Position numbers and translations under genes: made by a program. This document shows positions 1 to 59,190 of a stretch of 59,190 bases of DNA, in pieces. Location: contig CANQJT010000009.1 of assembly GCA_947624325.1 (NCBI GenBank), positions 1 through 59,190 of the forward strand, written 5' to 3'. The stretch's first letter is position 1. Each line of letters begins with the position of its first letter. This stretch comes from Candidatus Gastranaerophilales bacterium (lineage in GTDB: Bacteria; Cyanobacteriota; Vampirovibrionia; Gastranaerophilales; Gastranaerophilaceae). The notes below the pieces were generated by a model, which saw only the letters and a list, made by a program, of their open reading frames with translations, had not been told where the DNA came from and searched no databases.

Positions 1-225
1 TGAGCTACATCATCAGCGGCACCTTTAGCACCTTCAACTACTGCTTGAGCTACATCATCAGCGGCACCTTTAGCACCTTCAACTACTGCTTGAGCTACAT
101 CATCAGCGGCACCTTTAGCACCTTCAACTACTGCTTGAGCTACATCATCAGCGGTGCCTTTAGCACCTTCAACTACTGCTTGAGCTACATCATCAGCAGC
201 ATCTTTCGCACCTTCCGTAATTGTT
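1..225 (-). repeat. 45-bp in-frame tandem repeat
   Basis: Four nearly identical 45-bp units (1-45, 46-90, 91-135, 136-180) and a degenerate fifth (181-225) lie inside the minus-strand gene. Each unit encodes 15 residues. Units 1-3 are identical; unit 4 differs at two bases and replaces Ala with Thr. The array continues beyond the left edge, so the total copy number is not visible. Confidence 0.95.
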
Positions 226-578
226 TGGGCTGTTTCAGCAGATTTTTTTGTAAATATTGATAATCCTTTTTTAGCAGTATCTGCAATTTTGTTGCCGGCT
301 TTATCTAAACCGTCAAATACTTTTTTTAGAAAATCACTTGGAACTTTGCTGCTTAATGTTTTAAATGCTCCTTTTTTTGCTGCAAAAGCAAAACTTGAAA
401 CTGCAGCCAGAACCACAGCCGTTCCTAACAATACTTTTTTCCATGCGGAATTTTTTCCTTTATCTTCTTTTATGCTTGAAGCCGCAGGAGTTTCTGTTCT
501 TGTATATGTTTGCGGTCTTGATACTAAATCATTAAAGGCTGTTGATTGTGTTGCAGAAAAACTTACTGGTGATATCAT
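1..578 (-). CDS. Repeat-bearing membrane protein with N-terminal PVSF motif (3' end missing)
   Basis: No named family is recognised. The frame starts at ATG 578-576, preceded by a textbook AAGGAGG ribosome binding site, and stays open to the left edge, so at least 192 residues are present and the C-terminus is missing. The protein begins MISPVSF, followed by a polar Ser/Thr-rich stretch, a hydrophobic segment at about residues 49-67 (VLLGTAVVLAAVSSFAFAA), a Lys-rich amphipathic stretch, and then tandem 15-residue repeats of the type AVVEGAKGAADDVAQ. The Ala/Asp-rich repeat is likely helical, resembling apolipoprotein- or LEA-like repeats. The PVSF start and the position of the hydrophobic segment match the protein at 57064-57813. 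It is divergent from the operon at 817. A membrane-anchored envelope or structural protein is plausible, but the function is unknown. Confidence 0.8.
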   Translation of the reverse strand, partial: MISPVSFSATQSTAFNDLVSRPQTYTRTETPAASSIKEDKGKNSAWKKVLLGTAVVLAAVSSFAFAAKKGAFKTLSSKVPSDFLKKVFDGLDKAGNKIADTAKKGLSIFTKKSAETAQTITEGAKDAADDVAQAVVEGAKGTADDVAQAVVEGAKGAADDVAQAVVEGAKGAADDVAQAVVEGAKGAADDVA

Positions 579-816
579 AATTACCTCCTTAATTTCTTTG
601 TACTGTCATAAAACCTATAAAGGAAAAAAGTTGTTTTATTTAACCCTAATCTTAAGAAATTGTTACATATATTTTTATGCTTTTACCATTTGAAAAATTG
701 TACTACAAAATAAAGTGTAAGTAAACTATTATAACTTTTTGGAATATTTTTTAATTAAATGTATTCTATATTAATAGAGAGAGTATTAAAAGGTCTGCGA
801 TAGAGAGTAGGTATTT

Positions 817-3438
817 ATGACAGCAGCTAATATTATGAATTTAAGTATAAATGATAAAGCACACGGATATGCAAAAATATATGCGGCATTAATTCAGGAT
901 GAATTTCAAAGAAAAAGAGCATATGCTTCAATTGTCGGTTTGTTTTCATTAGTTGATGCTTTGGAAAAGACTGATAATGAAATTCAAAAAAATATGACAA
1001 TTTTCAGAAATCCGCATTTGAATGAAAAATACGAAATTTCTGATTTATATGTTAATAATTGGCATATTGATGTCAGAATTGCCTGTGAAGGAAATAATGT
1101 TTTAGTACCAAAATGTCATTTTGATAATGATATTTTACCTGATTTTTATGCGGTTATTAAACTTGATAAAGATTTAAAGAATGCAGAATTAATCGGTTTC
1201 GCAGATACTGTAATGCTTGAAAAACAACCGTTTGATTATCATTATTATTCGGTTTCTTTTGATTCCCTAATTTCTTTTGAAGAATTTTTAGTAAAGGTTA
1301 ATAATCCTAAAATAACTAATTTCGATGAATCTGAGCATGAAAAATTCAGAAGTTTATATTTGAGTATTCTTGATGAAGAAATTAATATCGAGGATGAAAA
1401 TAAAGTATTAAAACATTTATTTGAATGTTCGGAATGCAGGAGAGAATTTTGCTGTTTTACGGGATTTGAAATGGTAAATTGTAATCTGGGCAAATATCCT
1501 GAATTATTTGAAGACAAAACACTTAACATAATAGGGGCTCAAGAAGCGGAAAATGAAAAATATGAAGGAAAAGAAGAAACCATTAAGTTTAATGAAGACC
1601 GGGAAACTCTGCAATATAATGATGAAGAAGCTCAAAGTACAGAAGAACAAACTAATGATGAAAAAGAAAATGACTCATCAGATATTCTTGATGAATTATT
1701 CAGTGATGATGAAGAGTCTTATGAACAAACCGCTGCCGATTCTTCTGATGATGTAAATATTAATCAAAAAAATAATGAAAATGAATTGGAAATTATACAA
1801 GATTCAAATAATAGTAATAACTTAGAAGAAGTAAATGATTTAATGATTAAAGAAGAATCTTCTCCTTTGGAAATAATAGGAGGGGATACAATTGACTTAC
1901 CTTCTATAGGAAGTGAAATGGATTTAATAGAGGATAATCCGGATACAAACATTACATATGTTGATGATGATAAATCTTCAGAATTAGAAATTATTGATGA
2001 TAATCCGTCATTAGAAGCAACAAATCCTGATATGAATACTGATAATTCTGAGGTGCAAAAAGTAATTGTTGATTATGATGAATATGGGGAACCCATTTAT
2101 TCATATATTACAAATGTACCGTCGGAAGATAATAAACAAGAAAATTATGATGCAGAACTCAGTGATTATGATATTTTAAATGAAGAATTTGAAACATATA
2201 ATCCTACTGAAAATTTTGATGATGACCTTATTAATATTAAAAACGGCGGAGTAAGAACTATTGAATATGTCCAAAACGAAAGTGAAGATGCTCAAACAAC
2301 TTTAAATACGCAATCTGACGAAAATGATGATATTAAAGACATTAATGAAACTGAAATAATTGAGGATTCTTCCGAAAATGAAAGTCCGGCTAAACAAGAT
2401 ATTGAAATTGAAGATTATTCTGAAAATACAACTCCTGAAATTGTATATAATGACTTAGCGGAAGAAAAATCAGAAGATGAACCTTCTGAAATTATAGAAT
2501 ATAAAGAAACAGATAACGAAACTTCTTTAGAAGAAGATACTGATACAAATCAAGAAGAAACTGAAGATGAAACTGACGGGAATGAAGAATTTGAAGAATA
2601 TTCCGAAGATGATGAAGAAAATGAGTATGAAGAATATGATGATTCACAAATTTCCGATAACAGTTCTTCTTCAAGTAAAAAGAATTTCATTTTACTATCT
2701 GCCGTTATAGGTATAATTGCAATTGCTTCAATTCTTGGCGGAGTATTGATTTCCAAAAATTCAAAATCAGCGGAACAAGCTCCTCAGATTGCACAAAATA
2801 ATGAAAATATACAGATTGAGCAGCCCCAAAATAATGATATGTTTGAGGTTTCGCAAAATGATAACCAAATGCCAAATAATCAGGACAATCCTCCGATGAA
2901 TGAAAATCCGGAAAATAATTTTAATCCCGATCAGCAAGGACAAAATCAAAATTCTGAACCTATGGTTCCTGAATCAGGCAATATAAATCCTCCTCAATTA
3001 TCGGAAAATAATTTAATTCAACCTCAGAACCCGAATACAGCTGATGCAAATCAGGCAATGACAAATGCTTTTGCTCCCGGTGCTTCTAATGTTTCTTTAA
3101 GAGGATTAAATTGGCTTTGTACTCCGCAATTATTTACGGATAACCAATTCAAATCTTATCTGCAAAATCTTGATAATATACTAAAGCTTAACGTTCGGAA
3201 AAATATTCTTAATGCTACCGATAACCCACAGAATTATAATATTTCCGTTAAGATGGCAGTTGATAATAACGGTAATCTTCTTAAAACGGTTATATCTGAT
3301 TCCAGCGGTTCGGAACAAATAGATAACATTGTGTTACAAAGTATTAATGAAACCTTCCAAGGAGAAAAATCCCCAATTCTTACTGATAGTCCGCTTAAAT
3401 CAGATAAATATTATCTAAAAGTTATAATAAAATTGTAA
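817..3438 (+). CDS. DUF1822-like / zinc anti-sigma-like / TonB-C fusion membrane protein
   Basis: This 873-residue protein joins modules not usually found together. Residues about 85-165 follow the DUF1822 pattern known from Cyanobacteria (a VLVPK start, then PDFYAV and ELIGFAD segments). A zinc-binding anti-sigma motif HxxxCxxC is seen at H200, C204 and C207. A very acidic, Asp/Glu/Asn-rich linker of about 400 residues follows, then one membrane segment at about residues 622-648, a Gln/Asn/Pro-rich stretch, and a C-terminal domain (about 795-873) resembling TonB-C (VDNNGNLLKTVISDSSGS). The anti-sigma motif would lie on the cytoplasmic side and the TonB-C-like domain in the periplasm. A sigma factor gene follows 57 bp downstream, which fits an anti-sigma role. 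The start has a weak AGTAGG site. The module calls come from pattern recognition and the role is inferred. Confidence 0.7.
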   Translation: MTAANIMNLSINDKAHGYAKIYAALIQDEFQRKRAYASIVGLFSLVDALEKTDNEIQKNMTIFRNPHLNEKYEISDLYVNNWHIDVRIACEGNNVLVPKCHFDNDILPDFYAVIKLDKDLKNAELIGFADTVMLEKQPFDYHYYSVSFDSLISFEEFLVKVNNPKITNFDESEHEKFRSLYLSILDEEINIEDENKVLKHLFECSECRREFCCFTGFEMVNCNLGKYPELFEDKTLNIIGAQEAENEKYEGKEETIKFNEDRETLQYNDEEAQSTEEQTNDEKENDSSDILDELFSDDEESYEQTAADSSDDVNINQKNNENELEIIQDSNNSNNLEEVNDLMIKEESSPLEIIGGDTIDLPSIGSEMDLIEDNPDTNITYVDDDKSSELEIIDDNPSLEATNPDMNTDNSEVQKVIVDYDEYGEPIYSYITNVPSEDNKQENYDAELSDYDILNEEFETYNPTENFDDDLINIKNGGVRTIEYVQNESEDAQTTLNTQSDENDDIKDINETEIIEDSSENESPAKQDIEIEDYSENTTPEIVYNDLAEEKSEDEPSEIIEYKETDNETSLEEDTDTNQEETEDETDGNEEFEEYSEDDEENEYEEYDDSQISDNSSSSSKKNFILLSAVIGIIAIASILGGVLISKNSKSAEQAPQIAQNNENIQIEQPQNNDMFEVSQNDNQMPNNQDNPPMNENPENNFNPDQQGQNQNSEPMVPESGNINPPQLSENNLIQPQNPNTADANQAMTNAFAPGASNVSLRGLNWLCTPQLFTDNQFKSYLQNLDNILKLNVRKNILNATDNPQNYNISVKMAVDNNGNLLKTVISDSSGSEQIDNIVLQSINETFQGEKSPILTDSPLKSDKYYLKVIIKL

Positions 3439-3495
3439 TTTGTGATATTATATTTTATTATATTGTATAGATATGTAAAATAGAGATAAAATTCT

Positions 3496-4107
3496 GTGCT
3501 GTTAGTTGAGGAACAAAGATCATTAATAGAAAAATTTGTTAAGAATGATAAAAATTTTCTTGGCAATGAAGATTTGTTTGAAGATTTTTGCAGTGAAGCA
3601 TTTCAAAAATCTTACATGGTATTTAATTCTTCTTCTAATATTACAAAAATAGAAAGTTATGTAACAAAAGTTGTTCATACATCTATCTTAAGTGTACTTA
3701 AAAATTCAGGCAGGGTCAGAAGGACATCCGAAGGCTTTATTCCGACAAAAGAAATTGTACTTCCTTCCGAAGAAATTGTCAGCCCTATACCTTCTGAAAA
3801 TCAGGTTAGTTATACTACTACTGTTTCAGGTCCGGAATTTTTTATGGATTTCCCTGATCCCAGAGAAAATGTTGAAGAAATTCTTATTACTAAAGATTGG
3901 CTTCAAAGGATTGTTGATGCTGTTTGTGTTATCCATAAAGAACGTCCTAATGAATACTATCTTAATATTTTTTATTTAAGATATGTTAAAAATTTAAAAC
4001 AGCGAGAAATAGCAGAAAGACTTGAATTATCTCAGTCAGAGGTTAGTAAACGGTTAATGCAGCTTTCTAAGCTGATAAGCAACTTTTTGGATAGAAGCAA
4101 AAGATAG
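3496..4107 (+). CDS. Sigma-70 family RNA polymerase sigma factor (ECF-like, divergent)
   Basis: A 203-residue protein with a clear sigma region 4 helix-turn-helix at about residues 140-200 (FYLRYVKNLKQREIAERL, then LSQSEVSKRLMQLSKL). This region recognises -35 promoter elements. The N-terminal half (FEDFCSEAF, ESYVTKVVHTSILSVLK) has the size and helical character of region 2 but is too divergent to assign firmly. A Pro/Ser-rich linker joins the two. The start is GTG with no strong ribosome site. The gene lies between the putative anti-sigma fusion (57 bp upstream) and the zinc-ribbon ATPase (8 bp downstream), so the three are probably co-transcribed. A region-4-only regulator that is not a true sigma factor remains possible. 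Confidence 0.75.
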   Translation: MLLVEEQRSLIEKFVKNDKNFLGNEDLFEDFCSEAFQKSYMVFNSSSNITKIESYVTKVVHTSILSVLKNSGRVRRTSEGFIPTKEIVLPSEEIVSPIPSENQVSYTTTVSGPEFFMDFPDPRENVEEILITKDWLQRIVDAVCVIHKERPNEYYLNIFYLRYVKNLKQREIAERLELSQSEVSKRLMQLSKLISNFLDRSKR

Positions 4108-4115
4108 GTTCAATT

Positions 4116-7100
4116 ATGAAGTGTCGTAAATGCGGAGCCGAAATAGCTGATAATTCTATCAGATGCAGTAGTTGCGGAATTAAAGTTAATATGGTCTGTC
4201 CTGAATGTAAAACATTAAATTCATTTGGGACATTCGTTTGTAAAACGTGCGGTTTTGAATTGCTTAAGAAATGTCCTTCTTGCAATACCGTTAATTCTTA
4301 TTCGGCTGAATTCTGCAGAAAATGCGGAGCGGAATTAAAAGAAAAAGTAAAATCCGAAAATCAACAATTAAATCAAGAATCAGAAATAGTTAACTCTTTT
4401 TCTTCTGAACTGTCAGAAGCTCAAAATAATTACACTGAAAATAATATAGAAGAACTTCAAAATATTGATAATAAAGAAAATCTAAATGAAACAGATGTTA
4501 ATACGCAGATTGATGAAACATCTCAAATTATTAAAAATCCAGAGAATAAAATCGTTGAAAATATTGAAAATAATATCCCTATAAATTCTGTTGAAAAAAA
4601 TAATCAAACATCAAACAATGATGAAATTCTTGAAGCAAGTGTTGAAATAACTCCTCTGGAAGAAATCATCGATTATGACGTTCAGGAAAGTTTAAATACG
4701 GAAAACGAAGACGATACAATTAAAATTAATGAAGAAGATTATTCTAAAATAGAAGTTCAGTCTTCAGCGGTAGAAAAAGCCGTTAAATTTATTACTTCTT
4801 CAATATCCAAACATGTTTTAGCCGTTCACGGTTCTGACGGCTGCGGTAAAACCGCTGTTTTAAAACAAACACAGCAATGCCTCTCAAAGAAAGGATTTTT
4901 ATTTTTATTCGGAAGTTGTACTCCGCTGCTTCAAATTACCAGTTTCGGTTTCTTTCAGGATGCATTTTTGCGTATAATGGGGTTCCCTCCATATACAAAC
5001 AGTTTTGATGCTTTTGTTAAAGACTTTAAAAAAAGTGCCCTTGCTGATATTTTTAATTTCTTAAATGATGAAGAACTTAACATTTTTTTAAATATTATTT
5101 ATCCTTATCAAAAAGATAAATTTGAAAATATTTTAAAAAATAAACAAATTATGTTTGAAATCTTGGAAAAAGTTATAAAATCATTTTCAATAAACAGTAA
5201 TCTTGTTATAACAATTGATAATTTTGAATTACTGGACGGAGCATCTTATGACTTTATTGTTTATATGCTTCAAAAAGGATATTTTAATAACAGATTAAAA
5301 CTCTTTGTTGCATATAAAGAAGATAAACAAATTCAAAGCTACTTTGATATGACAAAACTTTCAGATGAAATTTTTGAAGTTATTGAAATTGAAAAATTAA
5401 ATAAGACGGAATTGCTTAAAGCTGTTAAAAGATCTCTACATATTGATATTGCTAATATTATGGATAAAGATTATTTAGATGAGATAATTAATAAATCTAA
5501 CGGTAATGCACTTAGAATTGAACAGGAAATTGCACTTCTGTTTAATTGCGGCTACATATCGGTTAATAATAACAATATAATTATTAACAGTGATAATAAA
5601 CCTTCTTCTGAGCCTGTAAGCTTTGAGCAATTGGTAAAATTAAGACTAAATTCTTTATCTCCCGTAATTAAAAATGTTCTTTTTATGTCTGCAATTATGG
5701 GTTACAGATTTGCCATAAGTATTTTAGCACCTGCTTCCGGTATTAGTGGTGATAAACTTCAGAGTATTCTTGATTATTTAAGAGAAGAATTATTCATTGA
5801 ATTTGTTGATAATTATACTTGTGAATTTAAAAGTCTTGAACTTTGGAAATTAATTTATCAGGAAGCTAAAACAGATTTACTTTATAAGGAAAATTCAGAA
5901 AAACTTTACAGCGTTTTAAATCCTTTAGTATTATCAAGTAATTTGCAGAAATTAATATCTTGTACGGGCGGTATATCCAAACAAGATGAATATTTAATAT
6001 GGCAGGAAACATCCAAAATAGCTTCCAAACTTGGTGATACCAATCTTTATATTATCTCTTTAAAACAATGCCTAAAAATAATGGAAGAAGAAAATTTTGA
6101 AAATGCAGAAGAGTTAAAGATAACTTTTTATGAACAACTTGGAAAATTATTATGTGAAAAATCGGCATTTGAAGCGGTTTCATATTTATCAAATGTTCTT
6201 GATTTTCAAATAAAAGCAGATAATATAAAAAAGATTCTTGATACGGCAAGTTATTTTATTAAAAGCTGTTATATTGCAGGTAATTATTTTGGAGTTACTG
6301 AGGCCGTAGATGCTGTTATTGCTTCCGTAAGCGGCAGAGAAACGGATATTTCGTTAAGCGAACTTGCCCTGTTAAAAACAAGAAAACTTAAAGCTTTATT
6401 TAACATAGGAAACAGTGAACAAATTATAAATCTTGTAAACGAGGAAATTATTCCGTCTATTGACAGTGATTTAGCATCAAGGCAGACTGATTCTAAATAT
6501 AAGAGTCTTTTAATTGACGGCTGGCTCTGTGCTAAATCAATTCTTGCAAAAGCTTATGCCCTGCAGGGTAATAATAAGGTATTTAGTGTTATTGCAGATT
6601 TAAGAACATTTATTGAAAAATATAATTATGATACCGATTTTTATGTTATTCAAATTAATTTAATTGAGGCATTTGCAAATACTATTGTAGGCGAGGTTAA
6701 TAAATCTAACGAAATTCTGGCTGAAATATCTTCCGTGGCGAAGTCGGGTACTATTGAATCCGAACTGTTATCTGAGTGGAACATAATTAATATAATAAAC
6801 AGAATTTTATTAAATGAAAATGAAGGCTTAAAGTCCGATTTATTTGAGCTTGCCGCATTTACAAATAATATTAATGAGCATTTTATTAAAAATATTATTA
6901 AATTAATTTTAGGTTATGTTCTTAAGCAGGAAGGTAATATAAAGAAAGCACTTGAAATATTTAATGAGGAAATAACTTATTTCGCCAAAGAAAAAGTTGC
7001 AATAGGCGCATTGCTTTCCTGGTTATTGATTGTTCAAATAACTATGGATATGGGTGATGATGAAAAAGCATTGTCTACGGCATCTAAATCACTGGAAATT

Positions 7101-7469
7101 GCTCAAAGCCCAAAAATAAATAATTATTTCTTTATAATTTATTTCCAAAAATTAATGGCTGAAATCTATATGAAAAAAGGTGATTTTAGTGCAGCAAAAA
7201 TGTATTTTGAAAAAGCCGTAACACTTGCTAAACAATACGAATTAAAATATCAAGTAGCTGAACTTTATATATCTTACGGTATTTATATGGAAGAATTTAT
7301 GAAGGTTAATACTGCCTTTACTGATGAAAATATGAATACAACAGCACAAATGTATGATAAAGCATTAAATGTTGCAAAAGAATTAAAAATAAAAAATCTG
7401 ATTGATAAAGCAAATAAATTAAAAAATGAATTTAAAACAAGTGCAAGATTAAATTCTGTTTACAAATAG
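4116..7469 (+). CDS. Zinc-ribbon AAA/STAND-type ATPase with helical repeats
   Basis: A 1117-residue protein. The N-terminus holds six CxxC pairs (C3/C6, C17/C20, C28/C31, C42/C45, C53/C56, C67/C70), enough for three zinc ribbons. A disordered Asn/Glu-rich linker runs to about residue 215. An ATPase domain follows, with a Walker A motif GSDGCGKTA at about 239-247 and a Walker B-like LVITIDNFELLD at about 363. The C-terminal 600 residues are TPR-like helices, clearest in KAYALQGNN, KKALEIFNEE and DFSAAKMYFEKA. The layout resembles the large signalling ATPases of the MalT or adenylate cyclase-associated type, but no output domain such as a LuxR HTH or cyclase is visible. It follows the sigma factor gene by 8 bp, so a scaffold or sensor role in the same regulatory circuit is likely. 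Confidence 0.75.
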   Translation: MKCRKCGAEIADNSIRCSSCGIKVNMVCPECKTLNSFGTFVCKTCGFELLKKCPSCNTVNSYSAEFCRKCGAELKEKVKSENQQLNQESEIVNSFSSELSEAQNNYTENNIEELQNIDNKENLNETDVNTQIDETSQIIKNPENKIVENIENNIPINSVEKNNQTSNNDEILEASVEITPLEEIIDYDVQESLNTENEDDTIKINEEDYSKIEVQSSAVEKAVKFITSSISKHVLAVHGSDGCGKTAVLKQTQQCLSKKGFLFLFGSCTPLLQITSFGFFQDAFLRIMGFPPYTNSFDAFVKDFKKSALADIFNFLNDEELNIFLNIIYPYQKDKFENILKNKQIMFEILEKVIKSFSINSNLVITIDNFELLDGASYDFIVYMLQKGYFNNRLKLFVAYKEDKQIQSYFDMTKLSDEIFEVIEIEKLNKTELLKAVKRSLHIDIANIMDKDYLDEIINKSNGNALRIEQEIALLFNCGYISVNNNNIIINSDNKPSSEPVSFEQLVKLRLNSLSPVIKNVLFMSAIMGYRFAISILAPASGISGDKLQSILDYLREELFIEFVDNYTCEFKSLELWKLIYQEAKTDLLYKENSEKLYSVLNPLVLSSNLQKLISCTGGISKQDEYLIWQETSKIASKLGDTNLYIISLKQCLKIMEEENFENAEELKITFYEQLGKLLCEKSAFEAVSYLSNVLDFQIKADNIKKILDTASYFIKSCYIAGNYFGVTEAVDAVIASVSGRETDISLSELALLKTRKLKALFNIGNSEQIINLVNEEIIPSIDSDLASRQTDSKYKSLLIDGWLCAKSILAKAYALQGNNKVFSVIADLRTFIEKYNYDTDFYVIQINLIEAFANTIVGEVNKSNEILAEISSVAKSGTIESELLSEWNIINIINRILLNENEGLKSDLFELAAFTNNINEHFIKNIIKLILGYVLKQEGNIKKALEIFNEEITYFAKEKVAIGALLSWLLIVQITMDMGDDEKALSTASKSLEIAQSPKINNYFFIIYFQKLMAEIYMKKGDFSAAKMYFEKAVTLAKQYELKYQVAELYISYGIYMEEFMKVNTAFTDENMNTTAQMYDKALNVAKELKIKNLIDKANKLKNEFKTSARLNSVYK

Positions 7470-9446
7470 TTATTGATAGATTTTTCTATACATGTGGTAG
7501 CTTTTGAAAACCTTTTTAACATAGTGTTTTGTTTCATCATAAGGTATATTTTCAATAAATTCATCTAAATCATCGGTATTAAACTTGGTAATCCATTTTT
7601 GCAGTGCGCCTTCGCCGCCGTTATAAGCAGCAACGACATATAAATCATTATTAAATTTATCTTTTAAATATTTTAAGTAGTTACAGCCAATATATAAGTT
7701 AACTTTCGGATTTTCTAAATCAGCCAGTGATTGAATACTCATTGATAATTTTGAACTCATATAATTAGCGGTGGAAGGCATTAATTGCATTAATCCTATT
7801 GCGTTAGATGAACTTTTTGCATGTTCGTTAAAATAGCTTTCTTCTCTTATTAAGCCTGTTATCAAAAAAGCATCAATGTTTAATTTTTGAGCGGCAATGT
7901 TAATTTCATCGGCATAATATAAAGGGTAAGCCAGTTTATAAGCCGCACTAATTAAAGGCGGTTTTACATCCATTGAGTTTATTTCATCTCTGGCAAGCAC
8001 TATTGATGCGGATTTTCTATCTTTTTTGGCTTCAAACCAGCTTTTTACGATTTTATTATTATAATCAGCATCAAGCCATAGTTCGTAATCACCCATTGAA
8101 AAGAGTGTATTTATTAATTTTAAGTCTTTGATATTTAATTGTGAAAATGAAATCGGAAATTCAAATTCTTCTTTTTGGAGCGGTAATTTTAAATTTGGAT
8201 TTGTCTGCCAAAAATCAGTTTTTTTGTTAAGTAAAAAATCTGCTCTTAAACCGTAATAATCATCAGGATATTTAGTGTTTAATTTTGATAATACGGTATT
8301 GGCTTCCTGTGTTTTGTTTAGTTTAATAAGTGTTTTAGCATACCAGAACATCATTTTTTTTGTTGATTTAACATTATTGTATGTTTTTAAGTGTTTAACA
8401 GCCAAGTCTTGCGCTAAACTATAATTTCTGTTGATATATTTATTCCAAAATAATTCCCATAGTGCTTCAGGTGCATATTCGGATGAAGGAAAATTTGTAA
8501 CAATTTCATTATATAAATTAATTGCTTTTTCTTTTGGTAAGATATCTGCTAATTTATATAGGACATAATCTTCCCCTGCAAGTTTGTGTTTTTTTATAAG
8601 TAATGACATTAAAGACCAATTTTTTATTTTGCTTCCCGGCATATAGGAGGTATATATATCATAAATTTGTTTTAAATTAGCCTTTTCAGTTTGAGCTGAA
8701 TAAGCAGTTATATCATTTTCAATTAATTTTTTTGCAATTACTTTATTTCCTGCATAATGATTAGCTAAGACAAGATAATCCCAGCAGGTATTTAACGGTA
8801 ATGTTGAAAAATATTTTAATGCTTCTTGGTATTTTTTATTTTTATAATATGTTATTCCTATAAGTTTTTTTTCATCGGCGGTTAGTTCTCTGCCGATTGA
8901 AGATAATTCTTCTGCTGCAGGTATTTCATAATTTCTGTTGCCTGTTGATGCTTCAATGTAATCTTTTAAATAATTTGCTGCTTTTTCTTTATCATTATTT
9001 TTTTCAATTATTCCCAGAAAATAATCGGCACTTGTTATTTCGTTATTTTTATTGTTTTTAACTTTTAAGAAATAGTTTTTTGCATTTTCATAATCTTTTA
9101 AATAATAATAACAACTGGCAAGATTATATTCTGCATTTTGTGCAAATATTGAATTGGGATTTTTTTCCAAAAATAATTTATATTTTAATATTGCATTAGT
9201 AAAGTCGCCCACTCTTTGGGCAGATTTTGCCTGTTTATATATTGCTGTTGTATAAAGGGGGCTTATGAATTTGATTTTTCCGAAATTGTAATATGCGTTT
9301 TGATAATCTCCGCTATTATAAAATTCAACCCCTTGTTTATAATATACAGGTGAGTTTTCGGTTATTTTGTCATTATAGATAAGAATTGCCAGTGTAGTCG
9401 GAATTATTACTATAAGACTTATTCCTATTTGTTTTAAATACTTCAT
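7470..9446 (-). CDS. Soluble lytic murein transglycosylase-like protein with TPR repeats
   Basis: A 658-residue exported or membrane-anchored protein with an N-terminal hydrophobic segment (IGISLIVIIPTTLAILIY). The middle contains TPR-like repeats (YNSGDYQNAYYNFGKI, YNLASCYYYLKDYENAKNYF). The C-terminal region, about residues 505-640, is an SLT domain. Its catalytic Glu lies in LIREESYFNEHA near residue 530, followed by AIGLMQLMPSTA and AAYNGGEGAL, the conserved active-site segments of Slt70-type enzymes. Such enzymes cleave the MurNAc-GlcNAc bond of peptidoglycan to give 1,6-anhydromuropeptides. The ATG is preceded by GGGAAT. The gene is last in the gyrB group, 51 bp after the diguanylate cyclase gene, and its stop abuts the convergent ATPase gene with no gap. 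Confidence 0.9.
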   Translation of the reverse strand: MKYLKQIGISLIVIIPTTLAILIYNDKITENSPVYYKQGVEFYNSGDYQNAYYNFGKIKFISPLYTTAIYKQAKSAQRVGDFTNAILKYKLFLEKNPNSIFAQNAEYNLASCYYYLKDYENAKNYFLKVKNNKNNEITSADYFLGIIEKNNDKEKAANYLKDYIEASTGNRNYEIPAAEELSSIGRELTADEKKLIGITYYKNKKYQEALKYFSTLPLNTCWDYLVLANHYAGNKVIAKKLIENDITAYSAQTEKANLKQIYDIYTSYMPGSKIKNWSLMSLLIKKHKLAGEDYVLYKLADILPKEKAINLYNEIVTNFPSSEYAPEALWELFWNKYINRNYSLAQDLAVKHLKTYNNVKSTKKMMFWYAKTLIKLNKTQEANTVLSKLNTKYPDDYYGLRADFLLNKKTDFWQTNPNLKLPLQKEEFEFPISFSQLNIKDLKLINTLFSMGDYELWLDADYNNKIVKSWFEAKKDRKSASIVLARDEINSMDVKPPLISAAYKLAYPLYYADEINIAAQKLNIDAFLITGLIREESYFNEHAKSSSNAIGLMQLMPSTANYMSSKLSMSIQSLADLENPKVNLYIGCNYLKYLKDKFNNDLYVVAAYNGGEGALQKWITKFNTDDLDEFIENIPYDETKHYVKKVFKSYHMYRKIYQ

Positions 9447-9497
9447 AAACTATTCCCAAAAATCCTTTATAATAACAGGATAAAACAAAGTTAATTA

Positions 9498-10937
9498 TTA
9501 GACAATAATTACCCTGTTCCTTCCGGCGGCTTTTGCTTTATATAATGCTTTATCTGCCTTTTGTGCTAATTCATAAGGCTCCATTGTTTCATTATATGCG
9601 CAAACTCCTATACTTACGGTTATATTTATATGCGAAGTATCTTTTACATTAGCTTCTTCAATATTAATTTTTGTTTTTTCAATAACTTTTCTTAGTCTTT
9701 GTGCTACGAAACTCGCTTCTTTTATGTTTGTTTGAGGAAGTATTATAAAAAATTCTTCACCGCCATATCTGCAGGCAATATCGTATTCTCTTATTTCTGA
9801 TTTTATAGTTTCCGCTACATGTTTTAATACACAATCACCTGCTGCATGCCCGTATGTATCATTTACTTTTTTAAAATAATCTACATCCAGCATCATACAG
9901 CATAAAGGAATTTTGTTTCTTTTACTGTTTGATACTTCTTGTTTTAACCTTAACTCAAACTGCCTGCGGTTGTTCAATCCTGTCAGAGCATCTAATGTCG
10001 CATATTTTAATACCTCAGCATAAGAATTTGCTCTTTGGATTGTCAAGCCTGATTGTCTGGTTAATTGAAGCAGATAATCTATATTTTTTTCGGAAAGTTT
10101 TTCTATGTTGCTATATGCAACTATTGCCCCTAACAGATTATCTTCATTTTCTATAGGGAATATTCCTATGCGATTGTCTTTTGAAATTACATATTCGGAA
10201 TTTTTTGTCAGTTTCTGTAATTGTTTATGGATTTTCTCATCTTTGCAGGCATTTGGCCATATAAGTTCAAAATTATTATTTTTGTATATGAAAATATATA
10301 TTAAATGTGAACTTATAAATCTGTCTATCATTTCACCGATTAGCGGTATGATATAGGATAATTCATACTGGCTTTCTATTATTTTTGCTATATCTTTCAT
10401 TGCCTTATAAAAATTAAGGCTTATTTCCATTTGTTCATTTAAAGTATAATTTACTATTGCACCTGATATTAATATTGATGCTATTTTTATTATTTCAAAG
10501 TATTGTTTATCAAAGTCTTTTTTCCCTGTAATAATATTTATAAGACCGAATATTTCGCCGTTTGATTTAAGCGGATATATTATATAATTTTTATTATCAG
10601 TCAATCTTATAATTTCTGAAATATCGGTTTTATTAACATCACAGTTAAACTCACTTTCGTTAAAATAAAATTTTTCACCGCCGTTTAATGCAAAGTTTGT
10701 ATAAGCAAAATTTATTTGGCTTGCGTTACCTTCTTGATTCCCTATCTCAATATTTTTAACGAAGTCCTTTAACCGCATATTGTTATTATCCCAAATAACA
10801 AAATTTATTTTTTCAGTTTCTAAATATGAATTAAATAAATTATCGACGGCAGACATTGTTCTTAATGGCGACAGCTTCGTTGAAAATATGTCTGCTAATT
10901 TAGTAAGTAATTCAATTTTACAAGTATTTTTATTCAT
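9498..10937 (-). CDS. GAF-GGDEF diguanylate cyclase
   Basis: A 479-residue cytoplasmic protein. The first 300 residues contain two GAF-like regions (NYIIYPLKSNGEIFGLINII and IGIFPIENEDNLLGAIVAYS). The C-terminal GGDEF domain starts near ATLDALTGLNNRRQFE and has the active-site motif GGEEF at about residue 391, so it should make cyclic di-GMP from two GTP. An RxxD inhibitory site (REYD) lies exactly five residues before GGEEF, which predicts product feedback inhibition. No EAL or HD-GYP domain is present. The gene follows the TPR gene by 2 bp. The GAF ligand is unknown. Confidence 0.92.
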   Translation of the reverse strand: MNKNTCKIELLTKLADIFSTKLSPLRTMSAVDNLFNSYLETEKINFVIWDNNNMRLKDFVKNIEIGNQEGNASQINFAYTNFALNGGEKFYFNESEFNCDVNKTDISEIIRLTDNKNYIIYPLKSNGEIFGLINIITGKKDFDKQYFEIIKIASILISGAIVNYTLNEQMEISLNFYKAMKDIAKIIESQYELSYIIPLIGEMIDRFISSHLIYIFIYKNNNFELIWPNACKDEKIHKQLQKLTKNSEYVISKDNRIGIFPIENEDNLLGAIVAYSNIEKLSEKNIDYLLQLTRQSGLTIQRANSYAEVLKYATLDALTGLNNRRQFELRLKQEVSNSKRNKIPLCCMMLDVDYFKKVNDTYGHAAGDCVLKHVAETIKSEIREYDIACRYGGEEFFIILPQTNIKEASFVAQRLRKVIEKTKINIEEANVKDTSHINITVSIGVCAYNETMEPYELAQKADKALYKAKAAGRNRVIIV

Positions 10938-10939
10938 AT

Positions 10940-11998
10940 TTATATTTCTTCAAATTGTTTCTCGTAAGTACATTTTAACAGTTTATTCATATTGAATTCT
11001 TTTTGTTTATCTGCTGAAATTTTCCCGTTTGAATAAACTATTTCTTCCTGCGGAAGTGCAGTTAAATCCACTTTGTCTTTTAAGTAGTCATAATCGCCTT
11101 CATTTATTATTCTTCTTTTAATTTCAGTAATTATACCGTATACATATTTATTTTTATCATCATTTCCCATGTAGTCAAGGAGCAGTGTTGTTTTTTCGAA
11201 TTCAGCAAGTGCTTCTTTATTATAGTGCATTTCTCTTAAAAGCAGAGCAAAATTGTAGTGAGCTTCAAAACTGTCAGGCTTTATATTAATAGCTCTGCAA
11301 TAGTCTCTTCCCGCACTTTTATAATCGCCTAAAAGATGGTTTGTTAATGCAAGATTATAATTATTATCATAGTTATCTTTTAAATATTCATTGGCTTTTA
11401 TATAAGCATCTTTTGCTTTTTTCAGGTATTTTACGGCGGTTGAAGTTCTATCGCCCATATAAACGGCTTTGCCTCTATACGCAAGACCCATGTTATAATA
11501 AGCGATGCCTTTATTTTCACGAATTGATTTTTTATTGTTAAATACAAACGGTATATTTATTTCAAACGGTTTTGAATTAATAACTCTTCCGTATTCTTGT
11601 ATAGCTTTATCATAGTTTGCCATTTTTTCTGAAAGGATTATACCTAAATCCATTCGGCAAACCATAAAGTTAGGGCTGTACTTAAGTGCCTGTTCATAAG
11701 CATTTACAGCTTCATAATAATTTTCAAAACTTACATAAATATTACCGAGATTACAGCTTGCCCTTGAATGTCCCGGGTAATTTTTGAGTGCAATTTTATA
11801 ATAATCTATTGCCTTTTGATATTTCTTATTTTTATATGCTTTATCGCCTTTATTTACATAATAAAATCCGATGCATTTATGATACTGCCTGAAATACCAA
11901 TCACGGCAAAAGTATAAAGATGCTATAAATGCAATCATCATAATGCATATAAATACTTTTGTTATTTTAAGTTTAAGCAGTTTTATAATAAAATCCAC
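10940..11998 (-). CDS. Membrane-anchored TPR protein
   Basis: A 352-residue protein with one N-terminal membrane segment (VFICIMMIAFIASLYF) and at least four TPR units, for example GDKAYKNKKYQKAIDYYKIA, NYYEAVNAYEQALKYSP and LLGDYKSAGRDYCRAINIKP. TPRs mediate protein-protein contacts, but no catalytic domain is seen. The start is GTG at 11998-11996, with a GGAG rather far upstream. It sits 25 bp after gyrB and 2 bp before the diguanylate cyclase gene, so it is probably translated from the same mRNA. The exact function is unknown. Confidence 0.8.
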   Translation of the reverse strand: MDFIIKLLKLKITKVFICIMMIAFIASLYFCRDWYFRQYHKCIGFYYVNKGDKAYKNKKYQKAIDYYKIALKNYPGHSRASCNLGNIYVSFENYYEAVNAYEQALKYSPNFMVCRMDLGIILSEKMANYDKAIQEYGRVINSKPFEINIPFVFNNKKSIRENKGIAYYNMGLAYRGKAVYMGDRTSTAVKYLKKAKDAYIKANEYLKDNYDNNYNLALTNHLLGDYKSAGRDYCRAINIKPDSFEAHYNFALLLREMHYNKEALAEFEKTTLLLDYMGNDDKNKYVYGIITEIKRRIINEGDYDYLKDKVDLTALPQEEIVYSNGKISADKQKEFNMNKLLKCTYEKQFEEI

Positions 11999-12023
11999 TA
12001 TTTTCTAACTCCGTTATTTGGAA

Positions 12024-14483
<2,460 letters not shown>

Positions 14484-14493
14484 CTACTCATCT

Positions 14494-14522
14494 ATTATAT
14501 TGTACTACAAAAATTCCCCAAG
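14494..14522 (-). promoter_or_regulatory. Putative gyrB promoter
   Basis: On the minus strand a perfect TATAAT lies at 14499-14494, with TTGGGG 16 bp upstream as a weak -35 match. It is 25 nt before the gyrB ATG. Called by eye only. Confidence 0.45.
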
Positions 14523-14582
14523 TGCTAATATATTACTATAACTTAACGGTTTATAAATCTTTATTTTAAGGAATATTATTTG

Positions 14583-14588
14583 TATAAT
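14583..14588 (+). promoter_or_regulatory. Putative -10 box of the histidine phosphatase gene
   Basis: TATAAT lies 17 nt before the ATG at 14606, with AAAAAGGA between them as the ribosome binding site. No convincing -35 box is seen. Confidence 0.4.
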
Positions 14589-14605
14589 TAAGAAAAAGGA
14601 TTTAT

Positions 14606-15229
14606 ATGTTTTTTAGACGGAAATGTAAAATAACTTTTATAAGGCACGGTGCAACAATCAACACCGAAGAAAACAGGCTGTTTGATGATGAAACATATCC
14701 TGCAATTAATGCACTCGGTAAATATGAAATGACCCGAATTGCAAATTGGGTCAAAGCAAAAGGATTGAAAACCGATAACATTTATGCAAGCTCTGCATTA
14801 AGAACAGTACAAAGTGCTGAAATACTATCTAAAATTTGTAATCACGATTTTGAAATAATATCCGACCTGCAAAGCAGAAAAACAGGGGTATGGAGCGGAC
14901 TTTCTTTTGATGAAATTGAAAAAAAATACCCTCATATGCTTGAAGAATACCATAAAAACCCTGAAAATTACTGCCCCGAAGGCGGTGAAACAACAATTCA
15001 GCTTAATGAAAGAGTAAAAACGGCTGTCCAAAAAATTATTGAAAATAATTTGAACAAAAGAATTATTATTGTAACTCATGGCGAGGTTATTCAATCAGCT
15101 ATTGCAAATGCGCTTGAGATACCTCCCTCTAACCAGTTTAAAATTTATATACCGACAGGAAGTGCAACTCAAATAAGTTATTTTGAGGATTTTGCAAGTC
15201 TTGTATATTCTGCTTATCTGCCTATTTAA
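14606..15229 (+). CDS. Histidine phosphatase (phosphoglycerate mutase-like) family protein
   Basis: A 207-residue member of histidine phosphatase branch 1. The catalytic RHG motif is at the start (FIRHGATINTEENRLF), the general acid region is in CPEGGETTIQLNERV, and the second histidine is in IIVTHGEVIQSAIANAL. Members include cofactor-dependent phosphoglycerate mutases, alpha-ribazole phosphatase (CobC) and broad phosphatases. Length and motif spacing fit CobC/GpmB-like phosphatases better than true glycolytic mutases, but no cobalamin gene is nearby, so the substrate is open. An AAAAAGGA site precedes the ATG. The TAA stop lies inside the first bases of the dispersed 3'-end element. Confidence 0.85.
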   Translation: MFFRRKCKITFIRHGATINTEENRLFDDETYPAINALGKYEMTRIANWVKAKGLKTDNIYASSALRTVQSAEILSKICNHDFEIISDLQSRKTGVWSGLSFDEIEKKYPHMLEEYHKNPENYCPEGGETTIQLNERVKTAVQKIIENNLNKRIIIVTHGEVIQSAIANALEIPPSNQFKIYIPTGSATQISYFEDFASLVYSAYLPI

Positions 15230-15489
15230 TCTAGTGTCGCAACATTACGCTTGCTCCTCGCAACCGTAAAGTTGCTCACCTTTTCAATATGCCACTCGCA
15301 AATTTTTACTCAGCTGACGCATACAGGCTCAGCTACACTTCGTTTCGCATACAAGTTCACAAGGCTCGTATCTCGCCTGTTCATTTTGTAACAATCTTCG
15401 CATTGCTCAGATGTTCGCTTTGTAATCATCACTTCGTTGCGGTGTTTCGCTTTGTAACACCTTCGGTTTATTGTAAAAATTTACTCGGG
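15224..15489 (+). repeat. Dispersed 3'-end intergenic element, copy 1
   Basis: A 266-bp element, visibly richer in G+C than its surroundings, beginning ATTTAATCTAGTGTCGCAAC and ending TTTACTCGG. It matches the reverse complement of 36171-36469 over most of its length, with internal deletions, and shares both ends with 51961-52031. Inside are short recurring words such as TTCGCTTTGTAA and ACTTCGTT, and a hairpin GCAAC-CGTAAA-GTTGC. No terminal inverted repeats, transposase or conserved long protein are visible. It begins inside the stop codon of the phosphatase gene. Confidence 0.85.
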
Positions 15490-15498
15490 CAGTATAAT
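15471..15498 (+). promoter_or_regulatory. Putative GNAT gene promoter, -35 inside the dispersed element
   Basis: TTGTAA at 15471-15476 and TATAAT at 15493-15498 are 16 bp apart. The -35 lies inside the dispersed element and the -10 just outside it. Transcription would begin at about the ATG at 15505, giving a leaderless mRNA. Confidence 0.5.
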
Positions 15499-15504
15499 AA
15501 TCTT

Positions 15505-15996
15505 ATGAATTTTATTAATATTAAAACAGATGAAGAAATTAAATTATTAGCGAATTTAGCTGGTGAAATCTGGCATGAGTATTGGCCTATACTTCTTTCT
15601 GATGCTCAAATAGATTATATGGTTAATAAATTTCAATCTTATAATGCAATTAACAATCAAATAAATATTGAAGGTTATATTTATAATATCATTGAGAAAA
15701 ACTCTGAAATTTGCGGTTATTTCGGCATTCATCCCGAACAAGAAAAATTATTCTTGTCCAAGCTTTATGTAAAAAAAGAATTTCGTCATACGGGGATAGG
15801 GGCAAATGCATTTGCTAAAATATGCGGCATCGCAAAAGAATTAAATAAAAAATCAATTTATTTAACGGTAAATAAACATAATACCAATACAATTTCCGCA
15901 TACAAAAAATGGGGATTTAAAACGATAAATTCCGTTGTAACCGACATCGGGCAAGGGTTTGTTATGGATGATTATATAATGGAATATTCATTATAA
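15505..15996 (+). CDS. GNAT family N-acetyltransferase
   Basis: A 163-residue acetyl-CoA-dependent acetyltransferase of the GNAT fold. The acetyl-CoA-binding segment is LYVKKEFRHTGIGANAFAKI (motif A, with R/Q-x-x-G-x-G/A-like RHTGIG), followed by NKHNTNTISAYKKWGF (motif B region), both diagnostic. The open frame extends upstream to 15289, but those 72 codons lie entirely in the dispersed element. The ATG at 15505 is six bases after a TATAAT box, so that start was chosen even though it has no ribosome binding site. The substrate is unknown; small-molecule or peptide N-acetylation is possible. It overlaps the convergent ZIP gene by 6 bp. Confidence 0.85.
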   Translation: MNFINIKTDEEIKLLANLAGEIWHEYWPILLSDAQIDYMVNKFQSYNAINNQINIEGYIYNIIEKNSEICGYFGIHPEQEKLFLSKLYVKKEFRHTGIGANAFAKICGIAKELNKKSIYLTVNKHNTNTISAYKKWGFKTINSVVTDIGQGFVMDDYIMEYSL

Positions 15997-16776
15997 GAAA
16001 ATTAACCCGAGGCTCATTATGAGCATTCCTGAAATAATTCCGATAATTACATGGTGATTTTCACCGTATTCCCTTGATAAGGGTAACAGAGTATCAAATG
16101 ATAAATATACCATAATCCCTGCAACGGATGCAGTCATAATACCTATGGATTGAGCAGGCATGAAGGTTTTTAATAATAGTACTCCGATTAAGCCTCCGAC
16201 GGGTTCAGATATCCCCGAAACGAACGAATATAATATTGCGAGCCTTTTTTTGCCTGTTGCGTGGAATATCGGCAGTGCTATTGCTATACCTTCAGGAATA
16301 TTATGGATTGCAATAGCAATAGCAACAGGTATGCCCAGCATTATATCCTGAGTGGATACCAAAAATGTTGCCATACCCTCGGGGAAATTGTGCAAAGTGA
16401 CGGCTATTGCAGTTATTAAACCAGCTCTTCTTATTTTATGTCTTTGATGGCTTCTTTTTGAATTGCTTAAAAAGTCTGATTCTATGTGGTCAGGAATAAA
16501 ATAGTCTATTATTATTGCAATTATAATACCAAAGAAAAATCCTCCGAAAGCTAAACCTTTTGATGCAACAAGGCTGTAATACTGTTCAAGCATTCTGGGT
16601 GCTTCTGTCATAAGTTCGCTTAAGCTTATATAAACCATTACCCCTGCCGAAAAACCAAGCCCGACAGATAATGCTTTTAGGTTGTTTCGCTTTATAAAAA
16701 ATGTAATAAATCCGCCTAAAAGTGTCGACATTCCGGCAAAAAGAGTTAATATTAAAGGTAAAATATAGCTTTTCAT
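15991..16776 (-). CDS. zupT: ZIP family divalent metal transporter
   Basis: A 261-residue integral membrane protein with about eight hydrophobic segments. It carries the two ZIP signatures in the fourth and fifth membrane helices, HNFPEGMATFLVS and HNIPEGIAIALPIF, whose His, Asn and Glu residues bind the transported metal. The order and length fit ZupT/GufA-like transporters, which import zinc and sometimes iron, manganese or cobalt. The short His/Arg-rich loop (SKRSHQRHKIRR) is in the expected cytoplasmic loop. There is no Shine-Dalgarno sequence; TATAGA lies four bases before the ATG on the minus strand. Metal specificity cannot be read from the sequence. Confidence 0.93.
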   Translation of the reverse strand: MKSYILPLILTLFAGMSTLLGGFITFFIKRNNLKALSVGLGFSAGVMVYISLSELMTEAPRMLEQYYSLVASKGLAFGGFFFGIIIAIIIDYFIPDHIESDFLSNSKRSHQRHKIRRAGLITAIAVTLHNFPEGMATFLVSTQDIMLGIPVAIAIAIHNIPEGIAIALPIFHATGKKRLAILYSFVSGISEPVGGLIGVLLLKTFMPAQSIGIMTASVAGIMVYLSFDTLLPLSREYGENHHVIIGIISGMLIMSLGLIFL

Positions 16777-16837
16777 AAATTCTATACTAGCACAAAAAAA
16801 ATATTAAAAACTCTTTTCTTTAAAGTGAATAATAATA

Positions 16838-16843
16838 TATAAT
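16838..16843 (+). promoter_or_regulatory. Putative -10 box directly before the pilC-like gene
   Basis: TATAAT is separated from the ATG at 16850 by only six bases, and there is no ribosome binding site. This predicts a leaderless transcript. The -35 match is weak. Confidence 0.45.
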
Positions 16844-16849
16844 TGTTCT

Positions 16850-18046
16850 ATGAGTAAGTTTTTTTATAAGGCAAAAGATTTACAAGGCAAAATAATTGAA
16901 GGGTCTGTAAAAGCCTTCAATATTTCAGCAGCATCGGAAAAAATCGAAAAACTCGGGCTTATTGTTCTTGAAATTAGAGAACAAACAGCTCCCGTTGAAA
17001 ATTATAATTTTTCTAAAAATAAAACAAACTCTCAATCCGTTTTCGCAATTCATGAAAAGCTGGAATTTTTTAATTCTTTTTATTTTATGTATAAATCAGG
17101 GTTGTCTGTTCTTCAGATTTTTCAGTCAATTTATTCATCATCCAAAAACTTTAATATAAGGTGGTTATGCTCCAAAGTAATAAAAAGTATAGAGAATGGA
17201 AATTCATTAGAAACAGCTTTTTCTAACTATACTAATGCTCTTGGAACTGTATATACAAAATTGTTAACGGCAGGTGAACAATCGGGAAAACTTGAGCATA
17301 TTTTGAAAAATATAATTAAGAATATACAAAGGGAACAGGAAATTAAAAAGAACATCGTTTCTGCTGTAACATACCCGTTGATATTATTTTGTATGGCTGT
17401 TGCAGTATTTTTGTTTTTTAAACTTTTTGTTTTAAAAGTTTTTGCAATGTGGAGTGAGTATCCTTCTCAATCTCAAATAATGGGATTATTAGCCGGTGCA
17501 ATTATTAAAATTGTTCTTTTCTTTGTCATTGCAGTGATTGCTATTTTGTGTATTCTTAAAAACAAAAAACTGTTGAATAATATAATGAATAATTTTTACA
17601 AATTATTTATTGTGTCCAAAATAGTTAAAAATTACGGGTTTGCAAACTTCTTTGCAATATCTTCTCTGGCTTATGGGGCAGGTATACCGCCCATTCAAAC
17701 TTTTGAACTTGCAAACTCCGTTATTGATAATCCAAATATTAACTACAAAATAAATAAATCAATAAATATGATTAAAGAAGGATGCGAAATTACAACTGCT
17801 TTTAATATCGCACAGGTATTTTCGTCTTACGCAATGTCACAAATATCATCAGGTGAACAATCAGGCGAACTTGATAAAATGTTTATGCTTATTTCTAAAA
17901 ACTATGAAAAAGAAGTGGATTTAGCACTTAAAGTCCTGTTAAAAAGTATTGAACCGCTTATGATGGTTATTGTAGGCATAGTTGTCGGTTATGTTATTTA
18001 TGTGGGATATACTTCATACTATAACAATTTATTTAATATGTTTTAA
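16850..18046 (+). CDS. Type II secretion/type IV pilus inner-membrane platform protein (PilC/GspF-like)
   Basis: A 398-residue protein with the GspF/PilC layout. The N-terminal stretch (FFYKAKDLQGKIIEGSVKAF) is typical, followed by two copies of the T2SSF domain, each starting with a cytoplasmic helical part and ending in membrane segments (ILFCMAVAVFLFFKLFVL, IVLFFVIAVIAILCIL, MMVIVGIVVGYVIYVGY). The repeated motif TAGEQSGKLEHIL and SSGEQSGELDKMF marks the two halves. The family forms the inner-membrane platform that couples the assembly ATPase to pilus or pseudopilus growth. No pilB, pilT or pilin gene is in the window. It overlaps the convergent glycosyltransferase gene by 14 bp. Confidence 0.92.
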   Translation: MSKFFYKAKDLQGKIIEGSVKAFNISAASEKIEKLGLIVLEIREQTAPVENYNFSKNKTNSQSVFAIHEKLEFFNSFYFMYKSGLSVLQIFQSIYSSSKNFNIRWLCSKVIKSIENGNSLETAFSNYTNALGTVYTKLLTAGEQSGKLEHILKNIIKNIQREQEIKKNIVSAVTYPLILFCMAVAVFLFFKLFVLKVFAMWSEYPSQSQIMGLLAGAIIKIVLFFVIAVIAILCILKNKKLLNNIMNNFYKLFIVSKIVKNYGFANFFAISSLAYGAGIPPIQTFELANSVIDNPNINYKINKSINMIKEGCEITTAFNIAQVFSSYAMSQISSGEQSGELDKMFMLISKNYEKEVDLALKVLLKSIEPLMMVIVGIVVGYVIYVGYTSYYNNLFNMF

Positions 18047-19085
18047 AATTTATTATTTTGTCTAAAATATTATCTATTGCTGATTTTACTTCTTCAACCG
18101 TTATATTTTTCATACAGGCATGATTATTAGGGCATTTTTTTCTTAATGAACATGGCATACAATCTAAGTTTGCTTTTAATAAAACATTGTTTTCGCCTAA
18201 GGCTTTCCATTTATCAAACGGCATAGGTCCATACAACCCTATAACAGGGGTATTTAAGGAAGATGCCATATGCAAAGTACCTGAATCGTTTCCTATAATA
18301 AAATTAACTTCTTTTAACAGGGCAAGACTGTCTTTTATATTAACTTCTCCGCATAAATTAACGGGGTTGATTTTTAATTCTTCTTTATATTGAATATTTT
18401 CATATATTTCTTTATCTGACGGCGCACCTATAAATATTACCTGAACTCCTTTTTCGTTAGACAGATATTCTATAATTCTTGTAAAATTTTCAATATCCCA
18501 AATTTTCCCCTTATTTGTAGCCGTTACATTTACAACAGCTTTTGGTTTGGAGTTTAGTATATTATTTTGCTCAAATAATAATTTAACCTTATTTTGATTT
18601 TTTTCATTTATCCAATTTTCAAGATACGTATCTTTTATTTCAATATTATCGGCTTTTAATACATCTAAAAAACATAATGATTCGTGCTTATGTGTGTCAT
18701 ATTGAACTTTTTTGGTCAGCAAAAAGCCTCTATGTTCGGTATCATAGCCTATTCTTTTTTTAATGCCTGCCAGAAAACATAATATTGCACTTGAAAATGA
18801 CCTTTTTAATACATATGCTTTATCATATTTTTCTTTCTTTAAAAGAGAAACATAGTGAAAAAAAGATTTTTTATTGCCTTCGCCTTTTTCGTACTTATGC
18901 TTTCTTGTTGTATCAAAATAGATAAAGTTATTAACATAAGGGCAATCTTCAATTACTTCTCCTGAGTTTGGAGAAACAAGCATATCTATTTGTGCATCGG
19001 GGTAGTGGTATCTTAAATTCCTTAAAAACGGTATTGTTAGTATCATATCACCTATAAACCGATATCTTACAACAAGTATTTTCAA
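18033..19085 (-). CDS. Glycosyltransferase family 9 (LPS heptosyltransferase-like)
   Basis: A 350-residue family 9 glycosyltransferase, the group of ADP-heptose:LPS heptosyltransferases (WaaF/WaaC). The start reads MKILVVRYRFIGDMILTIPF, the usual N-terminus, and the donor site is in IGNDSGTLHMASSL and PVIGLYGPMPFDKW. A Cys-rich segment near the C-terminus (CMPCSLRKKC) is common in WaaF-like proteins. The TTG at 19085 was chosen because GGGG lies seven bases upstream and the N-terminus matches the family. A TTG at 19100 would add five residues and overlap lpxK. It follows lpxK by 2 bp, which supports a role in LPS core assembly; the sugar transferred is not certain. Confidence 0.88.
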   Translation of the reverse strand: MKILVVRYRFIGDMILTIPFLRNLRYHYPDAQIDMLVSPNSGEVIEDCPYVNNFIYFDTTRKHKYEKGEGNKKSFFHYVSLLKKEKYDKAYVLKRSFSSAILCFLAGIKKRIGYDTEHRGFLLTKKVQYDTHKHESLCFLDVLKADNIEIKDTYLENWINEKNQNKVKLLFEQNNILNSKPKAVVNVTATNKGKIWDIENFTRIIEYLSNEKGVQVIFIGAPSDKEIYENIQYKEELKINPVNLCGEVNIKDSLALLKEVNFIIGNDSGTLHMASSLNTPVIGLYGPMPFDKWKALGENNVLLKANLDCMPCSLRKKCPNNHACMKNITVEEVKSAIDNILDKIINFKTY

Positions 19086-19087
19086 CT

Positions 19088-20152
19088 TTATACCCCGCAA
19101 ACTTCTTTAATATCCATATATGTTTTGAGTTTAAGCGCATATATTTTAACAGGAAGTTCTATATTCTTAACTATATCTAAAATTTTAACCGCATCTTTTT
19201 CTGTTGTAACAATACTTTCAATATTTTCTTCCTGCGCAAAATGAATAATTTTAGAAATATCGTCAGGTTCATAAGTATGATGATCTTCAAATTCAAGTAC
19301 GGCAATTAATCTAAAATCCTTTTTTAAAAAATCATAAAACCCTGCCGATTGTCCGATGGCCGAAAATGCCATAATCTTCGTATCTTTAGGCAAGACTTCG
19401 CCCGTATAAATATTATAGGCAATATCAGGAACTATCTTACACATATAAATTGATTTTCTAAATCGTTTTTTCAAGTAATCACAGTATTTTAAAGCATTCT
19501 GGGTATCAAAATTTTTATTTACGACAACTATTTTATCTGCCCTTTTTATACCGCTTAAGCTTTCTCTTAAAGGACCTGCAGGCAGAGTATAACCGTTTCC
19601 GAATTTATTTTTTGCATCAACAAGTAAAATATCCAAATCTCTTTTAAGTTTTCTGTGCTGAAAACCGTCATCTAAAATGATAATATCGGGATTATAATTT
19701 TTTTGAAGGAATTTTTCAGCCTTTATTCGGCTTGCACAGGTAACGACATAAGCGCCCTTACAGTTATTACTTAGCCAAACAGGTTCATCACCTGCAACAG
19801 TCGCATTAAATAATGCTCCTGAACCGTCTGAAATTAAATGCGGTTTTTTATTTGAGAGTTTTGCTCCGTAACCTCGTGAAACAATTGCTACTTTTTTGTT
19901 TAAACTAAGATAATATTTTGCAACTTCTAATGTGAAAGGAGTTTTCCCTACTCCGCCAGTTGTTATGTTGCCTATAGATATTACAAACGATTTTGAAGTG
20001 TATGAAGGCAGTATTTTTTTATCATACATTGTATTTCTTAGTGCTGTTACAAGCGCATAGGGAAAACTTAAAACCCTTAATGCCTGTACAATTACTTTCT
20101 CAAGTATGCTTAAATTCTTTTTATAATGAAGTTGTGATATAAATAATTTCAT
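19088..20152 (-). CDS. lpxK: Tetraacyldisaccharide 4'-kinase
   Basis: A 354-residue LpxK, which phosphorylates the 4' position of tetraacyldisaccharide-1-phosphate to give lipid IVA in lipid A synthesis. The P-loop GNITTGGVGKTPFTLEVAKY is at residues 61-80, followed by VSRGYGAK and the family motif DIIILDDGFQHRKLKRDLDI, then GPLRESLSGIKRAD. The N-terminus would anchor it at the inner membrane. The gene lies between mlaD (7 bp) and the heptosyltransferase-like gene (2 bp), consistent with an outer-membrane assembly operon. Its presence is strong evidence that the organism makes LPS and is diderm. Confidence 0.96.
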   Translation of the reverse strand: MKLFISQLHYKKNLSILEKVIVQALRVLSFPYALVTALRNTMYDKKILPSYTSKSFVISIGNITTGGVGKTPFTLEVAKYYLSLNKKVAIVSRGYGAKLSNKKPHLISDGSGALFNATVAGDEPVWLSNNCKGAYVVTCASRIKAEKFLQKNYNPDIIILDDGFQHRKLKRDLDILLVDAKNKFGNGYTLPAGPLRESLSGIKRADKIVVVNKNFDTQNALKYCDYLKKRFRKSIYMCKIVPDIAYNIYTGEVLPKDTKIMAFSAIGQSAGFYDFLKKDFRLIAVLEFEDHHTYEPDDISKIIHFAQEENIESIVTTEKDAVKILDIVKNIELPVKIYALKLKTYMDIKEVCGV

Positions 20153-20159
20153 AATCTGC

Positions 20160-21497
20160 CTAGAACATTAATCTGAATAATAAAAATCTTTTATTTAATT
20201 TTTCAGAGAATTTTCTTACATTTTCTGAAGTAGCATTTATATCATCCATCGTTTGTTTAAGTTTTTCTTCATCCTCTGTTGCATAATTAACTGTATCTAA
20301 TGTAATTGTCAATTTGTCTAATGCCGTATTTAATTTAGAAACGGATTCTTTTACATAGCTTTTTAATTGTGCATCTTTAGACATATCGTTAATATAGCAG
20401 GAAAGTTCCGCAACATTTTTGGCAGTAATATCCAAATTCTGAAGTGTTGTCTTTGTTTTAGGATCTTCCAGCAGAGTAGAAACATTATTTGATAATCTTT
20501 CAAATGATTTTGTGGCATTTGCAACATTTTGAACAAATGCATCATCACCCGTAATTTTATTGATATTTTCCGCAAGTTCATTTATGCTTGAAGATAGAAT
20601 TTCAATTTCCGCTTTGGAAAGATCAATTAACTCTTGAGCTTTTTCCATTGTTATATTGGTTTTTGCGGTTAATTCATTTACATTATATGCGGATTGCTTT
20701 AATTCTTCTATTACGTCGTCAGAAAGAAGAAGAGAAATTCTTTCGTTTGTTTCAATTAAAGATGCGGCGCTTCTATACTGTAAGTCCAGAAAGTCTGCAA
20801 TTCTCATTGGTTCGATTATTGTATAAGGCGAATCTGTTTTAGGATAAGGTATTTCCATATCTTCTTTAGGTATAAGTCTTAATTTTTTCTGATTTTCGTC
20901 ATCGATTATTTTCCCTGAAATTTGTTCGGGGATTATTAATCCCGGCAAATCAACTATATATTTTACTTTATAAGCATTTTTTGTGCTGATATTTTCTTTT
21001 ATAATTATGGGAAGCGAGTTTGTTTCAACAATTTCAATTTTTTTAACCGTTCCGATATCGTAATTTTTACCGTCAAGCTTCATTTGAACTTTATCATCTA
21101 CGTGAAGAATAAATGATTTATTTTGTTCGGGCAGGTATATTGTTCTTTCTCTCGGCGGAGTAATCTCAAGGAACTGTTCGCCGATGATTCCTGATTGCTG
21201 AATAGATATTTCAGAGGCTTTCGGAATATTTATATCAGGTTCTGTTATAACAAACTTTACATTAACACTGCTTTTATTGGAATCTATAACAGGGATTACT
21301 TCTTCCACCTGCCCTATACGAACTCCCATCATCTGAACCGCAGAACCTGCACGCATTCCGTTTACATCTTTAAAGCTTATTGTTATTCTGTCGCTGTTTG
21401 AAATTGCTTTACCTTTTACCCACATAACCGTAAATAACAATATAATTATTGCCGATATTGCTAATATTCCAACTTTAAATGATGATGAAAATTTCAT
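20160..21497 (-). CDS. mlaD: MlaD-like MCE domain lipid-transport protein
   Basis: A 445-residue protein with an N-terminal membrane anchor (VGILAISAIIILLFTVMWV) and one MCE domain from about residue 38 (FKDVNGMRAGSAVQMMGVRI). A longer C-terminal part is helical and coiled-coil-like (SKAEIEILSSSINELAENIN). MCE proteins form hexameric rings that pass phospholipids between the inner and outer membranes. It is much longer than E. coli MlaD (183 aa) and resembles the cyanobacterial/plastid TGD2-like form with a helical extension. An insertion follows the first MCE strands, including the stretch VDDKVQMKLDGKNYD. The gene is 43 bp after mlaF with an AAAGGAA site. The transport direction is not determined by the sequence. 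Confidence 0.88.
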   Translation of the reverse strand: MKFSSSFKVGILAISAIIILLFTVMWVKGKAISNSDRITISFKDVNGMRAGSAVQMMGVRIGQVEEVIPVIDSNKSSVNVKFVITEPDINIPKASEISIQQSGIIGEQFLEITPPRERTIYLPEQNKSFILHVDDKVQMKLDGKNYDIGTVKKIEIVETNSLPIIIKENISTKNAYKVKYIVDLPGLIIPEQISGKIIDDENQKKLRLIPKEDMEIPYPKTDSPYTIIEPMRIADFLDLQYRSAASLIETNERISLLLSDDVIEELKQSAYNVNELTAKTNITMEKAQELIDLSKAEIEILSSSINELAENINKITGDDAFVQNVANATKSFERLSNNVSTLLEDPKTKTTLQNLDITAKNVAELSCYINDMSKDAQLKSYVKESVSKLNTALDKLTITLDTVNYATEDEEKLKQTMDDINATSENVRKFSEKLNKRFLLFRLMF

Positions 21498-21540
21498 ATT
21501 GTTCCTTTTCTTATTACATTTTACAACAAAAAAGTTAAAA

Positions 21541-22269
21541 CTAAAAACTTGATGCCGTTATTTTCATAGGACCTTCTGTTTCTGCCGATACAAACTGTTT
21601 GGTGTAGGGGTTATCCTGTTTTAGAAGGTCATCAGGTGTTCCTCTAAACACTATATGTCCGTCATAGAGCATTATAACTTTATCTGAACATCTTCTTATT
21701 GTTGACATTTGGTGAGTTACTACTATTGAAGTAGCTTTTGTTTCGTCCCTCAGTCTTAATATATAGTCCTCAATGACCGTTGAGGCAACAGGGTCAAGCC
21801 CTGCCGTAGGTTCATCATATAAGATAAATTTGGGCTTTGTCACTATTGCTCTTGCAAGACTTACCCTCTTTTGCATACCACCTGAGAGTTCATGCGGAAA
21901 TTTATCTTCAATTCCCGATAATCCTACCGTATTAAGACTCTTTTTTACTATTTCTTTTAAATCGTTATAGGTATATTTACCTTTAAATTCTTTTCTTTCC
22001 TGCAGAGCAAAGGATATATTATCAAATACGTTTAACGAATCAAACAGAGCGGAATATTGAAACACCATAGCTATATCGCCTTCGCTGATTTCTATTTCTC
22101 CCGAGTCCGCCTGTAAAAGTCCGCATAATATTTTTAAAATGGTGCTTTTGCCGGATCCGCTAAATCCAACTATTGAAAGCACTTCGCCATCTTCTACGGA
22201 AAAAGATATATTATCCAAAACCTTTTTATCATCAAATATTTTTGTTAAATGTTCAACTTTTATAGACAT
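21541..22269 (-). CDS. mlaF: MlaF-like ABC transporter ATP-binding protein
   Basis: A 242-residue ATPase of the MCE lipid transporter. It has Walker A GFSGSGKST at residues 35-43, the Q-loop in MVFQYSALFDSLNVFDNISF, the signature ELSGGMQKRVSLARA, Walker B FILYDEPTAGLDP and the H-loop VVTHQ. The SALFDSLNV segment after the Q-loop is typical of the MlaF/TGD3 group. The ATG at 22269 was chosen because it has AAGAAGG upstream and begins MSIKVEHLTKIF like the family. A longer frame to 22398 would overlap mlaE. It works with MlaE (permease) and MlaD (MCE ring), whose genes flank it. Confidence 0.94.
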   Translation of the reverse strand: MSIKVEHLTKIFDDKKVLDNISFSVEDGEVLSIVGFSGSGKSTILKILCGLLQADSGEIEISEGDIAMVFQYSALFDSLNVFDNISFALQERKEFKGKYTYNDLKEIVKKSLNTVGLSGIEDKFPHELSGGMQKRVSLARAIVTKPKFILYDEPTAGLDPVASTVIEDYILRLRDETKATSIVVTHQMSTIRRCSDKVIMLYDGHIVFRGTPDDLLKQDNPYTKQFVSAETEGPMKITASSF

Positions 22270-22282
22270 AATAACCTTCTTC

Positions 22283-23095
22283 TTAAAAATAAAATCCTGC
22301 CGCAAATATGCCGTCAATAATAACAATGGCAACAAATGACCAGACAACTGCTTTTGTTGTTGCAATACCGACACCCTTTGCTCCGCCTTTAGCATCATAT
22401 CCGCAGCTTGAACTGATAAGACTTATTGCTCCGCCGAAACAAGATGCTTTTAAAAGCATTATATTTATATCCCTGATATAAAGTCCCTGCCAAACGGAAG
22501 TTACATAACACAGCCACGTTACATCTTTTGCTGCACCCATTGAGGTTAATCCGCCGGCTATAATACCTATTGTTGTTGATAGTATAACTACAAACGGCAT
22601 CATTATTACACCTGCAAGAACCCGAGGCAAAAATAAATACTGAAACGGCGACACCCTTAGCGCTATCATTGCATCTATCTGCTCTGTTACACGCATTGTA
22701 GCAAGTTCACTCGCTTGTGATGAACCTATCATAGATATTATGGCAAACCCTGACATTATAACTCCGATTTCTCTTACCATTGTAAGTGCAACGAGCAAAC
22801 CTATATAATCTTTACCGCCTTGTTTTACCATTTCAGGAGCTACCTGCATGGCTAAAATTATTGCCGTTAATGATACGATGGAAAGTGTTATCGGCAAAGA
22901 ATCAACCGCAAATCGTGATGCCTGTTCGGTCAATTGTTTCCTGTTTATCCGGAATGTAAGCAGGTACTTAAGAACCTGACAAAATCTGTATGCAATTATC
23001 CCGAAAGTTTCAAAAAACTCTCTTACATTTTCTAAAAACATAAGAGTTATTTGATAGGTTATTGTTTGTTTTAAATACAGCCCGATATTTGCCAT
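22283..23095 (-). CDS. mlaE: MlaE-like ABC transporter permease
   Basis: A 270-residue membrane protein of the MlaE/TGD1 permease family. Conserved segments include TMVREIGVIMSGFAIISMIG, ELATMRVTEQIDAM and the C-terminal KGGAKGVGIATTKAVVWS, with about five membrane helices. It forms the inner-membrane core of the lipid transporter with MlaF and carries the MlaD ring on its outer face. It is the first of the mlaEFD genes, followed by mlaF after 13 bp. Upstream, the OppF-like gene ends 28 bp away, so it may be read from the same long transcript. Confidence 0.95.
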   Translation of the reverse strand: MANIGLYLKQTITYQITLMFLENVREFFETFGIIAYRFCQVLKYLLTFRINRKQLTEQASRFAVDSLPITLSIVSLTAIILAMQVAPEMVKQGGKDYIGLLVALTMVREIGVIMSGFAIISMIGSSQASELATMRVTEQIDAMIALRVSPFQYLFLPRVLAGVIMMPFVVILSTTIGIIAGGLTSMGAAKDVTWLCYVTSVWQGLYIRDINIMLLKASCFGGAISLISSSCGYDAKGGAKGVGIATTKAVVWSFVAIVIIDGIFAAGFYF

Positions 23096-23123
23096 AACTG
23101 TATTTTACAATAAATCAGAAAAT

Positions 23124-24098
23124 TTAACCAGAATTTTCACATAAAAAACATCTTACTTTATGATTAGGTGAAACTTCATAAAAATCAGGGTGAGAGGTTT
23201 TGCATTTTTCCATGACATATGGGCATCTTGTATGAAATTTACAGCCTTTAGGCGGATTTTGAGGAGAGGGCAGGTCGCCTGATAATATTATTTTTTTTGT
23301 TTTTCTGTCCTCTGATATTACGGGGACTGCATTTAACAAAGCCTCGGTGTAGGGGTGTTTATGGTTGTTAAAAAGTTCTTCTTTTTTAGCAATTTCAACT
23401 ATTTCGCCCAAGTACATTACGGCAATTCTGTCAGAGATGTATTTTATTATGCTTAAATCGTGCGAAATAAAAAGCATTGTTAAATTTAAATGTTCTTTTA
23501 ACGATAAAAGCAAATTAACAATTTGAGCTTGTATACTGACATCTAAAGCACTTACGGGTTCATCAGCAACTATAAACTCGGGGTTTAGTATAATTGCCCT
23601 TGCTATCGCTATTCTTTGTCTTTGTCCGCCTGAAAATTCATGAGGATATCTTGTTAAAACATCTTCATCCAAGCCGATTAAACGGATTATATTTTTAATT
23701 TTTTTGTTTATCTCGTCTTTATTTTTTATTCCGTTTATAATAAAGGGTTCTTTTAGAATGTCATATATTTTCATTCTTGGATTTAAGCTCATATATGGGT
23801 TTTGAAATATAAGCTGGGCTTGTTTTCTAAATTCTTTTAAATGTTTTTTGTCTTTTGAAAGAATATCTTCGCCCTTAAATAAAACTTCTCCCGAAGTCGG
23901 AGTTATAAGTTTTAAAATGCAATTACCTAAAGTCGATTTACCGCTCCCCGATTCACCTACAAGCCCCAGTATTTCATTTTCTCTTATTTCCAAATTCACA
24001 CTGTTAAGAGCGTACACATATCCTTTTATATTCCCCATTAATCCGTCAACAACAGGGTAGTGCATATTCAGGTTTTTTATTTCAAAAAGATTTTCCAT
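23124..24098 (-). CDS. Oligopeptide/dipeptide ABC transporter ATP-binding protein (OppF/DppF-like)
   Basis: A 324-residue ATPase of the peptide/nickel uptake family. It has Walker A GLVGESGSGKSTLGN, the Q-loop in QLIFQNPYMSLNPRMKIYDI, the signature FSGGQRQRIAIARAI and Walker B FIVADEPVSALDVS. The C-terminal oligopeptide-type extension (PSPQNPPKGCKFHTRCPY), with Cys residues, is typical of OppF/DppF. No permease, second ATPase or binding protein gene is in the window, so it is an orphan here. Its position after an LD-carboxypeptidase and a VanH-like dehydrogenase suggests uptake of cell-wall peptides, which is an inference. Confidence 0.9.
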   Translation of the reverse strand: MENLFEIKNLNMHYPVVDGLMGNIKGYVYALNSVNLEIRENEILGLVGESGSGKSTLGNCILKLITPTSGEVLFKGEDILSKDKKHLKEFRKQAQLIFQNPYMSLNPRMKIYDILKEPFIINGIKNKDEINKKIKNIIRLIGLDEDVLTRYPHEFSGGQRQRIAIARAIILNPEFIVADEPVSALDVSIQAQIVNLLLSLKEHLNLTMLFISHDLSIIKYISDRIAVMYLGEIVEIAKKEELFNNHKHPYTEALLNAVPVISEDRKTKKIILSGDLPSPQNPPKGCKFHTRCPYVMEKCKTSHPDFYEVSPNHKVRCFLCENSG

Positions 24099-24151
24099 AA
24101 ATTTAATTATACATTATTTCTAAACTTTTATTATTGTCGTATGGAATAAAA

Positions 24152-25138
24152 CTACATGCAGACCTCATAAGGATTTGCTTCGCCTCTTTCGTAGTATTTT
24201 AGTGCTTCAAAGGATTTTTCTATCATGTTTGATACAGTTGTTTTGGTATAAAAAGCCATATGTGCAGTATATATTACATTCGGAAAGCTTTTTAAAATAG
24301 CCATTTCATCATTATCCATAACTTTTCCGCTTTGGTTATGGTAGCAGATGTCATTTTCGTTTTCAATTACATCAAGCCCTGCAGAAGATACTTTGCCGGA
24401 TTTGATGTTTTTTATTAATGCTTTGCTGTCTATTAAAGTTCCTCTGGCTGTATTTATAATAATAACACCGTCTTTCATTTTGTTAAATGCTTCATCATTA
24501 ATGATATGATGTGTTTGAGGGTTAGAAGCAAGGTGAAGTGTTATTATATCGGAATTTTTATATAATTCATCAAGAGTTACAAATTTCGCATATTTCTTTA
24601 ATTCTTCTACTTCAAATATGTTATAGGCAAGGATTTTACAGCCAAATCCCGAAAGATGCTTTATAACCGCTGCGCCGATATTACCCGTGCCGATTACACC
24701 TATGGTTAAATCTGATATATCTCTGCCCATTTTCCCTTTTAAAGAAAAATCCTGTGCTTCATTTCTCAGCATAATTTCTTTTACCTGCCTTGATGCCATA
24801 AGCATAAGCATTATTGCATAATTCGCAACGCAATCCGGCGGATAGCTGACAGCACATACTTTTATACCGTTTCTTTTTGTCCATTCAAAAGGAATATGGT
24901 CATAGCCTATACTTCGGCATATTATGTATTTAATATTGTATGAGGCTAGTTTTTCTATAAATTTTTCGGTTATTTCGCAGGGTGTTATACTTATTGCATC
25001 ACAGCCCTGCGCTATTGATAAATTGTCCTCATTAGGGTATTGTGTCGTATAAGTATAATCAATATTATATTTTCTGCTGTATTCTTCGCAAAACGGAAGT
25101 TCATCGTATTCTCTAAGTGAAAAAAATGCTGTTTTCAA
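24152..25138 (-). CDS. D-2-hydroxyacid dehydrogenase, VanH/D-lactate dehydrogenase-like
   Basis: A 328-residue NAD-dependent D-isomer-specific 2-hydroxyacid dehydrogenase. The nucleotide-binding motif is in GVIGTGNIGAAVIKHLSGFG. The substrate Arg is in IINTARGTLID and the catalytic His is in the position of YTAHMAFYT. Several stretches (SIGYDHI, SYPPDCVANYAIMLMLMASR, ISDLTIGVIGTGNIG) follow VanH and D-lactate dehydrogenase, which reduce pyruvate to D-lactate. The start is TTG with AGGAG six bases upstream. It follows the LD-carboxypeptidase gene by 9 bp. No D-Ala-D-Lac ligase or vanX is present, so resistance should not be inferred; a fermentative D-lactate role is equally possible. Confidence 0.87.
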   Translation of the reverse strand: MKTAFFSLREYDELPFCEEYSRKYNIDYTYTTQYPNEDNLSIAQGCDAISITPCEITEKFIEKLASYNIKYIICRSIGYDHIPFEWTKRNGIKVCAVSYPPDCVANYAIMLMLMASRQVKEIMLRNEAQDFSLKGKMGRDISDLTIGVIGTGNIGAAVIKHLSGFGCKILAYNIFEVEELKKYAKFVTLDELYKNSDIITLHLASNPQTHHIINDEAFNKMKDGVIIINTARGTLIDSKALIKNIKSGKVSSAGLDVIENENDICYHNQSGKVMDNDEMAILKSFPNVIYTAHMAFYTKTTVSNMIEKSFEALKYYERGEANPYEVCM

Positions 25139-25147
25139 AGTTTTCTC

Positions 25148-26059
25148 CTATATCACATAAGGTTCTGTTAATTTTATTATACCGTTTTTTGTATCAAAAT
25201 CCGCTTTTACTCCAATCGGAATTGTATCTTTTATCTTGTTATGAGTAATTTTAAATCCGTTACATACAGGGATATTAAGTTCCTTTGTCTTTTCTATGAT
25301 TACTTCATTAAGTATATCAATATCATCAATGTCTTTAAACTCACCGATTGCAATTGCTTTTATGTTTTCTCTTGCTTTTTTTATATTAAAAAGCTGAGTC
25401 AGCATTTTATCTATTTTATAAATCGGTTCATTCAGGTCTTCCAGAATTAATATTAAATCTTCTGACGGGATAAATTCAAGTCCGCATAAAGATGTTAAGG
25501 AGGCAAGATTACCGCCCCAAACTCTGCCTGATACGGTTTTATTTGAATTTAATGTTATATTTTCAGCTGTATATTCTGTTTTTTCACCTGACAAAGTTTT
25601 AAAAAAACTGTTTTTTGTAAACGGTTCAATAGTTTCGCCGAAATCTCCTTTTGCCATGGCGCTATGGAAGGTAATTAATCCCGTTTTTTTAAAAATCATG
25701 TTAAGCAGTATTGTAATATCCGAGTATCCTGCAAAAATTTTAGGGTTCTCTTTTATAACATCAAAGTTTATTTTGTCTAAAAGCCTTAAAGTGCCGTAAC
25801 CTCCTCTTGCACATAAAATTGCATTTATATTTTTATCGGAAAAATATTCATTTAACACCTTAGCGCATTCGCTGTCGCAAGTGCCTGCCATATAACGATG
25901 GGAGGTTTTACAGGTATCTGATATCTTTACTTTATACCCCTGACTTTCAAAAAAAGATTTGGCATTTTCTATTTGTTTATATTCTTTTATAGCGCCCGAT
26001 ACAGCTATAATGCCTATAGTATCACCTTTTTTTAATTTTTGAGGTTTAATTATTTTCAT
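25148..26059 (-). CDS. LD-carboxypeptidase (peptidase family S66)
   Basis: A 303-residue S66 serine peptidase, the family of murein tetrapeptide LD-carboxypeptidase LdcA and microcin-immunity protein MccF. The N-terminus (KKGDTIGIIAVSG) and ILCARGGYGTLRLLDKI are characteristic. The nucleophile Ser is in FAGYSDITILLN, the Glu in LILEDLNEPIYKID, and the His probably in GFKITHNKIKDT before PIGVKADF. Such enzymes remove the terminal D-Ala from recycled murein tetrapeptides. The ATG at 26059 is preferred; an in-frame GTG at 26068 would add three residues. Neither has a good ribosome site. It is the first gene of the envelope operon and is divergent from dnaX. Confidence 0.9.
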   Translation of the reverse strand: MKIIKPQKLKKGDTIGIIAVSGAIKEYKQIENAKSFFESQGYKVKISDTCKTSHRYMAGTCDSECAKVLNEYFSDKNINAILCARGGYGTLRLLDKINFDVIKENPKIFAGYSDITILLNMIFKKTGLITFHSAMAKGDFGETIEPFTKNSFFKTLSGEKTEYTAENITLNSNKTVSGRVWGGNLASLTSLCGLEFIPSEDLILILEDLNEPIYKIDKMLTQLFNIKKARENIKAIAIGEFKDIDDIDILNEVIIEKTKELNIPVCNGFKITHNKIKDTIPIGVKADFDTKNGIIKLTEPYVI

Positions 26060-26123
26060 AATACACACTTTTTTTGTTTATTAATATATAATTGATATTA
26101 ACAGACATTTTCGGAGCAGGCAA

Positions 26124-27911
26124 TTGGAAAATAAATATATCCCCTTATATCGTAAATATAGACCGCAGACATTCCATGACCTTATAGGTCAGGAAAATAT
26201 AGTGCATGCTTTAAGTAATGCCATAAAATTAAACAGGATATCGCATGCCTACCTTTTATGCGGCCCGAGAGGAACGGGGAAAACTTCTTCAGCGAGAATT
26301 CTAGCTAAATCGTTAAACTGTAAAGAAGGTCCGACTCTTACTCCTTGCGGAAAATGCCCTGCCTGCCTTGATATTATGAATTCAATTCCCGTTGACGTTA
26401 TTGAAATAGATGCCGCAAGTAACAGAAGTGTTGAAGATACTCAGGCGATATTGGAAAAAATCCAATATGTTCCCGTTAACGGCAGATATAAAATATATGT
26501 TATAGACGAAGTTCATATGCTCTCTAATCACGCATTTAATGCTCTTTTAAAGACACTTGAAGAACCGCCTGAAAATGTTATCTTTATTTTGGCAACAACC
26601 GAACCGCATAAAGTTTTGGATACAATTATTTCAAGATGCCAAAGATTTGATTTCAGAAGAATTACAACGGATGACATAGTTAAAAGACTTCAATATATTT
26701 CCGAACAGGAAAATATTAACATCTCAAAAGATGCACTATATACGATTGCAAAAAATTCTCAAGGCGGTATGCGTGATGCTTTGGCACTTTTAGACCAAAT
26801 TAGCGTGCTTGGTGTTAATAAACAAATAGATGTTGAAGATATTAATGAAATATTAGGTAAAATTTCATATGAAACTTTATATGATATTGCTCAACATATT
26901 ATTAATTCGGAATGTTCAAATTCTGTTTTGTTAATAGATAAAATTTATTCTAAAGGCAATGAACCCGTTCAAATTGTAACTAATTTAATTCAATACTTTA
27001 GAGATTTAATGATTACAAAAAACTGTACTGATAAAGAATTAATTTATTCTCTTACACGAATAAATGAAGTAAATTATGAAAAAACAAAAATTCAGGCAGA
27101 TAGTTTTTCGGTATCTGAAATAATACAAATTATTGACAGATTGTCTTATTATGCGGTTCAGATAAAAGATACAACTAATAAGTACCTCTGGCTTGAGCTT
27201 TGTATAATGGATTTAACAAATTATAAAAATTTGCCATCAGCTGAAAATCTCTTAAAACGTATAGAAGAACTTGAAGAAAAATTGGCGAAAGGTAATTTTA
27301 ACTCGTCAGTTAAACAAATTCAACCCGTACAAAACGAAGTTAAAGCGGTAAAATCAGCGCCTACGGTCAAGCAGGAAGTTAAACTTCCACAAGAAGAAGT
27401 TAAGCAAGAAGAAAAAGAAGAAACTCAGCCCCCTTCTAAACCACTGCAGGGTGCAAATTCAGATTTGCATAATTTATGGGTTTCAATACTTCAAAGCATT
27501 GAAAGTCCGCCGAATAAAGCTTTTTATTCAAACCTTGCAAGACCTGTCGAAATCTCGCCCGAGCGAGTTGTTATTGCTTTTTCAAAAGAAATGTTTGTTA
27601 AGCAGGCAGGCGAAGGCTCTAAAAAACAGGCTATATATGATGCAGTGTCCAAATATTTAAATGTTTCAAATCCAAACATAGAATTGATTACTGCTGATAA
27701 CATCGATTTATCTAAAAAAGTTGATGTTCCTGCCGCCACCCCGGTAAAAAATGCAGAAGAAGAACAAAATAATATAAAGCAGGATGAAGAAGATTATAAC
27801 TCTTTTATGGAAGCAAAAAAAGAAGAGGAAGCAAACCCCCCTGTCACTTTGAGCTCTTCAAGTCAGGCAGGCATGGTTAAAGAACTTTTTGACGGAAAGT
27901 TAATAGACTAA
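26124..27911 (+). CDS. dnaX: DNA polymerase III subunit gamma/tau
   Basis: A 595-residue clamp-loader ATPase. It has Walker [21 protein letters not shown], a zinc module with four Cys ([16 protein letters not shown]), Walker [21 protein letters not shown] and the sensor/SRC motif [12 protein letters not shown]. Domain III follows, then a variable Lys/Glu/Pro-rich linker and a C-terminal tau-like region ([19 protein letters not shown]). The start is TTG with GGAG seven bases upstream, and the N-terminus [19 protein letters not shown] matches the family exactly. No slippery site of the E. coli type lies at the domain III border, so a separate gamma product is not predicted. It overlaps convergent smpB by 4 bp. 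Confidence 0.97.
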
Positions 27912-28360
27912 TATTTAGATTTAACCGCTCTTTCAATATCTCGTGATTGTGCTTTTTTTGCTAAATCTTCTCTTTTATCATACAATTTTTTACCTTTTGC
28001 AAGCGCAATCTCAAGTTTTGCCCAGCCGTTTTCAAGATATAATTCCAAGGGGATTATTGCAAACCCGTCTTTTTTTATTTTCCCCGTTAATTTTTCAATT
28101 TCTTTTTTATTTAAAAGCAGTTTACGGATTCTTTTTTCTTCGTGGTTATATCTGTTTCCCTGCTCGTACAAGCTGATATGACAGTTATATAAAAAAACTT
28201 CACCCTCTTCAAGTTTTGCAAAACTGTCTTTTAAATTAACAGCACCTTTTCTGACGGATTTTATTTCCGTTCCGGTTAATACTAATCCTGCATTGTATTT
28301 ATCAAATATATGATATTCGTGAAATGCTTTTTTGTTTGTTGATATTATTTTTCTGCCCAT
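27908..28360 (-). CDS. smpB: SsrA-binding protein
   Basis: A 150-residue SmpB, which binds tmRNA and delivers it to stalled ribosomes for trans-translation. Family motifs are all present: [66 protein letters not shown] and the Lys/Arg-rich tail [20 protein letters not shown]. No Shine-Dalgarno sequence is seen. On the minus strand TTATCA (28395-28390) and TATAAT (28372-28367) are 17 bp apart, and the TATAAT is only six bases before the ATG, so the mRNA may be leaderless. ssrA itself was not found in the window. Confidence 0.97.
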
Positions 28361-28366
28361 ATGTGA

Positions 28367-28395
28367 ATTATATCATTAGAAATATTTTTTGATAA
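28367..28395 (-). promoter_or_regulatory. Putative smpB promoter
   Basis: TTATCA and TATAAT with 17-bp spacing on the minus strand, overlapping the end of the upstream 93-codon gene. The -10 ends six bases before the smpB ATG, predicting transcription from about the A of the start codon. Confidence 0.5.
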
Positions 28396-28657
28396 CCTGC
28401 TTATAAAGCTTAGTTAAAAGGATTTTCTTTATTTCTTTTTCTTTTAAATTTTTTATTTCTTCTTTTCGTAATTTTAAAGAGACCAAATATTTTTTATAAT
28501 TTTTCCAGTTGTTAAAATTCCAAACTGTTGCTGATAAAGTAATTGTCACCTCATTATCCGAATAAAACCTGTCATAAATTAATTTTCCGTTTATTTTTTC
28601 CGGTTTAATAACATACGAATAAATATCCGCTAACCTTTTATAATCTAACAAATCCAT
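28376..28657 (-). CDS. Small protein of unknown function
   Basis: A 93-residue protein of no recognised family. It starts MDLLDYKRLADIYSYVIKPE, has a central aromatic segment (TVWNFNNWKNYKKYLVSLKL) and a strongly basic Lys-rich C-terminal half. The ATG has a good GGGGAAG site, which supports expression. It lies 24 bp after another small unknown gene and 15 bp before smpB. A nucleic-acid-binding or toxin-like role could be imagined from the charge, but nothing in the sequence proves it. Confidence 0.55.
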   Translation of the reverse strand: MDLLDYKRLADIYSYVIKPEKINGKLIYDRFYSDNEVTITLSATVWNFNNWKNYKKYLVSLKLRKEEIKNLKEKEIKKILLTKLYKQVIKKYF

Positions 28658-28681
28658 ATTTCAAAACTTCCCCGATAATTA

Positions 28682-28990
28682 TTAATAAAAAATTTTATTT
28701 CTGTGTTTTTTTAATAAATCGTAATAATAGTCAATTTTATTATCTTTTACTATGCACCTTAGTTTATTTTCCGCCCTGATAAAATATGGTTCTTCCATAA
28801 TTCCTGTTGTAATTTCATAATCTCTATAAATTTTTGTTAAGATATCTTTAATAGTATAAATTTTTTCTCTTCTGGAAATAAAACTGTTTTGAATTTTGTT
28901 TTTAATTTCCGTAAAAAACATTAACAAAGAGGGCTTTTGCTTACATTCGTAATCATGAGATACGACAAGCCGCAAGTATCTTTTTTTCAT
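28682..28990 (-). CDS. Small basic protein of unknown function
   Basis: A 102-residue protein of no recognised family, beginning MKKRYLRLVVSHDYECKQK. It is rich in Lys, Arg and Tyr and appears helical (FFTEIKNKIQNSFISRREKI, YYYDLLKKHRNKIFY). The ATG at 28990 was preferred because GGTGG lies just upstream. An in-frame TTG at 29026 would add 12 residues, but it falls inside the inverted repeat. It is divergent from the XRE regulator gene with possible operators between, which suggests it is a regulated target. Confidence 0.55.
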   Translation of the reverse strand: MKKRYLRLVVSHDYECKQKPSLLMFFTEIKNKIQNSFISRREKIYTIKDILTKIYRDYEITTGIMEEPYFIRAENKLRCIVKDNKIDYYYDLLKKHRNKIFY

Positions 28991-29014
28991 ATTCCACCAT
29001 TCCTGACTATTACT

Positions 29015-29098
29015 TGTAACTTCCAAAAAATGTATAAATCCTAAAAATAGTGCAATAATATGTAATTTGTAGTATAATATATTTAGTTGGAAGTTACA
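29015..29098. promoter_or_regulatory. Inverted-repeat pair, possible operator of the XRE regulator
   Basis: TGTAACTTCCAA (29015-29026) and its perfect reverse complement TTGGAAGTTACA (29087-29098) flank the centre of the divergent intergenic region. They are 60 bp apart, so they look like two operator half-sites or a looping pair rather than a hairpin. The right copy lies at the expected start of transcription. Confidence 0.55.
29073..29078 (+). promoter_or_regulatory. Putative -10 box of the XRE regulator gene
   Basis: TATAAT on the plus strand. Transcription would start at about 29085, directly at the right-hand inverted-repeat arm, so a bound repressor could block it. The -35 is not convincing. 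Confidence 0.4.
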
Positions 29099-29113
29099 GG
29101 ATATTATAATTTT

Positions 29114-29144
29114 AAAATCATATTACATTATCATGTATGATTTT
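29114..29144. promoter_or_regulatory. Second palindrome upstream of the XRE gene
   Basis: AAAATCATA and TATGATTTT form a perfect 9-bp inverted repeat with a 13-base centre in the untranslated region before the regulator. It could be a further operator or a leader hairpin. Confidence 0.4.
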
Positions 29145-29192
29145 ACAAGAAATAATACTGTAAAATGTAACAAAAATTAAAATAGGTACGTT

Positions 29193-29615
29193 ATGGGAAT
29201 AGGAAAAAGAATTAAAGAATTAAGAGCGGAACTGCATCTTACTGCAGGTGAAATCGCATCAGGGCTAGATATTCCGGTAAGAACAATCGGAAGTTATGAA
29301 AGAGAAGAAGCCCAGCCGGGTGCAAAATTTTTTAGTGCACTAATTGACAAATATCATGTAAATGTTAATTGGATTTTAACAGGAAAAGGTAATATGTTTA
29401 TTTCTAAAATATTAGAAATAGATGATTCATTTATTACTTATTTTCAGGAAATATTCAATCTTACAGAAAAAGAAGTTACGGGCCTAATTGACCTGTTAAA
29501 TTCTGAAGCAAGCAGAGATATGGTGCTTAAATTTATTCAAATAAAAAAAGGCAATAAAGAAGCACTTAATACATTGCTTTATAATCTTCAGGGTATTAAA
29601 GCCATATACGGTTAA
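29193..29615 (+). CDS. XRE-family HTH transcriptional regulator
   Basis: A 140-residue protein with an N-terminal helix-turn-helix of the lambda/434 Cro-CI type at about residues 5-60 (GKRIKELRAELHLTAGEIAS, then IPVRTIGSYEREEAQPG). It continues with KYHVNVNWILTGKGNMF, a segment typical of phage CI-like and immunity repressors. The C-terminal part (FNLTEKEVTGLIDLLNSEA) is probably for dimerisation; no LexA-type peptidase domain is present. An AGG-containing site precedes the ATG. Inverted repeats upstream suggest autoregulation and control of the divergent small genes. It overlaps the convergent helicase gene by 4 bp. Confidence 0.85.
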   Translation: MGIGKRIKELRAELHLTAGEIASGLDIPVRTIGSYEREEAQPGAKFFSALIDKYHVNVNWILTGKGNMFISKILEIDDSFITYFQEIFNLTEKEVTGLIDLLNSEASRDMVLKFIQIKKGNKEALNTLLYNLQGIKAIYG

Positions 29616-31906
29616 TCAACGTCAACAGGCTCTTTTAATATTGCGGTAATTGCATCTTTTGCATGCTGTTTTAAATCTTCACTTAAATTGGGAAGAATAG
29701 TAAGCTGTCTTAATACATCTACCGTCCTTTTAAAAATTCTCACAAGGTCGCCTTCGGAGGAGTCGACTTGTTTTGCTATGTCTTCCCAAGGAGTACCTAA
29801 AATCCACTGTTCTATCAAGGGCGAATAATATGAATTAATATACATTTCAGTGTTAATATCATAGTCTCTTTGGAGTATTGCAATATTTTTGCGGATTTCT
29901 TTTATTTTGTTTAAAGCTTTTCTTGTATTTCTGCTTATTGGCTGATTTGGATATACATCCGACCTTAAATCCTCAGTTACAAGTGCACAAATAACGGAAG
30001 CCAGTTCATAAGGTTCAAGTTCATCTAAAATCCCTTTTAAAATTATCTCTGCTAAAAACAGTTCATTTTCCGCTCTAATCATTGAGCAGGTAATACCGCT
30101 GTCAGTTGGTACTCCGTTTTGGATGTAGCCTTTTTTCTCCAGTATTTCTTTATGGGCAAGGAATTTATTCCAATAAATATCCTTTTGTTTCTCTATGTTT
30201 TTAGTGGCTTCATTGTACTTTTTTTCAAGTCTGGTAATTATTTCAAGGTTTTTCATATGTTTTTTATAACTTCGGCAAATTTCACATTTGTATTTTTCAA
30301 GTTCAAGACGCATTTGTCTTGTTTTTTCCAAATACTCCGTTACTTCGGGGGCATTCTTATCACCCTTTTGTTTAGCCTGTTTTTGGAGTGTCCTTGTTAA
30401 TTTTCTAAATACTATAAATTTATCTTTTAATTTGTTAAATTCTAAAAATTGTTCATTAGTCAATCCGAAAGGACATTTTTCGTTTTTTAATTTCGCTAAG
30501 CTTTGTTCATATTGTATTTGCTGAGATATAATAGGTTTTAGTCTGTCATTTGATGAAAAATACCCAAAACTCTTTAAAATCAATTCTTTTGCTTGATTAA
30601 GCTCTAAATTTTGAAGTAAATTTAACACCATTGAATACCCGGGAGAAAATCTGCTTTCTAACGGGTTTGATGAACTCCTTACCAAGTCGGCAACTTCTTC
30701 AGGTGATTGGAATTGCGTTCCCATTACAACTACATATCCGATTTTATCCATTCCTCTTCTGCCTGCACGGCCTGACATCTGTAAAAATTCATTTGCAGTA
30801 AGCATTCTGTGTCCCGAATCGGTTCTTTTACTGATTGCTGAAATAACTGTTGTTCTTGCAGGCATATTTATTCCTGCAGCCAATGTTTCTGTCGCAAATA
30901 CAACTTTTATAAGACCTTTTTGAAACAACCTTTCAACTAAAAGTTTCCAGGCAGGCAATAATCCGGCATGGTGCGAGGCAACCCCGTTATAAAGGTATTC
31001 TAAATTTTTATTATTTTCTAAATATAAATGGTCTTTTAAAAATTCAGAGATTTCTTTTCTTATTTGTTTTGCTTCTTCGTCGGTTATTAATCTTAAATCC
31101 GAACATTTTTCCATATTTTCATCGCATTTTTTACGGGAAAATGTAAAAAATATTGCAGGAAGCATATCTTTTTTATGAAGTACATTTATAACGTCTTTTA
31201 CATTGTTTCGTTTTTTTGCCTGACGAGAGTATAAATTCATTTTCTTTTCGGGTTTTATTTTTCTGTTTAATCTGCCTTCAGGTGTTAAAAGGGGCAGAAT
31301 ATCGAAAGGCTTGGAAGAATCAAAATAATAATGTCGTAAAGGGACGGGGCGGAAATCCGTGTATATGTGTTCTGTTCCCGAGTGTACCGTGTTTATCCAA
31401 TCGCACAACTGCTGAGAATTAGCTACTGTCGCACTTAGTGCAATAATTTGGACATTATTTGGGCAGTATATTATACTTTCTTCCCATACCGTGCCTCTTT
31501 CTTCATCGTTCATATAGTGAACTTCGTCAAGGACAACATATTTAACATCCTTCATAATATCTTTAGCAGAGCCGAAATTAGTATTATAAAGCATATTTCT
31601 AAATACTTCTGTTGTCATAACGACAATCGGGGCTTCCCTGTTAATGGAAGTGTCGCCCGTTAAAAGCCCAACATTTCCTTCTCCGTACTTTTGCCCGAAA
31701 TCATAAAATTTTTGGTTAGATAATGCCTTCAATGGTGTTGTATAAAATAATCTTGTATTTTCTTCAAGTGCTTTTTGTATTGCATGTTCTGCTATGCAGG
31801 TTTTACCTGCACCCGTCGGTGCACACACAACAACACTTTTGTTATTATCTATGCAATCAAAAGCTTCTTTTTGAAATTCATCAGGTATAAAATCAAACTT
31901 ATACAA
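29612..31906 (-). CDS. Ski2-like DEVH-box RNA helicase
   Basis: A 764-residue superfamily 2 helicase. Motif I is CAPTGAGKTCIAEHA (near residue 30), motif II is VLDEVHYMND at 125-134, motif III is ALSATV, and motif VI is QMSGRAGRRGMDKIGYVVVM. The long C-terminal region with helical insertions (about 440-620) and a final DSHCT-like segment matches Ski2/Mtr4-like and HelY-like proteins found in Cyanobacteria and Actinobacteria. These unwind structured RNA, probably in rRNA processing or RNA decay. The TTG start gives MYKFDFIPDEFQKEAFDCI, a standard N-terminus. It follows aroF by 2 bp. Confidence 0.9.
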   Translation of the reverse strand: MYKFDFIPDEFQKEAFDCIDNNKSVVVCAPTGAGKTCIAEHAIQKALEENTRLFYTTPLKALSNQKFYDFGQKYGEGNVGLLTGDTSINREAPIVVMTTEVFRNMLYNTNFGSAKDIMKDVKYVVLDEVHYMNDEERGTVWEESIIYCPNNVQIIALSATVANSQQLCDWINTVHSGTEHIYTDFRPVPLRHYYFDSSKPFDILPLLTPEGRLNRKIKPEKKMNLYSRQAKKRNNVKDVINVLHKKDMLPAIFFTFSRKKCDENMEKCSDLRLITDEEAKQIRKEISEFLKDHLYLENNKNLEYLYNGVASHHAGLLPAWKLLVERLFQKGLIKVVFATETLAAGINMPARTTVISAISKRTDSGHRMLTANEFLQMSGRAGRRGMDKIGYVVVMGTQFQSPEEVADLVRSSSNPLESRFSPGYSMVLNLLQNLELNQAKELILKSFGYFSSNDRLKPIISQQIQYEQSLAKLKNEKCPFGLTNEQFLEFNKLKDKFIVFRKLTRTLQKQAKQKGDKNAPEVTEYLEKTRQMRLELEKYKCEICRSYKKHMKNLEIITRLEKKYNEATKNIEKQKDIYWNKFLAHKEILEKKGYIQNGVPTDSGITCSMIRAENELFLAEIILKGILDELEPYELASVICALVTEDLRSDVYPNQPISRNTRKALNKIKEIRKNIAILQRDYDINTEMYINSYYSPLIEQWILGTPWEDIAKQVDSSEGDLVRIFKRTVDVLRQLTILPNLSEDLKQHAKDAITAILKEPVDVD

Positions 31907-31908
31907 AA

Positions 31909-32955
31909 TTACACCAAACTCATTGAATGTTTATTATCATAATCAATTCTGCCGATAAGTTTATTAAGATGTTTAGCAACCTCTTTAAACATCGGAATAG
32001 GTAAACTCTGTGCTCCGTCGGATGATGCATTTTCAGGGTCGTGATGCACCTCCATCATTACACCATGCGCACCTACTATTAACCCTGCTTTTGCCATTGG
32101 TTCAATTAAATATCTTCTTCCTGTTCCATGGCTCGGATCAACTATTACAGGCAGGTGTGAATATTTTTTTATTACGGGAATTGCTGCTATATCTAAAGTA
32201 TTTCTTGTCGATGTACTGTCTACACCTTTAATTCCTCTTTCACAAAGAATTACTTTGTCATTTCCGTTATACATAATGTGTTCAGCAGCAAGTAAAAATT
32301 CTCTTATCGAAGCAGCTGCACCTCTTTTTAATATGACGGGTTTATCGCATTTGCCGACAGCTTTAAGCAGTTTAAAATTCTGCATATTTCTGGCTCCGAT
32401 TTGTATAACATCGGCATATTGGCAGACTAAGTCCAAATCTAAAGTATCCATTAACTCGGTAACAATTAAAAGTCCTGTTTTTTCTCTTGCGATAGCAAGG
32501 TATTCCAGTGCCTTTTCTTCAAGCCCTTGAAAATCATACGGTGAAGTTCTTGGTTTAAATGCACCGCCTCTTAAAAAATGACAGCCCATTTCTTTAGCGG
32601 CATCGGCAACTTTTAACAATCCGTCCAAATCCTGCTCTACACAGCAAGGTCCTGCTATTATTACAGGTTTTTCTAATCCGCCTATCCTTACACCGTTTGA
32701 AAATTCAATTACCGTATCCTCCTGTTTGCCTTCTCTTGATGCCAGTTTATATGGTTCTTGAATTAATTTTACACTTCTTACACCTTCATATGATTGAAAA
32801 GAATGAGGATCAATAAGTCTTTTATCACCTATTGCCGCAATTACAGTCATAACATCCCCATGGTTTAATACGGTTTTAAATCCTTTATTGTGAAGAGCTT
32901 TTACTACTATTTCAATTTGCTCCCGGGTCGCAGAAGGCTCCATTATTATTATCAT
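31909..32955 (-). CDS. aroF: 3-deoxy-7-phosphoheptulonate synthase (DAHP synthase, type I-beta)
   Basis: A 348-residue enzyme that condenses phosphoenolpyruvate and erythrose 4-phosphate, the first step of the shikimate pathway. The N-terminal 70 residues are the ferredoxin-like extension of the I-beta form (MEPSATREQIEIVVKALHNK). The barrel carries PVIIAGPCCVEQ, LRGGAFKPRTSPYDFQGL, IGARNMQNFKLLKAVG, KPVILKRG and PVIVDPSHGTGRR, which hold the metal- and substrate-binding residues. The long central aroF/aroG feature of E. coli is absent. AGAGGAAAAGA precedes the ATG. It lies 14 bp after the sugar-nucleotide transferase gene. Confidence 0.96.
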   Translation of the reverse strand: MIIIMEPSATREQIEIVVKALHNKGFKTVLNHGDVMTVIAAIGDKRLIDPHSFQSYEGVRSVKLIQEPYKLASREGKQEDTVIEFSNGVRIGGLEKPVIIAGPCCVEQDLDGLLKVADAAKEMGCHFLRGGAFKPRTSPYDFQGLEEKALEYLAIAREKTGLLIVTELMDTLDLDLVCQYADVIQIGARNMQNFKLLKAVGKCDKPVILKRGAAASIREFLLAAEHIMYNGNDKVILCERGIKGVDSTSTRNTLDIAAIPVIKKYSHLPVIVDPSHGTGRRYLIEPMAKAGLIVGAHGVMMEVHHDPENASSDGAQSLPIPMFKEVAKHLNKLIGRIDYDNKHSMSLV

Positions 32956-32969
32956 TCTTTTCCTCTTTT

Positions 32970-33986
32970 CTATATAGAAGCATATGTATGTTCTTTTGTT
33001 ATATCTTCTTTTACTATCTGTCCTTTTATTGGTTCATTTACTTTACTGTTTGATAAGATTATTGAATTTTCTATTACAACATTATCAGAAATGTCAATAT
33101 TATTCCATAAAATTGAATTTATAATTTTAACATTATTGCCTATTTTACAATTATTACCCAATATGCAATAACCTTGTATTTTTATATCGTTTTTAATTTG
33201 TGTATTATCACCTTTTATATATAAACCTTGCATTGATATATTAACAACAGGTTTATAACTGTTAACCGCATGATTTAACAAATCTATATTTGATTGATGA
33301 TATTGGTCAAGTGAACCTATATCAGACCAATATCCTTCCATAACATATGTGTTTATTTTTATTTTGTTGTTTAATAGCATCGGAAAAACATTTTTAGCAA
33401 AATCAAAAAATGTATTTTCAGGAATTAAATTAAAAATATCATATTTAAATATATAAATTCCCGTATTGGCTAAATTTGATTTTGCTTCATTAACAGCAGG
33501 TTTTTCTTGAAAACTTTTTACACTGTTGTCCTCGTCCAGAACAACAATACCGTATTTGTTAACTTGTGAATGTTCTACTTCCTTTAATATTATTGTTGCA
33601 ATTGCATTTGAATTAACATGTGCTTCGTATGCTTTATTAATATCTAAATCAGTCAAACCGTCACCTGACATTACAATGAAATCTTCTTTTTCATTAAAGA
33701 AAAATTGACATTTTTTTAATCCGCCGGCAGTACCTGAAAGTTCGGTTTCTTTTATAAAATTAAAATTAATTCCAAAGTTATTTTCTTTATAATAATTTTG
33801 GATTTCCTCCGCTTTGTAGTATGTATTTGCTACAATATTACGAATGCCGAATTTGCTAAGATGCTGAATAAGTATATCCATTGCAGGTTTATTTGCCAGA
33901 GGAACCATTGGTTTAGGTACTATACTGGATAATGGTTCTAACCTTGAACCGACTCCTGCTGCCATTATCATTGCTTTTTTTAACAT
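32970..33986 (-). CDS. Nucleotidyltransferase, sugar-1-phosphate type with C-terminal hexapeptide repeats
   Basis: A 338-residue protein with an N-terminal NTP-transferase domain. The signature MAAGVGSRLEPLSSIVPKPM is followed by PLANKPAMDILIQHL and the metal-binding Asp in SGDGLTD. The C-terminal 80 residues have hexapeptide repeats of a left-handed beta-helix (IQGYCILGNNCKIGNNVKII, NSILWNNIDISDNVVI). This architecture belongs to mannose-1-phosphate guanylyltransferases and glucose-1-phosphate thymidylyl- or uridylyltransferases. The sugar and nucleotide cannot be decided here. GGTGGAAAT gives a good start. It is in the ffh-aroF-helicase gene group, 17 bp after ffh. Confidence 0.87.
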   Translation of the reverse strand: MLKKAMIMAAGVGSRLEPLSSIVPKPMVPLANKPAMDILIQHLSKFGIRNIVANTYYKAEEIQNYYKENNFGINFNFIKETELSGTAGGLKKCQFFFNEKEDFIVMSGDGLTDLDINKAYEAHVNSNAIATIILKEVEHSQVNKYGIVVLDEDNSVKSFQEKPAVNEAKSNLANTGIYIFKYDIFNLIPENTFFDFAKNVFPMLLNNKIKINTYVMEGYWSDIGSLDQYHQSNIDLLNHAVNSYKPVVNISMQGLYIKGDNTQIKNDIKIQGYCILGNNCKIGNNVKIINSILWNNIDISDNVVIENSIILSNSKVNEPIKGQIVKEDITKEHTYASI

Positions 33987-34003
33987 ATTTCCACCCGTAT
34001 TTA

Positions 34004-35365
34004 TTAAAATGGGAATCTTGCACCTAAATTTTTAGGTATTTTAAGTTTCCCTTTTTTTACCTTTTGTTTTATATCCGAAAAACCTTTCATCATTTGACGC
34101 ATTTGATCAAATTGTGAAATTATTTGATTTACTTCAGTAATATTTAAACCACACCCAAGTGCTATTCTTCTCTTTCTTGAAGTATTAATTATATTAGGAT
34201 TTGACCTTTCTTCAGGAGTCATACTTGCAATGAAAGATTCTACTTTTTTCATTTGTTTTTCTCCTTCATTTGCAATTGTTTCTTTTGTGTCACGATTTAA
34301 CCCCGGAATTGGTAACATTCCCAGAAGATTTTCCATTGAACCAAACATTTTCATCTGTTTTTGCATTTTTAAAAAGTCATTATAAGAAAACTCAGCTTTT
34401 TCCATTTTCTTTTCAAATTCTTTAGCTTGTTTTTCATCAAAGACTTCCTGGGCTTTTTCAACTAATGAAACAATATCGCCCATTCCTAAGATTCTGTCTG
34501 CCATCCTGGATGGGTAAAAATCATTTAATGCATCAAGTTTTTCACCTGTTCCTGTCAGTTTAACGGGCTTGCCTGAAGAATAAACAACACTTAGTGCTGC
34601 ACCGCCTCTTGAATCACCATCTAATTTTGTTAAGATTATACCTGTTATATCAAGCTGAGTATTAAAGTTTTCCGCAACACTTACCGCCTGCTGACCAAGC
34701 ATTGAATCAATTACAAGTAGCTTTTCCTGAGGATGAAAGGCTCTGTCTATCAGTAAAAGTTCAGCCATCATTTCATTATCTATTTGCAAACGACCTGCCG
34801 TATCTATAATTACGACATTATATCCGTTATTTTTTGCATAATCTATTGAGTCTGATACTATTTGTTGAACATTTGTTGAACCCTCAACTGAGTATACCGG
34901 TGTTTGTATTTGTTCCCCAAGTGTTTTTAATTGCATTATTGCAGCCGGACGATATACATCTGCCGCAACAAGCAGAGGGTTTTTGCCTTCTTTCTTTAAT
35001 TTAACGGCAAGTTTAGCTGCTGATGTAGTTTTCCCTGAACCTTGAAGTCCTAACATCATAATTAATGAAGGATGCCCTGATAAATTCAGCGGTGAATTTT
35101 CATTTCCCAATATATTTACTAGTTCATCATGAACTATTTTTACTAACTGCTGACCGGGATTTACTCCGTTTAAAACTTCTTCGCCAAGTGCCTTTTCTTT
35201 AAGCGAAGTCATAAATATTTTTACAACTTTTAAACTGACATCTGCTTCAAGCAGGGCTCTACGCACTTCTCTTAAAGCATCCTGCATATTTTCTTCTGTT
35301 AATTTTGAGTTGCCTGATGCCTTCTTTATTATTTCCTGTAACTTTTCCGATAAATTATCAAACAT
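34004..35365 (-). CDS. ffh: Signal recognition particle protein
   Basis: A 453-residue Ffh (SRP54). The N domain begins FDNLSEKLQEIIKKASG. The GTPase domain has G1 GLQGSGKTTSAAKLAVKL, DTAGRLQIDNEMMAEL and TKLDGDSRGGAALSV. The methionine-rich M domain includes FLKMQKQMKMFGSMENLLGM and SRKRRIALGCGLNITEVNQI, which binds 4.5S RNA and signal sequences. It targets membrane and secreted proteins to the FtsY receptor. The ATG has no Shine-Dalgarno sequence. The 51-bp gap to the divergent rluB gene must hold both promoters. No 4.5S RNA gene was identified nearby. Confidence 0.97.
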   Translation of the reverse strand: MFDNLSEKLQEIIKKASGNSKLTEENMQDALREVRRALLEADVSLKVVKIFMTSLKEKALGEEVLNGVNPGQQLVKIVHDELVNILGNENSPLNLSGHPSLIMMLGLQGSGKTTSAAKLAVKLKKEGKNPLLVAADVYRPAAIMQLKTLGEQIQTPVYSVEGSTNVQQIVSDSIDYAKNNGYNVVIIDTAGRLQIDNEMMAELLLIDRAFHPQEKLLVIDSMLGQQAVSVAENFNTQLDITGIILTKLDGDSRGGAALSVVYSSGKPVKLTGTGEKLDALNDFYPSRMADRILGMGDIVSLVEKAQEVFDEKQAKEFEKKMEKAEFSYNDFLKMQKQMKMFGSMENLLGMLPIPGLNRDTKETIANEGEKQMKKVESFIASMTPEERSNPNIINTSRKRRIALGCGLNITEVNQIISQFDQMRQMMKGFSDIKQKVKKGKLKIPKNLGARFPF

Positions 35366-35407
35366 AACAATAAAATTTTACTATAAAAACTAAATTTTTT
35401 CAGTTAT

Positions 35408-35413
35408 TATAAC
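35408..35413 (+). promoter_or_regulatory. Putative -10 box directly before the pseudouridine synthase gene
   Basis: TATAAC lies three bases before the ATG at 35417, with no ribosome binding site. Called by analogy with other genes in the window; the -35 is weak. Confidence 0.3.
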
Positions 35414-35416
35414 AAT

Positions 35417-36160
35417 ATGAAAACACAAAAAGTCAGGTTAAATAAATTTATAGCTTCTTCCGGTTTTTGTTCAAGACGAAAAGCCGATGAACTTATTGAA
35501 GCAGGCAAAATTAAAGTTAACGGGGAAATTGTAACGGAACTCGGATTTCTTATAAGCCCTAAAGATAAAGTATCTGCATACGGCAAAGAAATTAAACCTC
35601 AAATATTGACTTATATAAGATACTACAAACCTGCAGGTTATATTACTACAATGGACGATGAAAAAGGCAGAAAGACAATTTATGATATTCTTCCCGAAGA
35701 AGTACAAAACCTTAAGCCCGTAGGCAGGCTTGATAAAGATTCTACGGGGCTTTTAATTCTTACTAATGACGGGGATTTTATTAATTCTTTTGCTCATCCT
35801 TCCGTAAAAGTCCCTAAAGTATATCGTGTCTGCGCTCAAGGTAAACTTAATTTGAATGATTTGACCTTGATGGAAAAAGGAATTGAAATTGAAAAAGGAC
35901 AAATGGCATATGCTTATGCCCGTATTATCGATTTTGAGGGCAAAAATACGGTACTTGAAATAGTGCTTTATCAAGGATTAAACAGACAAATCAGAAAAAT
36001 GCTCGATATCCTCGGGCATAGTGTTATTTCTTTAAAAAGATTAAGTATGGGACCTGTTGACCTTTCAGGACTTAAAAAAGGGCAATTTAAATATATAAAA
36101 CCCAAACAGCTTCAGGAAATTAAAAATTACCTGAAAAAATTAAGTAAGGAAAATTCTTAA
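35417..36160 (+). CDS. rluB: RsuA/RluB-family ribosomal pseudouridine synthase
   Basis: A 247-residue enzyme with an N-terminal S4 RNA-binding domain (VRLNKFIASSGFCSRRKADE, then IKVNGEIVTELG) and a catalytic domain. The active-site Asp is in LKPVGRLDKDSTGLLILTND, and YQGLNRQIRKMLDILGH is the second family signature. It converts a specific uridine of rRNA to pseudouridine. The RluB/RluE/RluF/RsuA subgroups cannot be separated safely, but the length and N-terminus favour the 23S-acting RluB type. The start lacks a ribosome binding site. Copy 2 of the dispersed element begins 10 bp after the stop. Confidence 0.9.
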   Translation: MKTQKVRLNKFIASSGFCSRRKADELIEAGKIKVNGEIVTELGFLISPKDKVSAYGKEIKPQILTYIRYYKPAGYITTMDDEKGRKTIYDILPEEVQNLKPVGRLDKDSTGLLILTNDGDFINSFAHPSVKVPKVYRVCAQGKLNLNDLTLMEKGIEIEKGQMAYAYARIIDFEGKNTVLEIVLYQGLNRQIRKMLDILGHSVISLKRLSMGPVDLSGLKKGQFKYIKPKQLQEIKNYLKKLSKENS

Positions 36161-36170
36161 TTTAAATGGT

Positions 36171-36469
36171 CCGAGTAAATTTTTACGATAAGCCGAAGGT
36201 GTTACAAAGCGAAACACCGCAACGAAGTGAGGATTACAAAGCGAACATCTGAGCAATGCGAAGATTGTGAGCCTGTATCCGAAGCGAAGCGGAGTGTGAT
36301 TGAGCCTGTATTCGTAAGCTGAGTAAAAATTTGCGAGTGGCTTATTGAAAAGGTTACAAAACGAGCAAGCGAAGAATGAGCTTTGCGAGCTTGTATGCGG
36401 AACGAAGTGTAGTCTGAGCAACTTTACGGTTGCGAGGAGCAAGCATAATGTTGCGACACCAGATTAAAT
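36171..36469 (-). repeat. Dispersed 3'-end intergenic element, copy 2
   Basis: The longest copy (299 bp), filling almost the whole 313-bp gap between the convergent rluB and flavodoxin genes. Read from the flavodoxin side it begins ATTTAATCTGGTGTCGCAAC, contains GCAAC-CGTAAA-GTTGC, TTCGCTTTGTAA twice and ACACTTCGTT/ACTTCGTT words, and ends TTTACTCGG. It is the same as 15224-15489 apart from insertions. The hairpin GGTGTT-ACAAAGCGA-AACACC is visible on the plus strand. Nothing else is seen in this gap. Confidence 0.85.
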
Positions 36470-36473
36470 ATTT

Positions 36474-36950
36474 TTAAATAAAATTATGTACCCATTCTTC
36501 AAGCTGGTTTTGAGATACTTTAGGATTAATCAATTGCTGGCATATAAAAATTGATTTCGGTGCGGATTCTCGTAAAGCATTAATTGATTTACCTATACTG
36601 CTTCCGCTTGATGTGCCGAACAGTATGATTTTCTTTCCGACTAAATTATAACTTTCCAAAAATGTATTTATAATTGTAGGAGGTAAAAACCACCATACGG
36701 GATAACCTATAAATAATGTTGTATATTGCTCAATATTTTCAACTTTATTTAGTATTTCAGGTCTTAAATCTCTGTTTCTGGCTTCCTGTGTCGAACGGCT
36801 GTGTTCATCCAATCCTTCTAAATCAGCTTCTGTATATGGAATTTTGGGAACAATTTCAAAAATATCGGCATTTGCCGCCTTCGCAATTCTTTCTGCTATT
36901 GATTTTGTCATACCTGTCGGACTAAAATATGCAACTAAAATTTTACTCAT
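36474..36950 (-). CDS. Flavodoxin-like protein
   Basis: A 158-residue flavodoxin-fold protein. The N-terminal phosphate-binding loop is LVAYFSPTGMTKSIAERIAK, which binds the FMN phosphate. FIGYPVWWFLPPTIINTFLE contributes the aromatic flavin contacts, and ILFGTSSGSSIGKS is the third loop. The PxxWW-type motif and the longer N-terminal loop are typical of the flavodoxin_4 group, whose members act as electron carriers or small NAD(P)H-linked flavoproteins. In a fermentative organism it may replace ferredoxin; the partner is unknown. The element copy 2 begins five bases after its stop. Confidence 0.88.
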   Translation of the reverse strand: MSKILVAYFSPTGMTKSIAERIAKAANADIFEIVPKIPYTEADLEGLDEHSRSTQEARNRDLRPEILNKVENIEQYTTLFIGYPVWWFLPPTIINTFLESYNLVGKKIILFGTSSGSSIGKSINALRESAPKSIFICQQLINPKVSQNQLEEWVHNFI

Positions 36951-37034
36951 AATTTCTACCTCTTTTAATATATTATACCATGCGTCATAAAATTCTAATT
37001 AGTTTTATAAATATAAAAAATTGAATAAATAAAA

Positions 37035-37064
37035 TTGATTATATAATTTTGTTTTTGATAAAAT
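37035..37064 (+). promoter_or_regulatory. Putative panD promoter
   Basis: TTGATT (37035-37040) and TAAAAT (37059-37064) are 18 bp apart; the -10 ends nine bases before the ATG. An alternative TATAAT is at 37042-37047. No Shine-Dalgarno sequence lies between. Confidence 0.4.
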
Positions 37065-37073
37065 AAAGTTACT

Positions 37074-37421
37074 ATGTTATTAGAATTTTTATATGCAAAA
37101 ATCCATAGAGCTACAGTAACAGACGCAAATCTTAATTATGTCGGTTCAATTACCATAGATAAAAATATTCTGGATAAAGCTAATATGACAGAAGGTCAAA
37201 AGGTTGATATTTTAAACATTAATAACGGCGAAAGATTTCAAACATACATTATTGCAGGAAAAAACGGAAATAAGGATTTCTGTTTAAACGGTGCTGCAGC
37301 AAGAAAAGCTCAGGTCGGTGATAAAATAATTATATGCTCTTATGCACAAATGACCCCTGATGAGGCAAAAAACTTTAAGCCTACTATTGTTCAATTAAAT
37401 GATAATAACGAAATTGTTTAA
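37074..37421 (+). CDS. panD: Aspartate 1-decarboxylase
   Basis: A 115-residue PanD, the pyruvoyl enzyme that makes beta-alanine for pantothenate and coenzyme A. The self-cleavage site is G24-S25 in [11 protein letters not shown]; the new Ser N-terminus becomes the pyruvoyl group. Family motifs [28 protein letters not shown] and [20 protein letters not shown] are all present, and the length is slightly short of E. coli PanD (126 aa). No other pantothenate gene is in the window. It overlaps the convergent exported-protein gene by 4 bp. Confidence 0.97.
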
Positions 37422-37882
37422 TTTTTATCTAAAAATCTTTGAACTTTTGTATTCATGGATTCTTCTTTTATTTTCCATTCACCGTTATTATCCTTACCTA
37501 TAATAAAATGAGCAGGAATTTTATAATCACTGGTTGAAGGCATTCTCATGGCTGCAACCCTGTAATCCTTACCTTGACGAGTGATTTTTATATTAAAATA
37601 TTTGTTTTTATACTTCCTTAGCTTCATTAATTTAGTGGATTTTTTTGCTTCGCTTTTATATCTCTCAAGCGGAATATTTACACTTTCTTGTGTCCCGTCA
37701 GGCTTTTCAACTACTCTTACAATCTTAGCGTTATCGCTGTAATACTTAAAATAATCACTGCTGTAGCTGTTTGCAGCCTCTATGTATTCATTAAAAAAAC
37801 ATTGTACATCTTGAATTTCATCGGCATAACATTTTAAATTAATACATATCCCAAAAATTAGCAGAACAAATAATTTTTTCAT
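37418..37882 (-). CDS. Small exported protein, possible NTF2-like fold
   Basis: A 154-residue protein with a signal peptide ([20 protein letters not shown], cleavage near CYA-DE). The mature part resembles NTF2/SnoaL-like domains: helix [20 protein letters not shown], then [17 protein letters not shown], strands, and a final [16 protein letters not shown]. The fold call is by eye. The ATG at 37882 was chosen over an in-frame TTG at 37894 because GGGAGA directly precedes it. It lies just after the rpoC2 terminator. The function is unknown; a periplasmic ligand-binding or scaffold protein is plausible. Confidence 0.65.
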
Positions 37883-37892
37883 AATTTCTCCC

Positions 37893-37938
37893 AAAAAATA
37901 TCAGTAATCTAACAACTGTTAAATTACTGACATTTTTT
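37893..37938 (-). terminator. Strong intrinsic terminator of the rpoBC operon
   Basis: A long stem-loop at 37901-37930 (TCAGTAAT-T-TAACA against TGTTA-G-ATTACTGA with a GT loop on the minus strand), followed by six T residues. The plus strand also has T residues after the stem, so it may act both ways. It lies 22 bp after the rpoC2 stop. Confidence 0.85.
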
Positions 37939-37952
37939 ATGAAACTATGAAG

Positions 37953-40900
37953 TTATTCAATTGTATAGTCGGTTAGTTCGGGTGTACCAAACATTCCTTC
38001 TATTTCTTCCAAGATAGCAGATGGTTTTCTTGCATTGTTCTTTTCTGCCGCTCTTCTTTGAGCTTCTCTATCCTTTTCTTCAGATGCATTTGTTAAATGG
38101 TAGAAACCTGTACCTGCAGGAATTAAACGACCGATAATAACGTTTTCTTTTAATCCTCTTAACAGGTCTTTTTTACCTTCAACCGCAGCTTCTGTAAGAA
38201 TTCTTGTGGTTTCTTGGAATGATGCTGCAGATATAAAGCTTTCGGTATTTAAACTTGCTTTTGTTATACCTAAAAGTACTGCTTCATATGTAGCTTCAAC
38301 ACCGCCTGCAGCTTTAACCGCTTCATTTTCCTGAAGAACTTCTTTTAGTTCTAAGAATTCACCTGGAAGTAATTTGGTATCGCCTGATTCAAGAATTTTA
38401 ACTTTCTTTGTCATTTGTCTTACGATTACTTCAACGTGTTTATCAGCGATTTCAACACCCTGTGAACGATATACTCTTTGTACTTCGTCTACTAAGTATT
38501 GTTGAGCAGCTTCTACTCCGTTTAATCTTATAACATCGTGTGGGTTTAAAGGTCCTCCTGTAAGAGCTTGACCAGCCTTTATATCTTGTCCGTTTGCAAC
38601 AATGATATTTGAATCAATGGAGTATTTAACTTCCTGACGACCGTTTTCACCGTTTAAGAATAAACGGGGAATATCATCTTCAATTTCAATTTCTGCTTTA
38701 CCTGCATACTCTGCAACAACAGCAGAATCTTTAGGCTTTCTTGCTTCAAGAAGTTCTTCTACACGAGGCAAACCTTGAACGATATCGCCTGTTTTTTGTC
38801 TTTCAAATACTAATGTCGCAATCATATCACCACGGTTAACTAATGAACCGTTTGCAACCTGAAGCATTGTTCCGGGACTGATTAAGTATGGTCTGCCGAC
38901 TCTTAATGTAATTGAATTTTTATCTGTTTTTACAACCAAGCCCGATAATTCAGATGTTTCTCCGCCTTCGGATATTACGGCATCCATTTTTACCAAATCA
39001 CCTTTTTTTACAACAGGTTTTGATTTTGTTTGCACCTTAACTTCGCTGCTGTCTGAAACAAGAAGTAATCTTCTTACATCCTGATTGTTTTCTTTAATAC
39101 TTGCAACAGCATCACTGATTGCAAGAACTTGAGTTTTAGCAACCGGTGTTTTTGGTTTTATAATTTCGCCTTCAGAAACTAATAATTCTGTCTGCATTGA
39201 AGCTGAGGTCTTTGATTGTCCTTCAAATTCTCTTCTTACAATTAAGTTTTCAAGTACTACAATCTTTAAATTATTATTTTCATCGAGTTCAACTAAACCT
39301 TTTAAGTGGCTTAAGTATCCGCCCATTTGAAGAACTAAGCTTGTTCTGGTTAATACACTGCCGTCAAGATTTCTTACTCTTGCACCATCTTTATACTGTA
39401 ATTGTGTTACAGGTACCAAATCAATTTCTTCATCTGTTGAATTAAATTTAATAGAAACATCTTTTGTATCAATATTAAATCTTTGAACAGGTCTTACTAA
39501 GATTTGTATAGGCTGATTTGAAATTGCTTTTTCATCTAATGCTGCTACACCTAAATCTTCTTCTAAGTCGTCTATTTCAAGATTATCCTTGTCGTTGTCT
39601 ATTATTGTTACGATTGAATCAACTTTAGCTTTAATTTTTGGTGCAATTTCAGTACCTTTTTTAACAACTTCGCCTTCATCAACTTTGAGTTCGCCTATTC
39701 CGCTTAAGTTATATATTTCACCCGGGCGGATTACAACTTCATGTATCATTTCGTTGAATTCTTTTATTTCAACAATACCGTCGATGTGTGCATATAAGTC
39801 TTTTACAACTTCTGTTCCTGCGGTTACAAATGTTCCTGACTCAACCATTTTTAATGCTGAATCTTTATTAACCTGATGGATTTCATCAGGGATGAATATT
39901 ACTTCACCCGGTTTGGTAATGATTTGATTTTCATCAACTTCAATACCGTTATATCTGATTTCACCCGAAGATGGAACAGTATATTCTTCATCCATAAGTT
40001 CTGCGATAATCATACCGCTTTCAACAACAGTATCAATCGGTGCTTTAACGATATATTTTTCACCCGTCTTTTTAACTGTCCAGATTTGTTCTTTCTTTGT
40101 TTGTTCAAATGTTGCATTTGATGCCGTGATTGAAGCAATTACAATGGTTAATTCTTTACCTTGTACAATTTTCTTAATCTTTTTACCGTCAAATTTAACA
40201 TCTTCAACTTTAAGATTATCACCAAGTCTGACTTCACCGCCGTGTTCGGAAATAATATGAATTTCCGCCAGTTTTTCACCTTCTTTTACGGCTTTTCCGT
40301 CTTGAACAAGTATTGTAGAACCGCCCGGTAAGTTATAAACATCACCGCCAAGCACCCAAACAATACCGTTTTTACTTGCAGTTCTTGAAATGTTGCCTTG
40401 TCTGTCTTTCTTTTCATCTGCAACAAAGTCTTCAAAAACTATTTCACCGGATAAATCAGAGGTAATATCTTTTGTAGCCTTTTCTGTTAAACGGCTTCCG
40501 TCTCCGCCTGAAACAGGTTCATAAACGGCAATTTTATCGCCTTTTTTGATTTCCTGTCCTTCATGTACATAAAGTATAGCCCCTGAAGGTATATGATATT
40601 TTTTAGTTTTTGTACCTGATTTGATTTCCATATCAGATTCTTGAACCGTTATTGCAACATTATCTCCGTGACGAGTTCTTAAATCTCTTGTAAATATTTT
40701 TGTTACAATTTTACCGTCAACATCTGAGATAATTTCTTTCATTGCACCTGCACCTTTGAATACACCGCCGGTGTGGAAGGTTCTCATTGTTAACTGTGTT
40801 CCGGGTTCACCGATTGACTGTGCTGCAATAATACCGATTGCTTCACCTACATCAACCAATTTTTGTGTAGTCATTGCCCAGCCGTAACATTTTTGGCATA

Positions 40901-41804
40901 TACCATATTCAAGTTCACATGTTAGAGGTGAACGAACCTTTAATTGATGCAAATCTAACGGTTTTATTTTTCTTATATCATCTCTGTTAATTGTTGTATC
41001 TGCAGGGATGATAACATTTCCGTCTTTATCTTTAATATCTTCGGCTATTGTTCTTCCTAATAATCTTTCGGTTAAGGGAGCAACAATTTTTTCACCGTCG
41101 GAAATATCCGTCATTAAGATACCCTTGTGTGTTCCGCAATCATGGTCACGAATTATAACATCTTGAGCTACATCAACAAGTCTTCTTGTTAAATAACCGG
41201 AGTCTGCTGTTTTTAATGCGGTATCAACCAGCCCTTTTCTTGCACCGTATGATGAAATAATATATTCAGTAACGGATAAGCCTTCTTTAAAGTTCGATTT
41301 AATAGGCAAGTCAATGATTTGACCTTGAGCATCAGCCATCAAACCTCTCATACCAACCAGCTGTGATACCTGTGAAACGTTACCTCTTGCACCTGAGAAT
41401 GCCATCATATATACGGGGTTTAATCTGTCGAAATTTTCAACAACTCTTGCCGTTAATTTTGATGTAGTCTCTGACCAAGTATCGATAACTTTTGTGTATC
41501 TTTCTACTTCTGTTATGTCGCCTTTTAAATATCTGTGTGTTGATTTTTCAATCTCTTTTTCAGCTTCATTTAAAAGTTCTTTCTTATCTGCAGGTACTGA
41601 TAAATCTGCTATAGATATTGTTGTACCTGATTTTGTTGCATAGTGATATCCTAAATTCTTAAGATTATCTGCTAATGTCGCAGTCTTAGCACCGCCAAAT
41701 TCAAGATATACCTGCGCTAATAATTTATTAATCGACTTTTTATTCACCTGTTCATTGATGAAATCAAACGATTTTTTTGTATTCTTATGTACTAATGTAT
41801 CCAT
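37953..41804 (-). CDS. rpoC2: RNA polymerase beta' subunit, C-terminal part (cyanobacterial-type RpoC2)
   Basis: A 1283-residue protein corresponding to the C-terminal part of beta'. The start region (KTATLADNLKNLGYHYATKS, then TRRLVDVAQDVIIRDHDCGT) follows cyanobacterial RpoC2 closely. Zinc-binding Cys are at about C223, C296, C303 and C306. The first trigger-loop arm is IGEPGTQLTMRTFHTGG at about 331-347. The second resumes near residue 1000 (GDIVQGLPRVEELLEARKPK), leaving an insertion of about 650 residues with repeated barrel-like motifs (YNLPGGSTILVQDGKAVKEG, YVHEGQEIKKGDKIAVYE), as in cyanobacterial SI3. The gene starts 23 bp after rpoC1, not a frameshift of a fused gene. Confidence 0.97.
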   Translation of the reverse strand: MDTLVHKNTKKSFDFINEQVNKKSINKLLAQVYLEFGGAKTATLADNLKNLGYHYATKSGTTISIADLSVPADKKELLNEAEKEIEKSTHRYLKGDITEVERYTKVIDTWSETTSKLTARVVENFDRLNPVYMMAFSGARGNVSQVSQLVGMRGLMADAQGQIIDLPIKSNFKEGLSVTEYIISSYGARKGLVDTALKTADSGYLTRRLVDVAQDVIIRDHDCGTHKGILMTDISDGEKIVAPLTERLLGRTIAEDIKDKDGNVIIPADTTINRDDIRKIKPLDLHQLKVRSPLTCELEYGICQKCYGWAMTTQKLVDVGEAIGIIAAQSIGEPGTQLTMRTFHTGGVFKGAGAMKEIISDVDGKIVTKIFTRDLRTRHGDNVAITVQESDMEIKSGTKTKKYHIPSGAILYVHEGQEIKKGDKIAVYEPVSGGDGSRLTEKATKDITSDLSGEIVFEDFVADEKKDRQGNISRTASKNGIVWVLGGDVYNLPGGSTILVQDGKAVKEGEKLAEIHIISEHGGEVRLGDNLKVEDVKFDGKKIKKIVQGKELTIVIASITASNATFEQTKKEQIWTVKKTGEKYIVKAPIDTVVESGMIIAELMDEEYTVPSSGEIRYNGIEVDENQIITKPGEVIFIPDEIHQVNKDSALKMVESGTFVTAGTEVVKDLYAHIDGIVEIKEFNEMIHEVVIRPGEIYNLSGIGELKVDEGEVVKKGTEIAPKIKAKVDSIVTIIDNDKDNLEIDDLEEDLGVAALDEKAISNQPIQILVRPVQRFNIDTKDVSIKFNSTDEEIDLVPVTQLQYKDGARVRNLDGSVLTRTSLVLQMGGYLSHLKGLVELDENNNLKIVVLENLIVRREFEGQSKTSASMQTELLVSEGEIIKPKTPVAKTQVLAISDAVASIKENNQDVRRLLLVSDSSEVKVQTKSKPVVKKGDLVKMDAVISEGGETSELSGLVVKTDKNSITLRVGRPYLISPGTMLQVANGSLVNRGDMIATLVFERQKTGDIVQGLPRVEELLEARKPKDSAVVAEYAGKAEIEIEDDIPRLFLNGENGRQEVKYSIDSNIIVANGQDIKAGQALTGGPLNPHDVIRLNGVEAAQQYLVDEVQRVYRSQGVEIADKHVEVIVRQMTKKVKILESGDTKLLPGEFLELKEVLQENEAVKAAGGVEATYEAVLLGITKASLNTESFISAASFQETTRILTEAAVEGKKDLLRGLKENVIIGRLIPAGTGFYHLTNASEEKDREAQRRAAEKNNARKPSAILEEIEGMFGTPELTDYTIE

Positions 41805-41827
41805 GTTATTTTCACCCTTATTTTTAA

Positions 41828-43546
41828 CTACGATGCAAATATTGCATTTCTTACCGTTTCATTGAAGATAATTCTTCCGACTGTTGTTTCAAGTCTTTCG
41901 CCTTCTTCATCACGAACAATGATTTTATCATGAAGTTTTATAACACCTGTTTCGTGTGCTGCGATTGCATCTTCAAAACTGTAGAAGTATTTTAATTCCG
42001 TATTATTTTCGTCGTTGTTCATTAGAGTTAAATAATACATACCTAATACCATATCCTGAGAAGCGGCAATAATAGGTTTACCTGTTGCAGGAGCCAAAAT
42101 ATTATTTGTTGCTAACATTAACATTCTTGCTTCCGATTGAGCTTCTATTGATAACGGTACGTGTACAGCCATCTGGTCACCGTCGAAGTCAGCATTGAAT
42201 GCTGTACATACGAGTGGGTGTAATTGTATTGCTCTTCCTTCTACTAATACAGGTTCAAATGCTTGAATACCTAATCTGTGTAAGGTTGGAGCACGGTTTA
42301 ATAGTACCGGATGTCCGTCAATTACTTCTTCTAAGATATCCCATACTATTGCTTCAGATCTTTCTATCTTCTTTTTAGCGGATTTTATGTTCTGTACATA
42401 TCCTCTTTCAATTAATTTATTTACTACGAAAGGTTTAAACAATTCAATTGCCATTTCTTTAGGTAATCCGCATTGATGAAGTTTTAATTTCGGGCCTACT
42501 ACAATAACCGAACGACCTGAATAGTCAACACGTTTACCTAATAAGTTCTGTCTGAAACGACCTTGTTTACCTTCAATAATATTGCTTAATGATTTCAAAG
42601 GTCTGTTGCTCGGGCCTACAACCGTTCTGCCTCTTCTTCCGTTATCTATTAATGAGTCAACGGCTTCTTGAAGCATACGTTTTTCGTTTCTTACGATGAT
42701 TTCCGGTGCACCCATTTCCAATAATCTTAATAAACGATTATTTCTGTTAATAACTCTTCTGTATAAATCGTTTAAATCGGAGGTTGCAAATCTTCCGCCG
42801 TCCAATTGAACCATAGGTCTTAAATCAGGCGGTGTAACAGGTAATACATCCATTATTAACCAAGTAGGTTCTGTATTGCTTTCAAGAAGTGATTCAACTA
42901 ATCTTAATCTTTTAATTAATTTAGCTCTTCTTTGAACACTGCCTGATAAGCCGGATAATTCACCTCTTATTTCCTCTGCCATATCTTTTAAAGATATCTC
43001 GCCCAATAATTCTTTTATTGCTTCTGCTCCGATACCTACTTTTAATTGAGAATCTTCATTTTCAAGCATGAAGTCTTCATATTCTTCTTCACTTAATAAT
43101 TGATATTTTTTAAATTCACTGTCTGCAGGGTCTATAACAACATAATTGTTAAAGTATATAACCTGCTCAAGGTCTTTTAAAGTCATATCTAAAAGTAAGC
43201 CGAGGTAACTTGGTATCCCTTTTAAGAACCAAATATGGCTGACAGGAGCGGCAAGTTTTATGTGTCCCATTCTGTGACGTCTTACTTTTGAATCCGTAAC
43301 TTCAACACCGCATCTTTCGCAGATAATACCTTTATGTCTTACTCTTTTATATTTACCGCAATAGCATTCCCAGTCCTTTGTAGGTCCGAAAATCCTTTCG
43401 CAGAACAAACCGTCTCTTTCGGGTTTTAATGTACGATAGTTAATGGTTTCAGGTTTTGTTACTTCACCGTATGACCATTTAAGTATACGCTCAGGGGAGG
43501 CTATACTTATTCGTATATAATCAAAATAATCTATACTTGTAGACAA
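41828..43546 (-). CDS. rpoC1: RNA polymerase beta' subunit, N-terminal part (cyanobacterial-type RpoC1/gamma)
   Basis: A 572-residue protein corresponding to the N-terminal part of beta'. The zinc-binding clamp segment has Cys in [20 protein letters not shown]. The catalytic motif [16 protein letters not shown], whose three Asp hold the active-site magnesium, is near residue 450. It also has [18 protein letters not shown] and [14 protein letters not shown]. The protein ends at [16 protein letters not shown], the same region where cyanobacterial gamma subunits end. It is a little shorter than the roughly 620 residues of cyanobacterial RpoC1. It lies 20 bp after rpoB. Confidence 0.98.
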
Positions 43547-43566
43547 TTTCTTTCTCCTTTAATCTT

Positions 43567-46500
43567 CTATTCCTTAAATGAACTTGGAGTTTCCAAGAAG
43601 TTAATATTTAATAATTCAGAATCGATATCGGAAAGTATTCTCTTTGGAGCTGCCTTTCTTAAATCGTCTGTATCAGACATTAAATCAACTTCTTCACCGC
43701 TCTTCTTAGATACTGATATATCTAAACCGATACTTTGTAATTCTCTTACAAGTACTTTGAATGATTCAGGTATACCCGGTCTTGGAATATTATCGCCTTT
43801 TACGATAGCTTCATATGCTCTTGAACGACCGTTAACATCATCTGACTTGATTGTCAGCATTTCTTGAAGTGTATAAGCCGCACCGTATGCTTCTAAAGCC
43901 CAAACTTCCATTTCACCGAATCTCTGTCCGCCGAATTGAGCTTTACCGCCTAAAGGCTGTTGTGTTACTAATGAATATGGACCTGTTGACCTTGCGTGGA
44001 TTTTATCATCTACTAAGTGAACAAGTTTTAAGAAGTATGTTATACCTACTGAAACTGGTCTGTCAAAAGGTTCACCCGTTCTTCCGTCATATAGAAGAAC
44101 TTTTCCGTCTTCGCCTACCCAGTCGCAGCCTGATTCTTTTATACCTCTTAATAATTCATATTTTGTTGATATTTCTGATTTATTTTCACCGTACATTTCG
44201 TCGAATGATGGTGCTTCATAGTAATCGCCCGTTAAGTATGATGCTAAGCCAAGCAAGCATTCATATGTCTGACCTACATTCATACGAGAAGGTACACCCA
44301 GAGGGTTTAATACGATATCAACAGGAGTTCCGTCAGGTAAGAACGGCATATCTTCTTTAGGTAATATTCTTGAAACAATACCTTTATTTCCGTGTCTTCC
44401 TGCTAACTTATCACCTACCGATACCTTACGTTTTTGTGCTATATAGACTTTAATTAATGTATTTGCACCGGGCATTAATTCATCGCCTTTTTCACGGTCA
44501 AATACTTTAACATCGACTACTCTTCCGCCTTCACCGTGAGGTACTCTTAATGAGTTATCTTTTACATCTCTTGCTTTTTCAGCAAAGATTGCTCTTAATA
44601 ACTTTTCTTCGGGCGGATGTTCGGATTCACCTTTTGGTGTTACTTTTCCGACTAAGATGTCATCCGCATAAACTCTTGCACCTATACGAACAATACCTCT
44701 TTCATCCAAGTGTCTTAGTGAATCTTCAGATACATTAGGAACTTCTCTTGTAATTTCTTCAGGTCCTAATTTTGTTTGTCTTGCTTCGATTTCAAGTTTT
44801 TCAATATGTAATGATGTAAATACATCATCATATACGCATCTTTCACTTAAAAGGATAGCATCTTCGAAGTTATATCCTTCCCAAGGCATATATGCTACTA
44901 AAACATTTTTACCCAGTGAAAGTTCGCCGTAATGGGTTGAAGCACCGTCTGCTATTACATCGCCTGCTTTAACCTTGTCGCCTTCAGATACTATCGGTTT
45001 TTGGTTGATGCAGGTATCTTGGTTGCTTCTTACATATTTCATTAATTGATATTTATGTAATTTGTTTGATTTATCTTTTATCCAGATTTCTTCACCGACT
45101 ACTTTTACAACGGTTCCGTCTACATCTGAAACAACAACCATACAAGAGTCTTTAGCTGCTCTTTTTTCCAAACCCGTTGCAACAACAGGTCTATCGGTAA
45201 TTAAAAGAGGAACTGCCTGACGCTGCATGTTAGAACCCATTAGGGCTCTATTGGCGTCATCGTGTTCAATAAACGGAATAACCGAAGTAGCAACTGAGAT
45301 AACCTGAATAGGTGAAACACCCATATAGTCAACTCTTTTTGATTCGCCCATTGTAAATTCGGATTTATAACGAATTGGTACATATTGAGCTTTTATGCTT
45401 CTATCCGGATTTAATGTTAAGTCAGAAGGTGCTACACGGAAGTTTTCTTCTTCATCAGCACTCATATAATGTACTTCATTTGTTACAACACCGTCTTTTA
45501 CTACGAAGTAAGGTGTTTCAATAAATCCGTAATCATTAACTCTTGCGTGTGTAGCTAACGAACCTATCAAACCTGCGTTAGGACCTTCGGGGGTTTCTAT
45601 CGGGCATATTCTTCCGTAGTGTGACGGGTGAATATCACGAACTGCAAACCCTGCTCTTTCTCTGACAAGACCTCCGGGGCCTAATGCTGATATACGTCTT
45701 TTATGTGTTAACTCTGATAACGGGTTAACCTGATCCATAAACTGTGATAACTGTGATGAACCGAAGAATTCTTTTAATGACGCAATCAACGGTTTTGTAT
45801 TTAATAAGTTCAACGGAGTAAGTGTTTCAGAATTTTGAAGTGTCATTCTTTCTTTAACGATTCTTTCAATTCTTGATAAACCTACTCTGAATTGGTTTTG
45901 CAGTAGTTCACCGACCGAGCGGATTCTTCTGTTTCCTAAGTGGTCGATATCATCGCAGCTTCCTTCATCGTATGTTAAGTTAATTAAGTACTCAACGGCT
46001 GCAACTAAGTCTTGAATTGTTAATGTTCTTTGTGTTTCAGCTACGTTTAAGTTTAATTTTTTATTTAACTTATAACGACCAACTCTGCCGATATCATATT
46101 TCTTATCATCAAAGAAACGAGCTTCAATAATTGAACGACCGCCTGCAGCAGATGCAGGATCACCGGGACGAAGCTTTTTATATACTTCAATTAATGCATC
46201 ATCCGTTGTTTCTGCCGTATCTTTTTCCAATGTTTTCTTTAAAAACTCAAAGTGAGTAAATAATGTTTCCATTTCTGAAACTGTTATACCTAAAGCTTTT
46301 AATAAGGTAGTTGCTAAGATTTTTCTGTTTTTATCTATTTTTACATAAATTATATCGTTAGCATCAGTTTCTATTTTTAACCATGCACCTCTGTTTGGAA
46401 TTAAGGTTGCATTAAATAATCTCTTACCCGTAGGAGATATTTCTCTTTTGTAATATATACCGGGTGAACGAACAATCTGTGATACAACAACTCTTTCCGC

Positions 46501-46881
46501 ACCGTTTACAATAAATGTACCTTTATTTGTCATGGTCGGAATGTCGCCGATATAAACTTCCTGTTCTTTAATTTCACCTGTATCACGGTTTACAAGTCTT
46601 GCCATTACACGCAATTGTTTTGCGTATGTAGCATCATGAATTCTTGCTTCTTCCAAAGAGTACTTTGGATTATCAAAAGTATAATTAGGCAAAAAGTGTA
46701 ATTCTAATCTGCCTGTATAGTCTTTAATAGGAGAATATGAAAGAAATTCTTCTTTCAACCCTTCTTTTAAAAACCATTCAAATGACTTTTTCTGAATTTC
46801 GATTAAATCCGGAAGATCATCCAATCTTGTTTTGGGCATGCCCATCGGAGTTATTCTCTCAGAATATGGTTTCTTTAACAT
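43567..46881 (-). CDS. rpoB: RNA polymerase beta subunit
   Basis: A 1104-residue RpoB. It contains the rifampicin-binding region ([32 protein letters not shown]), the [15 protein letters not shown] segment, and C-terminal [19 protein letters not shown] and [20 protein letters not shown]. The length is close to cyanobacterial RpoB (about 1100 aa) and lacks the large E. coli lineage insertions. Residues in the rifampicin region look wild-type ([14 protein letters not shown]). GAGAGGTG gives a strong start. It is first in the rpoB-rpoC1-rpoC2 operon. The ribosomal protein genes rplK-rplL that often precede it are not adjacent here. Confidence 0.98.
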
Positions 46882-47203
46882 TCATTCACCTCTCATTATG
46901 TGGTGTACTACAACTATAAAATTAAAATTATTATTAATATTTTGGGCTTTTACCGCTTTTTGCGGTTTGTTTTTTTTGTGCTTAAACGCACTGACAGCCA
47001 TTATAAAATGATACTTGCTAAAACATACCCGTCAAGAAAAAAAACAATTTTAAAAGATTTTGTTAAACAAATGTTTACAATAAACATGTTTTTTATTTTA
47101 TAAGTGCCTTAAACCCTTATAAAATTTGATTTGTACTGTCAAGTCCCATAAAATTTTCGATGTGCTTTATTATATCCTAATGTAATGTTATAATTTTTTT
47201 ATT
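46882..47203. promoter_or_regulatory. rpoB leader region, 322 bases without a gene
   Basis: This divergent region holds the rpoB promoter(s). On the minus strand a perfect TTGACA (47142-47137) is followed after 15 bp by TATAAG (47121-47116). A second -10 candidate, TATAAT, is at 47005-47000. Between them and rpoB are two small hairpins, GTGC-loop-GCAC (46978-46991) and ACCGC-TTTTT-GCGGT (46952-46966). The second is followed by T residues on the plus strand only, so it would terminate antisense, not rpoB, transcription. A leader of 110-230 nt is therefore possible. No ribosomal protein gene or riboswitch was recognised. Confidence 0.5.
47189..47194 (+). promoter_or_regulatory. Putative -10 box of the histidine kinase gene
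   Basis: TATAAT ends nine bases before the ATG at 47204. No Shine-Dalgarno sequence is present, so the transcript may be leaderless or nearly so. The -35 is weak. Confidence 0.35.
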
Positions 47204-48973
47204 ATGAATTTAAAAAATTTTCATCTTAACTCGCAGGTAAAATACATTATTACAGGACTTTTGAGCGGTACTGTTATTATATTTTTTATCGCCGTAATTT
47301 CCGTTAATAATATTCAAAATAAACTTGATAAAAATTATACTGAATTTGCTCAATTAATTACCAAAACTGCAGCAATGGCAACTTCAGATATTCAACATAC
47401 TTATAATACAAATCTGCCCGAAATACTTAGGCATAGATATACTGAATTTATTGAAAATAATGATGATATTTCTTTTATTGAATATAAGGATATTAATAAT
47501 AATATAATTTATTCGACAAAAAATAATGAGTTATCAAAAGATGATAAAACTACCGTTAATGTGAGTTCTCCGGTTATATTAAATGACAGAGTCACCGGCT
47601 CGGTTACTTTGGGGCTTACCGGCAACGAGGTTAAGTTAATTTCAGCCTCGGCAAAAAAAACCTTATTTACTATTTTTATTCTTACTTGGTTGACTTTTAC
47701 TTTAATATTACTGATAAATTTTATTTTAATGTCAAAAGAATTAAGTAAGTTATATAAAGGTGTTAAGCAGATTGCAACGGGTAAATTCGGCTATAAACTT
47801 GAATCTGAGCATATGGGTGAACTTACGGATGCTTTTAATGATATGTCTAAAATCCTTTCTAATTATGAAGAACAGAATATTGAACAACTTACACTTGAAA
47901 GGAATAAGCTCGAAGCTGTATTGATGAGTATTATAAACGGAGTTATTGTCTGCGATAACTTTGATAATGTTGTACTTGCCAATTCTGCCGCACTTAATAT
48001 GCTTGATGTTGAAGAAAAAAATTTATTAAATACAAAAATTCAAGATTTTACGGATACTCACGGTCAAAAGTGTTTTCTTGAAAAAATTGAAGAATTTAAG
48101 GATACTCCTTTAAATATCATTGAAATTAAGCCCATAGAATTTAATATTGAAGCCGGTAAAAAAACAATTAAAGCCATGATTTCCCCAATGTTTTCAAAAC
48201 AGCAGGATTATGTCGGCTATATAATTGTTTTAATAGATGTTACAAGAGAAACCGAAGTAAATAAATTAAAAAACACATTTATATCAAATGTTTCACACGA
48301 ATTAAGAACACCTGTTACGGTTTTAAGAACATACATAGATACACTTTGCAATAACAGCGATGATTTTGACGAGGAAACAAAAAAAGAATTCTTGCATACT
48401 GCTGATATGGAAGCTAAAAGACTCCATACAATGGTTAATGATATTTTGGATTTTTCAAGGCTTGAGTCGGGAAATGTATGTCTTAAAAAAGAATATGCGG
48501 ATATTGTTGAACTTCTGGTGCAAAATATTAATTCCATAAAAATTCTCGCAGATGAGAAAAATATTAATATTAATTTTGAAAAAACGGGCGAAGTGCCTAA
48601 AATCCCAATGAACATTGAAAGTATAGACAGAGTTATCCGAAATCTTTTATCTAATGCAATTAAATATTCGGATAACGGCAAAGATATTCTTGTAACGGTA
48701 AAACTCCAGGAAAATGCTAATTTTGTTGAGTTTTCGGTTAAAGATAACGGAATTGGTATTGCAAAAGAGCATTTGGATAAAATTTTTGACAGGTTTTACA
48801 GGGTTGAAAATGCCACTCATACGGTTAAAGGTACGGGACTTGGCTTGCATCTGGTTAAATTAACGGTTGAAAATTATCATAACGGCAGAATTATTGTTTC
48901 AAGCAAAGAAAATGAAGGCTCTACTTTTACAGTTATTCTTCCTGTTAATGTTAATGAGGAAGATTTAGTTTAA
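47204..48973 (+). CDS. Membrane-bound sensor histidine kinase
   Basis: A 589-residue two-component sensor. Two membrane segments (ITGLLSGTVIIFFIAVISV near the N-terminus and LFTIFILTWLTFTLILLINF near residue 160) flank a periplasmic sensing domain of about 125 residues. A HAMP segment (ELSKLYKGVKQIATGKFGYK) and a PAS domain follow. The HisKA domain has the phosphorylated H365 in FISNVSHELRTPVTVLRTYI. The ATPase domain has an N box (NLLSNAIKYSDNGKD), a G1 box (DNGIGI) and a G2 box (GTGLGLHL). The layout is like PhoR/WalK kinases. No response-regulator gene is adjacent in the window. It overlaps the next, convergent gene by 4 bp. Confidence 0.93.
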   Translation: MNLKNFHLNSQVKYIITGLLSGTVIIFFIAVISVNNIQNKLDKNYTEFAQLITKTAAMATSDIQHTYNTNLPEILRHRYTEFIENNDDISFIEYKDINNNIIYSTKNNELSKDDKTTVNVSSPVILNDRVTGSVTLGLTGNEVKLISASAKKTLFTIFILTWLTFTLILLINFILMSKELSKLYKGVKQIATGKFGYKLESEHMGELTDAFNDMSKILSNYEEQNIEQLTLERNKLEAVLMSIINGVIVCDNFDNVVLANSAALNMLDVEEKNLLNTKIQDFTDTHGQKCFLEKIEEFKDTPLNIIEIKPIEFNIEAGKKTIKAMISPMFSKQQDYVGYIIVLIDVTRETEVNKLKNTFISNVSHELRTPVTVLRTYIDTLCNNSDDFDEETKKEFLHTADMEAKRLHTMVNDILDFSRLESGNVCLKKEYADIVELLVQNINSIKILADEKNININFEKTGEVPKIPMNIESIDRVIRNLLSNAIKYSDNGKDILVTVKLQENANFVEFSVKDNGIGIAKEHLDKIFDRFYRVENATHTVKGTGLGLHLVKLTVENYHNGRIIVSSKENEGSTFTVILPVNVNEEDLV

Positions 48974-49692
48974 ATTTCCGTAGATTTTTCCGCTTTTAGT
49001 TTATCGTGCGCTTGTTTTGTATTTTCAACTTCTTTTGCTATTTCTATTGAGAAATTAATTGAATCTATATCTCTTGCTATAGCTTCTTTACAAGCATAAA
49101 TATCATCTATTGAACAATTTTCAAATAATGTCGAACTGTTTCTTTTGCTGTATACTGTTCTGAATACTTTTTGTGCTCTTTCATCAAAGCCCGGCATATC
49201 TTTTTTATAGCTGTTATATTTGTATAATGCCTTTATAATTTCGTATATTTGTTTTTTGCTTGAATCAAAAATCATTAATTCTTTTGAATATAAGCTTAAC
49301 TTAATTCGTCTTTCGCACATAAATCCGGTCAAAAGATTTATATAAAATGCGTTAAATCCTTTCCTCGGAGTTATAAATCCTGACTTTTCGTTTATATAGT
49401 CAAGCAGTTTATCAGCATTTTTTATTGTATATACTTTTATACCCTGGGTTCTGATATATTGTTTAAGCTTTTCGGGATAATTTATATATTTTTTTACAAG
49501 CGGTTTTAACTCATCATGAATTTTAAGTTTTGTTTTTTCCGTTTCTGCAGATAAATTCAATGTACAGCTTGAATTCATTGCCTTTTTTGTCGTGGAATTT
49601 TTATAAAATGAATTATTAATTTTACTTGTATTTGGTTTTCGTACAAATAATTTTATGTACAATTCCGCTAAATATTTGTTAAAATTTTGCAT
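48970..49692 (-). CDS. Conserved-looking protein of unknown function
   Basis: A 240-residue soluble protein of no recognised family. It begins MQNFNKYLAELYIKLFVRKP, has a Ser/Thr/Asn-rich stretch to about residue 50, and then an alpha-helical, Lys-rich body (KNADKLLDYINEKSGFITPR, MCERRIKLSLYSKELMIFDS, RAQKVFRTVYSKRNSS). No signal peptide or membrane segment follows. The ATG at 49692 was chosen because GGGGA lies directly upstream; an ATG four codons earlier lacks one. It overlaps the convergent histidine kinase gene by 4 bp and is divergent from the sugar permeases. Confidence 0.65.
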   Translation of the reverse strand: MQNFNKYLAELYIKLFVRKPNTSKINNSFYKNSTTKKAMNSSCTLNLSAETEKTKLKIHDELKPLVKKYINYPEKLKQYIRTQGIKVYTIKNADKLLDYINEKSGFITPRKGFNAFYINLLTGFMCERRIKLSLYSKELMIFDSSKKQIYEIIKALYKYNSYKKDMPGFDERAQKVFRTVYSKRNSSTLFENCSIDDIYACKEAIARDIDSINFSIEIAKEVENTKQAHDKLKAEKSTEI

Positions 49693-49748
49693 AATTATCC
49701 CCATATATTATTAAAAACATTTTTAATGAAAATATTGACAAATACGTT

Positions 49749-49754
49749 TATAAT
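49749..49754 (+). promoter_or_regulatory. Putative -10 box of the sugar permease operon
   Basis: TATAAT lies 17 nt before the ATG at 49772, giving a leader of about 10 nt with no Shine-Dalgarno sequence. TTGACA at 49735 is only 8 bp away and cannot be its -35. Confidence 0.35.
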
Positions 49755-49771
49755 TTAATTAAACTTAAAAT

Positions 49772-50644
49772 ATGAATACTTATTACAAAAAATACATTCC
49801 ATATTTGTTTTTACTTCCTGCAATGGTATTATTGGCGGTATTCTTTTTTATTCCGTTTTTTCAGACTATTATACTAAGCTTTCAAGATTACTCAACAGAT
49901 ATTTATAATCCGACGTATGCGGGAATTAACAATTATAAAATATTGTTGCATTCGTCAGAGTTTTATCAAACATTATTTAATACATTTTTATTTTTAATTA
50001 TTGCGGTTCCTGTTCTTGCAATAGTTCCGTTAATTGTTGCAATTTTTATAAATCAAAAAATAAGAGGAATCGGGCTTTATAAAGTATTGATATACCTGCC
50101 TGTCGTTGTTTCAATTGTTGTTGTTGCTATTGCTTTTAAGTGGCTTTATGCACAGGAAGGTATTTTAAATTATGTGCTTGAGATATTTCATATCAATGCT
50201 ATAGGATGGCTTACCGATACTAAGTTTGCAATGCTATCCGTCGCCATAGTTACCATATATAAAGGTATCGGCTACTATATGATGATTTATTTATCGGCAT
50301 TAATTGGAGTTCCTAAAGATTTATATGAGGCTTCTGAAGTTGATGGGGCAAATGAATTCCACAAACATTTAAATGTTACAATTCCTCATTTGATGCCTGT
50401 AATTGCTCTTGTTGTAACAATTTCTTCAATATCTGCTTTAAAAGTATTTGCCGAAATTTATGTTATGACAAAAGGCGGTCCTCTAAATTCCACAAAAACT
50501 ATAGTATATTATATCTATGAAAAAGCTTTTGAAAATTTGGATTTATCAATGGCATCAACTGCTTCGGTTGTTTTGCTTATAATAATCCTTGTATTTTCTT
50601 TTATAAATATTACTTTCTTTGAAAATAAGAGGTATAAGTTATGA
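49772..50644 (+). CDS. Carbohydrate ABC transporter permease (MalF/UgpA-like)
   Basis: A 290-residue inner-membrane permease with six membrane segments, starting YIPYLFLLPAMVLLAVFFFI. The cytoplasmic EAA loop, which docks the ATPase, is EASEVDGANEFHKHLNVTIP. The GGPLNSTKTIVYYIYEKAF segment near the C-terminus is typical of the MalF/UgpA type of CUT1 sugar importers. The partner permease overlaps by 4 bp downstream. No binding protein or ATPase gene is in the window, so the substrate (a di- or oligosaccharide, or glycerol-phosphate) cannot be fixed. A shared MsmX-type ATPase encoded elsewhere is likely. Confidence 0.92.
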   Translation: MNTYYKKYIPYLFLLPAMVLLAVFFFIPFFQTIILSFQDYSTDIYNPTYAGINNYKILLHSSEFYQTLFNTFLFLIIAVPVLAIVPLIVAIFINQKIRGIGLYKVLIYLPVVVSIVVVAIAFKWLYAQEGILNYVLEIFHINAIGWLTDTKFAMLSVAIVTIYKGIGYYMMIYLSALIGVPKDLYEASEVDGANEFHKHLNVTIPHLMPVIALVVTISSISALKVFAEIYVMTKGGPLNSTKTIVYYIYEKAFENLDLSMASTASVVLLIIILVFSFINITFFENKRYKL

Positions 50645-51486
50645 TGAGGAAATTTTTTAAAGGATTTACAATTCATACTTTTCTTATATTAATGTCGTTT
50701 TTGTCATTGTTTCCCTTTTTATGGCTGATTTCAACAGCATTAAAAGGAATTGATGAAAATATTTTTCAATATCCGCCCGTAATTTTTCCTGTCCATCCGA
50801 CTTTTGATAATTTTATAGGAGCATGGAAACAAATTCCTTTCCTTTTATACTTTTTTAACAGCTTTATAGTTGCATTTTTTACGGTTATTTTAAATTTAAT
50901 TTTGTCTTCTTTAGCGGCATATCCGCTGGCAAGAATGGAATTTAAGGGTAAAAAACTTATATTCTCTCTTGTACTTGCAACAATAATGATTCCTTTTCAA
51001 GCTATAATGCTCCCTGTTTATTTGATAATTTTAAAATTGCATATGGTTGATTCATACGGAAGTATTTACGGGTATTTGGGATTAATTCTTCCGTTTGCTG
51101 TTAATGCATTTGGGATATTCTTAATGCGTCAGGCTTTTTTGACAATACCTAAAGAAATGGAAGAAGCTGCTTTTATCGATGGGTGCAGTATATTTAATAT
51201 ATGGCGGAAAATTTTGCTGCCTATGACCGCACCGACCCTTGCTGTTTTAGCAATATTTACTTTCATAGGTTCTTGGGGTGAATTTTTATGGCCGAGTATT
51301 GTCTTAACAAATAAGGCTTTATATACACTTCCTGTTGGGGTTAACGACCTTCAGGGAATGTTTAGTGCTAATTGGCGCTTTATTGCAGCAGGTTCTATTA
51401 TTTCTATAATACCTATAATAATATTTTTTATTACTATGCAAAAATATTTCGTTTCGGGCTCTAATGAAGGAGCTGTTAAGGGATAA
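50641..51486 (+). CDS. Carbohydrate ABC transporter permease (MalG/UgpE-like)
   Basis: A 281-residue partner permease with six membrane segments. The N-terminus LSLFPFLWLISTALKG and the EAA loop EEAAFIDGCSIFNIWRKILL are typical of MalG/UgpE. The C-terminus (TMQKYFVSGSNEGAVKG) ends in the AVKG motif found in this subfamily, which in MalG contacts binding protein and sugar near its end. It starts at ATG inside the last codons of the first permease gene (ATGA overlap), indicating translational coupling. A bidirectional terminator follows within a few bases of the stop. Confidence 0.93.
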   Translation: MMRKFFKGFTIHTFLILMSFLSLFPFLWLISTALKGIDENIFQYPPVIFPVHPTFDNFIGAWKQIPFLLYFFNSFIVAFFTVILNLILSSLAAYPLARMEFKGKKLIFSLVLATIMIPFQAIMLPVYLIILKLHMVDSYGSIYGYLGLILPFAVNAFGIFLMRQAFLTIPKEMEEAAFIDGCSIFNIWRKILLPMTAPTLAVLAIFTFIGSWGEFLWPSIVLTNKALYTLPVGVNDLQGMFSANWRFIAAGSIISIIPIIIFFITMQKYFVSGSNEGAVKG

Positions 51487-51515
51487 AAAAAATCCCTCAA
51501 TTAAGAGGGATTTTA
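51484..51515. terminator. Bidirectional intrinsic terminator
   Basis: A perfect 8-bp stem AATCCCTC/GAGGGATT (51491-51498 and 51505-51512) with a 6-base loop. It has T residues after it on the plus strand and an A run before it that serves as a T run on the minus strand. It ends both the permease operon and the convergent small gene. Confidence 0.92.
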
Positions 51516-51530
51516 TATTTAATTCTTATT

Positions 51531-51803
51531 TTAACCTTCATCCGTAAAGTGCTTATTTATATACTCTTCAGCTTCCTCTTCCGTAATATCATAATTGTAC
51601 ATATAGTCTTCTTTTATATTTTCTAAATCTCTATTGTTTTTAAATATATTTTCTAAATCTTCAAATTTATGAGATGCGATTTTTTCATCTTCATTTACGC
51701 AAAAATCAACTTCCGAAAAATCGGTTTTGTTTCCGTTTTTAGTTTCATAATTGCTGCTTATTGCATTTTTGTTAAAACCATTAATATCAGAAAAGAAACT
51801 CAT
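51531..51803 (-). CDS. Small acidic protein of unknown function
   Basis: A 90-residue protein of no recognised family, beginning MSFFSDINGFNKNAISSNYE. It is rich in Asp, Glu and Asn, predicted largely helical in the second half (KFEDLENIFKNNRDLENIKE), and ends ITEEEAEEYINKHFTDEG. No signal peptide or membrane segment is present. The bidirectional terminator just downstream supports it as a transcribed unit. The start has only a weak AAGAAAGAG site. The role is unknown. Confidence 0.55.
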   Translation of the reverse strand: MSFFSDINGFNKNAISSNYETKNGNKTDFSEVDFCVNEDEKIASHKFEDLENIFKNNRDLENIKEDYMYNYDITEEEAEEYINKHFTDEG

Positions 51804-51960
51804 TTTTTACTCTTTCTTAAAAGACTATATATTATATATAAAAAATATATACCCAAAAAATTGCTTTTTCTTTCATATCAGATTTAAGAAAATACATTGA
51901 AAAAATTAATTAATAAGGATATTTTAGATTTTACAAAATTTAATAATTATAAAAGATTGT

Positions 51961-52031
51961 CCGAACAAAATTTTAAGATAAGCCATGAAGTGGTGTTACA
52001 AAGCGAAGCGGAGTGTGACACTAGATTAAAT
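51961..52031 (-). repeat. Dispersed 3'-end intergenic element, short copy 3
   Basis: A 71-bp internally deleted copy. Both ends are kept: ATTTAATCTAGTGTCACAC on the hydF side, and GGCTTATC followed by TTTTGTTCGG at the far end, with TGTTACAAAGCGAAGCGG between on the plus strand. Its first bases form the last codons and TAG stop of hydF. The remaining gap up to the small acidic gene (51804-51960) is AT-rich and shows nothing recognisable. Confidence 0.75.
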
Positions 52032-53220
52032 TATATATATCAGGAAATATTTTTATACTTCGTTTTAAAATGTTATGCATATAGGCAATGGCAATACCGT
52101 AATTAGTAATTGGAATATTTTGCTCTTCCGCTTTTTTATATCTGTATAGAACTTCTCTGTCTTTAAGCATACAGCTTCCGCAATGGACTATCATATTATA
52201 TTTTTTTAGATTTTCGGGGAAACTGCCGCCAGAGGTAAATTCAAAGTTAAGATTTTTGCCCGTAAAATTTTTAATCCACATAGGAAGTTTAACCGTACCG
52301 ATATCCTCGCATTGACGGTGATGTGTACAGCCTTCTGAAATTAAAATTGTATCATTATCTTTTAACTTATTAAATTGAGCAACTCCTTTTACTGCATAAT
52401 TTAAAACACCTTTATATCTTGCAAAGAGTATTGAAAATGAGGTTAGAAGAATATCATCGGGGGTTTGAGCGGAAACTTTCTCAAATACTTGAGAATCAGT
52501 TATTACTAATTTAGGTTTTTTTATTGAATTTTTAAGGGCTTCAGCAAGTTCAAACTCTCTTACAACTGTTGAGATTACACCTGCTTCAAGTAAATCTCTT
52601 AATACTTGTTGTTGAGGCAGTATTATTCTGCCTTTTGGAGCAGCACCGTCAATTGGTGTAACTAAAATTACACAGTCATTTTTATTAACCAAATCCCTGA
52701 CAAGGGGAAGCGCTTTAGCATTTTGTGAATATAATTCCGCAATCATTTCTTTTAGTTCAAAAATGTTTTTATTATTTTTTGCGCTTACATATATTTCATT
52801 TTCTTTTGTTTCGGGGATTTCGGATAGTAAATCGGATTTATTATAAACAATAATATATTTAATATTTTTTTCTTTAAAAATAGAAATTAACTTATTATCA
52901 ATTTCAGACCTACCGTTTTGTGCATTAAGAATAAGCAGAGCAATATCTGTTTTATTTAGTATCTGCTTTGTTTTAGCTATTCTTAATTCACCAAGTTCCC
53001 CTTCATCATTAAATCCTGCTGTATCTATTAAGGTTACCGGCCCTATAGGAAGCAGTTCCATTGATTTATATACAGGGTCAGTTGTCGTACCTTTTATATC
53101 AGATACAACAGCAAGGTCTTGTCCTGTTATTGAGTTAATAATACTGGATTTACCTGTATTAGTTTGACCAAAAATCCCTATTTGTACTCTTTCTGATGAT
53201 GGTGTTGAATTTAAACTCAT
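52021..53220 (-). CDS. hydF: [FeFe]-hydrogenase H-cluster maturation GTPase
   Basis: A 399-residue HydF, the scaffold on which the [2Fe] part of the hydrogenase H-cluster is built by HydE and HydG. The GTPase domain has the P-loop GIFGQTNTGKSSIINS, switch motif KGTTTDPVYKS, DTAGFND and NKSD. The C-terminal iron-sulfur ligands match the HydF signature: CTH in EGCTHHRQCEDIG, and HCGSC in MIVHCGSCMLKDRE about 50 residues later. AAGGAAAATAAA precedes the ATG. No hydE, hydG or hydA gene is in the window. The last codons (Leu-Ile-stop) come from the dispersed element. It implies hydrogen metabolism in an anaerobe. Confidence 0.96.
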   Translation of the reverse strand: MSLNSTPSSERVQIGIFGQTNTGKSSIINSITGQDLAVVSDIKGTTTDPVYKSMELLPIGPVTLIDTAGFNDEGELGELRIAKTKQILNKTDIALLILNAQNGRSEIDNKLISIFKEKNIKYIIVYNKSDLLSEIPETKENEIYVSAKNNKNIFELKEMIAELYSQNAKALPLVRDLVNKNDCVILVTPIDGAAPKGRIILPQQQVLRDLLEAGVISTVVREFELAEALKNSIKKPKLVITDSQVFEKVSAQTPDDILLTSFSILFARYKGVLNYAVKGVAQFNKLKDNDTILISEGCTHHRQCEDIGTVKLPMWIKNFTGKNLNFEFTSGGSFPENLKKYNMIVHCGSCMLKDREVLYRYKKAEEQNIPITNYGIAIAYMHNILKRSIKIFPDIYNLI

Positions 53221-53285
53221 TTTATTTTCCTTAAATTCTTAACTTTATTTACTCTTTATTTTATAATAAACGGTAGGAATTGAGC

Positions 53286-54932
53286 ATGAAAAAAATAATA
53301 AATTTATTATTATTAATTATAATTATGGGGATATTTATTCAGATTGGTTACGCATCTGATAATAATATTCCTGTCCGTGTAGGAATCAGCAATAATAACT
53401 TTAATACATATTTATACAGTGAAATTGAATTTAATAATGCACAAAATCTTGTTATAATGGATACGGCTACAGGGTATACAGCCCCTCAAAAAGACAATAT
53501 AAGTATCTGCAAAATAACTTCTGAAAATAATTTATTTAGAATTTATCAGGATGGTGAGCTTGTTGCAAGAAATTTAACAGGCCCTATTTTAATCAGAGCC
53601 GTATCGGAAGATAAATTAATACCCGTAAACGGCTTAAAGCGGAAAGGAAAACAGGCTTTATACAGAGGGTATATCGAATTAACAAGGAGCAAAAAAGATA
53701 TCAGCAAATTTGCATTAGTTAATGTACTAAGCCTAAAAAACTATTTAAGAGGTGTTGTTCCTAATGAAATGCCTGTAAGATTTGGGCTTGAAGCATTAAA
53801 AGCACAAACGGTTGCAGCAAGAAACTATGCTGTTACACCGAGGGTTAAAGCATATGAAGAATTTGATTTGTGTGATTCCGTTGCGTGTCAGGTATATTAT
53901 GGTGCTAATACCGAAGAACCTTTATCGGATAAAGCAATAGATGAAACAAACGGAATAATTGCAACGGATAAAGAAGATAAGCCGATTTTAGCCTTATACA
54001 GTTCTACTGCAGGCGGTTATACGGAAAGTTATGAATATGCATTTTCAGACCCTGCAACAAAACAGTTTCCGTCCAATGATATTCCTTATTTAACGGCAGT
54101 TCCGGATGATAAAAAATTTCATCCGCTTGATGATGAAAAATCGGCAGAAGAATTTTATACTTCTAAACCTGAAGCCTTTGATGATATGTCGCCATATTAC
54201 CGCTGGTCAAAAGAATGGACTAAAAAGGAGCTCCAAGAGGTATTATCAAAAACACTCATTGCTCAATCCAAAACAGGGTTTATTACCCCTGTGCTTGTTA
54301 ATTCTGATGATTTTGGAGAACTGCAGTCCATAAAAGTTCTTCAAAGAGGAAAATCGGGCAAAATAATAAAACTTGAAATTGTAACGGATAAAAATACTTT
54401 TATAGTGCAAAAAGAACTTGTAATAAGAAGATGTTTTCAAAAAAATGCAATCTCGCTTCCGAGTGCCAATTTCGTAATAAATTATATAGATTCTGAGGAG
54501 CCCGTTTATAAATTTAACGGGGGAGGTTTCGGGCATGGTGTTGGGCTAAGCCAATGGGGTGCAGGAAAAATGGCATCTTTAGGATATTCTTATGATGAAA
54601 TACTTCAGCATTATTATAAAGGTATCAAACTTTCTACAATTCCTGCAACAGTTACACAATTTAAACCTTATTCGGATGTATTTTATGCCGGTAAAAAATC
54701 CGATATGTATTTAGTTATAAAAAATTCAGGGAATATTAAATCTTTTAAAATAACTATCAACGAAAAAGAAATTGATGCAAATAAATTATTCAGGAACGAA
54801 AAATCATATAATTTATCGCATTACCTTATTGACGGTTTAAATAAAATTAAGGTTGAAATTACTGATGAAACACTGCCGTCTGAAGCTCAAGCTAAAGTAT
54901 ATATTGTAGTTAAAGAGGCAGATGATGAGTAA
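53286..54932 (+). CDS. SpoIID/LytB domain protein
   Basis: A 548-residue exported protein with a signal peptide (IINLLLLIIIMGIFIQIGYA). The SpoIID/LytB domain has the key motifs LKNYLRGVVPNEMPVRFGLE, ALKAQTVAARNYA and LYSSTAGGYTESYEYAF, then FNGGGFGHGVGLSQWGAGKM, whose GHGVGLSQWGA is the family signature. SpoIID is a lytic transglycosylase that acts on denuded glycans in sporulating Firmicutes; in Cyanobacteria and other non-sporulating bacteria such proteins have wall roles. The ATG at 53286 was chosen because AGGA is seven bases upstream; a TTG two codons earlier is also open. It overlaps murJ by 11 bp, linking it to peptidoglycan work. Confidence 0.93.
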   Translation: MKKIINLLLLIIIMGIFIQIGYASDNNIPVRVGISNNNFNTYLYSEIEFNNAQNLVIMDTATGYTAPQKDNISICKITSENNLFRIYQDGELVARNLTGPILIRAVSEDKLIPVNGLKRKGKQALYRGYIELTRSKKDISKFALVNVLSLKNYLRGVVPNEMPVRFGLEALKAQTVAARNYAVTPRVKAYEEFDLCDSVACQVYYGANTEEPLSDKAIDETNGIIATDKEDKPILALYSSTAGGYTESYEYAFSDPATKQFPSNDIPYLTAVPDDKKFHPLDDEKSAEEFYTSKPEAFDDMSPYYRWSKEWTKKELQEVLSKTLIAQSKTGFITPVLVNSDDFGELQSIKVLQRGKSGKIIKLEIVTDKNTFIVQKELVIRRCFQKNAISLPSANFVINYIDSEEPVYKFNGGGFGHGVGLSQWGAGKMASLGYSYDEILQHYYKGIKLSTIPATVTQFKPYSDVFYAGKKSDMYLVIKNSGNIKSFKITINEKEIDANKLFRNEKSYNLSHYLIDGLNKIKVEITDETLPSEAQAKVYIVVKEADDE

Positions 54933-56505
54933 AGAAAATTCATTATTAAAAGCGGCATGGCTTATAGCTTTTGTAACTATAATATCCAAATTTGTAGGAT
55001 TTTTAAGAGATGTCTGCATTGCAAATTATTACGGTGCAGGACTTGTATCTGATGCTTATTTTTATGCGTATCAAATTCCTTCGTTAGCAATAATATTAAT
55101 GGGTGGTGTCGGCGGACCTTTTCACAGTGCCACTGTCAGTGTTTTTGCAAAGTTGGTTAATCCTGATGATAAAATGCCCTCTGAAAAGGTTAATAGATTA
55201 TTTAATACTTTTTTAACGGGTTCATTTATATTTTTTGCATTTTTTTCAGTATTAATTTTTATATTTTCAGATGAGATATTAGGATTTATAATTCACGGAA
55301 ATAATGCCGAATTAATAAATTTAGCCGGAATACACCTCAGAATAATGACACCTGTAATACTAATAGGCGGAATTATAGGAATATATTACGGGTTATTGAT
55401 TACTTACAGAAGTTTTTTACTTCCCAATATATCTCCGGTTCTGATGAGTTTAAGTATAATAGTTATAATAGCATTTTCAAAAGGCGATAATTTAGGTATA
55501 TCACTTGCCGTTGCGACCTCAATAGGTGCTGTACTTCAATTTATAGTTCAGTTTCCTGCCGTTAAAAAATTAGGATTTAAAATAAAACCCAATTTTAACT
55601 TCAAAAATAATCCCGAATTTAAAAATTTATTAGAGCTTGTATTTCCTGCCGCTTTAAGTTCAACAATCGGTCAGATTTATGTTTATGTAGATATGTTTTT
55701 TGCATCGCAATTAAAAGAAGGTGCTTGGACAGCAATAGGTTATGCAAACAGAGTTTTTCAGTTTCCTGTAGGAATTTTGGTTACGGCATTTCTGGTTCCA
55801 TTATTCCCTATATTTTCAAAACTTGTTGGTGAAAAAAAATATGATGATATTAAATATTATTTTCATAAAGGGGTGGGACTTTTAAATTTTGTTGCAATTC
55901 CTGTTATGTTTGGAATTATTATGCTTGCATATGATGCGGTGCAGTTGATATTCCAGCGAGGTGAATTTGATTCACAGGCTACATATATGGTGTCTCAGGC
56001 ACTTATATTCTTATCATTTGCAATTATTCCATATGTGTTTAGAGATTCAATTACAAGAATTTTCTATTCTTTTAATGATTCTAAGACACCGTTTTTAGTT
56101 GCGTTTTCTTCTATAATTTTAAAATTTATATTGAACAGTTTATTTATAGAAAAACTAGGAATAGCTGCAATAACATTGTCTACATCTCTGGTAACATTAT
56201 TTAATGCTTCGTTATTGGGAATAATTTTATTAAAAAGAATTAATTTGGATTATAAAATATACTTTATAAATATATTTAAAATGTTAATTGCTGCGATTTT
56301 GGCATTTTCGGTAAATTTTGTTATTTATAAATATTGGATTATAGATACGAACTTATGGATAATGCTTGCTGTAAAAACATTTAGTATTTTCATATTCAGT
56401 ATGATTTTGTATGTAATTTTTTCTGCAATATTTAAAATAGAGTATGTGGGGGAACTTCTTGAACGAATTAAAAACTATATCAGACGAAAAATTGTTCGCA
56501 GATAA
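54922..56505 (+). CDS. murJ: Lipid II flippase
   Basis: A 527-residue MurJ/MviN with about 14 membrane helices. It flips lipid II across the inner membrane for peptidoglycan synthesis. The N-terminal segment WLIAFVTIISKFVGFLRDVC and the motifs DAYFYAYQIPSL, GAWTAIGYANRVFQFPVGIL and VFRDSITRIFYSFNDSKTPF are family markers, the last matching the RxFYAxxDTxTP signature. Two adjacent ATG codons are possible (54922, 54925); the first is used here. It is translationally coupled to the SpoIID-like gene upstream and overlaps tsaC downstream. Confidence 0.95.
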   Translation: MMSKENSLLKAAWLIAFVTIISKFVGFLRDVCIANYYGAGLVSDAYFYAYQIPSLAIILMGGVGGPFHSATVSVFAKLVNPDDKMPSEKVNRLFNTFLTGSFIFFAFFSVLIFIFSDEILGFIIHGNNAELINLAGIHLRIMTPVILIGGIIGIYYGLLITYRSFLLPNISPVLMSLSIIVIIAFSKGDNLGISLAVATSIGAVLQFIVQFPAVKKLGFKIKPNFNFKNNPEFKNLLELVFPAALSSTIGQIYVYVDMFFASQLKEGAWTAIGYANRVFQFPVGILVTAFLVPLFPIFSKLVGEKKYDDIKYYFHKGVGLLNFVAIPVMFGIIMLAYDAVQLIFQRGEFDSQATYMVSQALIFLSFAIIPYVFRDSITRIFYSFNDSKTPFLVAFSSIILKFILNSLFIEKLGIAAITLSTSLVTLFNASLLGIILLKRINLDYKIYFINIFKMLIAAILAFSVNFVIYKYWIIDTNLWIMLAVKTFSIFIFSMILYVIFSAIFKIEYVGELLERIKNYIRRKIVRR

Positions 56506-57067
56506 ATTAAATAAAACATTAAAATCAGGCGGAGTAATAGCATTTGTAACGGATACAGTCTGGGGTATAGGTGCTTTGCCCGATAATGAACAAGGTATTA
56601 ATAATATCTATGAAATTAAAAACAGAGACAGGTCAAAACCTTTAATATTAATGTCAAATAAAACAGAATACCTTTTTCCTTATTTAAAAGAAATAACTCC
56701 TTTAATTAAAACTTTATCGGATAAATATTTACCGGGTGCTTTAACAATTGTTGGTGAAAAGTCAGAAAAAACTCCTGATATTATTACATCGGGTAAAAAT
56801 ACTGTCGGAATAAGAGTACCTGATAATGAGTTTTTTAAGAAAATATGCTCTTTAATTGATGGTCACGTACTTGCTACAACAAGCGCAAATTTATCAGGCA
56901 TGCCGTCTGCAAAAACATATGAACAGGCAGTAAATTTCATAGGAAATAAAGTTGATATTGTTCTTAATGATTACGGATATACCTGTAAGGGCTTAGAATC
57001 AACTGTTGTAATTGTTGAATCAAAATCATTTAAAATTTTGAGACAAGGTGCCGTATATATAAATTAA
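56459..57067 (+). CDS. tsaC: L-threonylcarbamoyladenylate synthase (Sua5/YciO/YrdC family)
   Basis: A 202-residue YrdC-fold enzyme that makes threonylcarbamoyl-AMP for the t6A modification of tRNAs decoding ANN codons. Motifs include GGVIAFVTDTVWGIGA, IKNRDRSKPLILMSN (the KxR and SxN substrate loop), LPGALTIVGEKSE and VLATTSANLSGMPSAKTYEQ. It lacks the C-terminal Sua5 domain, so it is of the short TsaC type. The TTG at 56459 is preferred because GGGGGA lies five bases upstream. An ATG at 56444 would add five residues. Either start overlaps murJ. It overlaps the convergent LysM-like gene by 4 bp. Confidence 0.93.
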   Translation: MNELKTISDEKLFADKLNKTLKSGGVIAFVTDTVWGIGALPDNEQGINNIYEIKNRDRSKPLILMSNKTEYLFPYLKEITPLIKTLSDKYLPGALTIVGEKSEKTPDIITSGKNTVGIRVPDNEFFKKICSLIDGHVLATTSANLSGMPSAKTYEQAVNFIGNKVDIVLNDYGYTCKGLESTVVIVESKSFKILRQGAVYIN

Positions 57068-57813
57068 TCTTTTAAAGAATTAATATTTGAAATTTTAATT
57101 ATGTCTCCTGCATGAAGAACACATTTTGTATAATCTTTATATGTACCCATATCAGGATCATAAGGACCCCAGCCATAATCGTCAAGCTTGTTGTTAGCTT
57201 TAATTCTTCCGTCTTTGATTCCGAATATTTCTTTAAAATCTTCAACATTGATATTTTCTTTTAAGAAGAAATATGTAAAAAATTCATCACCATAAACTTC
57301 TGCTATTTCATCACGAACAGCTTTTTTATCTTCAAGCTCTGATAATTCTAATATATATTCAGCTTTTTTTTCGTCACTTAAATTATCTTTATAAAGTTTT
57401 TCCCTAACTTCATTAATTTTATCTTCCGTTAAATCAATTCTTTCAGGAATTTTAATAGTTTCAGGCATATCGTCTGATTCATTTAATTTATTAAATTCTT
57501 CAATAAATTCGGGGTTAACATCATAAATTTCAGCTGTTTCTTCTAAAGAAACAGAATCACTGTAAGGAATTACAACAGAATTATGAATATGTTCATCAAT
57601 TTTTTTAGCAGAACAGCCATATAATTGAGAAATTATCATACCTGCCAATAGTCCTGTTGTTAAACATTTTCCTGCAGTATTTTTAATTTGTGCTTTAGCT
57701 TTTTCATAATAGTCTCTTTTTACATATTGACTATCGAAATTTTCTGCGTTTGTAACTGGTACATTAATTTGATGTCTGTAATTTTGACCAAAACTTACCG
57801 GATTAATATTCAT
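57064..57813 (-). CDS. LysM-like protein with PVSF N-terminus and hydrophobic segment
   Basis: A 249-residue protein of no named family. It begins MNINPVSFGQNYR, has a polar region to residue 48, and then a hydrophobic segment at about 50-66 ending in LYGC, which resembles a lipobox but lies far from the N-terminus. A LysM-like module follows (VSLEETAEIYDVNPEF to MPETIKIPE), then a Glu/Lys-rich helical region. A second LysM-like module (INVEDFKEIFGIKDGRI to AGDIIKIS) ends the protein. LysM modules bind peptidoglycan GlcNAc. The N-terminal motif and position of the hydrophobic segment match the protein at 1-578. The fold calls are tentative; an envelope protein is likely. Confidence 0.7.
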   Translation of the reverse strand: MNINPVSFGQNYRHQINVPVTNAENFDSQYVKRDYYEKAKAQIKNTAGKCLTTGLLAGMIISQLYGCSAKKIDEHIHNSVVIPYSDSVSLEETAEIYDVNPEFIEEFNKLNESDDMPETIKIPERIDLTEDKINEVREKLYKDNLSDEKKAEYILELSELEDKKAVRDEIAEVYGDEFFTYFFLKENINVEDFKEIFGIKDGRIKANNKLDDYGWGPYDPDMGTYKDYTKCVLHAGDIIKISNINSLKD

Positions 57814-57973
57814 AATTATGCCTTTCTTGTTGTTTATTTTAATGAATCTGAAAAATTCAAATTGACAAAGTTTAAAATTTTTTTAATATTTCTTTACAAT
57901 TTAAAAATTTTATTAAAGTATAAAAAAATTTTGCCGATAAAAAACAAAGTGTAGTAAAAATAGGAGTGTAAAC

Positions 57974-59190
57974 ATGGCTGAATTTGATTTAAACAATATT
58001 AAAAACTATTTTGAATCAAAAGGTTGTGATTTAACCGACATGAGAAAAAAGAGCGGAAAGTCAAAAAACGTAGATGATAAAAGTGTAAGTGCATTTGACT
58101 CTGATAACGGAATTATAAATAAAGAAGATTTCATTGAAGAATTACGGGCTACAAAAAATAATCCGCTGTCCGTAGAGCAACTAGGTTTACTATATGATGC
58201 CATAGCAAGTTTTGACGGGGAAGACGGGATGTCCCAAGAAGAACTTGAGTGGCTTGCAAGTTTAGGTAATGAAACAGATGTTAATGACCCTAACGGTAAA
58301 AAGATAAATGAAGAAGATATAGAAGTATTATTGGATTCATTAATGCTTGATGAAGTTGAAGAAGAAACAGATTTACCTGAAGCTGTATTTAAAAATGATG
58401 ACAGAATTATTGAAGATTCGGAAGGCAACCGTTCGGTATATGTTGAAAAATGGGTTGCCGGTGGTAATAAAAGCCAAATGGATTGTTTAGAGCATATTAT
58501 TGCCAACTGTTATGATTTAGATGCAATGGGTATCAAATACGGCAGTGAAGAATATTATGAATTAGAAAAAGCCGTAATGGATGCAAACCCTTGGATATAT
58601 GAAGTTGATGAAAACGGTAAATTAATAAGAAATGACAGAATTGTATGGCATAAACCTGATGAAGATTGCTCAAAGAAAAGACATTGTGCAATATTATTTA
58701 CAGGTGATAAGATACTTCTGCCTGATTTCAAACCGAAAGAACCGGATGCGGAATATTGTCCTGATGATGAGGATGATACGGAATATTGTGATGATAATAC
58801 AACACCTGAACCATCACCTCCAGTACCTCCAACAGAAGAAACAAAGCCAACAGAGCCTCCGCCGCCACCTCCTCCACCAACAATGCCGACAGAGACAACA
58901 CCTCCGCCGCCGCCTCCTCCACCAACGAAGCCGGATCCAACAGTACCAGATCCAACAGTACCAGATCCAACAGTACCGGATCCAACAGTACCGGATCCAA
59001 CAGTACCAGATCCAACAGTACCGGATCCAACAGTACCGGATCCAACAGTACCAGATCCAACAGTACCAGATCCAACAGTACCAGATCCAACAGTACCGGA
59101 TCCAACAGTACCAGATCCAACAGTACCAGATCCAACAGTACCAGATCCAACAGTACCAGATCCAACAGTACCAGATCCAACAGTACCAGA
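57974..59190 (+). CDS. EF-hand-like, LysM-like protein with polyproline and PDPTV repeats (3' end missing)
   Basis: The frame starts at ATG 57974 with AGGAG seven bases upstream and stays open to the right edge, giving at least 405 residues. Three degenerate EF-hand-like loops come first (FDSDNGIINKEDF, FDGEDGMSQEELEWL, NDPNGKKINEEDI), each one or two residues shorter than a canonical loop. A LysM-like region follows (CLEHIIANCYD, AVMDANPWIYE, FTGDKILLPDF), with six Cys in and after it. Two runs of eight prolines and then at least 17 PDPTV repeats make up the C-terminus seen here. No signal peptide is visible. A surface or appendage protein with a stiff proline-rich stalk is plausible. Function unknown. 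Confidence 0.78.
   Translation, partial: MAEFDLNNIKNYFESKGCDLTDMRKKSGKSKNVDDKSVSAFDSDNGIINKEDFIEELRATKNNPLSVEQLGLLYDAIASFDGEDGMSQEELEWLASLGNETDVNDPNGKKINEEDIEVLLDSLMLDEVEEETDLPEAVFKNDDRIIEDSEGNRSVYVEKWVAGGNKSQMDCLEHIIANCYDLDAMGIKYGSEEYYELEKAVMDANPWIYEVDENGKLIRNDRIVWHKPDEDCSKKRHCAILFTGDKILLPDFKPKEPDAEYCPDDEDDTEYCDDNTTPEPSPPVPPTEETKPTEPPPPPPPPTMPTETTPPPPPPPPTKPDPTVPDPTVPDPTVPDPTVPDPTVPDPTVPDPTVPDPTVPDPTVPDPTVPDPTVPDPTVPDPTVPDPTVPDPTVPDPTVPDPTVP
58931..59190 (+). repeat. 15-bp in-frame tandem repeat (PDPTV)
   Basis: Seventeen full copies and one partial copy of CCRGATCCAACAGTA run to the window edge. The only variation is the third base of the first Pro codon (CCA or CCG), so every unit encodes PDPTV. 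The true length is unknown because the array is cut by the window. Confidence 0.97.

Follow-up and report, generated by a model that had tools for sequence, protein, structure and literature searches.

A candidate signalling operon joining a DUF1822/anti-sigma membrane protein, an ECF sigma factor and a zinc-ribbon STAND NTPase in Candidatus Gastranaerophilales

Three consecutive genes near one end of a 59,190-nucleotide stretch of Candidatus Gastranaerophilales DNA (contig CANQJT010000009.1, assembly GCA_947624325.1; hereafter the window) raise the question of whether they form one signalling system and how its parts would be connected. An earlier note had described a membrane protein with a zinc anti-sigma motif, a sigma-70-like factor and a large ATPase with three zinc ribbons and TPR-like repeats, and had proposed that an envelope signal, relayed through the membrane protein and possibly the ATPase, frees the sigma factor. 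All three open reading frames lie on the plus strand, separated by 57 nt and then by 8 nt, in line with that note (Table 1). The reading that we consider likely is a dedicated, self-amplifying signalling operon with a membrane anti-sigma factor, an ECF sigma factor and a separate STAND switch.

Table 1. Coordinates of the operon, its promoter and the encoded domains in the window
Feature	Position	Strand	Remark
ECF-type promoter TTGGAATATTTTTTAATTAAATGTATTCTA (-35 TTGGAATA, -10 GTATTCTA)	739..768	+	same motif, identical spacing across family
Gene 1: DUF1822/anti-sigma domain/acidic linker/membrane helix/TonB-C-like membrane protein, 873 aa	817..3438	+	
DUF1822 domain, residues 9-165	841..1311	+	E 2.5e-7, above cut-off
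Class-I anti-sigma domain, zf-HC2 type, residues 165-235	1309..1521	+	HxxxCxxC at 1414-1437; profile matches RsiW, DdvA (PDB)
Acidic linker, residues 233-621	1513..2679	+	34% D+E, 5% K+R
Predicted single membrane helix, residues ~622-648	2680..2760	+	
TonB-C-like domain, last 110 residues	3106..3435	+	TonB_2 score of 25.6 bits (cut-off 22)
Gene 2: ECF sigma factor, regions 2 and 4, 203 aa, GTG start	3496..4107	+	
Gene 3: triple zinc ribbon/STAND NTPase/TPR protein, 1117 aa	4116..7469	+	
Three zinc ribbons, 12 cysteines, residues 3-70	4116..4337	+	invariant in 50/50 orthologues
STAND NTPase core, helical and winged-helix domains, residues 213-660	4752..6095	+	fold comparison
TPR-like sensor region, residues 661-1117	6096..7466	+	

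The gene order is conserved well above chance. All 17 complete loci from close Candidatus Gastranaerophilales relatives keep it, with 45-57 nt between genes 1 and 2 and 8-11 nt between genes 2 and 3, and the genes for the DUF1822 protein, the sigma factor and the ATPase are adjacent in 27 of the 39 genera of the family that could be assessed. The earlier note had staked its reading on such conservation and, because the order is conserved, that route to refuting it failed. Departures from the order are also found: genes 1 and 2 are adjacent in genera g9 and g20 with the ATPase gene elsewhere, and DUF1822 and the sigma factor are both absent, an apparent co-loss, in genus g35 and in G052. Genus g27 retains DUF1822 with the sigma factor degenerate or not found, which counts against our preferred reading.

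Sequence profiles identify the HxxxCxxC-bearing module of gene 1 (HLFECSEC, residues 200-207) as a recognisable class-I anti-sigma domain, in agreement with the earlier description of a membrane protein bearing a zinc anti-sigma motif. A profile of the domain searched against 177,635 PDB sequences matched only RsiW (E = 0.0043) and DdvA (E = 0.044), both of which are anti-sigma factors, and zf-HC2 was detected in 9 of 10 members tested (best E = 3.2e-7), the window copy alone scoring 20.3 bits, just under the Pfam zf-HC2 cut-off of 22.2. The domain also aligned to the family's own short classical anti-sigma factors, whose genes adjoin their own sigma genes (hhalign, 96%, E = 4e-9). The zinc motif is present in the window copy and lacking from the domain in many relatives. 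A Foldseek search with a model of the DUF1822/anti-sigma region returned no match at E <= 0.001 and barely tested the anti-sigma part, for which we therefore relied on sequence profiles. For the DUF1822 domain, the top VIA rows had a PD-(D/E)XK-like fold, a weak similarity with a best Z of just 7.3; the catalytic D...(D/E)xK pattern of that fold was not found, the domain having D76 and D85-x-R87, with arginine in place of lysine. At the C terminus of gene 1, the TonB_2 model matched 23 of 27 family members. The DUF1822 domain, the C-terminal TonB-C-like domain and the conserved promoter at 739-768 are all absent from the earlier note.

The sigma-70-like assignment of gene 2 held up and could be narrowed, with 50.1 bits against the NCBIfam sigma70-ECF cut-off of 42.9 over residues 10-194, and with region 4 above the cut-off of Pfam Sigma70_r4_2. 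The Pfam Sigma70_r2 search did not find region 2 on its own, so region 2 is divergent. The same genome encodes eight further sigma-70 genes with region 2. Across the family the gene 2 protein is degenerate in several genera, such as g25, in which regions 2 and 4 are separated by an inserted acidic stretch several hundred residues long. The literature searched contained no report on sigma factors of Gastranaerophilales.

Judged by protein distances across the family, evolution of the sigma factor follows that of the anti-sigma domain much more closely than that of the ATPase. Spearman correlation with sigma distances was 0.864 for the anti-sigma domain (partial correlation given the ATPase 0.785; 0 of 300 permutations), compared with 0.647 for DUF1822, 0.599 for the ATPase and a maximum of 0.646 for ATPase blocks of equal size. 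Within the zinc-bearing or the zinc-less subgroup alone, DUF1822 and the anti-sigma domain track the sigma factor about equally well, which counts against our preferred reading.

The membrane protein of gene 1 probably holds back the gene 2 sigma factor. It could instead be a positive co-factor or an energy-transducing TonB/FecR-like partner, its TonB-C-like domain contacting an outer-membrane component and its cytoplasmic part activating the sigma factor. Both inhibition and activation of sigma factors are known for regulators of the FecR type, the TonB-C-like domain occurs in nearly all family members, and the DUF1822 partners in cyanobacteria lack HxxxCxxC, so that partnership with a sigma factor need not depend on zinc. 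We nevertheless regard such a co-factor as unlikely, given that the module tracking the sigma factor is the class-I anti-sigma domain that matches RsiW and DdvA, and that no TonB-dependent receptor gene was seen beside the operon.

The region upstream of gene 1 carries what its conservation marks as an ECF-type autoregulatory promoter, the first G of GGAAT lying 76 nt upstream of the ATG. In 25 of the 33 upstream regions compared across the family, gene 1 is preceded by GGAAT-N19-TC[TA] (summarised as GGAAT-N19-TCTA) with no change in spacing, against 0-5 at other spacings and a mean of 0.5 for shuffled sequences. The strict pattern was matched in 67 of the 117 genomes of the family, and the majority of these matches lie immediately upstream of gene 1; as a negative control, a pattern one base too long missed the operon in 19 of 19 congeners, and the right spacing recovered it in the window genome and many congeners. 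No GGAAT...TCTA was found before unlinked ATPases or between the sigma factor and the Omp85 gene (g22/g37/g38). Because pattern searches at the right spacing brought out no second recurrent target promoter in the family genomes and congeners, the regulon is likely to be narrow, and a wider one with weaker sites may exist.

The promoter might be read by another cellular sigma factor, leaving gene 2 as a decaying sigma factor with some other job. Both the degenerate gene 2 proteins, g25 among them, and the eight additional sigma-70 genes would fit such an arrangement. It is, however, very unlikely in our judgement, since the motif is found for the most part alongside a well-conserved gene 2 and is missing in genera g25, g30 and g41, where the sigma factor has strongly diverged, and since gene 2 of the window genome passes the ECF family cut-off. 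One genome with a well-conserved sigma factor (L052) has no motif within 500 nt, counting against our preferred reading.

As described earlier, gene 3 encodes three zinc ribbons, visible as six CxxC pairs within its first 74 residues, an ATPase and TPRs; the ATPase is of AAA_16/STAND type. Searched against PDB sequences, the ATPase protein by itself gave no match and its profile gave only weak matches to Sr35 and zinc ribbons; the identity of the protein was settled by fold comparison. The STAND core model (pLDDT 92.6) matched MalT (VIA Z 21.1), a PH0952 STAND protein (20.6) and Apaf-1 (20.1), and the P-loop lysine is present in 49 of 50 orthologues. On this structural model gene 3 is a STAND NTPase, in which a P-loop NTPase, together with its helical and winged-helix domains, precedes a repeat sensor. 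MalT and PH0952-type STAND-TPR proteins share this layout at Z values of 20-21; in gene 3, unlike these proteins, the triple zinc ribbon replaces a LuxR or other output domain. ATPases of the g22 type were considered as a second paralogue (beside glgA), an assignment rejected on scores of 764-873 bits versus 141-203 for the paralogue.

Neighbourhoods related to this operon have been described in cyanobacteria, where DUF1822 lies beside ECF sigma factors with a third gene of caspase/STAND type (Kaur et al. 2021, eLife, PMC8195603), and ECF sigma/DUF1822 neighbourhoods were found again in loci L102, L105 and L107. Their order is sigma-DUF1822-caspase, in contrast to DUF1822-sigma-ATPase here; the cyanobacterial DUF1822 proteins examined are shorter (~320-500 aa), without HxxxCxxC or the long linker and TonB-C arm of gene 1, and gene 3 is a zinc ribbon-STAND-TPR protein without the caspase of the ECF/DUF1822/EACC2-caspase system. 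The earlier remark that no system of this composition had been described thus stands for the exact composition, which we did not find in the literature searched, but not for DUF1822/ECF neighbourhoods as such. RsiW and RseA resemble gene 1 in having an anti-sigma domain, a membrane helix, an extracytoplasmic sensor domain and an ECF partner in the operon, and class-I anti-sigma factors likewise mix zinc and zinc-less forms (Wu et al. 2020, PMC7406223). Gene 1 differs from them in its leading DUF1822, its ~390-residue acidic linker, its TonB-C-like sensor and its position before the sigma gene. The same genome also holds a classical pair (G000 contig C6, L290) in which an ECF sigma gene adjoins an HxxxCxxC membrane anti-sigma factor, there a short protein without DUF1822, acidic linker or TonB-C.

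These neighbourhoods suggest a further alternative, in which the ATPase works within one integrated system as its signal relay, as the earlier note had proposed, or as its effector; such a system would be a conflict or cell-fate switch comparable to the caspase/STAND-linked cyanobacterial DUF1822-ECF systems. The constant 8-11 nt gap before gene 3, its STAND identity and the EACC2-caspase proteins, some with STAND domains, that adjoin ECF sigma and DUF1822 genes (Kaur et al. 2021) favour it, as does a gene 1 profile that matches only 2 of 30 cyanobacterial loci (L103 and L107), one of which, L107, has an EACC2/caspase-like neighbour. We consider integration of this kind rather unlikely. The ATPase is present in 41 of 41 sampled genera, including those in which the sigma factor and DUF1822 are gone or unlinked, its gene is unlinked in several genera, its co-variation with the sigma factor is far weaker than that of the anti-sigma domain, and other Vampirovibrionia families have related zinc-ribbon ATPases without sigma or DUF1822 neighbours. 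Because the ATPase survives loss of these partners and is unlinked in several genera, a role as relay is not supported. The part of the envelope-signal proposal that is supported is a membrane anti-sigma factor encoded with its ECF sigma factor in an operon of conserved gene order.

In the self-amplifying operon that we infer, gene 1 would sit in the inner membrane, where its cytoplasmic class-I anti-sigma domain, beside DUF1822, would hold the gene 2 sigma factor, and the acidic linker and membrane helix would join this part to a periplasmic TonB-C-like domain. A putative envelope signal would loosen the hold, with the TonB-C-like domain, DUF1822 or both serving as the site or route of sensing. 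The freed sigma factor would then guide RNA polymerase to the promoter upstream of gene 1 (TTGGAATA...GYNNTCTA), so that the main target found would be its own operon, and induction would yield more regulator, more sigma factor and the zinc-ribbon STAND protein. The STAND protein would most likely be a switch in its own right, closed in the ADP-bound state and assembling in the ATP-bound state once its TPRs bind a ligand, with its amount adjusted by the sigma loop. More speculatively, and with little confidence, the operon could represent, in Gastranaerophilales, one branch of a DUF1822-sigma signalling system that spans the phylum and comprises a membrane anti-sigma factor, a TonB-like sensor arm, a catalytically dead PD-(D/E)XK-like DUF1822 and a coupled NLR-like zinc-ribbon STAND switch, sensors of envelope and cytoplasm converging on one self-amplifying loop.

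This operon provides a large, uncultured animal-gut lineage with cyanobacterial relatives with a specific signalling system whose promoter is defined, so that regulation in the lineage becomes testable in a heterologous host. Its direct fusion links the functionally uncharacterised family DUF1822 with anti-sigma factors, which suggests a role for the cyanobacterial DUF1822 relatives beside ECF sigma factors. Finally, the intact, rearranged, degenerate and lost versions of the operon form a natural series for following the joint change of sigma factor, anti-sigma factor and promoter.

The ORF coordinates bear out the three consecutive plus-strand genes and the intergenic gaps of 57 nt and then 8 nt that the earlier note had read as a sigma/anti-sigma/ATPase operon. 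The window spans bases 1-59190 of contig C9 in a 1.98 Mb genome; in the genus of this source, all 17 complete loci keep a constant order, with gaps of 45-57 nt and 8-11 nt. The records of near relatives retrieved via the sigma gene are mainly labelled as Candidatus Gastranaerophilales MAGs; goat, roe deer and other animal-gut samples are the source of several.

Open reading frames of the three-gene locus
Gene	Positions	Strand	Basis
Gene 1 (DUF1822/anti-sigma membrane protein)	817-3438	+	ORF
Gene 2 (ECF sigma factor)	3496-4107	+	ORF
Gene 3 (zinc-ribbon ATPase)	4116-7469	+	ORF

Convergent to the ATPase gene is a soluble lytic transglycosylase gene (7470-9446, minus strand), the two stops adjoining; a small number of near relatives retain it. 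Both window ends carry tandem repeats: a truncated minus-strand gene at the contig edge (3-578) holds 45-bp units (4.8 copies, 95%) encoding AQAVVEGAKG(A/T)ADDV, and 58829-59190 holds repeats of 45 bp and 15 bp, the latter in 17 copies (97%).

Gene 1 contains a DUF1822 domain above the Pfam cut-off (residues 9-163, E 2.5e-7), followed by a weak zf-HC2 match at residues 185-208; among 29 aligned relatives these were detected in 25 and 9, respectively. A profile of region 165-235 built from ten members, nine of which gave zf-HC2 matches (best E 3.2e-7), retrieved exactly two PDB sequences at E < 0.1, RsiW and DdvA, both anti-sigma factors. By hhalign, the same region matched short anti-sigma factors that adjoin their own ECF sigma genes in the family's genomes, including one in the source genome (96%, 4e-9). 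The source genome's classical ECF sigma/anti-sigma pair lies on contig C6 (L290, about 5179-6486), and its anti-sigma protein seemingly carries the domain twice, the second copy being zinc-less. The source genus retains an intact HxxxCxxC motif, as do g6, g9, g13, g19, g20, g33 and g34 and the stand-alone versions from g3, g22, g27, g37, g38 and g40. Many other genera lack it, yet the surrounding helices are still recognisable; groups mixing zinc and zinc-less forms are usual among class-I anti-sigma domains (PMC7406223).

An acidic linker (residues 233-621, 34% D+E) leads to one membrane helix and an N/Q/P-rich stretch, and the C-terminal 110 residues score 25.6 bits with TonB_2 (cut-off 22), which 23 of 27 relatives also match; we infer the membrane topology of gene 1. 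The confident AlphaFold2 model of residues 1-240 (pLDDT 89.6) has an alpha/beta domain and a helical part. Foldseek gave no significant match for the alpha/beta domain, and the top VIA rows were PD-(D/E)XK nucleases. With Z no higher than 7.3 and arginine at the position of the catalytic lysine, this modelled likeness is only a lead.

Gene 2 scored 50.1 bits with the NCBIfam ECF model, above its cut-off of 42.9, and also passed the Pfam model for sigma region 4; the lack of a Sigma70_r2 match marks region 2 as divergent in sequence. In three g25 loci (L109, L110, L111) regions 2 and 4 are held apart by an inserted acidic stretch several hundred residues long, and these loci share a different upstream sequence.

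All 50 orthologues of gene 3 retain the twelve cysteines that make up its three zinc ribbons, and 49 retain the P-loop lysine. The structure model of residues 213-660 (pLDDT 92.6) matched MalT (VIA Z 21.1), the STAND-TPR protein PH0952 (20.6) and Apaf-1 (20.1) over 342-367 residues, fold matches that identify the predicted structure as a STAND NTPase.

Pairwise distances at the 47 loci with all parts point to the partner of the sigma factor. Sigma distances correlated best with the anti-sigma module (Spearman 0.864), followed by DUF1822 (0.647), the ATPase (0.599; at most 0.646 for any 70-residue block) and TonB-C (0.382). The partial sigma/anti-sigma correlation given the ATPase was 0.785, a value matched by 0 of 300 permutations, and 0.741 with one locus per genus; within the zinc or zinc-less subgroup alone, the lead of the module over DUF1822 was gone. 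These correlations favour contact of sigma with the cytoplasmic part of gene 1, the anti-sigma module being the best candidate.

We surveyed gene order with at least one representative per genus in 39 assessable genera (g24 and g32 left out). Sigma and ATPase genes lie side by side in 30, and together with the DUF1822 gene in 27. Of the remaining three genera with a sigma-ATPase pair, g5 and g31 are interrupted by contig ends, and g41 encodes a stripped DUF1822 protein elsewhere. The DUF1822-sigma pair is intact in g9 and g20, with the ATPase gene at another site, and all three genes are separated in g22, g37 and g38. There the sigma gene (L061, L062, L070, L071, L075) and an Omp85/POTRA (BamA-like) gene diverge, an arrangement that possibly ties sigma to outer-membrane assembly; the DUF1822 gene frequently adjoins a glycyl-tRNA-synthetase-like gene, and the ATPase gene has a pdxJ-like neighbour. 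Genome G052 and the four genomes of g35 yielded no DUF1822 and no true sigma orthologue, although g35 keeps the ATPase. Gene 3 was matched in 144 of 146 family genomes and 41 of 41 sampled genera, and gene 2 by single-sequence search in 135 of 146, partly through weak region-4 matches only. A distinct gene-3 paralogue of ~1180 aa adjoins a glgA-like gene in many genomes (the names glgA, glyS and pdxJ were assigned by reading of sequences), and other Vampirovibrionia families have more distant zinc-ribbon ATPases without sigma or DUF1822 neighbours. At four g35 and g41 loci (L124, L125, L126, L128) two genes lie 3' of the ATPase gene: one encodes a conserved secreted protein of ~660 aa composed of numerous TPRs, and the other is small and lipoprotein-like.

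Upstream of gene 1 lies a predicted promoter, TTGGAATATTTTT-N-G(T/C)NNTCTA, in which 19 nt separate GGAAT from TCTA. In 33 upstream regions, each 500 nt long, the 19-nt spacing occurred 25 times and the other spacings from 14 to 24 nt 0-5 times; shuffled sequences gave a motif mean of 0.5. The first G of GGAAT is mostly 36-76 nt ahead of the start codon, with outliers at 209 nt (L051) and about 437 nt (the true copy of L068). The strict pattern matched in 67 of 117 family genomes, chiefly upstream of gene 1; the source genome has two such matches, including the window copy. The motif is absent from g25, g30 and g41, genera with strongly diverged sigma proteins; L052, whose sigma is well conserved but whose 500 nt of upstream sequence lack the motif, is an exception to this link. 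From the position of the motif, its ECF-like form and its co-variation with sigma divergence, we infer that the gene-2 sigma probably reads it. A second element, TGTTACAAAA-N-TTTACA, lies ~24 nt upstream of the -35 in many, not all, genera (for example, L053 and L041).

Kaur and colleagues described ECF sigma and DUF1822 genes adjoining EACC2-caspase genes (PMC8195603), the arrangement also seen at the cyanobacterial loci L102, L105 and L107, where the neighbour is called caspase-like by resemblance. A gene matching the sigma profile adjoins most of the 30 top-ranking cyanobacterial DUF1822 genes, and the cyanobacterial DUF1822 proteins examined lack HxxxCxxC. The Gastranaerophilales operon is thus a variant of this arrangement: it has a fused anti-sigma domain, a membrane helix and a TonB-C-like arm, and its third partner is a zinc-ribbon STAND protein. 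Most likely, gene 1 would hold sigma back at the membrane until an envelope signal frees it, and the freed sigma would then boost its own operon; the STAND protein would be co-produced with this loop, yet have a life of its own.
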